The translations under genes and the position numbers were made by a program. From Trichaptum fuscoviolaceum (taxonomy: Eukaryota > Basidiomycota > Agaricomycetes > Hymenochaetales > Trichaptaceae), in NCBI GenBank assembly GCA_910574455.1, contig CAJSYZ010000010.1, forward strand, positions 772,770 through 836,769: 64,000 bases of DNA, in the 5' to 3' direction. Positions 1-64,000 of this stretch are shown here, one piece after another. The stretch's first letter is position 1. Every line of letters begins with the position of its first letter. The notes beneath the pieces are model-generated. The model was not told the DNA's origin and ran no database searches. It saw only the letters and a list, made by a program, of their open reading frames with translations.

Positions 1-404
1 ATGAGCTTCCGCGTCTTCAACATGTTCCGTGGTCCATATACTATGCAAATGTCCAGTAGAGCCTGAAGGTCCAAACCGCCTGCTTTGGGCAAACCAGCCA
101 AGCGATGGGCGAGAGCAAAAACACGCTTGCGTATCTCCTTCTCTTGTTTCGATTCCCAAGGCAGTCTTTCTTCCGGAAATACCAGGGCATTAAGCACGTC
201 GATCGAGCCATCCGTGACATACGAAGAGATGAAATCGGCACACGATAGCTTGGAGAGCTGTTGGTCGGATAAAGACAAGGCTTGCAACAAAGCCGAAGCG
301 ATATGGTCAAGGACGGTGGCCTGCAGAGACGGTGCCAATGACCTTAAGACTTTAGATGTCGGGAATATTGGCAAAGAGTGAACATCCGTTATAGAGACTG
401 TCAT
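1..404 (-). CDS. N-terminal fragment, ASCC2/Cue3-like protein (partial)
   Basis: The minus strand is open from an ATG at 404 to the window edge (134 codons, no intron seen). The last part, LLDICIVYGPRNMLKTRKL, resembles the stretch of ASCC2 (Cue3 in yeast) where a short leucine-rich helix is followed by 'LDLCVLFG.GN...LLQK'. ASCC2/Cue3 proteins act with the ASCC3/Slh1 helicase in splitting collided ribosomes and in alkylation-damage signalling, and bind ubiquitin through a CUE domain. That CUE domain would lie further left, outside the window. The fragment is helical and has no signal peptide. The assignment rests on a short similarity; a lineage-specific helical protein is the alternative. 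Confidence 0.5.
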   Translation of the reverse strand, partial: MTVSITDVHSLPIFPTSKVLRSLAPSLQATVLDHIASALLQALSLSDQQLSKLSCADFISSYVTDGSIDVLNALVFPEERLPWESKQEKEIRKRVFALAHRLAGLPKAGGLDLQALLDICIVYGPRNMLKTRKL

Positions 405-1496
405 TAGAACGAGATTGTGAGTTATAACTGCCAGTGATCGTCGACTGGCACGAAAAATAAGAAATCAAATCTGTAGATTTAATCGTGGGTAAATACAGTC
501 ATCAACCGATCCTTGAAACAGCACATTTGACCTGCGTTTTTGTCATCGACCAGGTCAAATTTCGCCATTCTTTTTGTATATTACGGTAAATGTACTACTG
601 AAGAGCTTATATGTTTATTTTGAAAGCAATCCAAGCTGTATCTGAGTAGATATCTTGATATATGCATATGAGCTGTTTTCGGGGCTTCCCCGGTCCTTGT
701 AACACTAGTTTTCCCACGATATTATAATTACATTCACCTCTTTTCCTATATCTTCTGCTTAGCTTTTATATTTGAAACTTCAGGTTAACATATCTACACA
801 GTATATACACGCCCCAGAGAGGTTTTGAGAGAAACCAATGAGCACAAAGTGGTGTAGAGCTTGTGCAACATACTGATGAAATGCAGTTGCCTAATTGGAT
901 TATGCTTATTCTACCCTATAGATAGCTGTCAGAAACAGTATGTGCTTTTACAGTGAGTTCTCAATCGTTTTAACTGATTCTTTTTGCAAAATCATGCATG
1001 TTATCTACTACTATACACATTGAGCAGCTAATAAAGGTCTTCTATGCGCGAAATCAATTATTCTGAGCATCTGGAGGTGTCAGGAAGTAACATGATTTTT
1101 GTGACATAGCAAAGAAATACAGTGAATGTCTTAATTTCTCGCTTTCTGCTGCATGGAATTTCTTCAAATGTTCTACAGAGAATAACAGTGTTATTCATCA
1201 CACTAATATGATTTTTAAAGAATTTTAAATGACGTAGGAAAGTGAGGGGGCTGGTATTTGTGCTGCTGACTCACGGACTGGGGGTGACCAAAGGACCCGT
1301 TGATGACTGTACGTATTAGACTTTTTGTAATACGATTTTTTCGACTCTGGACTTCGGCCGACATTTGGAATTCAATACAAGTACCTCAGCTCGGTTCTAG
1401 TACTATAGCTAGTATACTTCTGCTCTCATGTACTGACTGGCTTACCCTACACCATCTCACACGACGGTCGACGACAGCATAAGAGTATAAATCACC
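405..1496. other. Intergenic, AT-rich, no gene seen
   Basis: No open frame with family features was found. A small hairpin (TGCCAGT at 429-435 and ACTGGCA at 444-450) lies just upstream of the leftmost gene. The right part is presumably the promoter of the cystathionine gamma-synthase gene. Confidence 0.6.
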
Positions 1497-3520
1497 ATGG
1501 CCACTGCTATCGCGCTGGCGCCAGTGGGACATGCAGTTCCCCCGCATACGCCTCATGCAATCTCAGTGTCTCTACCGACATGGCGTGATAACGTCGGGTA
1601 CGAGGAAGGAGAAAAGAGAATTGTAGATGCCATGGTGGGCGGGTATCCTCGGTTTTTTATTGCACTGAACATACAGAAGGTACGTATTTATTTCGCTAAC
1701 AGAGAATTACACCTGAATGTCTGGACTTACAGCTTGCAGGCATCTGTGAAAGGAAGTTTGGATTGGATGGCGAGCGTTGCATTCTTTGCCCCTCCAAGAA
1801 GATCGCGGAATCCTGCCGCGCTTTCATGCTTGATCGCTCACCGAACAAGATCTCACCGATACCTATCCGCATCGTCAACTTCATGATTTGCCCCGAGGAA
1901 GTTTCTGTACCTTCGCCTTCTGCATGCCAGGAGTTGCACATTGTCTTCTTCCCAGCTGAAGCTTTTTCTCTGGCCAAGCAGTTCTGGCAGCACACGGGCC
2001 TTGGAATATCAAGTCGTCAGGCGGAGCGCTGTCTTTCTATGATCAAGGAAGAGAGCTCTTCCCCAATCCAAGCTCATTCTCCCGTACTAGGAAAGGGACC
2101 ACCCTCGAAACCAACGAACAGACACTATTCAGTGAAGCCTACATCACCACCGGCCAATATCTCCTCTCCTCCGAAGTACAAGCCCTATCGGGATGAATTG
2201 CTTGCGGACGAGCATAGCCTGTACCTGGAAGAGCGTTACGGACGAAACCTACCTCTCGGATCTGCGAAGGCTGCGAAGCGCGCTCTTCGGCGCCGCATTG
2301 CAGGTGTGCTCATACATGAGCACGGGAGCATAGACCAGCATTCTTCTGCAGGAAGTGACGATATTGAAGTAGGTCCAAGCTCCCGCGGTGTCGAGAGCGT
2401 GTCAGAAGACGACGTATACCTTCTCCCATCGGGCATGTCTGCGATATGGACCGCGCACCAGTTAACCCTGAACAGCCGTCCGATTCAAAAGAGCGTCTGT
2501 TTCGGGTTCCCTTATACTGACACGCTCAAGATACTTGAGAAATGGGGTCCAGGCTGTCATTTCTTCGGGCGCGGCTTTGACTCCGAGATCGACGAGCTGG
2601 AGGTATTGCTGAAGGAACGTTCTCCTGACCATTCCGAGTCCTCCTCCCCACCCGTCCTTGCGCTATTCACGGAATTCCCATCAAACCCGCTTCTACGCTC
2701 TGCAGATCTAAAGAGACTTCGTTCTTTAGCAGATAAATATGACTTCCTCATTGTCATCGACGAAACCATCGGTAATTTCGTGAATGTGTCTGTCATGCCA
2801 TACGCGGATATCGTCGTGAGTAGCCTGACGAAGGTCTTCAGCGGAGATTCGAATGTCATGGGTGGCAGGTAAGTTGCATGGCTCACTATGTTCGAACTAA
2901 ATCTGAAAAGCTCATTTTCCCTCGCCAGTCTCGTATTGAATCCGAATGGACGGCATTACCAGAAGCTGAAGTCCGTTTTGCAAGATATTTACGAGGACGT
3001 GTACTTTGACGAGGACGCGATCTACATGGAGCGCAACTCACGCGACTTCAAGCGGCGTATCCAGATCATTAACGAGAACACTGAAGCAGTGTGTGATTTC
3101 CTCCAGTCCCGTTCCATCTTATCGTCTTCAGACTCGTCCCACACTTCCAACCGCATTGTGAAAGAGGTTTACTACCCGAAGTACGTCTCACGTACCAACT
3201 ACGACAAATGTCGCAATGAATCGCTGCCGGCAGGGACGTCCAATTTCGGTGGTCTATTTTCCGTAACTTTCACGTCTGATGAGGCGTCACGCGCCTTCTT
3301 CGATAATCTTGCGTGCCATAAGGGTCCTTCGCTTGGAACGAACTTCACGCTTGCTTGTCCGTTCACAATTCTGGCGCATTACGCTGAGCTTGATTGGGCT
3401 CGAGGGTATGGCGTAGAGTCTGGTTTGGTGCGTGTTAGTGTGGGGATGGAGGAAAGGGAAAAGCTTCTTGCTATCTTCAGTCAAGCGCTGAAAGCGGCTG
3501 AAGCTTCTGTCAAAGCGTAG
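1497..3520 (+). CDS. Cystathionine gamma-synthase (PLP enzyme)
   Basis: Three exons (1497-1679, 1733-2868, 2929-3520) give 636 residues, normal for the long fungal form (STR2 in yeast, met-7 in Neurospora). The enzyme condenses an activated homoserine with cysteine to cystathionine in methionine/transsulfuration metabolism and is cytosolic. The C-terminal half is a Cys/Met-metabolism PLP fold. It shows LPSGMSAIW early in the fold, EFPSNPLLRS, the aspartate pocket VIDETIGNF, and the Schiff-base lysine in SSLTKVFSG, followed by the glycine-rich MGGSLVLNP, which is rebuilt across intron 2. The N-terminal 200 residues are the fungus-specific extension. Both introns (53 and 60 bases) are GT...AG. 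It shares homoserine-derived substrate supply with the homoserine dehydrogenase gene at the other end of the window, though the two are not clustered. Confidence 0.9.
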
Positions 3521-3844
3521 TGAAGGCGGATTTCTTGGATTGCGGACAAATCTAGAACTGAACATTTGCCATTCTCATTTTTTCGACAATTAACTTCTTG
3601 AATATGTAATGAATCCAACGCATCTGTACAGTATGTCCAACACATCTGATGCATCATGTAAACTAGTACTCTTAGATTTCTAATAGCATCCAACTGCTAC
3701 CCTCCAGCTTTGACGATACTTTTGCTGAAATCAGACGTAGAGTATTTGCTTCGATGTATGCGATAATACTGATTGATTGATTCATTCGCGTGATTGAAAT
3801 TAAACATTATGAGGAACAACAGGCGACTCCGATAAGGTGTAGAA
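3521..3844. other. Convergent intergenic spacer
   Basis: This is the short region between the 3' ends of the cystathionine gamma-synthase gene and the flavoprotein gene. It is AT-rich and probably holds both polyadenylation regions. No gene was seen. Confidence 0.6.
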
Positions 3845-5938
3845 TTATGCTAAGAATCCCTTCCGGTCCTCCTTCCTCATCCTCGTAAGGTGGAGCGCCC
3901 CAAGTACGAGCGAGAAAAGTCTTCGGGCGCTGTTACAGAAGACACCGCTCAGTCTAATTACGTCGTCATGATAAAGTAACCGGATACTCACTCATCGTCG
4001 TCGTTGAACGGATAATCTGCTCCTAGTTGGTATGCAGCGGCGAACCCAGAGATCAGACCGACTGTAATGACAACATTAATCCCTGAACACAGGTGTGAAA
4101 CATTTGACCCATACCTTCGTGCACTAAGCATCGGAAAGCATCAGCGTTAAAGGTCGTGAACATAAATATCGGAAAGCTGCTTACTGTTCACCAACCCCCA
4201 ACCGCCAGCAAACTGTGTATGGTTCTTCCCATTGATTGTCCATAACCAAGGCACGGTACCAAGGTAGTGAGTCCAATTGTGACCTTGCTGTTTCCACCAC
4301 TTTTCCAGTATAACCTTATCCTTGTCAATTTCGTCCTTTGTCCATTGATCGGACATGTCCTTGTTCAAGAAGATAGTCTGGTATATATGAGGGTATTTGT
4401 CGGGATCTGGTGGGTTGGATTCGCTTGCAGAACGACTTGCTTGTCCATTGGCAGGAACACCCTATATTCAGGATGTTGATCAATAGATGTTACTCGTGAA
4501 GAAGGCTGAGATAAGGTAGACCTTGAACTGTGGCTGATAGTGGGTTAAGTCGAAGCTCATCTCTATCTTCTTCGGATCTTGGTCGTACATATGGATGAAA
4601 TATAAAGGCCGGAAGTCAGTTTTCGCGAATTCCATCGACTTCCTCGTCGACTCCTCGGATTTGCGTGAGTCTGCTACCAACTCTTCTCGATACTCCAGCT
4701 CATAGTACTGGGAGGCAAAAGATCTTTGATCAATGCCAGGAAAGACGCAGGCAAAATAACTCACCTTTGTCATATACTCGCGGTCGTAATGTGTAACACT
4801 AATATCATAAAAGTACTTCACGTTTCCAAGGATTTTCTTCTCCTTCCATGTTGCTTGGCTTCCAAGTATTTTCAGTGCTGAATCAGCGTCAAGCGCGAAG
4901 ATGACTTCGTCAAACGTGTCCTCCCTCTCATCTTCGTCTGGTAAATTCAGGCGTTTGCTTCGTAGTTTGACGCTCCCGGGCTTCCGCTCAACGACCTGTG
5001 TCACCTCCGTCTCTAGGCGTACATCCGCACCGCGCTCGGCAATATGCTCGCGCCATGCCTCATAAACATCGTGCAAGTTCGGGAAGGCTAACATCGTAGG
5101 GATGTCTGCCAGGAGCGAGTCTTGCGAAAACTCAAAGAGACGCATGCTCGGATCAAGGAACAGGCGTTCCAGAATCGCGCAGGAAACGTGGGGAGTCTGA
5201 TTTCCCGTTCCCTACAGATACAAATCAGCTATGGAAACACGCTTTCCATGGGCGAGAGCTCATACCATGAATAACGCAATGAGGGGAAACACGAGACGAT
5301 CCCCAAAATCCTGGGGAAACCTGAAGAGCTTTAACATCGCCTGCACGCTCATCACTGCAAATATAACCTCCAATTTCTTGATGACTTGTAATACACGGCC
5401 GAACTTCTTGATGTTTTCGGCATGCTCAGCAACAAGCTCTGAAGGAAATACATTCGTCCAGAACTTCTCTTGCCCTTTCCCAAAGGAAATCTGCATTCCC
5501 ACCTCCGTGGATTTATAGCCCATCTTCTCAAAGAACTTATAGGTGTTGTAGAACTGTGGAGAGCCTCCTTGTACCTTCATTCACGGAGTAAGATATTGTT
5601 TGCGTATGATCGAGTCTGATGAGCTTACCCCGTCATTGATATAGCTCGCACCGAATTTATCAGCGTCAATACTAAATAAAATCCCGTTAGAAAGAATGAG
5701 GGTCAATAAGCAAATTCACTCACGGAACAGATGTCGCCATGCCCCCACAAACATCCTGCTTGTCAAATATGGTGACGTTAAACTTATCTGGGTGGTTTGT
5801 CAAAGAAAATGCAGCTGCCATGCCAGACGACCCCTGTAAAAAATAAAGTGAGTCATAGACTTTGCAGAGGTGGCATATTGTCAACTATACCGCTCCAACT
5901 ATGGCGACCCTTTTAGCTGAGCCTTGTTGTTTCTTCAT
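3845..5938 (-). CDS. FAD-dependent amine-oxidase-like protein (COG2907 type)
   Basis: This is a multi-exon gene on the minus strand. It starts at 5938 with a short exon; splicing restores the dinucleotide-binding motif VAIVGAGSSGMAAAFSL followed by FDKQDVCGGMATSVP, as in predicted NAD/FAD-binding amine-oxidase-like proteins of the COG2907 type. The middle contains HDVYEAWREHIAERGADVRLETEV, and then the FDEVIFALDADSALKIL stretch typical of the flavin-containing amine oxidase fold. The C-terminal part has NGKNHTQFAGGWG. I extend the gene through a GTGAGT donor after DDD to a last exon ending KEDRKGFLA; without that splice it would stop at 3988. Substrate is unknown. A hydrophobic stretch follows the KKLEVIF region, so membrane association is possible. 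The in-frame upstream ATG at 6094 was rejected because the Rossmann motif should lie near the N-terminus. Confidence 0.75.
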
Positions 5939-6329
5939 TGTGACGAGTCGGAAACGACGAGATGAAAGTTGGCTGACTAGAACAAAGGCTGTTAGTGGGT
6001 GGCCCTGGTGGGTCCTTACAGTAAATCCAAGTTGTGGCTGACAGCCACTCGCTTCCTGCCCACCCGTCGTCATAATAGTCAGCCTCGATTGCAAGCATAC
6101 CTGCTTACAGATGAATCAGATAACTGTATCGTTAACAAGGATGCTGATGCAATGAGACACTCTCCACCAAGACACTGTTACGAAACGATATGCATTGGCT
6201 GGCAAAGAAAGTTCAGAATGTGTACAAAGGAATGACGGGGAACGAATAGAATTTTGTGCGACATAAAGTCGAGAGTCACAATGGCGACGACTACAAAGAA
6301 AAGAAGACAAAAAGCCGCAGATATTGGAA
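5939..6329. other. Intergenic spacer
   Basis: This is the promoter side of the flavoprotein gene and the 3' end of the secreted-protein gene. Short open frames here have no recognisable features. Confidence 0.5.
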
Positions 6330-7206
6330 TTAAGGGAACGATAAGATATAGGCCTTCATCGCAGTCTCCCAGCTACAATTTGGTAGATCACTAGTGCCAT
6401 CTCCAATGGAACCACATGCAGCACCAAGAAGTTTGCCCACCGGAGTAAGGATTGCCTCCAAACCAGAAATGGAATCAGCCCGAGAAATTCGAATACGATT
6501 GTGCCTGTTAGTCCTAGATCCAAGTCCACGAGCAAAGACAGAACGTGAGTGAGCATAACCAGAGTCAAGCGCATAGCCCAAATTTTTCTCGTCGCCTTTG
6601 CTATGTGAACGTTCTATGCCCTTCGCTTTTACTGATCTTGCGTGATTCGACTGAGCTTGCTTAACCAACTGCTCGATTTGTTTATACGGATGTGAACCCG
6701 GTTTAACAAAGCCCTCCAATAAGCTCCTCGTTTCATTGAAGGCGATAAGGCGAAGTGTTGAATAAAAGTGAACGAGGCTTCCAGGAGTGCCACAGACAAC
6801 TGGGCAGTCGGGGTTTGGACAGCCTGGCGGATCTTGTCCATCCTTAGAAAAGCGTTGACACTTGCCATGGAAGTAAGATGGGAATATTGCAGTCTCCATC
6901 GAGTCGTACGAGCTGTTGGCAAAAGCCGTGAAGAGAGGTTCAACGAAGGTGATAGGGTCATTTGGCCTAGCAGAGGGTGGCAAGAGCTTCTCTGATATCT
7001 CTCCGGCCTACAAGATGAGAATCAGAGAAAAAGTATGATGGACTCTTATATGCTCGTACCAGTTGGTGAAGAACACTGTATATCGGGTTGGAGTAATTGC
7101 CAATGAATGCCTTCGTGATACTAACGATGCATTCTCCTTCGCAAGCTTGAGCAACGCTCGATGCGTATGCGAACACGGATAAAAACGAGATGAGCCTATA
7201 GTTCAT
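6330..7206 (-). CDS. Secreted protein of unknown function
   Basis: Two exons (7206-7060 and 7007-6330, intron of 52 bases) give 274 residues. The first 21 residues, MNYRLISFLSVFAYASSVAQA, form a clear signal peptide ending at an AQA cleavage site. The mature part begins CEGECIVSITKAF and contains a cysteine cluster (CPNPDCPVVCG), which suggests a disulfide-stabilised extracellular protein. I recall similar hypothetical proteins in Agaricomycetes but no named domain. No second membrane segment is seen in the mature chain, so secretion rather than membrane anchoring is likely. Confidence 0.6.
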
Positions 7207-7587
7207 TACTGCCAGCAGGTATATATGAGTTTGATTAGATGTGTTGTATAATAGAGATGTAATGAAGGTGGATGTAGTTTGAAGGAAAGCGCCGGTGGTG
7301 CTTGAAGTTCGATTTTCGTCACTCTCAAACCGTGACAGTTTCCTCGCGTTAAGTCACAAGTTCACGCATTTCAAGTCACGCACTGGCAACGCGAGCTCGG
7401 CTTTCTTGTAGTACTTGAACCACCACCTCCTACCCAGCTCATCTTGTTGACAAGCGTTCATGCACCGTCCTTTGAAAGGCCACCATCTGAGTCATTTATA
7501 TAGATATGATGTAGGGAGACCACCGCGGCTCTGCTGATTCTAACTTTCCTGCACATACCCGGTCCTCGAACATTAATCCCTCACTTA
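7207..7587. other. Divergent promoter region
   Basis: This is the shared upstream region of the secreted-protein gene (-) and the BTB gene (+). No gene was seen. Confidence 0.5.
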
Positions 7588-8716
7588 ATGTCTGCTGTGT
7601 ATCACACGACGCCTACTATCCCCGCGAAACATGGAGCGATTTGGTTCCCTGACGGTGATATTCTTCTGAGTACACGTTCTATTGACCCTAGCTCGCAAGG
7701 GTCTGAGGTCCGGCACATACAGACACTCTTCCGTGTACACAAAGCAATCCTTGCCTGTCATTCAAGAATATTCTACGACGCCTTTACGAGTGCTGATGAC
7801 AAACTAAACATCACTGCCGTACATCATCTCCGAGTCCCCGATGACACATCAGACTTGGAGAATTTCTTGGGATTGATGTACAATGGGACAAATTGGTTGG
7901 TTAACTATTATATGACCATTTTCTTTGAAAGCTTTTTATTAACTCTGCTGAAGGTTCTCTCCTTATGGTCTCCAATTATCGAACATTGCTCTCACATTGA
8001 GAAATTCTATTGACCTGGCCGCAAAATACAACGCCAAATTCGTCATGAAATATGCGAGCGACAGGATCAAACCGCATTGGCCGGAAACTCTTGAGCAATG
8101 GGACATTTGGGAAAGTTACATCCTAACACAAATGAAGCCTCTCATTCACTGCGATGGCCCTTGGCTTGATGACCTGTTACCCGAACCTATCAGCACGATG
8201 TTGATTGCTCGATGCCAGCCGGAATTCTCGAGTATCTTACGTGCGACATTGTATCTGCTCTACCTGACCCCCGTTTCCAACGACAGAGAAGAACGGCACG
8301 CTTATCGAACCTCGCTATACCGGTACCCTGGAGCTTGTTATGAACTTTCAGCGCACTGGTGGCTGTTGGGGAGGAGCGAAGTTATGAAGGTCATCAAGGC
8401 GAAAGAAGAAATCGACAAGTTGGCCACGAGGTACGCTGCCTCGCTCTTCCAACCTTTTCTCGTAAAGGAAGGTCATCCGAACGACACCGCCCATGGCTGC
8501 AAGTTGGCATGTCTGGAAATGCGGAAATCTTATATGGAAAAGTTTGCCATTTTGGGGAATGTACTGCGTGCTTTGAAGAAGGTAGGGAACAGAAAGTATT
8601 TGGAGGATAACGACTTTTGTGAGGAGTGTGCGGTTCATGTCGAGGAGAAACTGCGAGACCTTCGGAACAAGATCTGGGACGAACTCCCGAGATACTACGG
8701 TATAGAAAACGTATAG
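7588..8716 (+). CDS. BTB/POZ domain protein
   Basis: Two exons (7588-7895 and 7954-8716) give 356 residues; the intron interrupts a TGG codon after MYNGTN. The N-terminal BTB/POZ fold is seen as WFPDGDILLST, then LFRVHKAILACHSRIFYDAF, then a hydrophobic strand and FLGLMYNGT. BTB proteins of this agaric family dimerise and in general can act as adaptors, but no partner is visible. The C-terminus has a conserved CEECAVHVEEKLRDLRNKIW motif that is shared with the second BTB gene at 15862-17111, so the two are paralogues. No Kelch, MATH or zinc-finger domain is present. Confidence 0.8.
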
Positions 8717-8985
8717 GCGTAACCTTACTTAGGTGGTAAGCAAAGATGGTTTCTTGCACCTGTTCAAGGTATAACTGTGGACAAGCATTTCGGAAAAGGG
8801 GCGTACGAAGGCAGTTTATTGATTATTCTACTATACTGTATTTTTACTTGTATCAAGAGACTTCTTTATCAAGACACGCGTTACATCAAACATAGTAAAA
8901 CAACCGTGATAAATCAACGATTACAGCAATCATCATTCAAGCAGTAGGAAAAGTAAATGGTCGAGAAATTTTGAAAGTAATGTCC
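8717..8985. other. Convergent spacer
   Basis: Short AT-rich 3' region between the BTB gene and the P450 gene. No gene was seen. Confidence 0.5.
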
Positions 8986-11488
8986 TTACGCCCATGCAAG
9001 CAATTCGCTATCTGCATTAGTCGCATCTTGCATTATCATCTTCCGGACGTCTTCTGAGCGGGGCACAAAGCGGGCGCGAAAAGGCAAGGGTCGGCGAATG
9101 AAGCCACCGATGAACGCATCTGTGGCTGGGAGTGCTGCCTTTCCTGTGTCGTCAAGGATAGGTAAAATATCAAATGCCCACAAAATCCTTCGGTAGAAAA
9201 AACGTCAGAGGCCTGTTTCAGAATCCTCCCTTGATAAGTAAGGCAACTGACCTGGAGAAGACAATGAACAGAGACTGCTGAGCCACGTCGATGCCTGCGC
9301 AAATCCGACGCCCGAAGCCAAATGGTAGTGTGAAATCCGCATCGTGCTGGTGCTTCGACCCAATAAAGCGTTCAGGCATGAAGCGGTCGGGATCCGGGAA
9401 CAGCGCCGCATCAAGGCACATTGCACTATTCATCCGGAGCAATGAAGATAATCAGCCGAAGCGCGCAGCGTGTTTGTTTACAAGGCAGTCAATGTCAAAC
9501 TTACCCGATATTCGCGTACACGGTCGATCCTTTTGGAATGTAAAATCCGTCATAAACATCGTCGCGTGTCGTTGCGTGAGGTACACCAATCGGTGCAGTC
9601 GGTTTCCATCTATTCCACGAGTAAAATCAAATGAAGAAGAGGAGGAACAATAGAGGATAAAAGTTAGTCAGTAAAATAGGTCTTCTACGCCAAAGTTGTC
9701 TATCAAAGCTTACCGAAGTACCTCTTTCATCAGAGCAGTGACGTATGGAAGCGAATGCTGGTCATTAAATGTCGGTAACCGTGCCTGTCCTACCACTGAT
9801 GCCAATTCTGCTTGCGCCTTTAACGCGCAGTTTGGGTAGTGCAGCATAGCCACTTTCATGATTTTGAGGCGTCAGCTTCTCAACTTACTTCTGATGTTCT
9901 GAAGGGAAGTGCTAACATATGAAAACGTTCATCGTGGAAGTCACCTATACAAAAAGGAAAATGAGATGCAGAACGTCGACCGCCGGCGGTGGGCAGGCGG
10001 ACTTACCGTCTCTACTCCAGCAGCAAATGGGGCGCTTGCTGCGTATGCTTGTTCGATTATATCCATCCCTTCTTCCGGAACGGAACTTAACATGCGTTTA
10101 CACATAGATTCTTTAGCTCGTCCCTCTTTCATCCTCTTCTGGACGCCTTGCAGAAGTTTCACGTATAAGTCTTGGTCAAGTGCTTGAGATCGCTCGAGAT
10201 CGTAACGGAACCATTGTAACGCTTTCTGAGATACAAATCAGACATTGTCACAGATAATTGAGATTGTGCGGCAAGCGTACAGGGAGCCATAGTAATATTG
10301 GCCACTGAAAGAGCTTGTCAGTGCAGGCATCCTTTGGCGCAAGAAAGTGCTTACAGAGTCTACAATAAATCTTCCTGGAATCCTGGGATTGATAAGAACG
10401 GTCAGACACTCGAAAATTGCCTTTATAACTTGTATAAGATCCTCACTGTGTTCTTTATAAGGAGGCGAAGCATCAGCGTGAAGACAACGAGAGTCACTGA
10501 AAGTAGTGCTGACTTGAGAAATGCTATGGGGAGAGTGAGCTTCTAGTCATCAACTGAAAAGAAGTGTACAAACCTATACCTGCCCTTCTGTTCTCGTGAA
10601 CTATCCATTCATCCACGCTTTGTATTCGACTACCGTAGCTCATTGAGAAAACGACCGAGATCTGATATCTATGAAAACATAAGTAATTTGTTGCGGTACT
10701 TTAAACAACAAATAATTATGGGCTATGCATACCTTACAAAGTGGTCCGAGAATGAATCGGGGCTCTTCAGCATATCGCGAAGAAGGACAGATGATTCTAA
10801 GGTCTGAAATTCTCGGTAGGGCAAAGCGGCTTTTCCCTCGATAGCGATATGTAAAGTCTAGAATACAATTAAAATTTCGCTTCAGTGCCGAACAACATAA
10901 CATACCTTCCTCCATCTCCTCCATCGGTCACCATATGGAGCGGGTAGGCCACGTAGATTTCCGGAAAGAATCTCTTGCCTATACAACAATCAATTACTCA
11001 TTCGAATGCAAGATTACAATTCAAGAAAACTCACCCAGATATCGACCTTGGTCTGCTTGAATAAATGTCGCCACGCTTGTCCAATGTCTCCGACGCGGAC
11101 TTGAGAGTATTAAGCACTAAACACAGCAATGGTGTTCATCTCGTCTGGACATAACGATGTTTCATGCAATGCTACTAAAGGTATCGTACCGATAACTGGC
11201 GTTCGTCCGAAGTAGAACGAGATAACAGGACCTGAAACCAGCCACGCGAAAATTAGCTTTCGTCAAGGATTAAAGGTTCTCGGTTGCGAATAGTTCTGTA
11301 CCATATTCTTTTGACCACGCGGCAAATTTCTTCCAAGGCTCATTCTCTGATACCTGAGCACGGGTAAACCCGAAGATGCCGTCAGGAGGACCGGGGGGAA
11401 GCCTCTGACGGCGTTTCTTGAAATAAACAGCGCAACATAACAGCAAAATGACAAGAATCGCAAAGTCGTCGAACATCGTCATCATCAT
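8986..11488 (-). CDS. Cytochrome P450 monooxygenase
   Basis: This is an intron-rich minus-strand gene. The N-terminus is a membrane anchor (FDDFAILVILLLCCAVYF) followed by a basic stop and the proline hinge RLPPGPPDGIFG. Exons then read PVISFYFGRTPVI, VLNTLKSASETLDKRG, and the C-helix PYGDRWRRWRK. The I-helix appears as AAGVETV, the K-helix ExxR as TALMKEVLR, the PERF region as FPDPDRFMPERF, and the heme loop as FGFGRRICAG with the axial cysteine. All P450 signatures are therefore intact. The protein should be an endoplasmic-reticulum monooxygenase fed by P450 reductase. The substrate cannot be told: the neighbours do not form an obvious biosynthetic cluster, although ERG2 and the E2 gene lie close by. 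The start was chosen at the first of several methionines directly before the anchor. Confidence 0.9.
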
Positions 11489-12388
11489 GGTGTGAGCGAG
11501 ACAGATGAAGAGGGGAGAAGAAGGAGTGTGCGAGTGTTTGAGTAGGATCTTCTTATAGATTCGAGCAGCCCCTTCATTGCATAGCAAGATTCGCGCCCGC
11601 CAGAGAGTATCCTTTGATGCGATGTCGGGCACTAAGCGGCTTTCGTGGAGACGCGATGCAGCATGACAAGAGACACGAGGAGCCGCCACACAACCTCAGG
11701 GCTGCAGTAAACTCCCTTCAGTAGCCGCGGTGTAAAGAAGGTGTAGGATCAAGCTCCCGGAGCTTCTACGGTATAAAAAGCATAACACGAGTTGTTGGAT
11801 TTCTTGACGCGAATACTACGGGAAGACAGACAGGAGGCGCGCGCTGTGTAAGGTAAGTATAGATCCACCGATACTTGTCCGAGGCCATAGAAACCTTGCT
11901 ACAAGCTACATGCAAATCTTCTTGTCAACATCGTAGGTCATGTCAGGTACATTTGTTTCATTCCATATGATACATGGAACAGCCAGAAGGTGAAGCTTCT
12001 TCCTATCGGGACAAGATGCCTCCGATGCCAACGAATGAATGGTTGAACAGTGAGCCTATCTTATCAAGTTAGTGGTTCTAAGCATACTGTCAAAAGAAGA
12101 AAAACCAAAGAATAACACAGTTTCTGCCCATCAACTGGTCTGAGGAGATGCACAATGCACAAAATATGTCGAGTAAGTGGTCAATGACTGAAAGAGTGAA
12201 AGAGCGGACAGTTGTGTAACGTGTCCGAAAGCCACCGGAGCCAAACACGGACAAGCCGACCTTTTCCGAAAGCGAGATCATCATCGTCATCACTGGCATT
12301 CGTCGGTAACGCTCCTCTCGTGCAACGTCTATCATCCTTTCCTTCTCCCTCTCGCTGACAAAAGGAAACCCTCTCGGCGTCGTCGAGG
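11489..12388. other. Divergent promoter region of P450 and KGD2-type genes
   Basis: Nine hundred bases without a supported gene. Overlapping minus-strand frames at 12090-12549 are shadows of the first exon of the neighbouring gene and its leader. Confidence 0.5.
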
Positions 12389-14086
12389 ATGTTGTCAAAA
12401 CGTGTTCTCGCCGCTGCGCGGTCGCGAACACCCACCAGTGCCAGAGCGATAGCGCTGGCAAATGGATGGCAAGTCAATTCAGTTTTTCCTTCAAGATAAT
12501 ATTTCATTCGAATTAATCGACTATTTAATTTTGATAACCAGGCGGGCAACTAACTCTTATATGATGCGATCGCAATTTCACTCGACGCGGTTATTGCAAG
12601 GTTTGCATTGCATTAGCTTTGGGCTTTGATTGCACTCCCGTAACTTTTGTCACTCCCGTTAGAGGAAACCGTGAAGGTGCCGCAAATGGCTGAATCCATC
12701 TCGGAGGGCACGCTAAAGCAGTGGTCGAAGAAGGTGGGCGATTCTGTGGAGGCGGATGAAGAAATTGCGACTATCGAAACCGACAAAATCGACGTCTCGG
12801 TGAACGCTCCGGCCGCGGGTAAAATTACTGCCTTATTAGCGAACGAAGAGGATACTGTTACCGTCGGACAGGACCTTTTTAAGTTCGAACCTGGTGCTGC
12901 TGGGGAAGGTGAGTATACTTTTCTTGCTCAGCTTCGAAGAAGCAAGGGATGCTAAGCATGCTATAGCTTCGCCAGAGCCAGCTGAAAAACCGAAAGAAGA
13001 TACGAAGGTGGAGGAGAAGGAAACCAAGGATTCTCAGGAGCCAAAAGACCAGCAGGTCGAGAAGAGTCTTCCTCCGCCTCCTAAGCCTGAGGAGAGCAAG
13101 AAGTCTGCCCCTACATCCACCCCATCTCCTCCCAAATTAGAATCATCGAAGAAACCCGAGGCCCCGAAGCCCGCTAAGCAGGACAAGCAGGCGCCTGCAC
13201 CGAAGGTCCCCGGCTCTCGGAATGAGACCCGCGTGAAGATGTCACGCATGCGTCTGCGTATCGCTGAGAGGCTAAAGGAGTCTCAGAACGCTGCCGCGAG
13301 CTTAACGACGTTCAACGAGATCGACATGTCCGCGCTGATTGCGATGCGCACCCGGTTCAAGGACGAAGTGCTTAAACAACACGACGTCAAGCTTGGTTTC
13401 ATGAGCGCATTCACTAAGGCCGCCTGCCTTGCACTCAAGGAGATTCCCGTGGCGAATGCTTCCATTGAGGGTGATGAGATCGTGTACCGTGACTATGTTG
13501 ATTTGAGCGTTGCGGTTGCGACCCCTAAGGGCCTTGTTACTCCGGTAGTCCGCAACGCGGAGACCATGGGATTCATTGAAATTGAGAAGGAGATCCTGGC
13601 CTTGAGTAAGAAGGCTCGGGATGGCAAATTGACGATTGAGGACATGGCTGGAGGAACGTTCACAATGTGCGTCTGTGATTAAGTATTAAACACAGGCCAG
13701 CTACTAACCTCTGTTATAGCTCCAATGGCGGTGTCTTCGGATCATTGTACGGTACGCCGATTATCAACTTACCTCAGGCTGCCGTGCTTGGTACGTCATT
13801 CTGTCATGATTAGTGCAAGATTCGAAGCTCAAGTCCATTCAGGCATGCATTCCATCAGGGACAAGCCTGTAGTGGTTAACGGCGAGATTGTCATCAGACC
13901 CATCATGGTTGTCGCCCTAACTTACGACCATCGCCTTCTCGATGGACGGGAAGCTACCACTTTCCTTGGTTCGTTCTTCTCCTATCTTATCCGTTCTATG
14001 GCGTCATGAAACCCTGACATACGTTTTGTTCTCTAGTGAAGGTTCGCGACTACATCCAGGACCCTCTGAAGATGCTTCTCGCGTAA
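12389..14086 (+). CDS. KGD2: Dihydrolipoyl succinyltransferase, E2 of 2-oxoglutarate dehydrogenase
   Basis: Seven exons (12389-12468, 12542-12600, 12663-12908, 12967-13666, 13720-13790, 13843-13968, 14037-14086). The first two encode a basic mitochondrial presequence ([15 protein letters not shown]...FHSTRLLQ). The lipoyl domain follows, with the lipoylated lysine in [15 protein letters not shown] Lys/Pro/Glu-rich linker comes next, with no peripheral-subunit-binding domain, as is usual for this E2. The catalytic domain starts at [14 protein letters not shown] and ends with [17 protein letters not shown], which carries the active-site His and Asp. It transfers succinyl groups to CoA in the TCA cycle. 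Intron 1 appears to use a GC donor (ATG|GCAAGT): only this keeps the frame. Absence of the E1/E3-binding domain argues against a pyruvate dehydrogenase E2. Confidence 0.92.
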
Positions 14087-14540
14087 GGCGATTGGCATTT
14101 ACCATTCTCGTTACGCGTATACTCGATGTGCCCACATCTCCCTCTAATCCTAATGAATATTCTCTTATGGAATCGGAACGTCTATTTCGAAGTAAGGGAG
14201 ACAATCATCTAAGATCACTGTTACTTCCTTTCCTTGCACTTAAATCATGTGCTGTCAACGAAAGCAAATTTGAGCCGCCGAACGTAACTTCTGAAGTCGT
14301 GAGCGAATTTTAAGGGATAGTATGAGTTGGAATGGCTTTACAAAGTGACACCTCCTAATCCCGGTGGCGATTCAGACATCACGATAGCTTACTATTATAA
14401 ACGCTCGTGAATATTTCACTGAATATGCTTCTCTTTTTCGGACCACCTCCTTCTAGTACAGATACAGAAGTTAGGAATCATATCCAAGGATGCATTCCAC
14501 GATCAAGACCACAAGATATGAACAATAATGTGGTGATCTC
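14087..14540. other. Convergent spacer
   Basis: 3' regions of the E2 gene and ERG2. No gene was seen. Confidence 0.5.
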
Positions 14541-15374
14541 CTATATTTTTCCGATAAGAAGGTTCGAAAGCATTTCTCTGCCACTGATCCGTACCATACG
14601 GTAGAAGGTTGGGAAGTCTAAGGTGGAGGTAAGAAGGTCTGCTAAGCCGAACGGCATCATTGCAGGAATCCATCCTACACCGGGCGATTTAGCTTATTAC
14701 TCAAGAGTGAACATGCGAGTATTACTCACCCTGTGCAAGTTCAAGCGCAAAACATCCCTCATGCATTTTATATTGCTTCGTGTGGCCGCGCGGTAGATAA
14801 TGAACACTACCGGGTCCGTACACCTCCTTTTCCAAAGCACCCGGCGCGAACGCCCATTGCTCCCCGACAATGATATTGAAGTAGTCGTCCACGGGTAGCA
14901 GACCCGTGTGGCCCTCAGTCCCGGATGGTGTTCCGAAGATAATCAAGTATTCGGCGATGCTTGCATGGATGACATACAGCGCACCCATCGCCCCACCGGC
15001 ATTGTTGAAGAACCACTCATCCTCGCGAGGGTTGAGGACGATGCGCTTCTCAGAGGAAGGATATTCGGCAGTGAGGTTCGCGACGATGTGCGAGATGATC
15101 GCTCGAGTGTCGTTGCCGTGTTGGTCAATCGCAGCACGGGAAAGAGCATGCAGTTTCGCTGGTTCGAAGACATACCACCGATGCTTGGGTTGATACCCAT
15201 ATAAATTAAAATCCCACAGATAACGCATTGCAATAGACTCACCTTGATCGAATCCAAATAGCTGAAGACAATCAATAATGTCGCGAGTATACCGAGGCGA
15301 ACGAGCCATTTCCTCAGCACACTTGGTTTCGCAATTGCCTTCCGCTCAGGCTTGGATTTGAGTTTCGATGACAT
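14541..15374 (-). CDS. ERG2: Sterol C-8 isomerase
   Basis: Three exons (15374-15243, 15183-14730, 14674-14541) give 239 residues. The N-terminus has a single membrane anchor ([16 protein letters not shown]). Exon 2 carries the family core: [12 protein letters not shown], the [20 protein letters not shown] stretch, and the signature [19 protein letters not shown]. Exon 3 ends [20 protein letters not shown] and [12 protein letters not shown], matching the conserved C-terminus of the ERG2/sigma-1-receptor family. The enzyme moves the sterol double bond from C8 to C7 in ergosterol synthesis at the ER. The short third exon would be missed by single-frame reading, since the exon 2 frame runs into a stop eight bases after the splice site. 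The gene is intact. Confidence 0.93.
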
Positions 15375-15861
15375 TTGGTCCCCTGCCCACGAGAACGAGG
15401 ATCACAGTTGGGCTTTAAGGCTGTGAGGTTCATAGGTGAAAATGATGGTTGAAAAGAGAGATGGTACGAGGGGGCCATTTTACACGACGCGGAAAATAAC
15501 AAATGATACGAGTGTATGAACTGCCAGTGGTGTACTACTATGTACTTGTAGTAAGCGCGAATGACTACTCAGGCTATTGAGGCGGCTAAGTACCACCAAA
15601 CAATTCAACGGCCACTGGCAGTCGCGTTCCACAACATAGACCACAACATGCGTAAGTGAGGCTCCTTCTAATAGACTCATAAACCAGTCGCTAGTAAGTT
15701 ACATTTATCTAACTACCGACCACCCAATAAATCAACGACTTATAGGCTCCTCCTCATCCAAATATCCATAATTGCACTCGCCCAGGCCGCTTCGCGTCCC
15801 AATCCCACCCATTCTACACATAGGTAGAGCGAGGAGGATCGACGAATACATCGTTGAAGCT
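15375..15861. other. Divergent promoter region of ERG2 and the second BTB gene
   Basis: No gene was seen. A 20-base stretch at 15672-15691 closely matches the end motif of the 31463-37396 element and is listed separately. Confidence 0.5.
15672..15691 (+). repeat. Solitary match to the transposon end motif
   Basis: TAGACTCATAAACCAGTCGC differs at two positions from TAGACTCGTAAACCAGTCGT at the left end of the 31463-37396 element. The sequence after it does not clearly continue the inverted repeat, so this is either a worn remnant or a binding-site-like fragment. Confidence 0.4.
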
Positions 15862-17111
15862 ATGAGCGCATCTGATACAGCTTCTACGGGGGCAGGTCCC
15901 CCGACTCTTAGTGCGATACCCGAGGAGCGACACCCGACACTTTGGCTTTCGGACGGAAACATTGTACTCGCAGCAGCGTGCAAGGGAAAGCAAAGTGTGA
16001 CCTTGTTTCGCGTGCACAAATCGATTCTTGCCATGCAATCGCCTATATTTAAAGACATGTTCGATATCGCATCGCACGGCCCCGACATAAATGCAGCAAG
16101 CCCTGAGACATATGAAGGACTTCCCTTCGTTTTCATACCGGATCCGGCGGAGTATCTGGAAGCTTTGTTGAAAGTTATGTATGGAGATCCCTGGTATGTG
16201 ATCCATCTTTTCTTATGACATTCCCTTCGTATTTAACTATCACACAACCCTTATTTAATAGGGTGCTGCCTTTCAAGCAGTACAATCCTGACACGCCATT
16301 TCAAGTGATCGGCCCGCTCGTATTAGCAACGAAGTACCAGATGGAGGCGCTGCGGTTAAGAATTGTAACTCAACTCCAGCACGACTGGCCTTCGACCCTT
16401 GACGGTTGGGATGTATCGGAAGACCGCTATCAGTCTATTAAGGCGTCTCACGACCTCTGTCCAGAAAAGCGGCCATGGCTCTTTGATCTCATGCCCGACC
16501 CTGCTAGCGCAATTTGGCTTGGAACAACTTGCAATGTACCACAGATTCTGCCCGCTGCGTTCTACCACTTGTGCCGGATAAAGGCGAAGAACGATTTTGA
16601 TATACTATTCGCCATCCCGAACTTTCAGGATGTACCCTTTGTATGCTGTGAGTTGTATGCAAGATGGGGGCTCCTATCGACTAGAGACCTCCGTGTCTGC
16701 TTGGAAGCTCGCGAATTCTTTAATACGCAAGTGCATGGGTCGAAATACAGCAACATCTTCCATCCAAAGGTTTACGATGACGTTTACGTGTTAGACAAGA
16801 TACACAGCAAAAGATCCTACGAACGCTGCAGGGACATTTGTCAAGAGATTCATCATTCCTTCAGCTCAAAATACTTGTCGGATAATGATGTCCTCGGAAG
16901 ACTTCGGTCGTACACGAATCCTAGGCTATTGGGCGAGGAATGGGGGCTGTGTGATGATTGCGCTGATCATGTTGCAAGGCGAGTGAAGAGAATGCGTCAA
17001 AAAATTTGGGATAGGCTTCCAAGGTTGTTCGGCATTGATCTCAGTAAGCGGCTATTTCCCTTGAAGAATCGCCAGCAATCTGACATAGATCAAGACCCAT
17101 CTAGCCCATAG
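15862..17111 (+). CDS. BTB/POZ domain protein (second paralogue)
   Basis: Two exons (15862-16193 and 16262-17111) give 393 residues. The BTB fold is seen as LWLSDGNIVLAA, TLFRVHKSILAMQSPIFKDMF and FIPDPAEYLEALLKVMYGDPW; the intron splits the TGG codon of the last W, at the position homologous to the intron in the first BTB gene (7588-8716). The helical middle has LVLATKYQMEALRLRI and HDWPSTLDGWD. The C-terminus carries CDDCADHVARRVKRMRQKIW, again as in the paralogue. Intron position and C-terminal motif show common descent of the two genes. Function is unknown beyond likely dimerisation or adaptor activity. The first in-frame ATG after an upstream stretch without one was taken as the start. 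Confidence 0.82.
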
Positions 17112-17310
17112 TGCGATGTCACCTACCAATATGTAGCACTCATATTTTATACGTAAATTATATACGTTATTCCAAAAATTTAATCTGCAGTCCTATCGCA
17201 CAGATCTTCTCCAAGTTTATATTGTTTATGAATGAGACATGGTAGCATCTGTCCATCGTGTAAATTGTCGTACAAAAAATCGTGTAAAATACAAAGCATG
17301 ATAATGTCAT

Positions 17311-19376
17311 CTACTTCTCATCAATGCCGCTATGCGTCTGAGACCCTTTTTCCTCATCTTCATTGCGCACATCAGTGATGCCACCTGCGAGCGCAGTGCG
17401 CCCTTGGCCCACAATGTGCACAGTAGCATCCTCGCCGTCGAAAATCGCAGCAGTCTCTTCGAGGGTGCGGTTCTTCGTCTCGATAATGAAGATGTAACAG
17501 AAGACCAATTCGAAACAGAGCCAAGCAACGTAGACGAGCTATTTGTCGCAAACCACGATCAGTGCATGTTTAAATGAACAGGTGAACTATACGCACATAG
17601 TATTTCCACTGGAGGTGGGCAAGGGCGATGGGGTTTACGTATTGATTGAAGATGAGTGCAAGAGAAATGACGAAGTTGAAAATATTGAAGCCCTTTGCCC
17701 GGACAGCGTAGGGTAGAATCTCGACAGTATAGGAGACAATAAGTGGAGTGAACGCAATGCTAATAAAAGGTTTAATGAGGTTAGATGCCTGTAGTCCTCA
17801 AAGACTTTTAATCTGAAGCTTACTCATATGCCATGTAGAAAAGGAAAATGAAAGCGATCGTGCCATGCGATGCAGCTGAGTTTCCAAGCTGGGAGAACCT
17901 GAAGCACACCGTCTGTCCGGTCCAAAACAGGATCATGCCCACGCAGGAAGTCAAGAACAGCAGACGCCTCCCCAAGCGTTCAACGAGGAACGACGAAGTC
18001 ACCGCAACCGCCAAGTTCCAAATCTGCAAGATACCATTGATGAGAAGTTGTGTGGTTGGGTCGGTGATGCCGATAGCGTCGAAGACCTTGTTGAGGTAGT
18101 ATGAAACGAGGCCATTGCCGGACCATTGTGAGAAGAAGGCTAGAGCGAGGATAATCCTCAGGCGCTTCCTGTTGCCCTTTGAAGTGATGAAGGACTTCCA
18201 GCCAACATTCGCAGCAACGGTGCGGTCAAATTCGATGGCAGCCTTGATCTCTTCGAATTCATAAACCACAAGAGGATCGAGCCTATACAATTAAGGAGAC
18301 GTCAGAGGTTTAAATAGTTTGATTCGTGGGGGAAAACGGACTCATTGCCATCAGCGTGATAGTAGGCGAGGGTCCGAAGTGCTTGAGTCTCACGTCCTTT
18401 ATTGATGAGCCACCTTGGTGATTCAGGAGCGAAAAATACAAGAGAAACCTGCAGTATAGCAGGTATGCCCTGTAGGAGCGAAGGAAGACGCCAGGCCCAT
18501 GAAGACGGTAATTTGAAGCTTCCAAAAGTCGTCCAGGCAGCACTGCGTCGTCCGTTAGCTTTGAAGGACTAGATGCAGCTGAGAATAACTTACATGATTG
18601 AGCCAGAGTACCATAGTGAATTGTACAATGATGTCAAAGGCGCACGGTAAGGGGGGTAAGCAATTTCGGACACGAGCATCGGCGCAGCGTTTGCCGCGAA
18701 GGTCAACCCAAAACCAATGACGAAACTGATTGGGGCAAAGTTGAGTACTCAGGTATGATACAGCAAACGGTAGCAATTACCGGGCTCCAATGAACATCCG
18801 GACAGACTGGGACGCGGTCTGCAATGCAGTAGCTGCACACATGATTGCAGCTCCGATGAGAACGGTAGGTCGACGGCCCAAACCATCCGAGAGATAAGGT
18901 GCAAAGGGATAGGCAGCGATCGCCCCAATATTCTGAAGGAAAGTATCATCAAAATCACTAGCAGCATTTGATAGGCGTTCGTAAATTTACCTGAATAGCG
19001 TTGAGCAAGCCAAGCATGCCTCCGGTTGGGTTGTTAAAGTCACTTTCCCACTGAGGTAGTGACTGCAAGCCGTTCATCATACTTCCATCATATCCATTGG
19101 TCGACGAAGTGATCAGGCTAAATGTCAAATAGTCAGTTTTCACCTTCGCGAAGAAGGTATAAGGCTTGAGAATACTGACAATAAGACGATCCAGGCGTTG
19201 AGACAAATAAGTCTAAGAAGATAGGTATAAGTACCGACATGATGCGCTGGCACGGTGGCAGGGACATTGAGGGTGACGAATACTTACCGCCAATTGTTAT
19301 ACCACTTCCTGTTGGGGTCGAGGAGGTGGGCATAGCCAGCCTTGTGGGCGTCTACAGCGACTGTACCAGCACCCAT
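17311..19376 (-). CDS. MFS sugar transporter (lactose-permease/hexose type)
   Basis: This is a minus-strand gene of about nine exons, from MGAGTVAVDAHKAGYAHLLD at 19376 to a TAG at 17311. Sugar-porter signatures are present: ITSSTNGYDGSMMNGLQSL in helix 1, YLSDGLGRRPTVLIG between helices 2 and 3, APESPRWLINKGR before the central loop, and the second-half VERLGRRLLFLTS and FVIGFG-type helices. The C-terminal tail ends ETKNRTLEETAAIFDGE, the classic end of this family, followed by an acidic cytosolic tail. The family imports hexoses or disaccharides by proton symport at the plasma membrane; which sugar cannot be decided. It lies next to a GH5 glucanase, which would be consistent with joint glucan use but could be chance. 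Confidence 0.88.
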
Positions 19377-20524
19377 GGTAGTAGTTGTGAATATTTGTTT
19401 ATGGGTGAGGGGCGGGCGAGAACCGAAGGAGTCTGCATACTTATAGCCCGCGCATTGTATTCGTTTGTTGAGCTAATGAGGGAGTACGCCTTCATTCCTC
19501 TTGAAGCGAAAACCGTTCTTCCATCGCATCCTCATGGGACAGACCATAACCGGTTCGGCTCGGTCTTCTCCATCACTAAAGGCAGGGAGAGCAGTAGGTG
19601 TTGAGCGCAGACGCGGTCATCTGACAGTATACCTCGGCTCGAGATTGCGAAGAGCTAAGGATAGTCGTGGAGAGAGGATTTGGTGGGAGATTCTGGCCGA
19701 GGCGAGTTCATATTGCATATTTTTAGCCTTTTTCGCTCTCCCGCTCTCCATTCTGAGTTCAGGCTAAGCGTCCGTGGACATCGATTTGCACAGAAGGAGC
19801 ACAGGCATTAATTACTCGCCAAGGCACTGTCAAAGAAAAGAACCACAGGATCTTCCACCATCGAAATCGAGAAGAGCTACAACCCAGGTCTGCAAAATTC
19901 GGGCTACCTTAAAGCGACGATCTAGCTGGCTTTACGCTTACTTCAGAGTAAGTGCCTATATTTCTCCCATGGCGGGCATAGCATGCTTTGTGAACATGCG
20001 GGCCCGTCGGCTACCGCCAGACCGACGCGCCTGCAAAAGATGGCATCACGAAATCCTCTCCATCGAGGGAACCTCGGGGGATAAGAGTAATTTTAGATCG
20101 ACCTTGCGACAAATTGAAGCTGAAGAACGAAATAACACCACCGCAGCAAGCAAAATTTCGTCATTTCGTACAGAAGTCCCAGGAGGTACAGAACCAGAGC
20201 GTTTAGTATCGCAGCAGGCAACAAATGCATCCGCGAAGCAGACAAATAGGTCACAATCCAAGAGGCTTTAGAAGACTTCGGCGAATTGTCTCGTAAGTTC
20301 CCGGGAAGCGCGCGTCGATCGTCCCTGCGAGGCGGGTACGGCGAGTTGAGATGAAACCTCAACAAGCTGATTGTAGATCGAAGACCTGTGTTACGGCTAG
20401 TAGCAGAGAATTGAATCTAGTTCCGAGCAAAGCATCCGTTGGCACTGAAGGCGTTTCATGGAATCACCGAGAACATCACTTGATAGGACATTTCGTTACA
20501 CCATTCGTCTATAACATTATTGCT
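19377..20524. other. Intergenic, no supported gene
   Basis: This holds the upstream region of the MFS gene and the 3' region of the GH5 gene. The 165-codon plus-strand frame at 19774-20271 has low-complexity basic composition and no family features, so it was not called. Confidence 0.5.
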
Positions 20525-22436
20525 TCAGTACATTTCTTTCAGGTACACTGTCGCCCCATCAATGCCTTGGACGATACCATGCTCTATAGCTTGATTTTCA
20601 GCTGTCTATCATGCAACAACGCATCAATGATCAGACTTACCGTACTCCCATTTATTGCTCGAACCTTTTTGCTTTGCGTATGCAGCAGCTCTGGCTTTCG
20701 ACCATTGTCCCTTAAACCCCAATTCCGATACAGCCGGATGACCATGGTCAATGGAAAAGAATGCAAAGGCGTCTTCCCAACCTTGAAGAAACCCGTCTGC
20801 AAAGCGCCAATGTTCATATTGGCCTTTGAACTGTTTCCAATACGTCGTATGATCGTCTGAAAATGAAATTGTTAACAATATTCGTCAAAAAATGGCGAGG
20901 CAAGTAATACGAATCTCAATGCAGCGCCCTGATACACAGAAGCACTGCACTTCGATAAACCATTTATTCGAGACGTGAGGGAAATTACAAATGGCAGACG
21001 AACCTAAAGCCTTGTTTTTCGCAGAATCTCGCCTGTCAGGATCAAATGCAATTGTCTTTTCGGGCTTCCTCTTAATCCCAACCCAGTCCGGCATAATAGC
21101 AGCAACAACAGTGTCCTTCAGGCCCCATCCCGCATCCCAACCATCCTTCTTGTACGTCCAAAAGAACCAGCCCGCACAAGCTTGTTCATACGCTTCGAGC
21201 TGAGCCCTCGCGAAAACACGGCGTTGTCGGTCCTGTTCACCAGGGTCATTGGAGCGCAAGCTCGCGGGATTCAGTGCAGCACTGAATTCAGCTACGACAA
21301 TATTTCCCCGGCATTTGTTCGCAACATTGAGGATGTCATTTGTTGTGTGGTCTCGAAGGACACGGGCATGCTCGTCACCGGAGAGCCGATGATCATCGGG
21401 CATGAAGCACCGATAAAGGTGATGGTCCAGGACGGTGAAGTCTGTATCGGCTCGAGACCCGGCGAGGGTAGCGTACTGGTGCCAATTCCACGCGTCATGG
21501 ATGTATAACGGCAAGTCCGGCGCGAGCACGCGAACGGCGTCCAGAGTCGAGTTGTACCATCCCGGAAGTTCTGGGTGGTTTTGAGGCTCGTTAAGAAGCT
21601 GCAAGCCAACGATGTTCTCTTTGTCCCGGAGCTCTCGAGCAAGAACACATAGTGTATGTGTGGTAAGTGCCATATTCTCTGGGGAGAAGAATCGGATGGG
21701 CCCGGTTTGTCCGCTGTGAGCGTCTGCATTTTGCTTGCCTGGTGCAGCGTGCAAGTCTACAATTTGCGGGTGAGCTGTTGGCAAGCTTCTTTCGCTGATG
21801 TTGATAGATATTACGAACCGACGAGAACCCCAATTCCATGACAAGACGCTGCATCGATCGCGTCCATTATCTTCGACCAAGCTCCTTCGAATACATGTCT
21901 GAATGGCGCGAAGTCACTGCCTTGAAGTACTGATGGATCTACTCCGCAGACGTGATAGAAGCCAATCTGCAACCCATCCAATATTAAATTCATATAGGAG
22001 GTTTGAATGGAGAAGCTCACGGGAATGCGAACTGTGTTGATTCCATGCTGAGCCATCCAAACCCAATCTGCATCGGTTATCCACGTATCCCAATGGTTTT
22101 CCAGCGTCTGTTTAGCATTTGGACCTCTTGCCACGTCAAAGTCACTTTGCGCAGGATGCGCTGCCTCTCTGAATGGTGCATCAGCAATCCATCGTTCGAG
22201 GGTGAACCATGAACCTGATGCGTGAGGTTAGGGGCAGATTCCCTGTAGACAGATGTTCAATTTCACTCACCAAGATTTACCCCCCTTTGCCTCCGAAATC
22301 TGAAAACATCACGGGGTGTTACTGGTCCATCATTGGCGACTTCTCGTGTATGCTCGGCTTGAGAAGCCTCGTCGAATCGTCCGTGAAGCCCAGGTACATC
22401 CCCTAACTTACCAAGAAGATCTCTCAGACGACCCAT
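20525..22436 (-). CDS. Glycoside hydrolase family 5 glucanase (exo-beta-1,3-glucanase-like)
   Basis: This minus-strand gene has about six exons. It starts MGRLRDLLGKLGDVPG, with no signal peptide, so it may be intracellular. After RRQRGVNLGSWFTLERWI come HWDTWITDADWVWMAQHG and INTVRIPIGFYH, restored by splicing. The acid/base glutamate is in GLQLLNEPQNHPELPGWY and the nucleophile glutamate in IVVAEFSAAL; a downstream AGWFFWTYKK holds the substrate-stacking tryptophans. A 147-base intron (20857-21003) joins NKAL to DDHTTYWKQF; the last exon ends DGATVYLKEMY. The fold and motifs fit fungal exo-beta-1,3-glucanase-like enzymes that trim cell-wall or storage beta-glucan. Lack of a secretion signal is the odd point. 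Confidence 0.85.
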
Positions 22437-23139
22437 CCTTGACTGCAGGCAAAAGCGATGTAGTTCGAGATTGAGAACGCCGAGCTTTCAGCTTGGAGCT
22501 TTCGAAAAGTAGTGACGCAATTGCTCTGTTTTGTAGTACTTAGTTAGGCATCCATAGTCTAGGCTGCAAAAGCATCAGGAATCAAAGATCCATGTAATCC
22601 GTAGAGTTATGCTGATATCCAACCGATGCTATGGTGGTGGAGGCATAGTGTATATGAGTATCGCAGACAAAGTCTACATTGCTTGAGCTTCACCAAGTTG
22701 GTGCCAGACTGAGTGCCCAAAAGAGCAATCCGATAACTCCGCCCTATAACTCGAACCTCGACTCGGAAGTTCCATCGGCACTCAGGCTGTGTCTTCTTGC
22801 TAATCCCTTCGAAAAGGATCTTACCACAATCAAATCCACCCTTTCATTTCTCATGAAGGCTCATTTCTGCATGGTGAAGTGCTCTCTACAGCGAACAATG
22901 CGTCAACCAAGGCTCAGGGCGTGTCAAAGCTGTGGTGGCTTCATGGAACACTGAGTATTCGGGATGCCACCACCTCGAGAGTAAGGTATAATACAGCTTC
23001 GAGGACAACTTTGAAGTACATCTGAGGTCGGGGGCTTGCCTCTCATCGGCCTCATCTATCGACTTCATCATGCTTTCTCGCCTGGTTCTTCTCGACGCCC
23101 TCGGGCTTTGAAGGCATCCTGTTGGCTCGTGTAGAGACC
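22437..23139. other. Intergenic, no supported gene
   Basis: Upstream of the GH5 gene. No coding features were recognised. Confidence 0.5.
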
Positions 23140-23480
23140 TTTTTCAAGTTTGAGGATCTCTGCTGGATCTCCTTGCTAAGCTTGTTCTAAAGCTCTTCAG
23201 CTCTGGCGGAAATCTCGTTCTGTTGTTTGTCGCAAGGAATGAGCCTTGTTCATTTAGATGGCTCTTGGCGAAGCAAAAGCCTCAGTTGCGCGGTGTCTCC
23301 GCGAATGATACCATTGTCGGTGGTTGTCCGGGGTTCCTCGAAGTTGATAGTAGTTGGAGATGAGGTGCTTGACGATTTTCCGCATGACTCGGTAGCATTC
23401 GATGGGGATGACGGATTTGTGGATATGGTTGAGGGTGTAACGGGTGGCTCGATGACTGAATGGAGTGTAAGAAATCTCAT
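23140..23480 (-). pseudogene. Decayed inverted partial copy of the HMG-box gene
   Basis: On the minus strand this repeats the N-terminal part and the start of the HMG box of the intact gene at 24056-25482. IEPPVTPSTISTNPSSPSNA is nearly identical to IEPPVTPSTISTNPSPPSYA, and further matches follow through SSSTSSPT.INFE.PRTTT. Nucleotide identity in the first 200 bases is high. Within the box the copy has lost a block including the PRKKKPQNAFLIFRNY region, then resumes at the ATTCCTTGCGAC stretch and runs through an in-frame TAG to AAGCTTAGCAAGGAG. It has no complete open frame, so it cannot encode the factor. It lies about 0.8 kb from its parent in opposite orientation. Confidence 0.8.
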
Positions 23481-24055
23481 TTCATTGCCCTTATTATTTT
23501 GATATTAATGCATAATTTTAGGTGAATGCTTCCTATTCCAAGTACTAAATGGGCAAGTACAACTAGTACACTTCGAATCTTGTACAGACACTGGCATGCG
23601 AGCGGACATCTCCCGTGACTGATGCGCCCCGGGCCTTTGAAGGATTGTCGAATCGACCGGTGGTTCGGTTGTATAATCCACTTCAGTGAATCATCGAAAC
23701 CTGAGAGCCCACAGCAGTACATTGTAAGTCCTTGTACATTGTGTATCCCATAGATCGCTCGCAGCACAGCATTGACCACCACATAACCAGAAAATGACGG
23801 TCGGGTGGTAGACATAGTGGCATAGCCACAAGACTACAAAGAGCTTTATTCATTATCCCCGGACACGTTGCACTCATTCGACACACAGCGTGATAATAAC
23901 GCGTACTTTCTTTTTACAGTGGTCGGTCTTTGCATTGTGGTCTATCTTCGCCTTTTGCGCCTTTTTTTTAAGTACTCAGGTCTACTGCTATGATGCCTTT
24001 CCAAGTGTCCCGTTCTACCTTGACATCAAGAGTTCTGCTTACTATTCCTCAAGAT
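23481..24055. other. Spacer between inverted HMG copies
   Basis: This would form the loop of the inverted repeat and holds the promoter of the intact HMG gene. No gene was seen. Confidence 0.5.
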
Positions 24056-25482
24056 ATGCCTGCGATCCGTCACACATCCAGAACTTCGAGTCGGTCAAAT
24101 GGTATGTGATCGTTTTCAGACGACTCGACGACAAGACTAACTGCCAAACCGCATCTTAACGCGTCTTAGTGAACGACGAGGATGCGCCATTCTTGCAGAA
24201 CCGACCTAGTCATGGGATGGCAGAGCTTTGGATAAACAAGTATATCAAAGACTCGAACGCCCTTCGTCACGCACTCCCATCCCTCATCGAGCCGCCTGTT
24301 ACACCCTCAACCATATCCACAAATCCGTCACCCCCATCGTATGCTACCGAGTCATGGGAAAAATCGTCCAGCACCTCATCTCCAACTGCTATCAACTTCG
24401 AGGCACCCCGGACTACGACTCCCGTCAAGGCATATCATTCGCGCGGACATCGCGCAGCCAAGGCTTCTGCATCGCCGAGAAAAAAGAAGCCGCAAAACGC
24501 ATTCTTGATTTTCAGGAATTATCTGAATGCGCAAGGCGCATTCCTTGCGACGAAACAACAAAATGAGATCTCCGCCAAAGCTGGAGAGCTTTGGGGTAAG
24601 CTCAGCAAGGAGGCCCGAAAGAAATTCTACGAATTGGCAGAATTGGAGAAGCTTAAAATGCAGAGAGAGCATGAAGCACTGGAGGTGCAGGGTGAATTAG
24701 GAGAGTGCAGCAAGAGGGGCGGAGGTCAGGAAGAGAAATCATCAGTAAATTATGGGCTACAGAGGTGGGCGAGAGAGCCAAGGGTAGAGGTTGCCGTTCA
24801 CGACCAGTCGTCATCTAACTCTTGCCGGTTCGAGCAGTTACAAGATTTGCTCCCCCAGACACTCACCAAGGCACCTCACATCAAGAAGGAGGTCCAGTCA
24901 CCGACATCAATTTCTTCCTTTAATGAGAGCATTTCATCACTGCGGAGCAGGGCAACAACGCCTTCGCTCACTTTCTCTTCATCAAGCTCAAGCTCGAGTT
25001 CAATTTCCTCGCCTGCCGAATCTGAGTTCTCGTCCGGTCAAATCGACTTCTCTTTCTCGGCATCTTGTTCTTCACGAGCATCTGAGACTACTGATCTTCC
25101 CCATTCCCTTCTTCCTGACCCTTCCACCGAATGGTGGCGCATTGAGGATGGCCTATTCGACAGGACTATTGACCCTATTGCTGAAGATCCATTTGTAAGT
25201 TCTCTTCCTTCCCTGCGGACGGTCTGACTGACCTCCACGATGTAGTTTCCGTCTACCCATGGGCTCATTCTTCCATCCTATGTGGCCGCATACCTTGGAG
25301 CTGTCTGTCGTTCCCCCGCAAATAGCTCCAGCAGCACTAAATTACCTGCCAGTGTCTACTCCACTGGATTCGATGCAATGTATCCGCCTCTCCAGAACTA
25401 CATCAATCCTCTGGCATCGGATTGGAATGGAGGGAAGTCGACTTGTAACGTTTCCGGCGGCAAACATTCGTCTCTTTCGTAA
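24056..25482 (+). CDS. HMG-box transcription factor (MATA-HMG type)
   Basis: Three exons: 24056-24101, 24170-25194, and a last exon that follows the GTAAGT...GTAG intron after EDPF and ends at 25482. The N-terminus MPAIRHTSRTSSRSN is followed by a Ser/Pro/Thr-rich stretch. A single HMG box begins RKKKPQNAFLIFRNYLNAQ, continues through AGELWGKLSKEARKKFYELA and ends LEKLKMQREH. The PQNAFLIFR start is typical of sequence-specific fungal HMG factors of the mating-type/pheromone-response kind, not of abundant chromatin HMGB proteins. The C-terminal half is serine-rich with acidic patches, as in activation regions. Target genes cannot be told. There is no homeodomain or pheromone receptor nearby, so this is not evidence for a mating locus. 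Confidence 0.82.
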
Positions 25483-25823
25483 TTTCTTCCTTTTCTCAGC
25501 TCATCCATGTTCAACTGGTCTTCATATATTCTCCTTTACCCTTTCCTTCGTTGCATTTTCGCAAGGCTTGATGCTGCCATTCTACTATTCGACTTCGTCA
25601 CTGTACAGTTTTCCGATATATATATATTACCCTACATATTTGATACACTTTTTAGAAAGCCCTGCCATCTCACAAGTCACCAGGTATCTGACAGACACGA
25701 AGTTCATACTTGTTGTTCAATCCCACAATGTCGTACTTTCATAAGTTATACATTGATCAAGATCATGAACAATGCAGGTAAGATGATGATAGTTATTTCT
25801 GATTCATGACTTGTCGGAGCCGC
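25483..25823. other. Convergent spacer
   Basis: AT-rich 3' region of the HMG gene and of the farnesyltransferase gene. No gene was seen. Confidence 0.5.
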
Positions 25824-27104
25824 TCAAGCCGCTTGCACTTCCTGAATACGATGTTCCCAATATCTGCCAGACCGTGAAAATGTTCAATGGGAAGAACAGC
25901 ACAGGAATTGAATGGACTCACTTTCTTCGAATTGTGTCATGCTCTTCTGCGAGAGATCTGAATAACTGCTTAATAGTGAGAGCATGTCTTGTAGACACAA
26001 GGATAAAAGCACGCACCAAGATTGCCTTTGGACTATCGTCGCCACCGGCTGATTCATATACATCTGCGAGGAACTCAATGGCGTGGGGGCAGGGTAGCTC
26101 AGCACCACGAGAGGGTCGAGGATTCTCGAGGTCCACTACGGACTCGTCTGTTTCTTGACCTTCTGGCTTCCCAACGGCATACAGCTGTGCAAACTGTGCA
26201 AGGAACGCATACGGAATCCCAGCATGATCAAGTACACCCCGCAGATAGTTCCACGCACTAGCGTTATTTGGCGCGAGTGCGATCTTTTCCTTCGCAAAGG
26301 CTAGCTCGCGCTTGAGGACCGCATCGCGGTCTTCCTCGCCTTCGTGTAGACCTGACTGAAAGACGACGAAGAACCGATGGTGCCATGCTGAGTTGTTCCG
26401 TACGTCTTCCTCTAACATCTTCTCGACGTACTCGAGCTCCTTCGTCCATATGACATGTGGAGGGTTGAAGTGCGCGAGGAGCCACTGGCGGTATGCCCAT
26501 GTATGATAGTTCTTCGCATCCGAGCGCAGCCCGCTTTCGATGAATCCAAGTTCGCGTTCGATACCTGCTTGCACTGCGGCAGGATCCTCTGGGTCTGGGG
26601 ACCCGGCTGTCAGCGCACCCCGGAGCAGTAAGAGACGGCGATGGTGCCAAACTTGGTACGTCTTCAAGTACTTCTCGGCAAGCTCGTCCATCAGCTCCAG
26701 CTCTTTGTCGAGAGGAGCCTTGATCGCGATCAGTGTCTGATAGCGATATTGCCTACGACATCCTTTCAACGGCAAGTCAAAGAAGCATATTCAGCAACAC
26801 ACCATGCAGAATAATGTCCTGGATTCAGGCGAATGACTCGCTCAGTCAATTCCAATACACGTTCACTCAACTCTCCTTTCTTTACAATCCCGCGAAAGTA
26901 ATCGGTTGCATCCTTGTCTTTATAAGTGACTTTAGCCCACAAATGTTAGTAAGGACGTCGAAGACAAACGAGCATACAAGCTTCCGTGTAAAAGATTGGT
27001 ACGATAGGGTTTGCGTTAGGTTCATGTTGAGCTACAGGCGCTACGTCGGCCCAGTCAGGCCGCTCAGCAAAGAGTGCATCAGAGTCGGACATCGTAGTTG
27101 ACAT
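25824..27104 (-). CDS. RAM2: Protein farnesyltransferase / geranylgeranyltransferase I alpha subunit
   Basis: This is a five-exon minus-strand gene, starting MSTTMSDSDALFAERPDWAD. Repeated prenyltransferase-alpha motifs are visible: LNPGHYSAW, KTYQVWHHRRLLL, DAKNYHTWAYRQWLL, DVRNNSAWHHRFFV and NNASAWNYLRGVL, each carrying the Trp/Arg-rich helix-turn-helix. The last two short exons read LFRSLAEEHDTIRR and YWEHRIQEVQAA, the conserved C-terminus, restored by splicing across a GTGCGT and a GTGAGT donor. The alpha subunit pairs with farnesyl- or geranylgeranyl-specific beta subunits to prenylate CaaX proteins such as Ras, Rho and, in mushrooms, mating pheromone precursors. It is cytosolic and essential in yeast. 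The upstream in-frame ATG at 27182 would add residues unlike the family. Confidence 0.92.
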
Positions 27105-27458
27105 GAACTTCCAGGAAGAATAGTTGAGACAACCGGGAAGTAGACAAAAGTTACATTTTGGTATGAAGAGCGCCAGGCCCACAACAACGCACCATGATCA
27201 CTTTCGGCATTCAGTCGCACCCGATACAGTCATACAAATAAACAATTCTGTATCGCCAATAAATACGCCGGGTCAAGGCAATCACACTTGTTCATAGTCT
27301 TTCGGAGTGAAGATATAAGATAACATTGAACAATCGTGGATCATCATAAAGTATCAGGTTTAGTGCATTACGATTACAAAACTCAGTCAATTAAGGGGAA
27401 CAAGGGAATGCGGTGAAACATGAAGACGAAAAAAGAAACTGTCCTTGCAGCGCACTTC
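27105..27458. other. Spacer
   Basis: Promoter of the farnesyltransferase gene and 3' region of the ALY/Yra1 gene. No gene was seen. Confidence 0.5.
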
Positions 27459-29107
27459 TCAAGCAGCGGGTGCAACGGCAGCTGGTTGATTCGTAGCCGC
27501 AGAATAGTCCTAAGTTAATAGCATTAGAGAAGTGCCAACTTACAGTCGTACATGCTAGCGTACCTCCATTTCAGCATCCAGATCCTCAGCCGTCTTCGGG
27601 ACCTTAGGAGCACGCTTTGCACGACCCCCCACACGTCCGCGTCTCGGACGACCTCCACTCCTGGTTGATTATGATGAGTCGGAGTTCCATTCACAGATGA
27701 AATCGAAGATCAACGAACCTCTGAACGCCCTCCATTGGCGCCGCGCCTCCCGCAGGCCTCGGGGCAGGAGTAACACGGTTCAAAAGAGGAGCAGGAGGAG
27801 CCTTGGCGGGATCAAACATCAACTCGATTTTCATTGGCTTTCCTGGTGGTCGGATAGGTCGCAGGAAGGGTCGAATGCGGTGGCAGATTAGCATGCGAAA
27901 GGTAAAGCAGAGATCATCAGTCGAATGTTCGCAAGGCCAAAGGCAGAACGACGTCAAAGGAATAAACACTAATTGTAGGCCAGCATCGCTTTCTCGCCGC
28001 CACCGCTCAGCAGCCTCTCACCCCCCAACTCGACATGAAGCAATCGTGGCAAAAGCAACCCTGAAACCGAGTTGTTGCTTTATACCAAGTACTTTGATTG
28101 AAACGATGTCGAGTAATGCGTGCGATTTGCAAACACAGCAACGAGCCCCGAGACCATAGTTGATCCCAGCGCCTCGAAGCGTAATCACAAGCTCAACCAT
28201 TAAGCGCCCGACTCGACTGCGCAACTTGACGAAGTATGCCAACAGGAGTGTAAACGGGGCTGGGAGGGGCAGACATCTTGTAGAAATGCATCAACGCTGG
28301 CCAGGCGAGTAAAGATGCACAAGATGTCGCCTACAAACAACCGGGAAGCAATTCACCGGAAGTCTTCATCTCCAATGGATTTAAGAGCAATTGATGCGGT
28401 GATCATCACGGACATCTAGCGCAGCAGAGGAATGAGTGGTGCTTATGTTGTGGCATCGTGCGTTCGCCACGTAGCAAACCGCCAAGACTCGAAGATTGCA
28501 GTGTGGTACGAAGCATGGGGACAGAAAAAAGGTCGGATTTACTAACTTCCGTCAATGAGGCGATTGTTGTAAAGTTCGTACGCCTTCGAGCCATCACCCT
28601 TTTTCGCGAAGACAACCGTCGCAGAGCCACTCCATTTGCCATTCGAGTTGTATATGAGGTGGATATCTTTGACTGCGCCGACTGTTCCAGTGAACAAGTC
28701 CTGTTATGAAAGAGAATGCATTAGAAAAGTCACAAAAATGAAGGAAGAAAATATACCTTAATCTGAGCTTCATTCACATCAAATGGAAGACCGGAGACCA
28801 TAATCTTCTCTGCTATCTGTTGAGGTGCGATGGTCGCGGGTTTGACGTTGGATATCTTGCGAGCCCTTGTAGCAGCAGCAGCAGCGGCCCCAGCCCTCGA
28901 ACCCAATGCCTGAGCCTTTGGTCCTCCGCCACCGCGGCGACGACCGTTACCTTTGCGAGGCTTGCTTTGGATGATCTTGAAAACGCGAAGAGAGGGGAAT
29001 GCGGTAAGTCAAAAAGTCAATGTTGAGGAAGTCGCGGTGGGTGGTTCTCCACTCCTCCACGAAAAGCGGTGGCAGAGCATACTAACATCGTCAAGAGACT
29101 TATCCAT
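27459..29107 (-). CDS. YRA1: ALY/REF (Yra1-type) mRNA export adaptor, THO complex subunit 4
   Basis: This minus-strand gene starts MDKSLDDIIQSKPRK, the UAP56/Sub2-binding box, rebuilt over intron 1. An RG-rich spacer (GNGRRRGGGG) follows, then one RRM with KIMVSGLPFDVNEAQIKDLF (RNP2 region) and GSATVVFAKK (RNP1 region). A variable RGG-like tail, GGRPRRGRVGGRAKRAPK, comes next, and the protein ends ATNQPAAVAPAA. It loads onto spliced mRNA and hands it to the Mex67 export receptor. The unusual feature is the intron at 27843-28545: 703 bases, ten times the local norm, splitting the RRM just before GRKPMKIELMF (donor GTTAGT). Yeast YRA1 is known to be autoregulated through a similarly long, poorly spliced intron, so regulation through this intron is a reasonable inference. 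Confidence 0.9.
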
Positions 29108-29354
29108 CGTTGTCGAGGAGTGCAAAAGTGTAGAAAACTTGATTAAACGAGTCTTGAGGGAGAGAAGACTGGGTGGGCAGAGTGATGGCGACTGACAAGG
29201 GGCGTTCGAACCAGTGCAACCAATAAATAAGACCGCGTTGCGGAGTTTGAAACCATCCCCTTTTATCCTCAGCCCTGACTCACTTAAACCCTTCGGTACC
29301 TAAAAATCTTTTACTTCAAATCAATCTTCTTTCTCAAATAAATATCCCCCCAAG
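29108..29354. promoter_or_regulatory. Bidirectional promoter, ALY/Yra1 (-) and RPC7 (+)
   Basis: Only 247 bases separate the two divergent start codons, so both promoters must share this segment. The right half is pyrimidine-rich (a CT-rich leader ends just before the RPC7 start), as often seen at fungal start sites. No clear TATA box was seen. Confidence 0.6.
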
Positions 29355-30282
29355 ATGTCTCGAGGAGGACGTGGAGGAAGGGGCGGAGGGCGGGGAGGAT
29401 TTGGCGGCAGAGGCGGATTTGGTGCAAACAATCTGCCCCCAATGGGCCTGACATTCGCAGATATTCAGAACATGTCAAGGGAGGCAGGAGATTTATATCC
29501 TGTATGCATTCCTTTCACTCTTGGGATGATATAGTTTCTCATCATCTTGTTGCTACGCAAGAAAGGTGATGGACCCACTGCCAGTGCTAACTAGCTTTAC
29601 GGACGAAGAAAAACGTATCGTCCAACTGCAAAATGGATTTGCTACACGCCTACGGCAGTCAGCATACTACGTCGTAGAATCTGTGAAGTCTGACGGTATG
29701 TCTCGCTGACATACTCGAAATTAAGGTGTATCTAATGAGTCCAGAAAAGAACTCCCGCGATACTCAGACAAATACCGCCCATCCCCTGCAGCTCAACCAA
29801 CGTTGAAACGCAAGGATTTGCACCAACCTTTCTTCCCCGGCGAGATATTTGAAGATTACTTCAATCCCAAGAGGAGGAAAAAACGTAAGTCTTTCTGGAG
29901 CACTTCCAATAGATTGTTGACCCTCTCTGTCGGTAAAAGTGAAGAAGATTGGCGGGAAAAAGGTAGTCTTGGATGACATTGCAGACGGGGATGAAGATCA
30001 GGTATTTATTACGTTCTGTTGGCCATTGAAACTACACAATAAAGTGCTCAATGTCTGGTGCTAGGAAAAGTCAGATGAAGAGCGGTCTGATGCAGGGTCC
30101 CAGGAACCTGAGTCGGATTATGATGATGAAGATGAAAATGACTATGAAGACAACTACTTCGACAACGGAGAAGAGGACAATTTGGATGACATGGGAGGCG
30201 GACTCGGAAATGATAACGCTGGTCAGTAACTTCGCACTCTTCTGCGGTTGCAGTTCTGATGCCCGATACAGATTACGACTAA
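29355..30282 (+). CDS. RPC31: RNA polymerase III subunit RPC7 (Rpc31)
   Basis: This is a six-exon plus-strand gene. The N-terminus is a glycine/arginine-rich run starting MSRGGRGGRGGGRGG, followed by NLPPMGLTFADIQNMSRE, the conserved start of the RPC7/Rpc31 family. After two introns comes VMDPLPVLTSFTDEEKRIV and then YSDKYRPSPAAQPTLKRKDL with FFPGEIFEDYFNPKRRKK. The C-terminus is a long acidic tail (SDYDDEDENDYEDNYFDNGE) ending DYD after a two-codon last exon. Length, the proline/tyrosine motif and the acidic tail all fit. The subunit belongs to the Rpc82-Rpc34-Rpc31 trimer that helps Pol III initiate at tRNA and 5S genes. It is nuclear. Confidence 0.85.
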
Positions 30283-30454
30283 AACGATAGTAGCGACAAA
30301 GCTTCAATTGTATAATCTGTATAATCATTTTCACACCAGGTTACAGCAAAAGCGAAAGAACCGCTCTATAACTTACGCTCCCGAGCTTTCGCGTTCAAGC
30401 AACGCTTGGTCTAAATCTAATTCTAAATTCATATCTGGGCCCTAGTCTCAACCA

Positions 30455-31556
30455 TTACTTGAGCTCCGGGAAGACTTGCTCAAAGGCTTTTTCGCACTTC
30501 TCGCGGAAGATAAAATCGGCGAAGCGATCATAGTTATTTGGTTCCGGGTCAAAAACCGCAATTTTCCCACCTCGTCTATGGATGCGGTATGCATGGCTTG
30601 ACGCAGGGTAAACCTGATGAGAAGCAATCAGCATGACTTTAGTTCGGATTTTCAAATGGCAGCGAGGGAACGAACCGTTGCAGATGTGCCTACTAGAAGA
30701 CACATGTCGGCTTTGAAGACGAGTTTATTGATCTCGTCGAGCTTGTATGGCTTCTCGTCGAAAAACACGACTCCAGGGCGGGCGATCGCACCACATTTTG
30801 GGCAGTGCGGAAGTTTTGACTCCGGTATGTCATTAGGCTTGGTTCCCGCATCTTGATAGCCCTTAAGCTTCGCTTCAGCCTCTCCCAGCGCCGGGCACAA
30901 GGACTCCGACAAGTCTTCTTCGCAGTAGTCGCACGCAGAACACTTCACATCGAACAACCTGCCATGCATCTCTATTATCGAATCTTTGGACACCTTCCCT
31001 GTGGAAGATATATCTGGTGATTGGGTAACCTCCTTTTCGAGATCTTCAAGTGTACGAAACGGACAGTCTGTCTACATTCTGGGTGATGAGATGAAAACTC
31101 TTCGCGCTCGGTGCGACAACTTTGAGATAACCCGGAATGGATAATTTGGCCAGTACCTTGTGTGCTCTGTTCGTTTTGGCTTCTAACGCTCTGAAAAATA
31201 TCAGATTTTCGTCAAGTCGACTTTTTTTGATACTACTCACTTTACTCTGCGATGATGATAAAACTGCCATACAAGGGATGGGTTAGCGGCAAAGGCACTT
31301 GGAGTGGCCAGTTGAAGGGGATCGAGAGACTGCCATATTCCTCCACCACTCCTGAATGTAGGAATACCTATACGAACGACTATTAGCTTCCTTGGGAGAA
31401 ATCAGTATATAAGAATCTATGTTCTTCATCTTCACCTGAACCAGCAGAAAGACCTGCACCGGCTAGACTCGTAAACCAGTCGTTACTGTTGATATGTTGA
31501 TGTAACGACTGGTACGACTCAATCATAAGTGGCCGAGTCACCTCAGAGCTCCCCAT
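30455..31556 (-). CDS. Sirtuin (SIRT5-like NAD-dependent deacylase), 5' end supplied by a transposon
   Basis: This minus-strand gene has several exons. NAD-binding motif [24 protein letters not shown], the catalytic histidine in [11 protein letters not shown], zinc cysteines in CSAC...CPKCGA, and LLVGTSATV are all present. FYHHRR supplies the Tyr-x-x-Arg pair that in SIRT5 binds succinyl/malonyl/glutaryl-lysine, so a deacylase of acidic acyl groups, usually mitochondrial, is likely. The first coding stretch, [20 protein letters not shown] and on to SLAG, is not sirtuin-like: it is read through the left inverted repeat (31463-31545) of the 5.9-kb element. No mitochondrial presequence is visible. 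The original first exon is therefore missing or displaced. Whether the chimeric start is used is unknown. Confidence 0.8.
31463..31545 (+). repeat. Left terminal inverted repeat, 83 bp
   Basis: Runs CTAGACTCGTAAACCAGTCG... inwards to ...GAGTCACCTCA. It matches the reverse complement of 37314-37396 at 72 of 83 positions; positions 41-60 are identical and most differences are in the central spacer. Within it, CCAGTCGTTAC and GTAACGACTGG face each other over a 15-base spacer, so each end carries two facing copies of one motif. Confidence 0.85.
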
Positions 31557-31744
31557 ATTTCCTAAAAAGTATTCACTCTTTAAGGAAGGACCCTAAGCTG
31601 TGGCTGTGAGAGTGAGAAAGTAAGACAAAACGAGTGCTAAAGTCACACGCGATTTGCGCCGGTCATAGGCGCGTCGCGCGCTTATACGCGTCTTTTTTCC
31701 TACCACAACGTACACCGACGTCGTATTTATGTCGTAGTTAATTT

Positions 31745-34588
31745 ATGCAGTATTCTACACCACTAAAGCGCCCATTAGGGGAGCGTAATCAAAACACATT
31801 CATTGATGCTACTCTAGGTGAAAAAAGAGCATATAGAAAAAAACCTAAACTCGAGAGTACGGTCGATCTGAGCACAGTAGCTGCGACACCAAACAGCTCG
31901 GGCGCATTGTCACAATCCGAGACTCCTTCGAGAGCGAGCGCGATACGTTATAATCTACCTGAGTTATCAGCTTCTCCGCACCCGAGCGTCCGAACGCACA
32001 GTGATCCAGTTTCGCAGCCTCCGACCCGCGCCCGCAAGCCCAATGCTGTCGAAGTCATAAATCATATTCATGACTACCTCCAGCGCAGCAACTGGACCCT
32101 CCACGGCTTCCTGGATGCGCTCCTAACGACTTCCGAACAGCAAATGTTGGCGTACGTCTCGCGGACCTTGAATAGCCATGGTGGCAAGCTGTTGGGTCAG
32201 ACGGAGAAGAGGTGTCCGGGTATGGTTCGGAAATGGGTGGACGCGTATGTCGAGCGTCAGGCGGAGAAGGAAGGAGAGGGGCTCGTAGCTGAGATGATGC
32301 CGTCTCAAGATCTCAGCTATCTGCTCGCCGGCTTCTCGATGTCTGGAATCATGACGCGGACGCAAGCACGCTGTCCTTTACTGTGGAGGTGCCTTCGTTC
32401 GACTGGTCTTCGGTCGAAAAAAGAGGGGGAATCACAGAGAAGGAACCGGGATTTGGTGCGTGTTTTTTTGGTCTTGAGGAATGGTATCCGGCTCATATAA
32501 TTTGTAGGTATATACGACAGTCATTTGCATGCTTGCGCAAGCGCGCAGCGAGCGCGCAAATTCATTCCAGGTCGTCCTGAGCTTCTGGCTCTTAGCAAAT
32601 GGTGCCTCAAGGGCACTTTTTAATGTCCTGCATCACGCAGGGCTATCTGTGAGCTACAATACGGCCGTCAAGAAGCTCAAGGACCTCTCAATAGAGCGTC
32701 TTCAACAAATTCAAGCCCTTGTCAAGAATACACCATTTCTCATCAACTGGGACAATCTGTGTCTCAGATACGATGTCACTGAACAGCGCAAGGATAATAA
32801 ATCACGTTTTCTATCCGGGACAACCTCTTCAATTATTGAACTCATCAACATTCGACCAGGCGACCTCAAATCGTCTTCGCTAGCACCCCGCATATATCGC
32901 CTACCTAATATACAGTTTACCACACAAGACCTGCGTCCTTCTCTGCAACAAGAGCAGCAGCTTCAAGCCTCAATGCTATTTCATATAATCGACTTATTAT
33001 TTCAATATTATCCATCTTTGAAGTCTTGCTTTTGCGAGCGTCCGACACCCCCGGTTGTGCAGCTTATACCTGTACATAAAACCGTCCACCACTCCCTTCC
33101 CTATCTTACAATCGACGAGTCTTCCATTGAAGGAACCCTCAAGATTATCGAAACTATTATTTGCTCAGTATTGCGAATGAGCGCAGCGGATTTGCAAAAA
33201 CATGGTATAATAATTTGTTCCGGGGATCTCTTGACGTTTTCCTTAATAGACAAGGTGTGTATATATGTCTGGTATCAATTCATTTCTTATTAACTCATTG
33301 TATTATATTATAAAGGCATGCGCTGCGCGCAGATGCGACGAGGATTTCGTCGATAACCTAAGCAAGTGGGTTGATAAATTACTCGGCCTTTTTCATGTCA
33401 AAATGGCTGGGACTCGAATGGTCGGAAATGAGTATTGGGGGAAGCCAAACGGACGAGCATTATGGTCCCTTTGGAAGGTGAACGAATTGCTCTGTCGACG
33501 GCCCATTATCTGTGGCTGGAAAGCATCGAAACCTGCAGCTTTCCAGCCATTGACCAAACTCATTTTGACTTTTGCTTTGCCGGCAAACGTCCTCGATGGC
33601 TGGCGTTTGGAATGCGGCAAGGATTCGCTGTCAGACTGGGTGAAGGACGTCAGCGACATGCAAGACATCAAAAATACCGCTGAGCGCATTTTTGCTCGAA
33701 TCGCGTCGCGTCAACGAGTAGCGAAAATGCGAAGGGAGCCTAGAGACGCTCGTGATCTGGTGTTGGAAAACATCACCTTATTCAACTCCGATGCCCTCAT
33801 CTTACTTGAATTCAAGTCCGCCATACGAGAAGGAGATATCGGACGCGTTCTTAATGTCCTGGCATATTGGATGGTCGAGTTTAGGGGGACGGGCTCGATG
33901 CCAAAATACGCGGATGCATTGTTCGAGACGCTTCAGACATTGAAGCAGATGGACCCCGTTCGGAGGTACTCTTTTTTTACCCGCACCCCCTTTTTTACGT
34001 TCGTATAACTGACTTTCTTGTACAAAAAAAGGGAGGCGCATCTTATGAACTGGTTAGTGAATACATCTGGGAAGCCCGGTCGATTCAAGGAACTCGATCT
34101 TCTGCAGGAGCACGAGAACTTCTACGTTAAAGTGAGTTTTTTTTTGCTTCATTGAAATTCGTTGACCTGCTGACATGTTTTATATTCATTATAGATGATC
34201 TACCAGGCACGGGGTGTTAATGAAAACGACGAATGGCTTAGAGTTGTTAGTCTATGTTTATGGGCTCTCCGTAGTGTCCTTACACGCGTTGGAGAAGAAT
34301 ATGAGGTCCCACGAAACGGGACCTCGCACACCTCTCCGCATACTCAAAAGGATATAGATAGCTTAACGGAATACTTGCTAACGCATTCTGTCCAATCTTT
34401 CTGTCCTGGACGAGGCACTGGCGACGATGTCCTTGAGGCCCGTGATTTCTACACCAAAGGCGTTAAGTACAGTAACTCGGCGAAGGCCTTTAAGACCTTC
34501 TTTCGAGACGCGAGGAAGGCCTTCTACAATGTAAGACCAGCGTCTTCACAAATGGCAGACAAGCGAGAACCAGAGTCAGAGTCAGAGT

Positions 34589-34629
<41 letters not shown>

Positions 34630-34755
34630 TCAGAGGACGAATCCGACGAGGAACTTACGCAGGAAGACCTGGAAGGCAAAGACCCAGAATTTGCATCAAC
34701 TATTGCGGCTGTCCGCGACTTGGCACGGAGCCTTGATCTTGGAGTAGACTCGTAA
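31745..34755 (+). CDS. DUF6589-type protein, candidate transposase of the element
   Basis: Five exons (31745-32455, 32508-33254, 33316-33965, 34032-34131, 34195-34755) give 922 residues with all frames joining. The N-terminal ~110 residues are basic/serine-rich and may bind DNA. A helical region follows (VINHIHDYLQRSNWTLHGFL). The core has LSVSYNTAVKKL, NWDNLCLRYDVTEQR (Asp at about 319), VVQLIPVHKTVHHS, CSGDLLTFSLIDK (Asp at about 477) and GLFHVKMAG (about 510-518), which I recognise as the DUF6589 pattern expanded in mushroom genomes. The spaced WDN and GDxLT aspartates recall a DDE nuclease, but that is inference. The C-terminus has a Glu-Pro repeat and acidic tail. The stop codon lies inside an internal copy of the transposon end motif. 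The frame is intact, unlike the partner helicase. Confidence 0.82.
34567..34635 (+). repeat. Hexanucleotide repeat encoding Glu-Pro/Glu-Ser
   Basis: Tandem GAACCA and GAGTCA units inside the last DUF6589 exon give alternating EP and ES dipeptides before an acidic tail. Length polymorphism between copies would be expected. Confidence 0.8.
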
Positions 34756-34765
34756 ACCAGTCGTT
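34745..34765 (+). repeat. Internal copy of the transposon end motif
   Basis: These 21 bases are identical to the left terminal repeat at 31464-31484 and in the same orientation, reading TAGACTCGTAAACCAGTCGT plus one T. The match covers the last codons and TAA stop of the DUF6589 gene. Identity stops sharply after it. Confidence 0.8.
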
Positions 34766-34897
34766 TGGTAGTACATACTTACTTGGTACGCATGTTCAAT
34801 GACATTCACGGAAGACAACATCTGACTCTATCTACGAAGGAATTTACTTATTGTTATATATTTTATCAAAGTCACACAAGACTACGCTTCCATTAGG

Positions 34898-37151
34898 TCA
34901 AAATATATTGAAGGCACAAGGTCTACAAATTAAGATTAAGAACAAGGTTTCCATGCCGGACTTGCGTACCGGCATTGGTACGTGTAACCTGACTTCCTCC
35001 CATGTCCTTCGATCCCCACCCCCCTCATCCTTGTCTTTGTTTAATTCATCTTCAGTGTCTTCTCGGGCGATATGATCTTCATCATATTTCTTGTAGATAT
35101 CCTGGAGTTCAATGAAGAGCTCGCGACAGCGATTGTTTGGAGTGGTGAAAGGGTCTACGAGAGACACCATGCCATCAGCCCAACGGACCCTTGTTAAAAG
35201 GTCAGTCTCCGATGAGACTCGCTTGCCTTGTGAGGCAAGTTTATCGATGATATCATCATCTAGGAGGGACTCGGCCGTGGCGAGGTGGGAGCCAGGATGC
35301 TCTCGTTCAAGTAAGCGGTCTCTCCACGCAACCAGACGCTCTTTTGCATATGCGCGGAACTCTTCGGTCACAGCAGTGCGCCGACCCCGTTTCAAGCCCG
35401 GTTTTTTTTCGAGCTTGATATCTTCCATGGGGAATGCTTCAGGGTTGCAGTTGGAACAGCAAAGGGCCTGAGGGTCGTCTTTATAAAGCATGTTTACTTT
35501 ATAGATGAGACGAACTAATGAGATCGATGGTGAGCTATGCTCTATGTTATGAAAGTGATAGTTACTCACCTTTTCTTTGGTTCTCGAAATACTTATTCCA
35601 GACTTTGCGCAAGCAAGACGAAATATTAGCATACAGCGTGAGGTATGCATCCTCTAGTCGCTCATTTCTCGGCTTGGCTCTTTTACGTGAGTTCGGGCCG
35701 TCTGGTCCTTCTACAGCTTCTTCTCTCTCACCCTCACCGATACGTTCGACACGGCTCCCACCCTCATCAACGTGTCTGATCTCCTGATCGTTAGCCTCCA
35801 CGGCATTCTCAATCTCCATCCTATCTTCGCCATCAAATTCAATGGTGAGTGGTTCGTCGTCTTCGCACTCTATCTGCGACTGAAGCTTGCTAACTTCTGG
35901 CGAGGTTAGTTTCTCTTTTGTAGTGCTCTTTCGGACTATCACGATAGCCTCGCCGATGCTTGACATGTCCCGCGCTGCTCGCCCTGCCCGCTGAACCAAA
36001 GAACTAAACGTGTAAGGTAAGTCCCACAGAACCACGCGTTTGATATTCCGAAGATCACATCCCTTGATGAGGAAGGGTGAGTGATTCCCATTTGCTTCAC
36101 GTTTTCAATATGCTCACCATACCAATGGCGTCTGTACAGACTAATATTCTGACTTCGCCTTTGCAAAGTCTTTCTTCAATGGATCTCTTTTCTTTCTGAC
36201 CAACCAGTGCATGGTAATATGCAATGGTATGTTTGTTCGAGTTCGGTGGTGCGTATTCCTTTAATTTATCACATATGTCTTCGCAGGTCGGACGCTTGTT
36301 TACATAGATCAAGGTAATTGGAATGTCTTGCGGTCCCTTTGCATCACGTGGAATTGTGAATCGTAAGTCCGCAAACGAGCCCTCCTCGTACTGCATCTTC
36401 CTTGTTGATAACACAATATTCTTCCTTTCGTTCGTCAGAGCTATCAGAGCAGCTCCGACACCAATATTGAGCTCCTTTTTCACGATATCAAGTACATGCG
36501 CCGGCAGAGTTGCCGAAGCCACTACAAATGGTATGGTTCTCGCGATCCGTCCCCGTAGAACACCAATCTTACTATACTCCGTGCGGAAGGAGCTCCCCCA
36601 GTCAGCGATACAATGAGCCTCATCGACGATGACACATTGAAGACGTTTTTGAAGGGTTTTTTTTTGATAAGACAGCTATTCCGAACTCTTTCGAGTTCGC
36701 AATCTCCGGTGAGACAATTACTCGTCGGAATTTACCCCTGATGATGTCCTGATCACTCTATTTAGATATCAAGAGCTCTGGACTAACTGTAAGTCCTCAC
36801 CTGATACACTTGCTCTTTAGATGTTCGTTCGAACGTCTCCGAGCATACAGCTATCGTTGAGATCGGGCCATTTTCCATTTGTTCGATCATGAGGCTTTGT
36901 AATGGAGAAACAACTATAGCAATGGCTTCTGGATCCATAAGCAATGCTAACGTAAATGCCATAGTCTTTCCACTGCCCGTGCCTACGTCGAGCACAACAT
37001 CCCGACCCTTCAAGATAGCTTCGGCTGTGTCTATTTGCCAGTCGAAAGGCTCTTTTCCAAAAGCCTGTCGGGCAAGTGACTTTAATGCACCTCTATTGAC
37101 TGTTACGTTCTCGTAGGTCTTCATAGCAAGTAGATAGTAAAGATGTAGCAT
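34898..37151 (-). CDS. RecQ-like DNA helicase of the element (frameshifted as read)
   Basis: Minus-strand gene of about four exons. The Walker A motif DVGTGSGKTM (GTGSGKT at about residues 57-63), VSPLQSLM, the DEAH box with the RecQ continuation VIVDEAHCIADWGSSFR, ASATLP, TLIYVNKR, GEVRILVCTDAIGM and QRAGRAARD (motif VI) form both RecA lobes. A charged C-terminal region follows with no recognisable RQC or HRDC domain. The region after VSPEIANSKEFGIAVLSKK changes frame at a run of nine A (plus-strand T at 36657-36665): one base fewer would join it to LQKRLQCVIVDEAH. This is either a real inactivating mutation or a homopolymer error. The start could also be the internal Met at 37124. RecQ enzymes unwind 3'-5'; here the role may be to process transposition intermediates. 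Confidence 0.8.
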
Positions 37152-37313
37152 AAAATCTGCATGTATTCGCTATCTGATTCTAATACAAGTTGAATTTCAA
37201 AAAAAAAAAAAGAGTGACCGGGACTCGGGAAGCCACCGGCAACTTGAGAACCCTGTGAAAATTTGCCACCACTAAGCTGAATAATCAGGCACACTGTGAC
37301 CCATCGGTCACAA

Positions 37314-37396
37314 TGAGGTGACTGGGCTACTTGTGATTGAGTCGTACCAGTCGTTACATAAACTCAACACTAGTAACGACTGGCTTGCGAGTCTAG
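37314..37396 (-). repeat. Right terminal inverted repeat, 83 bp
   Basis: The partner of 31463-31545. It keeps the palindromic pair CCAGTCGTTAC / GTAACGACTGG and an identical 20-base core. The repeat ends at the outer CTAG (37393-37396). Confidence 0.85.
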
Positions 37397-37850
37397 GGCT
37401 AGTTATATCCCTGCTCTTCAGATGGCTCTCGATGTCAAACGGCGGGCGTCACATCTTTGCATGGTTGGAACTAAACCGGATCTCATCCCAGGAGTTTACT
37501 CCCTTATTGATGTTAATACTCGAAGTTTTCGCCCACGCCTCGAATATGAACATAAACTGCCATATTTTACCGTTAGTCCAATACACGGTGACGGTATGGA
37601 GGAACTGCGTCGGTTCGCTAGTATGTACTTTCAAATTCTCTCAAATATTTGTCCTCATGCTCTCTTAGTCAGCATTGTGCACCCGCTTGGACTTGGTGTA
37701 CGCAAGGAGTGGTTCTCTTCCCTCAAAATGTTTTTCGAGAAGATGGAGACGTGGGTATTAGACACTATTGCCATTATGTTCTCCCTTCCATTACCCAAGA
37801 ACGTGAATGAAAAGGTGGTGTCAACTATTGAGGTTTATTAGAGACTCGGA
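37397..37850. other. Right flank of the element, no certain gene
   Basis: A plus-strand frame at 37422-37841 (139 codons) reads smoothly but I recognise no family and see no link to the gene that follows. On the minus strand, just outside the element, HLKSRDITS could be the lost sirtuin strand before LAGAG, but a stop lies close upstream in that frame. Confidence 0.35.
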
Positions 37851-38701
37851 ATGTACCTGATTTGTTCAAAGACGCCAGATACTTTGGAGCTCACCGACGA
37901 TACAGTAAAGGACCTGCTTTATGCGCCATACTCACGGAACTGGGACAAGATGATGGCCGAAAGGCATAAGAATCACAAAGTGTACAAGACTGGTCTTACG
38001 GCTTATAGGATAACTCCAACACTGATCGCCAAATATTTCTCCCGATCGGAAGCTGCGAATATGGAATACGTACGCAAGCAGACTAAGATACCGGTCCCTC
38101 AACCGCGATACCCTCATCTCAAAGAGTATATGGTGATGGACTTCGTCGAAGGAAGAACACTCCTAGAATGCTGGGAAGACCTTAGTGCATTCATGAAGTT
38201 TCGCATAGCCTGCACCTTGCGAACTTACTTGATGCAGCTACGTCGACTCACTCGTGACATTCCTGGTACCGTGGATGGGGGGATTGTTAGTGGAATGCTT
38301 TTCGAGAATGAGCCTTACGGTCCATTCGATTCCCCCGATCGATTCCGAGCATGGTGCGAGATGATTGCTTGTACGGGATGGGGTAGATATGTCAGAAGCC
38401 TCAAGATGCAAAACCCTGATCACCCAGGTGTATTGCCTCCGACAATTGACGATAATTGGCTACCTTACGTATTTGCTCACCACGACTTACACCTTGGAAA
38501 TATAATCCTTGCTGATGATGGGACATTGTGGCTGATTGACTGGTCATACAGTGGCTTCTTTCCTCGGTGTATGGAATCCGTCGTCTTAGGATTTTACTCC
38601 GATGCTGGAATCGCTATAGGAGGTTTATAGCAGGGGTGTTCCCGTCGTATGACAAGTTTTGGGGTTTCTTCGCAGACGACGTACACCGTTACAGGCAATG
38701 A
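37851..38701 (+). pseudogene. Aminoglycoside-phosphotransferase-like kinase with a 3' frameshift
   Basis: The open frame from the ATG at 37851 runs to a stop at 38628-38630. It shows the small-molecule kinase pattern of agaric APH-domain proteins: MVMDFVEGRTLLECW in the hinge, the catalytic HHDLHLGNIIL (Asp and Asn of the Brenner motif) and LIDWSYSGFFP in the metal-binding position. After VLGFYSDAG the expected C-terminus continues in another frame, as RYRRFIAGVFPSYDKFW, to a TGA at 38699-38701. A single missing base near 38604 explains this. The kinase core is intact, so a truncated but active protein is possible. It sits 455 bases from the transposon end. Substrate is unknown. Confidence 0.65.
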
Positions 38702-38932
38702 CAAGTTGCGACGACATAAACTACAATATTCACATTTTAATATCAACAGTTTAACAGAAATTTATGTATCTATATTCTCTCGTATCTTGAGTATCTTGAA
38801 CCTTCTCGAAAATCGACTTCATCAATTAACTTGACTTGGCTGTGTATACAGCTCGGGCTATATGAAATCAGTATGCTGAGTTAAACTGTAGCGTATATGA
38901 CTAACCAGACAACGTACCTCATAGAATTCACC

Positions 38933-39556
38933 TCAGGCTTGCACCGGCGGGTAGAGCATATCGGCTCTCACCTCTTCCTTGTACTGAATAATGCGAGAAA
39001 CAGCATCTTCCTTTGAACCTGATTCAATGTATCCCATGGCCTCGAGATGCTCGAGGATTGTAAGCTGAAAATTTAACATGCATCCTGATCCTTCATTGTG
39101 GAATTTGTAGTATTGTAGCTTTCTATGCTTGATGAACGCCAGAAGATCTGCCACTGTGATTGGCTTCTTGAAAGTATAATTACATTCGATAGTTGTTCGA
39201 GTGGATACCAGTTTGTTCGCCGGCATAATAAGAAGGAATCCAAAGAGATTGTGTGCCTCTGTCTTATTGAAGACGTGTTGTGCCGGCTGAAACATGTCAA
39301 CGGAGATGCCAGATGCAATCAATGTTTTCTTTGCTCCCGAGCCATCGTAATCGCGTAACTTGTACGAGGTACGCCAATGAGGGATTCCTGAGGTCCTCGC
39401 GGACCAAAAGCACACAGATTCAAGGGCATACTCGTAGACTTCTGAAACCTGGTCTTCCAAAGGAAGATATACACGATCGCTCAGAATTCTATCAAGTATA
39501 TTGATTAGTCGAGATAGGTGTAGAGAAGGTGAACGGGCGGACACACACGCGGTCAT
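38933..39556 (-). CDS. DUF7770-like protein
   Basis: A single open frame of 207 codons. The C-terminal half has the features I associate with the DUF7770 family of filamentous fungi: a core HWRTSYKL strand, SGISVDMFQPAQ, ITVADLLAFIKHRKLQYYKF and then HNEGSGCMLNFQLTILEHLE with the invariant GSGC. The function of the family is unknown; it is frequent in accessory regions of mushroom genomes. The start ATG overlaps the stop of an upstream frame (ATGA), so the first residues are uncertain and an N-terminal intron is possible. No signal peptide or membrane segment is present. Confidence 0.55.
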   Translation of the reverse strand: MTACVSARSPSLHLSRLINILDRILSDRVYLPLEDQVSEVYEYALESVCFWSARTSGIPHWRTSYKLRDYDGSGAKKTLIASGISVDMFQPAQHVFNKTEAHNLFGFLLIMPANKLVSTRTTIECNYTFKKPITVADLLAFIKHRKLQYYKFHNEGSGCMLNFQLTILEHLEAMGYIESGSKEDAVSRIIQYKEEVRADMLYPPVQA

Positions 39557-40749
39557 CTCGAGAAATCACTTTCGAAGATCGGGGGATGACTCCGGATGAG
39601 AACTTGTTGCTGTTTGATGTCAATCTGCGCGCTCAATATATGCGTCGAGCGAAGGGACGCCGCGTCATACTCTGGACGCAAATGTATTAGCATGCACGAG
39701 AATGGGATATGACTTGATCTCCCTGCGAGCTCGAGAGACACGCGTATCGAGTCATAGTCCGGGATTACAATGTGTTCGCTGGAGCCACTGGTGGTGAGCA
39801 CATAGATCCCGCGGAATCGAGCCTATCGATGTTCAACTTCGAGTGCGAAGGACCCACGAGTAGGGTGTTTCCGCGTAAAGGGCCTTGGGTACGCAGGTAG
39901 ACGGTGTGGCCACCTAAGATCCTTGTTCTTTTGGCGCTAAGGAAATCGATGAGATGTAATTCAATTTGTTCATTCGATATATCACCCCCTCGCAATAGTC
40001 ACCCTGCATTTGGTTTCCTTTTCAGATGAACAACCAGCAAAGCAGCATGTTCGACCCACCTTGCTTGTTGGAGTCATTCCCTTGACTGACTCGGACACAA
40101 GGAAGACAAGGCCTGCGCGTCTTCAAGTTTCGATCCAGGACTAGTATTGGGGAGACGGGGTGTACACCCTCATTTCCTTGTCTGCTGAATGAAAGTGGTC
40201 ACATATGGGATCATTTGGGCTTTGTCACCTTTAAGCTGGCTCATAACACTCTAGATAAGACAAAAAAACACTTTTTCAAGGATGTGGCTCTCCGTAATGC
40301 AGGGCAATCGTTTGTCCTCGCAAGGAGTTACTTGAGCGTGTACACCAAAAGTCTGTTTATACTTTTAAATAATTAATTTTACATTGGGTGAACGTACAAA
40401 GTCTTTCAAGAGTAGTATGATCTACACTCACATGATACGCGACAAAGCATTCGGCGGTCAGCCTGAAAGCAAAATGGTCCGAAAAGCCAGCTGCCAATAC
40501 CATTAATTTAATAGGGGGAAGGGGAAATAAAGAGGAAAGCAGGAACGTAAGACGACAAATTATCCATCATATAGTATTATATGCCAGAACGAGGACTTTT
40601 CGATTGCGTTGATGAATATGTACGGATTGAGACTGCATTGATATCGTTATATCGAGTTATGATGTCCGGAGGCGATGGTATCGTTATCGAGAAGAAAATG
40701 CTATGAGGGACGGTTCGGGAGACGGCTGTAGAGACGTCCGTTTCATTGT
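39557..40749. other. Intergenic with possible degenerate coding on the minus strand
   Basis: Two adjoining minus-strand frames (39995-39765 and 39801-39553) look protein-like (IELHLIDFLSAKRTRILGG; then SEHIVIPDYDSIRVSLELAG) and may once have been one frame, but no family is recognised and they need a frameshift to join. From 40000 to 40749 nothing was seen. Confidence 0.35.
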
Positions 40750-42137
40750 CTATTCGGCGAGGTTGTTCTGCAGTGTTGCAAGGCAGCGTTTTGTGACTTG
40801 GTCGCCTTTCAGGAGAATATTAAATGTCTGGTCGCGCAGAGGCTCCGGGAGGCAGCTTCGCAAGGCTTCCCTCGCTCTTTGGTGGCGAAAGAGAAGAAGT
40901 GGAGAGTGTGTGAGTGAGGCAATGAAGAGATAAATAGAGAACAATTGAACTTACTTTGGATTGTCGCTCAACCTCAGATAGCACCGCACAACATGCTTCA
41001 GGAGGCGCACCGCCTGCGTCTCGACGAGCTGATTCACCATATTGCTCAGAACGGTGACCACCGCAAAGAAGCGCTCATACGTATGGCAGATGTACGTCAG
41101 TCCCGTCTCGTCTAGGAGGATTTTCTGGACGATGAAAATCGCGACCGTTTTGGACAACTCCGAGCCAGTTTCCATGATGCGCAAGCAGAGGGGTATGATC
41201 TCGGTAGAGAGAAGGAAGTGGATGACTGCGGTGTTGTCGTTTTGCTTAACGAGAGCGCCAATCACGCCCAGCGACGTAAGCCGGAGGTATTCAAAGGGAC
41301 GAGTTTTGGAGGTGGTGTTCAGGAAGGGGTAGAGGAAGAGGGGGATGTGCGCTATGTGGATAATAAGCTCAATGATTTGCATGAAGAATCTCAAATAAGG
41401 ACTTACCTCCGAGGAAGAGTTGGCGGGTTTCCTGGTGCGACGCAACACACTGCAAAAGCGCGAGAGCATTGCATACTCGGTTTGAGATATGAGCGGTCAA
41501 GTTCGGAGGAGAAAGCAGATGATAGACAGTCACGATCTCCTGCAACAATGCAGCCATGACACCTTGATAAGAGTTATTCAGCCTCGTGTTTGGGTCACAA
41601 GACACATTGTAACATACCGAAAGAATGCCACAGCACCAACGCCAAATCATCATATTGCTCGCGCTTCTTGCTCAACTCAAGAAGCGCAGCCTCGCGAGTA
41701 TTGACGTCAAGAAGGTCGATCACGAGCTGATAAATCTTGTTCTCCTCCTGTTGTTGGTGTTGCGCAGCAAGCTGCGAAGGAATACTCGATGAGCCAGCTC
41801 CGAGAACACCCCCTAAGCCCACACCAGCGCCATTTCCGAGGCTCAAGCCACCCATTCCACCACCAAAGCTAGCACTTCCTGACAGCGAGGGTCCAGAACC
41901 GTAGAAACTCGCCGCGACGGAGTTTACACCTGGGGTTGAAGGACCCAAAGATGTCGCTCCGGACACGGACATGGGAGGCGGCGTATCGGCGTACGGCTGC
42001 GTAGACCCTGCGAGTCCTCTAACAGCCTGGTTTTGGGCTTGATATTGGTTGAATAGGTTGTAGGATGCCCCTTGTGAACCATGTTGCTGCATATATGAGA
42101 CAGGCCGGGGAGAGTGGAGACCACCCAGGTTCGACAT
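40750..42137 (-). CDS. CAF40: CCR4-NOT subunit CNOT9 (Rcd1/Caf40)
   Basis: This minus-strand gene has four exons. A Gln/Gly/Ser-rich N-terminal extension of about 125 residues ([20 protein letters not shown]) precedes the armadillo-like CAF40 domain: [111 protein letters not shown] and [13 protein letters not shown]. It ends [11 protein letters not shown]. These motifs are close to invariant from yeast to humans. CNOT9 is the scaffold surface of the CCR4-NOT deadenylase that binds tryptophan motifs of silencing proteins. It is cytoplasmic and nuclear. Only the N-terminal extension is lineage-specific. Confidence 0.93.
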
Positions 42138-42317
42138 TTTCGGATGGGCTTGTCAAAGGTCGTTCCGCAAAGGCGTGAGGATCCGAGTAGTAGTCTATAG
42201 AGAGACGCAAGCGGCAGAGTTGATGTCTGATTTCAATGCGTCGAGAAAGATTTGTGCGAATAAGCAGAGGAGCAATGGATTCGACAGGAGTTAAGACTAA
42301 CTTCTTCCACCACAGCT

Positions 42318-42676
42318 TCAAACCGAAGGCGACCAAGAGTTAGCGACGACAACGCCCTTGTACTTTTTGACGTTGGTGCCGTCAAGGGAAAGATAGAAAT
42401 GAGCTTTGTCGACGAGCTGGCGAAAAGGATGGTTAACGAGGGCAAGAAATGCGCCTGCACGTTCGCCAGCCTGCGGCGTGCCAATGAGCAGGTCGTCAAC
42501 ATGACTAAGCCGACCCTAAAGTCAGGGTCCGTCGATAGCAGCGTCGACGCGCACTGACAGTCTCAAAGACTCTAACTAACCTCTTGCTGAAATCCGTCTC
42601 GGTGCAAATCTATCAAGAGATGAAAGACGACCTTTAGACTGGCGTACTTTCTTTGCAAGTCTAATGGCGAAAGCAT
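42318..42676 (-). CDS. Small two-exon protein of unknown function (97 residues)
   Basis: Exon 1 (42676-42581) reads MLSPLDLQRKYASLKVVFHL and on to FQQE; exon 2 (42515-42318) reads GRLSHVDDLLIGTPQAGERA, then FRQLVDKAHFYLSLDGTNVK and ends NSWSPSV. The 65-base intron has a GTTAGT donor and a CTTTAG acceptor and joins in phase 0. Neither exon alone is long, so the gene is easily missed. Composition is that of a soluble globular protein. I recognise no family. It starts upstream of CNOT9 on the same strand, with 181 bases between. The support is the clean splice and the coding-like amino-acid use; a chance pair of open frames is not excluded. Confidence 0.45.
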
Positions 42677-42998
42677 ATGTATCCTTAATTCAAGTCGGGA
42701 TTATCTACTATCTTTACTACTCCGAACTTCTAGTGGGTTAACTACATACCTCTACCATGTCAGATCTATTTATCCAATCAATAGTAGGGTGACTCGTATT
42801 TATCGCACTACTCACAGAATGACGATTAGAAACTCTGAGAAGTCGCTTGGAACACCACCTTCATGACATCAGTTGAATCCTACACCACACATGCGGGCAA
42901 TCCTAAATCCTACGCACTTAGTATAAGTATCCTTGAGGAAGCCAAACAACCGCTCTCAAATCTCCCACTTTTGCCACTTTTACCGTGTCGAAATCAAG

Positions 42999-43729
42999 AT
43001 GTGGATTGCACACTACGCACCCGGGCTAGTTGCCAAAGTCTTCGCGCCGCAGGTCCCGCTCACTTTACTCACATTCGCCGGCGAAGCGAACGACGCACTC
43101 TTCTTCGTGCTCAACTTCCTCGGCCTCGAGTCCTTCTCCGTCAACCCCGTATACGAGCACACCGGTTGTTTCCCTTATTCGACCAACTACCCTTTCTCGC
43201 ATTCGCTCCTGGGGATGTTCCTCGTTGGAGTCGGGCTCGCCACAGCTTACTCGTCCCTCTCAAATCGTCAGGTCACAATCCAGGAGAAGCTTGCGATCGT
43301 GTTGTGCTCCCTGTCGCATTTTGTACTAGAGTGGCCTGCACATAGGGAAGATGTGAAAATCATGCCAATGGACGATACGGCGATTGGACGAGGATGGTTC
43401 GACGCACCGGTGCTTCTTTTTGTAGTGGAGACGACGATTTTCTTTACGGGGCTGTTCGTGTACTCGTCATATACCCCGTTGTCGGCTCGTGCAGGATATA
43501 AGAGAAATCCGAACTGGATGAGAGCGGTCATCGGTGTTTTCCTCTTCCAACAAGCACAATTCTGTTTCAGCTCGTAAGTTATATTTAGTTATCTCATTTT
43601 TTTTGATTATATCTTATGCTACGATACATCAGGGCGCCTACGGAAAATACACGTTGGGTACATGCACCATTGTTCTTGACTATGATTATTGGAAGCTCAT
43701 GGCTCCTTGGGAAACTTGAGGGTCCTTGA
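42999..43729 (+). CDS. Multi-pass membrane protein of a bacterial-like HYAP family
   Basis: Two exons (42999-43573 and 43633-43729) give 223 residues with about six hydrophobic segments. The start MWIAHYAPGLVAKVFAPQVP, the middle YPFSHSLLGMFLVG, and LSHFVLEWPAHREDVKIMP match the layout of small bacterial membrane proteins that share an N-terminal HYxP motif, a Tyr/Ser-His-Ser-Leu helix and a second Ser-His...Glu/Asp...His helix. That layout resembles the membrane-bound metal-dependent hydrolase (YdjM/DUF457) group. The histidines and acids could form a metal site within the membrane, but no activity is known. The last exon ends SSWLLGKLEGP. Confidence 0.6.
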
Positions 43730-43992
43730 AGTCCTTTCGTCCGTTCATACCAGTCAATTTCATCAGAGATTGGACAATGGTATATAAAATCTGAGTTTAT
43801 ACTTGATTTCTGTCTAAATAGTACAAATAATAATACAAATGAATGATGTTTTGCATGATGATTGGTATGAATGTCGATATTCAGATGTTGGTGTATTGTT
43901 GGTGTTGTTTATTGTAGAGTGGTTAAGAGGTATTAAGAAGGGGATAATAAAGGGATCAAGTCCGAAGTCGATTCATGTCCAATAAGGTCCGT

Positions 43993-44551
43993 TCAATGTG
44001 TCCTTCGCGAATGATCACTACGCTCACTGCTCTCGCTGCTCAGGCTCGAATTACGCTTTGTCCTCTTGCCACTATTCTTCTTCGCATCGCGTCGGCCACG
44101 GCTGCTGTTTCCGTGCCATACAGGCGTCCGACCCATCGCGAGCGCACGTGCAATGCCAGAGGCGCCTCCGTCGACGATTTCCGGGCAAGACGAGAGCAAG
44201 GCCGGTGCAAGCTGAGGTGCTTCTCGTGACGTCAAAGGCGAACGCGCGAGGGAGAGCAGTGCGTCGCGACTGTAGATGCGAGCGGTAGAGTCGGATGCTG
44301 AAAGTGAATATCTATGAGCTGATGGTCCGCAAGTGACAAAAGTGAGTGTTGGACATACATGAAGAGGACCCGACGCTAGCAAGGCTGCTAACACTGTTGT
44401 TAGCACTGTGCCTCTTGTGCACTGGGATATAGACCCCGGACGGTGTCCAAGATGTCGAGGGAGAGGAAGTCGAGGACCGGTCCGAGTAGGACGAGCTCGC
44501 AACCGAAACGGTGGCACGCGAGCGAGAGGGGATGGAAATTGGGCTCGACAT
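43993..44551 (-). CDS. Serine-rich protein, agaric-specific, possibly heat-inducible
   Basis: Two exons with a 47-base intron (44312-44358). The protein starts MSSPISIPSRSRATVSVASS and is serine-rich up to VYIPVHKRHSANNS. The second exon has RIYSRDALLSLARSPL and PALLSSCPEIVDGG, then a basic, serine-rich C-terminus (KKNSGKRTKRNSSLSSE). I recall similar proteins with a 'YIPVHRR ... Y..+.LL.L ... CPE.V' layout throughout Agaricomycetes; the middle motif resembles translation-initiation-factor-4E-binding short linear motifs (Y....LL), but that is inference. It is probably disordered. Upstream on the same strand lie a TATA box (44774-44779) and inverted GAA/TTC units. Confidence 0.6.
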
Positions 44552-44773
44552 GGTGAGAGCTACGTATGCAAAGTAATCGCGACTTGTTGATGAGTTGTGG
44601 GCGACGTCCAAGGACAGTGAAGTCAAGGGCGATGGTTGATGGTTCTGCTAAAGCTGAAGGCTTGTGACAGAGAACTCAAGGCGATATCGAATGCAGGTGA
44701 TAGAGATGTTCGAGGACGAACTGGGATGTGATGTGGGTCCTTTGATGTCCTAACCCACTCCGCCTGGTGGGCT

Positions 44774-44779
44774 CTTTAT
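44774..44779 (-). promoter_or_regulatory. TATA box of the serine-rich gene
   Basis: On the minus strand TATAAA within CTATAAAGAG, about 220 bases upstream of the start at 44551. This leaves room for a leader of roughly 190 bases. Confidence 0.5.
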
Positions 44780-44959
44780 AGCCATGGACCCGACCACTCG
44801 TACTTTGCTTGGCCGATTGCGCGTAATGGGGTACGTGGCGCGTGAGGTTCGCTTGCTGCGGACCACAGCATAAGCCTAGCGTGTCTGGTTCCTATGCAGT
44901 ACAGCCCCTGGATAGATCGACCTAGAATGGAGGCGAAGCTCGTTGCGGGAGATAGGCTG

Positions 44960-45045
44960 AGCCCGAAGGTTCTGGGAGCTCTCTGAGTTCGCGCACCAGA
45001 ACGTTCTGGGAACTTTGAAATGCAGGGAACACGAAGCTCGGAATG
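44960..45045 (-). promoter_or_regulatory. Heat-shock-element-like cluster
   Basis: Alternating inverted GAA/TTC units occur, for example GAAGGTTC, then AGAACGTTCTGGGAAC and further GAA units. Three or more such pentamers in register make an HSF1 site. The cluster lies about 200 bases upstream of the TATA box of the serine-rich gene. Confidence 0.4.
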
Positions 45046-48000
45046 TCTGATTAGATTGCTGCGGTCCGAAGACAATACAATATGAATTGTGAAGCTCCCC
45101 TAAGATTACTGAGTCTGACGATAAGCCATATGGAGGATATCAACTTGTCAAAGCTACCCTGCCCTGTAGATCAGGCCGAGAGGAAGTGGTGGCTCTAGGT
45201 TACAGTTACCGAGCACATCATATGGATGTAAGACGGTGTGTGAGCGTACGAGATGCTGCTCGAACGTTCTGGCTTTTTGCCTTCAGTTTGGTGACGTGGC
45301 AGCCTGAGTGGCTGTCCAGGGTCGCGTCAATTAGTACTACGACGCGACTCGACGCGTCCATTGCCTCTTTTGTCTTCAAACCACCTTGTGTGGCTGAGGC
45401 GCAGCAAGTCTGTCATCTCAGCTCTGATACTTCGAATGTTTGCCAAGTAAGCTGCGGGAACCGCTGCGTCTACCGACAGACATCGCCGAAATGACATACG
45501 ATCTATGTTTATTACTCACAACCTCTCACGCGAACTCGCCTTATCATGGCGACTTCCGATGTGAATGGCCATAGTTGAATGTTGAAACGCACGATGGCTC
45601 ACGGGGCTCTGAATGTCCCCTCGGGTTCGGGAATGCTGAACATCTGCCGAATGCTTCTTGTCTCCATGAAGTTTACCATCTCATTCAGCGCCGGTTGCTA
45701 TTTCAATTCTGTCTCAGAGAAGGCACGCACGCCATTTATATTTGCAATGTGCTAGATTGCCAGCTCATGATCTTGCCTTCCAAAGGGTGAGATAGTGGCG
45801 TCTATCTCTGACTTTATACATTAAAGGTATGTCCTGTGACTACATTGAGTATACTAACGTTTCTATCAGGTTTGGCCCGTCATTCATTAGACTGCAAATT
45901 AGTTGATGGAAGACCACCGTAGTGCAATCATGCATTTGGCTTCTATGTAGATAAGGTACAGAGAGCACTAAGAAACCCTCTTCATCTGTATCACTTCATA
46001 TCGACATGTGTTCCTGAGCCTATTCTCAACGAATTATACCCTGCGAGGCCGCCGAGGCTTGTCGTACTTGAGAGAATATAGACCTCCGATCGTCGAGCAA
46101 GTATACTACCTCCGCATGCGCATGGCGTATTGCTCCCCTCGTTCTGTCTGGCACGCTGGTATACGCTTTGGCAAGAATGGGTCCGCGGAGCTTCTGACAA
46201 CTACACAAATATCGACAGTCCATTCTACACTGTAACTTCCGTCTAGGTACTTTCAAAACGTGCACAATTCCTGCTGCTGAATATGAGGATAACTGATCTT
46301 AATTCTCCTGCTGAAGTTGCACACTAAACATTTTCAAGAAACCCAGTCGGGGACTGACGGCTCGCGTCTGCTTCTTGAAATTTAGAAGATAGGACGACCC
46401 CGAGATTTACTGATAGCTACTCAATCTTTACAAGTCTTGTGAAGGGCTGCGGCTCCAGCCCATTTCAGTGTACTTCAGCGAGTGCATAAGAAAGATGAGC
46501 GAAGGGGAAGGAGCAATGGAGCATGACTGTCGATTTCTTGGTAGTATCCGTCATAGTCCTTAGGATAACACTATAATTCATCTCGGCCTGGCCGCAGAAG
46601 CTCTTATCCCCGTCTTGCATAGTACGGCTCAAGTCGAAAATAACAGTTCTATGAACTTCTATCTCGACCATCTTCTTCAAGTTTAAGGTTTACCGCCAGC
46701 CAAAGTGTGAGAATACATTATCTAATTATTTTGGGTTGTTTGCATGACTCAGTGTCTTCATGTATGCTGCTTCCCCCTTCTCCTTCCTTCCCTCCACATC
46801 AGCAGCAGATCCAAGGTCGCGATGCTCGCAACGTACACGATGACTGTGTACTTTTTGGTGCACTGCTCTTCTCTCTGTGCGAGCGGGCCAAGGTCTGAGT
46901 ATTCTAGTCCCCCTTGAACGACTCTAGCCGGGTCCGGAAAGCAACATCTGAGCTGCGTACTAGAAAGGCGTGTTTATGCACCATCTCCCATGAGCACAAC
47001 ATGGTGAGATGCCGGAGAAGCTTCTATTAAATTATGAAGTGGAGGATGGCATAGCGTTTCTTGAAAAGCGCAGTGGGGACTGGGTTGGTTTTCCCTGTTT
47101 TTTTTCGTGATCCGATCTCCCAAGTCTTGCACGGCGTACAATTTACCTCGGAGTATGACGGGAAGCCGGTTTGGATCCCGGCCGGTCGTAGTACCATCCT
47201 CCGTGCGCTTGGTTCACCGTTGTGTTTGCACAATATGACACCAAGCCCTCAACATCATCACGTAGGGATCCGCGTCACAAAGGTATTTGTGTTCGCGTAG
47301 TGAGTTGTTGTTGAGGCATGGCTATTGGATTGCACCGGCATTACATGGGAGATATCCTGGGTCACGGGCAGACTACCACCCTTTAGCTCAATTCGCGATG
47401 CACCAGACTGCGATGCTTTTGCTTCGCTGGTGTAACTCAATTCAGACTACTCTGCATCTGCTGCTGATGCCCAATTTTTCTCTTTACTTGACTCATGCGA
47501 GTCTGTCCATATTCTGCTGGGTTACATGACGCGTAGGTAAGCTTAATATCTCATCTATAACTAACTATTTTTCCGTCTCAGCTCAATAGCCCGGAAATGA
47601 GTACAATCTCATCAATGAAGGTCGATTGGCAGGTTCCAGGATGCAGGCAGCGTTTCTTGCAGTAGTTATCAACTTTCAAAGTTGTAGATGTATCAATATA
47701 ACATGTAGCCCCATTGCACATTTGTGGTGTTCTCGTCAGTAAATTGATTTTATTTGGACTAAAATCACTTTTGAGTTGCTTCGGATATGACCGAACCGGC
47801 ACCGCCGTGACTCAGACATGGGACAACACCAGTCGTCTGGCAGGCTTCACCACAGAACTTGAGGAGCCATCCTTCTTTGAACTTGCTTCTCCATCAAGCG
47901 ACGGACTCTTGGGCTGTATTGTGCGCCATGCTTCGGAACTTGAAGTTAATAAACTGGGGACTGCCGCCTGAACGACCTGAAGCCGAGGGATTTTTACAAT

Positions 48001-48232
48001 GGAATTTCCAACCGTAAGAACTGACTCTATAGTAGAGTCAGTAATACTGCCGGCATTTGCGAATGGCTGCGGAACACTATAGTAAAGGTTTGTAACTCGT
48101 ATAGACGTGACTGCGGATCGTGCTGCGCTACTCCGAGTCGGGAGTATGTTCGTACAAAAGTGCGCGAGTGAGGTTGGCTGAAGCAGGCCTCTGACCTTGC
48201 TCATCACGTCGCTACATCTATTATCGAATATC

Positions 48233-50432
48233 ATGCCGTTTGATTCACCTCAGGTGCTGATTGTGGGTGACATATCTTCCTTACTCTACTTTTTTGTGTG
48301 CTGATATTCTGTTCATACAGGTTGGCGCGGGCCCGACCGGTCTGATTCTGGCTCTTAGTTTATTGAAGAATGGGATACCAGTCAGGATAGTTGAGAAAGC
48401 CCCAGTGCACTATAGCGGGATATTCAGGGGATCTGGGATTTCGGTAACTGTTTAATTCATCTCCCTAATCAAATACCCTGTCACTAACTCTAAACGCGAA
48501 GCCCCGTACTCAGGAAGTAGAACATTTCCTTGGAGTACTTGACGAAGTGAAGGAACTCGCAAAAGGACCGCCCGCTGTCAACATGTATGATGAAAACGAT
48601 CATAGGAAAATCGTGAAAACAGTCGGGTTAATGCAGGATTACGAGTCTACTCCTCCTTTCCCAATAGTAAGTATAGAATGGTCACTTTAGATTATATACA
48701 ACTAATCGCTCGACAGACTCAATATGCGATTCTCGGACAGTCGAGACACCAAGCTATACTAAGGAAACATATCGAGGCACTCGGCGGTACCGTCGAACTT
48801 GGTACCGAGCTTATCACTCTTTCGCAGGACGAAGATGCTGTGACGGTCACCCTCAGCAAGACAACTGGCGATATCAACGTCGAAGAAATTGCTAAATTCG
48901 CATATGTTATCGGAACGGATGGCGGGAGGAGTATGTTGTCTACATACACTTTCACATCTATGCCAGTGTATGCCACTTACCATAATGAAACGCAGGTACC
49001 GTTCGTAGGTCCCTAGAGATCGAATTCCTTGGCGAAACAAAGGATTTCTCAGTACTACTTGCTGATGTAGAAACCGAGGGATTCGATGGAACAGTTAGTT
49101 AAGCTCCATCCGTCAATTGTTCTATCATATTTACACGGGTTTTATAGGGTCAACACAAGTGGGGCGAAGCAAAAAAGAATGTGTAAGTCTAGTTTGTCCC
49201 TTCATGTATTTCATATGTCTAACAGACTTGATCATAGCGTATCGTTAAATAACCATGGCGAGCCGAATATGTACCAGCTCCTCTGCGGAGGACCATGGTT
49301 CGATGTTCAGGCAGTCATGGCGGATAACAGCGTAGAGCGACTCCAGCAAGAGTTCAGTAGATGCGTTAAACGACCTGAAATCAAGATCAGGAGGGTGATG
49401 TCGAAAGGTGTATGGAGGCCAAATACCCGTATGGCTGCGCGGTTTCGCGTTGAAAGAGTATTCATTGCAGGAGGTAGGTACTTTCCAAATCACATTCTGC
49501 CTTACTGGAACGGAAATGGCTGCTCGCTGTAGATGCGGCTCATATTCACCGCCTATGGGAGGTCAGGGCTTGAACACCAGTATTATGGATTCGGTTTGTT
49601 TTATTCTCTTCTTGATCACCCCTGCCTTACTAATATGCTTCGCTTTTTGCAGTTCAACCTAGGCTGGAAGCTCGCACTCGTTATCAAGGGGCTTTCTCCA
49701 CCATCTCTCCTGGATACCTATGAAGCTGAGCGTATGCCGGTCGTCGCCGAAATGCTTAAGATTGCTACCCTCCTAAATACTGCTCACCACCAGGATAAAG
49801 CCTTACAGGAAGCGCTCAGCAGGGCACAAGAACAGGGTCTCATCGCGAAGGACGCGAAAGCGGATGAAATCTGGATGAGGGGATGGAAGCTCACGCAGCT
49901 GGATTTGAACTACCGACATAGTCAAGTCATCTTCGACGAGCGTTTCGAGGCCGAGAAGTCGACTATCATAGATGCTTATGGAACTGAGGGTCACAGCTTA
50001 TGTGCTGGAGACCGAGCTCCGGAGGCTTCTGGCCTTCGCGTTCTCACTGGACTCGCTACTCAGTCTCAGACGACCAAACTTTTCGATATTTTCACCCCGA
50101 ATGCACACACTGCTCTCATATTCCCGATGGCTGATGAGAAAGAGACGCAGTCTTTCGCAGACTCCGTTCTTCGAATTCTGAAGGGATCACCTTCCGGTCT
50201 TGTACGCGTGGTACTCATTGTACCTAAATCCCATCCTGGCACGTCCGGTTCCATACTCGGTGTTGACATCGTTGTTAGAGACGATGAAGGATTTGCATAT
50301 ACGAACTACGGTCTGGGTTCTGACACGGCGACTGTGGTTGTCATCCGTCCAGATGCGTACATTGGAGGGATCTTGAAAGGATCGATAGGAGTCCAAAAGT
50401 ACTTTTCTATGGTTTTTAACACTTCGGTATGA
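48233..50432 (+). CDS. Class A flavin monooxygenase, copy 1 (damaged at FAD motif)
   Basis: Multi-exon gene, start MPFDSPQVLI. Exon 2 gives VGAGPTGLILALSLLKNGIP with the GxGxxG FAD fold, then VEHFLGVLDEV, ILGQSRHQAILRKHIEALGG and YVIGTDGGR (the second FAD/NADPH DG motif). The C-terminal thioredoxin-like phenol-hydroxylase domain is intact (GDRAPEASGLRVL, DIFTPNAHTALIF). The enzyme family hydroxylates aromatic compounds with NAD(P)H. At the third FAD motif, the expected GGDAAH and PPMGGQGLN lie in different frames (near 49544). Either one base has been lost, or an alternative GTACTT donor is used that keeps the frame but removes the flavin-contacting GD. It is a tandem paralogue of 52973-55182. 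Confidence 0.8.
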
Positions 50433-50768
50433 CGGAACGAAGTTCTAGGTATTTTTGCAGCATAGTGAGTTCGTTTCCAATGTCACGCACTTCTCAAACA
50501 CATGATAAATGATCATGTGCAGACTTATATTCCATTCTGTAGTCAGTTGATTTTATTTGTGTCAAGTCATTGGTGTTTCATGCATGCCATATCCTAAGCT
50601 CAAATTGTGTCGAAAACGGACTTAGTATTAATGATAAAAACCAATTACAATAACGCCCAGAGGGCCAGCTTTTTGCTGGCGATACCCGAACACCTCTGGG
50701 CGTCAAAACGACAAGGTTGCAATGCTCTTGCGAGGAATCCGGGGAGAACTGGTAGTAGAATTGAAGAG
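50433..50768. other. Spacer between monooxygenase copy 1 and a transposable element
   Basis: 3' region of copy 1; no gene was seen. Confidence 0.5.
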
Positions 50769-50774
50769 TTAAAC
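50769..50774. repeat. Target-site duplication, left (TTAAAC)
   Basis: The hexamer TTAAAC directly precedes the left inverted repeat and is repeated directly after the right one (52315-52320). Confidence 0.7.
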
Positions 50775-52314
50775 CTAAGGAATGCCATGGGTATCACCTG
50801 CAGGTTAGGTACCTAACCCGTAGATATTATGTATGTTTTTTTTTGCTGCAGGACACCTACGGGTGAAAACCCGTAGGTATGGCAAAAACCGGGTGCTCGC
50901 AGGTACCTGGCTGCACCCGTAGGTATTGCCAACTAATAGCTTGAAAAGTGTCGTTTCATTCAACTCGTTATCCTAACATACATCCTAAATGGCTTCCCAT
51001 AACCATCTAACTTGAACCCGTGTGTATTACTACTCAATGTCAAGCTACGAAGTGTCGCACATGCTGCACTGTGCAAGGCGAGTTTACGGTGGCCTTCGGC
51101 GGTAAGGTGACATCGTTCGAAGTGGACCGTGTGCACGTGTGCAGCGCTGTACAGGGAGGTGATGTTGTATCATCTCCGTCGGTTGGAGATAGAACCTCAA
51201 AGACGTCTGTGTGGCTCCACCCGCTGAGCTTCAGACTTACGAATCGGGACACTGACGGAGGAAGTACATGAGTGAATTAGCAGCATTGGAAGCAGGGAAG
51301 ACATTCATTACCCATAGTAGGTCGTCGCCCGTGATGGCGTAAATGAGGTTCCTGTTTGAGCCTCACTTGATGCTCAACCCGGTCAGAACGATAGACTACA
51401 TAGAGATCATGTTGTTGTGCTGAATCTCAACAAGGAGGTCCCAGGTTGTCGCAAGTGACGTGATTGCGGAAAGGTCGAGCTGCAAAAAGAGTGTGAGGGA
51501 GTCGACCTCGCCAAAGCGAAGCTTGCCTGCCAGCCGCATCGTTGGCGTTGTCTTAAGTGCGGAAAGGATGTGTACCATGCCGCTCAGTAGGAGGCCATTG
51601 AGCTGCGCTACCTGCAGGCTGGGAAGTCGAACACGCCGCTCGAAGTTCGGAGGGCCGGTATGACAAAGATGTTGGCACTCGGAAAGCGAGAGCTGGCGAA
51701 GTGAAGTGAGTGCTTCGATAATTTTGATGAATTCGAATGAAGGCGTAGGGTTTGTAAAGTCTTGTTGTGCTCAACGTAGAACATGCGGACCTCATCGGGA
51801 GGCGGGAAGTGCTGAGCTGCGCTATTGCAACATAAGGGTGGACTTGTTTGTACGGTTCTTGCTGCAAAGACCATAGCGGTAGCCACGCTTGAGACAAAAG
51901 GTGAGTGGGATTTTGGCACCATATGCAAGAGAGAACGTACAATCGCGACGAACCCTGCCATCTTCTTCATCTTCAGCAACCTCCTCGTCCTCGCCACCTT
52001 AGAAACAGCGACACATGAAGCCAGTGGTGAATGTTGCAAGTTCTGGAGATCAGGTAACAAGAGCCAACATCTTGAATGGCGTTCGTAGATGCCAACGAGT
52101 GTGTTTGCGAGTGGCACGGTGTGGTCCCAGCAATGTCCGGAATTTAGTCGAATTTGGCAGGCAACCTGCCAAATCTGTAACTGACACCTACATCCGTGGT
52201 TTTTTTAGGGTAGGTACCTATATACTAGTACACCCGTTGGTATTTTACCTGCAGGTAATTAAGCAGGTATCTGTCACAGATACCTAGGTATTCAGTACCC
52301 AAGGCATTCCTTAG
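50775..52314. mobile_element. Non-autonomous TIR element of 1.54 kb
   Basis: It begins CTAAGGAATGCCATGGGTA and ends with the inverted TACCCAAGGCATTCCTTAG; the 19-bp ends differ at one position. A TTAAAC duplication flanks both ends. Inside each end lie repeated ACCCGTAGGTA-like and ACCTGCAGGT-like motifs in both orientations, which resemble subterminal transposase-binding sites. No transposase is encoded. The centre has a minus-strand stretch similar to the LRR-like part of agaric F-box proteins. It separates the two monooxygenase copies. The superfamily was not identified; a 6-bp duplication is unusual. Confidence 0.75.
51396..51770 (-). pseudogene. Captured F-box/LRR-like gene fragment
   Basis: The minus-strand frame reads FEFIKIIEALTSLRQLSLSE, then RRVRLPSLQVAQLNGLLLSG and MVHILSALKTTPTMRLAGK. 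Leu-rich segments of this kind make up the C-terminal half of mushroom F-box proteins (SCF ubiquitin-ligase adaptors). No F-box lies upstream and the frame is not part of a complete gene. It lies wholly inside the 1.54-kb element. Confidence 0.5.
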
Positions 52315-52320
52315 TTAAAC
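52315..52320. repeat. Target-site duplication, right (TTAAAC)
   Basis: The direct copy of 50769-50774 at the right border of the element. Confidence 0.7.
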
Positions 52321-52972
52321 CTATAGGAGGAAGACTGAGGGTGTAATTGTTACGGTGTCACGGTGCCAACTTGGATTACTTACTTACTGTATTACTCTGT
52401 TTAAGCTACTACTAATACCAAATAAGGCAGGTACTGCTAAGGTACCCGAACTATGCACAACTTTCAAGGTCTTACTACTATGAGTTGTCTCGGAAGAGAA
52501 GACATATAAAAAGAGAAATCTAGACCTTAATCACTGGTAGGCACGTGAGTGCAAACTTTTTGCTTTTGAGGAGTGTAACATTTAGCCCGCTAGAACCCTC
52601 AACACCTAAGGGTGTTCGGGAATAACAATTAAAGTGAAAATAGGTTAACTTGAATTAGAAGTTACGTTAAAAGCTATTTCCTGCCTCAGGCTGTGGTTTG
52701 CCTGAATGGGACGTCGGAACTTGAACTTAATCTACCGAAACGACGGAAACGTACGTCTTTTGACAGTGCTTCCGAGTTCTCGCAGCTCGAACGCAGTAAC
52801 TCGGACGTACATCAGCACAGTCCCGTAAAACTAATCTTTTACTTGCCCACCATAAACATATATTTCTTTCATATATATAGAGCGATATAGGAAACATGAG
52901 TCGTCGTAGAAAGCGATTTCAAGGCGCTCCAGATCAACACTCGACTCGGACCATTCAAGCTTGAACGAAGCA
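52321..52972. other. Promoter region of monooxygenase copy 2
   Basis: No gene was seen. A short frame at 52693-52890 has no features. Confidence 0.5.
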
Positions 52973-55182
52973 ATGTCATATTATTCGCCTCGAGTTTTAC
53001 TTGTTAGTACCAATCCATTCTGTGCTCTACCTTTCAGTGATTCATTGAAGCATTAATCTTGTAGGTTGGTGCAGGTCCCACTGGCCTTTTGCTATCTCTT
53101 AGCCTCTTGAAGAATGGAATACCAGTCAGGATTATCGAGAAAGAGCCTGCGTATCAAACAGGAATATTTAGAGGAGCAGGTATCCAGGTTCGTCTAAGCC
53201 CTCCATTGATAATCTCTAATACTAATAAATCACTTAAAGCCCCGCACTCAGGAAGTAGAACACTTTCTTGGGGTGCTCGAAGATGTGAAAAAACTTGCAA
53301 CAGGACCTCCCACTCTCCACGTTTATGATCAAAAGGAACCGAGACGTCTAGTGAAAACTGTTGATTTTGTACAGGACTTCGAGCCGACACCATCTTTTCC
53401 TATAGTGAGCATCGAACCGCTCACCGAAACTTTATTTAGCTAAACGAACTATTGACAGACCCGACTTGCAGTTCTTGGACAATCTAGGCATCAAGCTATT
53501 ATTAAGAAGCACGTTGAGGCACTCGGGGGACAAGTTGAGTTTGGCACCGAGTTTTCCAGTCTTGTGCAGGACGACAACGCAGTTTCAGTTACTCTAACCA
53601 AAACAACTGGCGATACTATCGTTGAAGAAACGGCCAAGTTTGATTATGTTATTGGAACGGATGGCGGGAAGAGTACGTGGTTTCTCATTATATTTTCGGC
53701 ATAATTTATGAAGCTATATAATTCATTGAAACCTTAGGTGCCGTTCGAAAATCTGTTGGGATCGAATTCCTTGGCGAGACCAAGGATATAACAATGTTTC
53801 TCGCTGATGTAGAGATTGAAGGATTTGAAGGAACGGTACGCTACATCTCAATATTTCCCCTCGTTTCCTTGCCTTCACACGTTATTTAGGGCATACACAA
53901 GTGGGGCGAAACAAAGCCGAATGTGTAAGACGACGATATCTCCAAATGTATCCAGAAAACTGATGATGCAAGTAAAGCGTACAGCTAAACAGTCACGGGG
54001 AATCAAGAATGTTCCAACTCCTCTGTGGGGGGCCCTGGTTTGATCGTCAGGCAGTTATGGCTGATGATAGCATCGAGAGACTCCAACAGGAATTCGATAA
54101 ATGTGTTCGACGCCCCGAAATTAAAATCACAAAGATATTCTCGAAAGGGGAGTGGAGACCGAACATTCGCCTAGCCAATCGATTTCGTTCGGGGAGGGTG
54201 TTCATTGCAGGAGGTAATTTTGAGCCCTTCCGTCATTTTACGTTCTTTCCGATCAGTTTGACTGAATGTTATTCACCACAGATGCAGCTCATACGAACCC
54301 TCCTACCGGTGGACAGGGCTTGAATAGTAGTATAATGGACTCAGTACGCATGAGATCGTCCATCAATGTTCTCGCCTTCTCACTAACTTCGTCCAGTTTA
54401 ATTTGGGTTGGAAGTTTGCACTCGTCCTTAAAGGGTTCTCTACTCCCGCTCTTCTGGACAGCTACGAGTCCGAACGTATGCCTGTCATCGCCGAGATGCT
54501 CAAGGTCTCCACATCCCTTATGAACGTCGCCTTTCAACAGAACAAAGTCAATCAGGAAGAAAGCTTCAAGAAAGCGCAGGACGAAGGGATCATCGCGAAG
54601 GACGCTAATGCAGATGAATACTGGAAGAGGGTTTGGAAGCTCACGCAACTGGACTTGAATTACCGGCACAGTCCAATCATTCTCGACGAGCGGTTTGAAG
54701 GTGATAAGATAGCTAACGCTGACGTCCATGGAGCGGAAGGCCACGATTTACGTGCTGGAGACCGAGCCCCGGAAGCTCCTGGTCTTCGTGTTTCTGCTAG
54801 GCTCGATACCCAAACTCAGACGACCAAGCTGTTCGATATCTTCACCCCAAATGCGCATACTGTTCTCATATTCCCGACAGCCAATGAGAAGGAGACGCAG
54901 TCATTCGTGGACTCCGTTGTTCAAAAGCTGAAGGGATTGCCTAACGGCCTCGTACGCGTGGTACTCATATTACCCAAATCCCATCCAAATACGTCTGGCT
55001 CCATTTTCGGGATCGACATTGTTGTCAGAGACGACGAAGGGCATGCGTATACGAATTACGGATTGAATACTGATGCGGCGACTGTAGTCCTCGTCCGTCC
55101 GGACGCTTATATTGGAGGGATCGTGAACGGTCCAAACGGCGTTGAGAAGTATTTCTCTATGGTTTTCAATAACACTAAATGA
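52973..55182 (+). CDS. Class A flavin monooxygenase, copy 2 (intact)
   Basis: Multi-exon gene with the same intron positions as copy 1. Exon 1 MSYYSPRVLL joins to VGAGPTGLLLSLSLLKNGIP. Further motifs are VEHFLGVLEDV, VLGQSRHQAIIKKHVEALGG, YVIGTDGGKSAVRKSVGIEF, HGESRMFQLLCGGPWFD and, unlike copy 1, an unbroken FIAGGDAAHTNPPTGGQGLN in which the Asp contacts the flavin. The C-terminal half carries FNLGWKFALVLKG, YESERMPVIAEML and the thioredoxin-like domain (GDRAPEAPGLRV, DIFTPNAHTVLIF) of the phenol/pentachlorophenol monooxygenase family. It probably hydroxylates an aromatic compound in the cytosol. The two copies share many residues, so duplication is fairly recent. Confidence 0.88.
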
Positions 55183-55680
55183 AAACTTTCGTGCTTTGCC
55201 CTTGTTATACTATTTATATATGTACACTCCATAACGTCTATGGTGTGACATCCATGACATGGTCAAGCCAGTCTTTGAAAGTCTATCAAGCTCGTTGGAA
55301 TCAAGTAAGGCACGACAAGCTCACCTTGTCCTCGACGCTAAGCCCGTCATAATCGCAAGAGGTGTTAGAACATACCTTATGAATCGTATAAAGCCTTTTG
55401 TGTTTTGCTCAACAAATCTGAACATGCCCTCCTTTGTGCGATACTAGTAGCACGAAAACAAAACCATGTACTTATCTAGTAATTCTATAAGTAAGATGTT
55501 TGAGCACGTAGGTCCATTTGACTAACGATGCATCCTCACCGATCACCGGTGATACATATTATGTACTTAAACTAGCGCTTCGCCTTGTCTGCAGACGACC
55601 ATCGCACCAAAGCACGCATGCCCCTGTCGTTATGAGCTGTCAGTATAACGGAAATGAAATGAATCAATCCTAGAACCGAC
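55183..55680. other. Intergenic, no gene seen
   Basis: 3' region of monooxygenase copy 2, AT-rich. Confidence 0.5.
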
Positions 55681-56502
55681 TCAACAGCGATGGACATGAA
55701 GCATTGAAACTATGATAAGATGGGCGCGGTCGGATAGCGTAGGGGTAGATATCGTAACGCCGTCAGTGATCGGTATTAGAGCGGTTAAGATTTCGAGGAG
55801 TTTAGAAAGTACTGACCCCATGTCAAGTTTTACAATGATTCCCACTACAGCTGTCGCTTGTACCAAATGGCAAAGAATGTGACGACAAAAGTAGGTAAGG
55901 CAAAAGCAAGAACGGCTAATTGGTGACAAGCAAAACCCCTTTCTTTTCTAACAAATCAACTTTTGAGGTCGTTTGCAGAGTAATTGCTCCTATCAAAGAG
56001 ATAAGGGAATTACTGTAGAAGTGAGAGAGGAAGTCATCGTGTTTGTCTATTTGACCCAGATAGAATAAAATAAGTGATAAGCTGAATAGAGTTGGACGAA
56101 TGGCGTACCAAATGCGCGGCGGAGGGTCCTTCGAGGATACGACAATGCGTGCGATAACGGCAAAGACCGCCGGTTCCGACAAAAGGACTTTAGTGGCAAC
56201 TATGTACTTACGAAGAGGCCGCCCTACGAAGAGGGTTAGGTGTTTCTTCATAGTGATGACAGATGTCAGGCTGCGTTCTTCATAAAACGAAGACTTACGG
56301 TGGGTGTAAGCGCCATAATACTATCCATCGTCCGTGCACCATCAGCATTCGTACTGATGATGATTTGTTCGGTTGACGAACTTGAGGACATCAGGAGAGG
56401 CACGTTTTCCCCCGCCGGCGTTTCTTCTTTTTCACCCCTGATTTTTCCCATCATCCCTCCCAATAAGCTGTACTTGTTGCTGAAATGGTGAAGGCGGCTC
56501 AT
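55681..56502 (-). CDS. Possible small multi-exon gene (uncertain)
   Basis: The minus-strand frame from 56502 begins MSRLHHFSNKYSLLGGMMGK, then a stretch with PLLMSSSSSTEQIIISTNAD and MDSIMALTPT before a GTAAGT donor. Downstream there are more GTAAGT/CAG pairs, but I could not join a unique set of exons, and the frames that follow are short. An N-terminal exon of an agaric-specific protein is the best reading. Length and C-terminus are unknown. Confidence 0.25.
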
Positions 56503-58069
56503 CCAAAACTTAGTCGTGACTTCGAAGAGCTCGTTTATCCTTCGACAGTGAGTTCATGGCAGTGAGCTGAGAGATAGTGCGCTATCGCTTGTAGGATCGA
56601 AGAAGTGCACCAATGTATATTTATACGACTCGGGCGTTTATATTTGAATGTTATGTGTCAAGCTTGCCAGCGTCGGTCGTACCAAATATCTGAGTTCTAT
56701 CGGCAAGATCCATGGAATGGAACTCGGCTCGAGATCGGATAGAAGAGATGGTGCTTGCGAGATTTCCGGTCCCTGGAGATCACAAGTAAATAGAATCCGG
56801 AGTAAAGATACGCAGAAACGATGGATGGATAGCAAGAAGTTTTATGGAGATAGTAGAGAAAGCTCACGAGGCTCCAACTTCCAGGAATCGTTCTCCTGGG
56901 AAGAGTACAGAATGTGAGATAGGGCCATGTTCGGAGTTCAACACATCCACACGTGCGTTTTCAAGATACCGGTATCTCACAGCTGTCAGATTTCACGCAC
57001 TATCCGCGCACCTCTTTTCCACAAAAGCCAGAGGCAGTAGAGATGGTAACCTGCTGCCAGTGTTCGTGTGCCATCGGCGTTCAACGAAAACTTACGATTT
57101 AGAGTTTGAATCGTTGAGTGTGTCCTCGTGTCCGTAACAAGTACCCACGAAGGAAGCTTGAATGTGTGAGTCTAGAAAACAGAATAGCGGTGTTTCTTTC
57201 GTATACCAGTGGATGGACAAGTACCCTTAAGAAAGCCAGTGTTCAGTCCTTGAAGCTGAGTGCGAACATTTCTAGCCAAGCCAGGTGAGCATCTACATTG
57301 GATAGCGTGAGAAAGACTGAAAATAGAACATATCTTCAACTTTGAAGCGGAGCGGCAAGCAAGTGGCAGACGGAAGCCGTGCAAATTGACCGACGACGAC
57401 AAGACGTGCTCATCGCAGACAGCGCTGCCTTAACCTCCACACGTCGCAGAAAGGATCACGACGTTGAAAGACGCTGTGGTAGTCGTATTCGGCCGCGCAC
57501 GGCCACGCCATAATAGGACGTAAAGTTCCCTGTTCACACGTGCAATCTTCGTCCACAACCCCCACGTCGTCATCAAAGCTCGCAGCGTCCAGCAACAATC
57601 CTCGACAGCATCCTTGAAATTTGCTGAAGCCGAGAGAGAAAAGGTTGAGGCGGTGGAACGAAAGCAAACGCGTGGTAGCGGAGGGAGATCGTGCGCCGAT
57701 TGCAGTCTGAGCGCCGCTGCAGCTGGGCATCTGAGTCTGAAGTCGGAGTCTACACGTTGATTTTCGTTGTATGTTTTTGGCTCTTTCGCGTCTTGCATAC
57801 ACCTCGCTCATCACCAAACATAATGTACTTAACTTATCCAGCTATTATTCCTACTCGAAGGCGTGTATCACAGAGGCCACGCTGCTCGTCGTTATCAAGA
57901 CAGTCTTCAAATCTGAAACCTGCAGCTTGGCTTAAATGTGTGTCTATCACCACCTTGATTTCAAGCCTTAATTGCTTACCGGCTGCCTTCTCATTTCTAG
58001 AGCGCACCTCCAAAGGTCATTCAACATCCTATCAGAAGGACCCCTGATTCTGTGGTTCGTCACTTTGCC
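56503..58069. other. Intergenic, no supported gene
   Basis: Frames at 57410-57817 (-) and 57691-58047 (+) overlap each other and lack features. The right part is the promoter and leader of the Zn2Cys6 gene. Confidence 0.4.
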
Positions 58070-59483
58070 ATGACCGAGTCCCAGAACAAGTCTCCGACGC
58101 AAGAGGCTCCCGAGCAGCAGGCTCAGCCGCCGCAAGGGCAACCCATATACGCCTTACAGCAGCCCGGTGCTGCACCGTACGCCGCGGTCGGTGGCTATCC
58201 TCCTTATTATCCATACCCTCCGCCTCCTACGGATGCGAATGGGCATCCGACCGATCCCAATGTCGCAAATGCTGGTCCTCCCGGTACATACATGATGGCC
58301 TTCCCACCACCACCTCCCGGAATGATCTATGCGTACACCTCTTCTCAAGGTGACGTCCGTTCCCGTCTTCTGAACTCTTGACGGTTTGTTGATACGTTGG
58401 ATTTATTAGGCTACCCTGGCCTTCCCTTTGCGCCTGGTATGCCGCTCCCAGCGGCATTGGTGCGACCAAAGCGTAAGCAAGTGAAGATGGCCGTGCGTGT
58501 TCGATCTCTCGACTACCTTGTTCCTGTTCTGATGCTCGCTACCATAGTGTACTAATTGCGCTGCGGCCTGCAAACGTTGCGACGAGGGACGGCCTTGCGA
58601 ACGGTGCTGCAAGTATGGCATATCCGATACCTGTCAAGACGGGACCAGGAAAGAGCGTAAGAAGGGTATAAAACGAGGCCCATACAAGCGCAAGGGGAAA
58701 GTCAGCCCAGATCAATCATACGAAGGTTTGACTTTGCTACTTCATCGAGTATAAATTAAATCTCACAACCTCTCCTGTCAGGTTTCCCCCAAGAGCAAGC
58801 TCCATCTGGTACGAAAATCTTCCGACGCAGATGACGTCTCATGGACTGACCTCTGATCTTCTGTACAGGCTTTTACCCACAGTATTTCTACCCCCCGGCT
58901 GGCTTTGTGCCTGTAGGACCTGACGGTCAACCCCTTCAGGGCGACGCCGCCGCCGTTCCAGGTGCCCAACAAGGGATAGCGCATCCACAGTACTATCCCA
59001 TCCATCCTGCTGCTTATCCCCCGTTCACGACGTATCCACACCCTCCTGGTACATACCCAGCCGTAATGCCAGCACACATTCTCGCCCAGCCTGGCCCACC
59101 AGGTGCCATCCCTGGTCCTAGCGAGGAAGCTAGTGGCTCGGGTACCGCCAGTCCTGTAGCAAATGGTAGCCACCCCGAGCCATCTAAGAGCGGCGAGGGC
59201 AAAGATGATAATGCCCCTGAGGGCGGCGGCCCCGGACGAAGTAGAAAACGTGGCAAGGCTGCAGCGAATAACACGAATGGTGAACAAGGTACGTACCGGC
59301 GTTGTCGGTTACCCTCCGCCATACGTATGTCGACAGCGATCTAATTGCGATCGGCCCTTCTATGATTTAATTCTAGCGTCATCCAAGAAAGCCGGTAAGA
59401 GGGCAGCAGCGCCAGAGAGCGAGAGTGACGGCGGCGAAGGCTCTCTGATCGCTACGACGGGGGTACAAGGCTCATCGATGTGA
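58070..59483 (+). CDS. Zn2Cys6 transcription factor with proline/tyrosine-rich arms
   Basis: This plus-strand gene has about six exons. Its start MTESQNKSPTQEAPEQQ is followed by a Pro/Tyr/Gln-rich region (GGYPPYYPYPPPPTD). Splicing then yields KQVKMACTNCAAACKRCDEG and RPCERCCKYGISDTCQD, a binuclear zinc cluster, followed by the basic RKERKKGIKRGPYKRKGK. Such basic-tailed clusters are a conserved fungal subclass. The rest is again Pro/Tyr-rich (HPQYYPIHPAAYPPFTTYPH), then a Gly/Lys-rich segment ending GVQGSSM. It should act in the nucleus; targets are unknown. The usual fungal-specific middle homology region is absent. Confidence 0.8.
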
Positions 59484-60502
59484 GAAGGCAACGTGCATAG
59501 GAGGGTGCGGAAGAATCCCATCGGAAATCCATACACAGCTCCTTTCCTGGTATCGTGTGTACAGCACATCCTGTGATATGGGTTTGGCACTATTACCTCA
59601 CCTCGAAGATCGAATTTAATCTCCTCCGCGTCTGTTTCTGATCAGTCGTCGCCTACGCTAGGACATCTGCCAACACCCCGCGGATTATATGACGCATGAG
59701 TCTGACTCGTGCAATCACCTTCCACCTTCTGTCTATTTATTCCTTACTCTCATCACTTGTCTCTGCTTCTCACCCCTCTGTTTCTGCGAACCCTTGTAAA
59801 TCTCTCGTCCCTGGATTTATCTCGCGCTTTCTGTAACCAACTCTTTATTCGCTTCCCCTAAATTTCTCATTTCTACCATCCTTACGCATCCCTTCATTCC
59901 CGAAACAAATTCACCCTCAGAGCGTGATCTGGACAGTGCTTATGACCATCAAATGAGTCCTTTTTATGTCGACTACATGTCCGCATAAGGCTCCTTTATT
60001 GGTGATAATGCTGCAGAGTTCATGTGATAATGTTGCAAAATTCCAGGTCCCTCGGGCACGCATTCCTGAGAGACGCTCAGCACGCTCTGATTTATTTTGT
60101 CTTCACGTAATTGACCTTTTTACACTTCTGAATTGAGCGTGCTTGTGGTATAGTGCAGATTCTATTGTCGTTTCATCGCCGTTATGCTTTCTGTATATCT
60201 ATGTACGATTTGAAGCATTCAACTGCTCTTGTATTAAAAAACAAAATTAAACACATAATATATTTATTCAATACTACTTAGGTGTATTTGACCTACATGC
60301 ACCCTCAACTTGAAAAGGGGGGGGGGGGGGCTTTAAGTATTCAGAAACACAAGAAGGTCCATCATGAAGGTGTAAATCAATCCCGATTCGGCTTGAATAC
60401 AGATGATGCCAGTGGAGTGGCGTGAGAAAGTAGTTCGTAAAAATACTAAAAATCCTTTTTACTTGTCATTATTACGCGCAACTTTTCTTCAACACACTCA
60501 TC
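59484..60502. other. Intergenic with a long 3' leader-like C/T-rich region and a G14 run
   Basis: C/T-rich sequence after the Zn2Cys6 gene is probably its long 3' UTR. A run of 14 G (60317-60330) lies further on. No gene was seen. Confidence 0.5.
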
Positions 60503-61685
60503 ATGTCCGCTCTTCGCTGTGCCCGTAACATCTTCGCAACCTCCAGCCGTACACTCTCGCAACGGGGTGCAGCTCGCTCGTTGTCGATCGCGCGCTCGAA
60601 TGGCGCCTCTTGGTCAAGCGCTGTGCTGAACACCTCCAAGCTATCAAGGGCATTCTCAGTAACAGCTCGCATCCAGGGCGAAGGCACCAGTGGGTGTTCC
60701 ATCTTCGCAGAAAACTTCATAAGTACTTACGGATTGACTTGTGACAGCCGATGTCTCTCTTGCGCAAAAGCTCCAGGCAGAGCTCCAATTTGAGCAGGAT
60801 GCAGCTGAAGAAGGTGTTCCGGAGTTTCTGAAGCAAGTTCAAGAGGAAGGCATCTGGACTGTGGGTTTCTCCGAGTATGAATTAGTTCTGACTTGCAAGC
60901 GTGCTAATGCTTTATTCCCGACTTCTTTTTCATTAGATTAAGGACGTTGCTGGTAACGACGAAGTAGCTCTCGTTCGCAAGTTCGGAAATGAGGAGTGCG
61001 TGCATTTTTACGCCGTTTCAAGTTCATTACCCAACTTATAGTTGCCTTCATATAATAGGATCCGCGTCGTCTTCTCGATCTCTGACATCTCTGGTCCCGA
61101 ATACGAGACTGCCGCAGAGGATGAAGGCAACGAGGGAGAGAACGATATGCCGAGCTCAAATCCTATCCATGTCTCTATTTCCATCACCAAGGTTCGTAAT
61201 GCTCATTTAGTTGACGTTACTGCTCAACTAATAGCTTTTCATTGTGATTCGTAGCCTGGCTTCAACGGCGCACTAAACATTGATGCATCGTGCTCGGACG
61301 GCGAGTTCTTCGTGGACAATGTATCATATTACAACGATACAAAGGTCGGAACAGAGCTTACTGCTGAGGCGGATTGGAAGCGAAGGGGTCTATACATCGG
61401 TCCTAACGTAAGCTTACCATACTCAAGTCCATACGCCCGTCAGCCTCATGTGAGAGTTTGCTTGTTCAGTTCCAGGATTTAGACCCAACGGTTCAGGAAG
61501 AATTCCAGTCATTCCTCGAGGAGCGTGGTATTAATGAGAACCTTGCATTACTTATCCCCGACTACGCTCAGCATAAGGAGCAAATTGTAAGCGCGAGTGA
61601 TCTTATTGCTGAATGTACACTCACCTGGTCATTGAAGGAATATGTTCGCTGGCTAGAGTCTGTGAAGCGCTTCATCGAGCACTGA
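60503..61685 (+). CDS. MAM33: Mitochondrial p32/MAM33 family acidic matrix protein
   Basis: Seven exons on the plus strand. The first encodes a basic presequence (MSALRCARNIFATSSRTLSQ) that should target mitochondria. Then come ADVSLAQKLQAELQFEQDAA, VPEFLKQVQEEGIWTIKDVA, LVRKFGNEEIRVVFSISDIS and an acidic, variable loop (EDEGNEGENDMPSS). GFNGALNIDASCSDGEFFVD, YYNDTKVGTELTAEADW, LDPTVQEEFQSFLEERGINE and HKEQIEYVRWLESVKRFIEH complete the p32/gC1qBP fold. The C-terminal YxxWLxxVKxF is diagnostic. The protein forms a doughnut trimer in the matrix and affects mitochondrial translation. A 50-base intron inside the last helix is supported by this end. It is intact. Confidence 0.9.
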
Positions 61686-62118
61686 ACAAAGTTTCTCAGA
61701 GCTTAGGATAAAAGGCTTCATTAGCCACTGGCAGCTGACCATCAGAGATCTTAACGTCTATTTATGCCTTCTCTGCGCGACTTCGCACTCCTAATTCCAC
61801 TAATATGTTCCAATTATAATCCCTTATCATTCATCTACAATCATGCATCTTCATCTTAGAGTACTCGTCCTGTCAATCTATCCAATAGCAGCAATGATTT
61901 CCGGAACAAGCCCCACTTTTCTTAAAAACTTCGCGACCCGTGATAGGCTGGCCAATTGTGTAGGCGAGGCACCTGTCAGTCAGAAGTGTCCGTGCTCAAC
62001 TTGCAGTACACTTCCTATCGTTCTATGAGTCAGTGAGATACATTTTATTTTGGTCTATGTTAAACATCAGATACTTCTACCTTCAGTTCGTACTTCTCGT
62101 TTACCCATGGTTCGTACA
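61686..62118. other. Convergent spacer
   Basis: 3' regions of MAM33 and homoserine dehydrogenase. No gene was seen. Confidence 0.5.
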
Positions 62119-63385
62119 TCAATTTGTCAACTTAAGGAGATCACTCAATACACCCATTGCAGTGACTGCCGCTCCGGCCCCAGCTCCCTGTACAATCAAT
62201 GGGCGGGCTCCATATCGTTTCGTGTGGAACATGATGATGTTGTCCGATCCTCCGAGGGAAGTGGCGAAAGCATGGGTATTCTCGTATCTAAGAATTCACA
62301 TCACTCAACAAAAGGTTAATGGACTAGATGTAGAGATGCGTACTTCTCTAGAGAGGCCCTGATATTCTTTGATTTTACGTCGATCACCCCAACGTAGCGC
62401 AAGACCTTGCCGTCTTTCTGAGCCTCGGCACGTAGCTGATCGAACTCTGCATCAAATTCAGGCAGGCGTGCCATGAATTCATCACCGTTCGAGACGGCCT
62501 CTAGCGCCGACGGGACAAGACTGCGTGTATCCACGGATTTGTAGCCATCAGGGAGTGCAGACCTCAGAGCGGGGACGATCCGGGACAGGATGGTAAGCTT
62601 CCGAGCAACATCGGCGCCGTTGAGGTCATCTCCTGGGTGAGGTTCCTTTTATATATAATGTAAGAAGCAGGGAATTTAGGTAGTGGAAGGAGAGAATTAC
62701 AGTATAACCGCTTTCGCGTGCGATCTTTACGACAGAAGAGAATGATGGGCCACCCGCTGCTGAGGTTGAGAAGTTATTAAAGATGTAGCTCATGGTCCCT
62801 GAGAAGACTCCCTCTATTTTCGTCACCTGAGAGTACACACGGAAGGTTGAGATCAATCTGTTTCAAGCCGATGAATTGATCCTTTACCGTATCACCAGTG
62901 GCAACTAAGTCTTTGAGCGTTGAGATAATTGGCAGACCAGCTCCAACGGTAGATTCATTCAAGAATCGTGCGCCTGTGGCTTCGCTTGATTTCAGTATTT
63001 GCTCGTACAGACCAAGTTCTCTAGAGAACGCCTTTTTGTTCGGGGTAATAACATTGATTCCAAGTGATAGAATTTGAGGATAGAGAGAAGCGATGGAATC
63101 CGCCGATGTGTTGTCGATAAAAACGACTTTAGAACCCGATTTCGCGAGTCTCCCCAGTTCTTCAATGAAGGGCGGAATATCAAGCGGTTTGCTAGACGTT
63201 TCTACCGTAGATCGCCAGTCAGAGTTCGTGATTCCGTCTGGTGCATATAGGACGCGCTTTGAGGAGGACAGGGACACGATTTTGGCTTGGCCTTCGGGTA
63301 GAGCGAGAACTTGGTCGACGAACTCAGCACCAACCAATCCGACGCCAACGACAGCGACAAACAAAGGCTGTTTTCCCTTTGCCAT
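62119..63385 (-). CDS. HOM6: Homoserine dehydrogenase
   Basis: Four exons on the minus strand. The N-terminus VAVVGVGLVGAEFVDQVLAL is the NAD(P)-binding fold. VVFIDNTSADSIASLYPQIL and GINVITPNKKAFSRELGLYE follow, with the catalytic region ARFLNESTVGAGLPIISTLK. After splicing, TKIEGVFSGTMSYIFNNFST and PHPGDDLNGADVARKLTILS supply the substrate-binding Glu/Asp/Lys. The final exon ends GARPLIVQGAGAGAAVTAMG then VLSDLLKLTN. It reduces aspartate semialdehyde to homoserine, the branch point to threonine and methionine; the cystathionine gamma-synthase at 1497-3520 acts downstream of it. The enzyme is cytosolic. All motifs are intact. Confidence 0.94.
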
Positions 63386-63779
63386 GTCTTTTTTGAGCTC
63401 AGGTAAATACTATGATGAGGTTGCCCGAGTAGTAGAAGGTGAAGATGCGCGTCGGATTATAAACCCGAACGAGTATGACTGTTAGAACTAAATTAGATCT
63501 CCGCCATTCAAAGTACGGCCAAGTACTATAAAGTTCGTCGGGCAGACGTCTACAGCCATGATAATAATTTAAAGTACATTTTTATAACGTTTATTCGTTC
63601 TGCTCAGCTTCGGAAATACTTTGGGTGGGCAGTATGAAAGTTGTAAGTATGCCTGTCATGAAGGGTGCCGACGTCTGCCGGGAGCAATTATGTACAAATA
63701 CACCAACAACAACTTGAACATGAAACTTGAATCGACTCGTCACTGGCTGTCGCAACTCGCTTCCTTTTTGACCTCTGCC
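63386..63779. other. Divergent promoter region
   Basis: Upstream of homoserine dehydrogenase (-) and of the right-edge gene (+). No other gene was seen. Confidence 0.5.
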
Positions 63780-64000
63780 ATGAAGTTCGACTTTGCCGTG
63801 TAATTCATCGAAGCCTGTTATCATCCTACATCTCACAGTGACTCACACGCCCGTACCACATCTACGCTCTATTGGCTAACACAATCGCCTCAACTCTATA
63901 GCTCTCTGCATGTGTGTTGGCGAATGAAAACCATCCATTCTATGGGTCAAAATTTCGGACAGAAATTCAAGTGGATTTGGCAAAGCTCACTGATCTTGAT
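63780..64000 (+). CDS. Start of a secreted protein gene, cut by the window edge
   Basis: A six-codon first exon (63780-63797, MKFDFA) joins across a 104-base intron (GTGTAA donor, TATAG acceptor) to a frame that stays open to the edge. The joined start, MKFDFALSACVLA followed by NENHPFYGSKF, makes a good signal peptide with a small residue before the likely cut. The mature part continues RTEIQVDLAKLTDLD. Family unknown. The very short first exon and the non-standard donor are the weak points. Confidence 0.4.

Follow-up and report, generated by a model that had tools for sequence, protein, structure and literature searches.

Our comparisons of the window, the whole 64,000-nucleotide stretch of Trichaptum fuscoviolaceum DNA analysed here, with the rest of its genome show that a DUF6589 gene, a convergent RecQ-like helicase gene and the inverted ends around them insert as a whole unit and duplicate a 9-bp target on insertion. 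The copy in the window is very probably a slightly decayed two-gene DNA transposon, one of at least four deeply diverged groups present here, and most likely of the AcademH lineage (Table 1). An earlier note on this DNA had described two convergent genes inside 83-bp inverted repeats, and this layout was confirmed, with 72 of 83 positions matching between the arms, PF20231 (DUF6589) on the plus strand and DEAD and Helicase_C domains on the minus strand. The true ends of the element are most likely T 31464 (TAGACTCG...) and A 37395 (...CGAGTCTA), because short copies with 9-10-bp duplications place them there. No 9-bp target duplication flanks the window copy, and a genome search found no paralogous empty site for its insertion. 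A 6-bp overlap at the flanks (GGCTAG) was considered as a target duplication and dropped, as it misfits the ends of other copies. Within the element, an internal copy of the left terminus and the right end together bracket the helicase gene. When up to 4 mismatches are allowed, such an internal copy is found near the same place in 6 of the 7 loci examined in the window's own family (family C, window included), where the DUF6589 coding sequence ends or close by, and the nine elements compared from other families showed none.

Table 1. Features of the two-gene element, in window coordinates
Feature	Position	Strand	Remarks
Left terminal inverted repeat, 83 bp	31463..31545	+	72/83 match to right arm
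Left-end subterminal palindrome	31475..31513	+	Arms 31475-31486 ACCAGTCGTTAC and 31502-31513 GTAACGACTGGT
DUF6589 gene, putative transposase	31748..34755	+	PF20231 matches
DUF6589 exons	31748-32455, 32508-33254, 33316-~33966, ~34032-34131, ~34195-34755	+	Splice sites placed by eye
Candidate catalytic D1 (DN)	32751..32753	+	Invariant in 12/12 aligned proteins
Candidate catalytic D2	33225..33227	+	Invariant in 12/12 aligned proteins
GxxH motif, between D2 and E	33385..33396	+	G and H invariant, 12/12
Candidate catalytic E	33808..33810	+	Invariant, 12/12; followed by GDxGR at 33832-33846
12-nt tandem repeats	34554..34646	+	Encode an acidic tail, rich in E/P/S, close to the DUF6589 C-terminus
Internal exact 21-bp copy of left terminus	34745..34765	+	Overlaps the DUF6589 stop codon
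RecQ-like helicase gene, several exons	34898..37169 (ORF limits)	-	DEAD and Helicase_C domains
Right terminal inverted repeat	37314..37396	-	Match to left arm
Right-end subterminal palindrome	37347..37383	-	Arms at end positions 13-23 and 39-49

Evidence for movement comes from related copies on the 12 contigs of the window's own 59.1-Mb genome (C1-C12). Self-comparison revealed inverted ends at 10 of 15 other gene pairs, 28-417 bp long and with identities of up to 100%, so that within this genome the refuting case named in the earlier note, in which such ends never flank such pairs elsewhere, did not arise; in the DNA examined around C1:3724787, C1:5448554, C9:936134, C11:3372048 and C8:146850 there was no outer inverted pair. 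A set of three copies, on C1, C7 and C9, shares 99.4-99.5% identity across 5.7-5.9 kb. We found a 9-bp target duplication at 6 of 11 inverted pairs, the window being among the 11, and the five pairs without one are the window copy; C9:2119512, which runs past the DNA examined at its far end; and C7:549233, C5:4452194 and C4:4572969, whose tips are ill-defined. At C5:5837360 the 9-bp duplication is offset by one base. Short copies with ends of the window family behave similarly, as 6 of 7 have 9-10-bp duplications and one with a partial right end has none. A closer check covered the 12 sites already showing a duplication, plus the window; the duplications are of varied sequence and 9-10 bp long, and the termini begin CA or TA.

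Empty sites were sought by joining the flanks of 12 insertions and comparing them with the genome, and 40 of 76 candidates were scored. At least 4 of the 12 insertions have a paralogous match across the junction, and one match for each was read letter by letter. For the two-gene element at C4:5415265-5421089 the empty site agrees at 127 of 131 bases, ungapped, with a single copy of the 9-bp target (GGTCAAGCA), and for a 411-bp copy on C3 it matches at 130 of 131. The empty site of a copy at C10:2189494 differs at 1 of the 9 target bases and has a 6-base gap elsewhere, and that of the two-gene element at C1:327782 matches at 89% with a 3-base gap inside the target, and is therefore weaker evidence.

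The association of the two genes extends across the genome, where a PF20231 search gave 42 matches that we grouped into 23 loci. A core RecQ match lies within ~4 kb of 16 of these 23 loci, every one on the opposite strand and convergent. Counting any piece of a helicase gene, 21 of 23 loci have one, always on the strand opposite DUF6589 and never on its own, a count made with helicase query pieces from several families, taken from seven of these very loci, so that self-matches are included; the core-domain count is independent of those self-matches. No helicase piece was found in the DNA examined around C3:169994 and C1:3736597. The latter is an N-terminal DUF6589 piece situated 11 kb from C1:3724787, a locus that is without that part, and the two may be one split gene. 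Viewed from the other side, the window helicase core used as query gave 23 matches in the genome, of which 7 (six loci by position, and 5 of the 7 matches partial) are without a DUF6589 match within 4 kb. In this genome most of the RecQ-like loci that this query recovered, 16 of 22, are transposon cargo and not host repair genes.

Moreover, the two proteins have diverged in step. Distances among 16 pairs of DUF6589 and helicase sequences are strongly correlated (Mantel r 0.972, a value that none of 9999 permutations attained), and both trees divide into the same four groups. Since identity to the window copy outside its own family falls to 21-27% for DUF6589 and 25-36% for the helicase, the association is old. 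Among the 10 pairwise comparisons of five family-C copies, a DUF6589 exon has a dN/dS of 0.08-0.19 and the helicase core one of 0.14-0.25, although these pairs are non-independent and dS (0.25-1.46) is high for some; in two other groups dS was saturated except in one comparison (0.08). It seems that purifying selection has maintained both proteins while they diverged together. The pairing is beyond chance, so that within this one genome the earlier note's other refuting case, DUF6589 and RecQ genes lying no closer than expected by chance, did not arise either. The note's proposal that they form one transposon with defined ends is supported jointly by the pairing, the inverted ends, the 9-bp duplications and this co-divergence.

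By its sequence the helicase core belongs with the RecQ helicases. The core exon in the window is best fitted by the TIGR00614 family (E 7.7e-22), as is a longer open frame in the sister copy on C8 (E 1.5e-26), both matches being below the curated whole-protein cut-off, and the best solved structure (PDB) for the C8 copy is a RecQ (E 9.6e-16). In the window the helicase frame breaks off at a homopolymer run near 36657-36665; the copies on C7 and C8 stay open at this place, and an assembly error is a possible cause of this break. On the plus strand of the window PF20231 matches the DUF6589 exons with E-values of 6.4e-19 and 1.9e-54, and the end of the first exon and the start of the second are identical in the copies on C7, C8 and C12. 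A D, a D and an E are invariant and in the same order in all 12 DUF6589 proteins aligned, as read from sequence alone, and on these residues we base the suggestion that DUF6589 would be the catalytic subunit. Searches of DUF6589 against Pfam and solved structures up to E 10 returned only the family itself and weak matches at chance level, and no relatives of the DUF6589 alignment were confirmed in viral contigs and prokaryote genomes. Because there is no convincing similarity to other families or structures, we infer both the transposase role of DUF6589 and its link to Academ. The family (IPR046496, which we take to be its InterPro number) is absent by name from the literature searched, where the string PF20231 occurs only in papers unrelated by title, and naming DUF6589 as a likely transposase thus seems to be a new step relative to that literature.

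In addition to full-length copies the genome holds very many short ones. With a tolerance of up to 2 mismatches, the genome contains the 22-bp terminal sequence 222 times (106 + 116, with places given for the first 100 of the 222) and its reversed control 0 times, which far exceeds what the approximately eight family-C DUF6589 loci could supply. An exact pattern recovered 17 miniatures of no more than 73 bp each, and together with two from the first pattern 19 miniatures of 45-76 bp were read. A duplication of at least 9 bp abuts the ends to within one base in 14 of the 19; in two others (L096 and L098) the 9 bp are displaced by three bases, and three have none. The 17 miniatures contain 16 different interiors, 15 occurring once and one twice with identical flanks, the latter in L104 and L108, which have interior and flanks in common and are one insertion that was duplicated. 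Since the other interiors differ, the miniatures are probably individually formed deletion products. We do not claim that copies of 45-76 bp move as such, as internal deletion after insertion explains them equally well, and they do not show that a 45-bp unit is able to jump. It is quite unlikely, in our estimation, that DUF6589 founds its own superfamily with partly replicative transposition, in which copying would start from one palindromic end and switch template to the other. Each time such a process aborted, a fresh hairpin remnant would stay behind, 45-76 bp long, different in size from the others and accompanied by a 9-bp duplication, and remnants of aborted copying would explain why nearly all miniature interiors are different.

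Several of the ends also hold a subterminal palindrome. In the window, the left palindrome has its arms at end positions 12-23 and 39-50 and scores 12 against a maximum of 9.5 in 30 shuffles, and the right one scores 11 against a maximum of 9 in 30 shuffles. When the first 160 bases of an end are scanned for their best inverted repeat, this begins at position 12 in families A and D, at 9-12 in B and at 12 or 13 in C, and the left arm of the palindrome holds CCAG in families A, C and D. It stands clear of 30 shuffles at both A ends, at all four C ends tested and at the left end of B_C11, and barely so at the D left end; it does not at the D right end and the three other B ends, and in A3 the best repeat lies elsewhere and is non-significant. 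The palindrome might be where a dimer binds, or it might form a hairpin, and the RecQ helicase could act on it. As a working model, DUF6589 would be a transposase of the DDE type, with D 32751, D 33225 and E 33808 as its triad. It would bind the element ends, possibly with a dimer seated on the subterminal palindrome, and would cut and then join the element to a target staggered by 9 bp. The RecQ-like helicase might open the palindromic ends, or it might unwind strands during transfer or gap repair.

As to what kind of element this is, the helicase and the 9-10-bp duplications are the reasons for filing it with AcademH, and transposase homology forms no part of that basis. Published accounts credit AcademH with a helicase and with target duplications of 9 or 10 bp (PMC10045372), and report it from Basidiomycota, Ascomycota and Mucoromycota (PMC10799480). 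Here a RecQ-family core accompanies the putative transposase, convergently at 16 of 23 DUF6589 loci, and 9-10-bp duplications are present in the family but not at the window copy itself. These same reported traits, and the occurrence of AcademH in Basidiomycota, speak against a separate superfamily in which DUF6589 would be unrelated to Academ and would have acquired the RecQ helicase and the 9-bp duplications independently. We consider that reading unlikely, even though the failure of DUF6589 to link convincingly to any other sequence up to E 10, the convergence of the two genes on opposite strands, and the silence of the literature searched would all fit it.

Two other readings fare far worse than the AcademH assignment. 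KolobokH, a Kolobok-type transposon carrying a RecQ helicase, has in its favour that it encodes RecQ and is described as known only from fungi (PMC9587614), but according to the same source Kolobok duplicates TTAA, has termini of the form 5'-RR and YY-3', and carries RecQ downstream of the transposase domain, whereas here the duplications are 9-10 bp of varied sequence, the termini start with CA or TA, and the helicase is an opposite-strand gene at all 21 loci that have one. This identity is highly improbable, and we rejected it on the duplications. Finally, the pair might be two host gene families that are neighbours by chance or through segmental duplication, with inverted repeats contributed by unrelated miniature elements. 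The window copy is without a target duplication and its ends are common to many short repeats, as would be expected in that case, but convergent pairing at 16-21 of 23 loci, matching trees, 9-bp duplications and the empty site of a two-gene element leave this reading scarcely credible and refute it for the element family, the window copy's own history aside.

The earlier note knew of no description of such a transposon, a view that finds no support here, since AcademH (PMC10045372 and PMC10799480) and KolobokH (PMC9587614) are published as fungal DNA transposons with a helicase. The transposon is real, yet it is probably not a new kind. What is gained is a probable function for PF20231 (DUF6589), a family of unknown function. 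In addition, with near-identical copies spread over three contigs, with its empty sites and with ends present in the hundreds, the element makes the role of RecQ in DNA transposition tractable, and this question is common to AcademH and KolobokH.

A helicase within a transposon is also a feature of Helitrons, which are described as using an HUH nuclease. Helitrons have a palindrome near one end and are not known to have inverted ends or target duplications, and we rejected a Helitron identity because inverted ends and 9-bp duplications are present here. KolobokH, as described in PMC9587614, is like the window element a fungal DDE-type DNA transposon with a RecQ helicase, the DDE triad being putative in our case; it has C/DxxH between the second D and the E, where all 12 of our aligned proteins have GxxH, provided that D2 and E are correctly assigned. 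Closest is AcademH, which is, like the family of the window element, a DNA transposon with a helicase gene and 9-10-bp duplications, a likeness that is one of description only. In a mushroom genome, that of Marasmius oreades, widespread non-autonomous copies have been reported and assigned to Academ (PMC8290104), which we liken, by description and not by sequence, to the widespread short copies found here.

The flanks of the window element (termini most likely at 31464 and 37395) have the hexamer GGCTAG in common, which lies out of register with the ends of the family, and they lack a 9-bp target duplication, which suggests that a deletion or rearrangement may have affected one flank. An 11-residue motif of the SIR2-family gene directly abuts the left end of the element, and when we searched by eye for the N-terminal exons of this gene past the element, none were recognised, which suggests that the gene may have been split by the insertion. 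A short way to the right of the element lies a protein with an APH phosphotransferase domain.

Genes flanking the window element
Feature	Position	Strand	Domain match
SIR2-family gene	30652-31462	-	PF02146, E 1.8e-13
Protein with APH phosphotransferase domain	37842-38630		PF01636, E 1.9e-07

When the rest of the window was compared with the element, the only similarity found was a solitary terminus-like sequence of its family at 15672-15692 (2 mismatches), which agrees at all of its 21 bases with the internal copy, a terminus-like sequence at or near the end of the DUF6589 coding sequence, of the family member on contig C8.

Among the short copies of the same genome, the miniatures L096 and L098 carry three extra bases (TAC and TAG, respectively) between the left tip and the 9-bp duplication, and the host site of L088 (G000:C3:351020) is part of a repeat with at least 13 further occurrences on contig C3, at 78-99% identity. 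In the two-gene element L031 (G000:C5:4452194), an inverted terminus-like sequence abuts the left boundary. The locus at G000:C12:2484683-2493236 (L004 and L002) is a rearranged copy, in which two family termini, separated by 5.5 kb and both pointing the same way, enclose a DUF6589 gene, and a partial helicase core match is found about 6.6 kb off, on the same strand as DUF6589.
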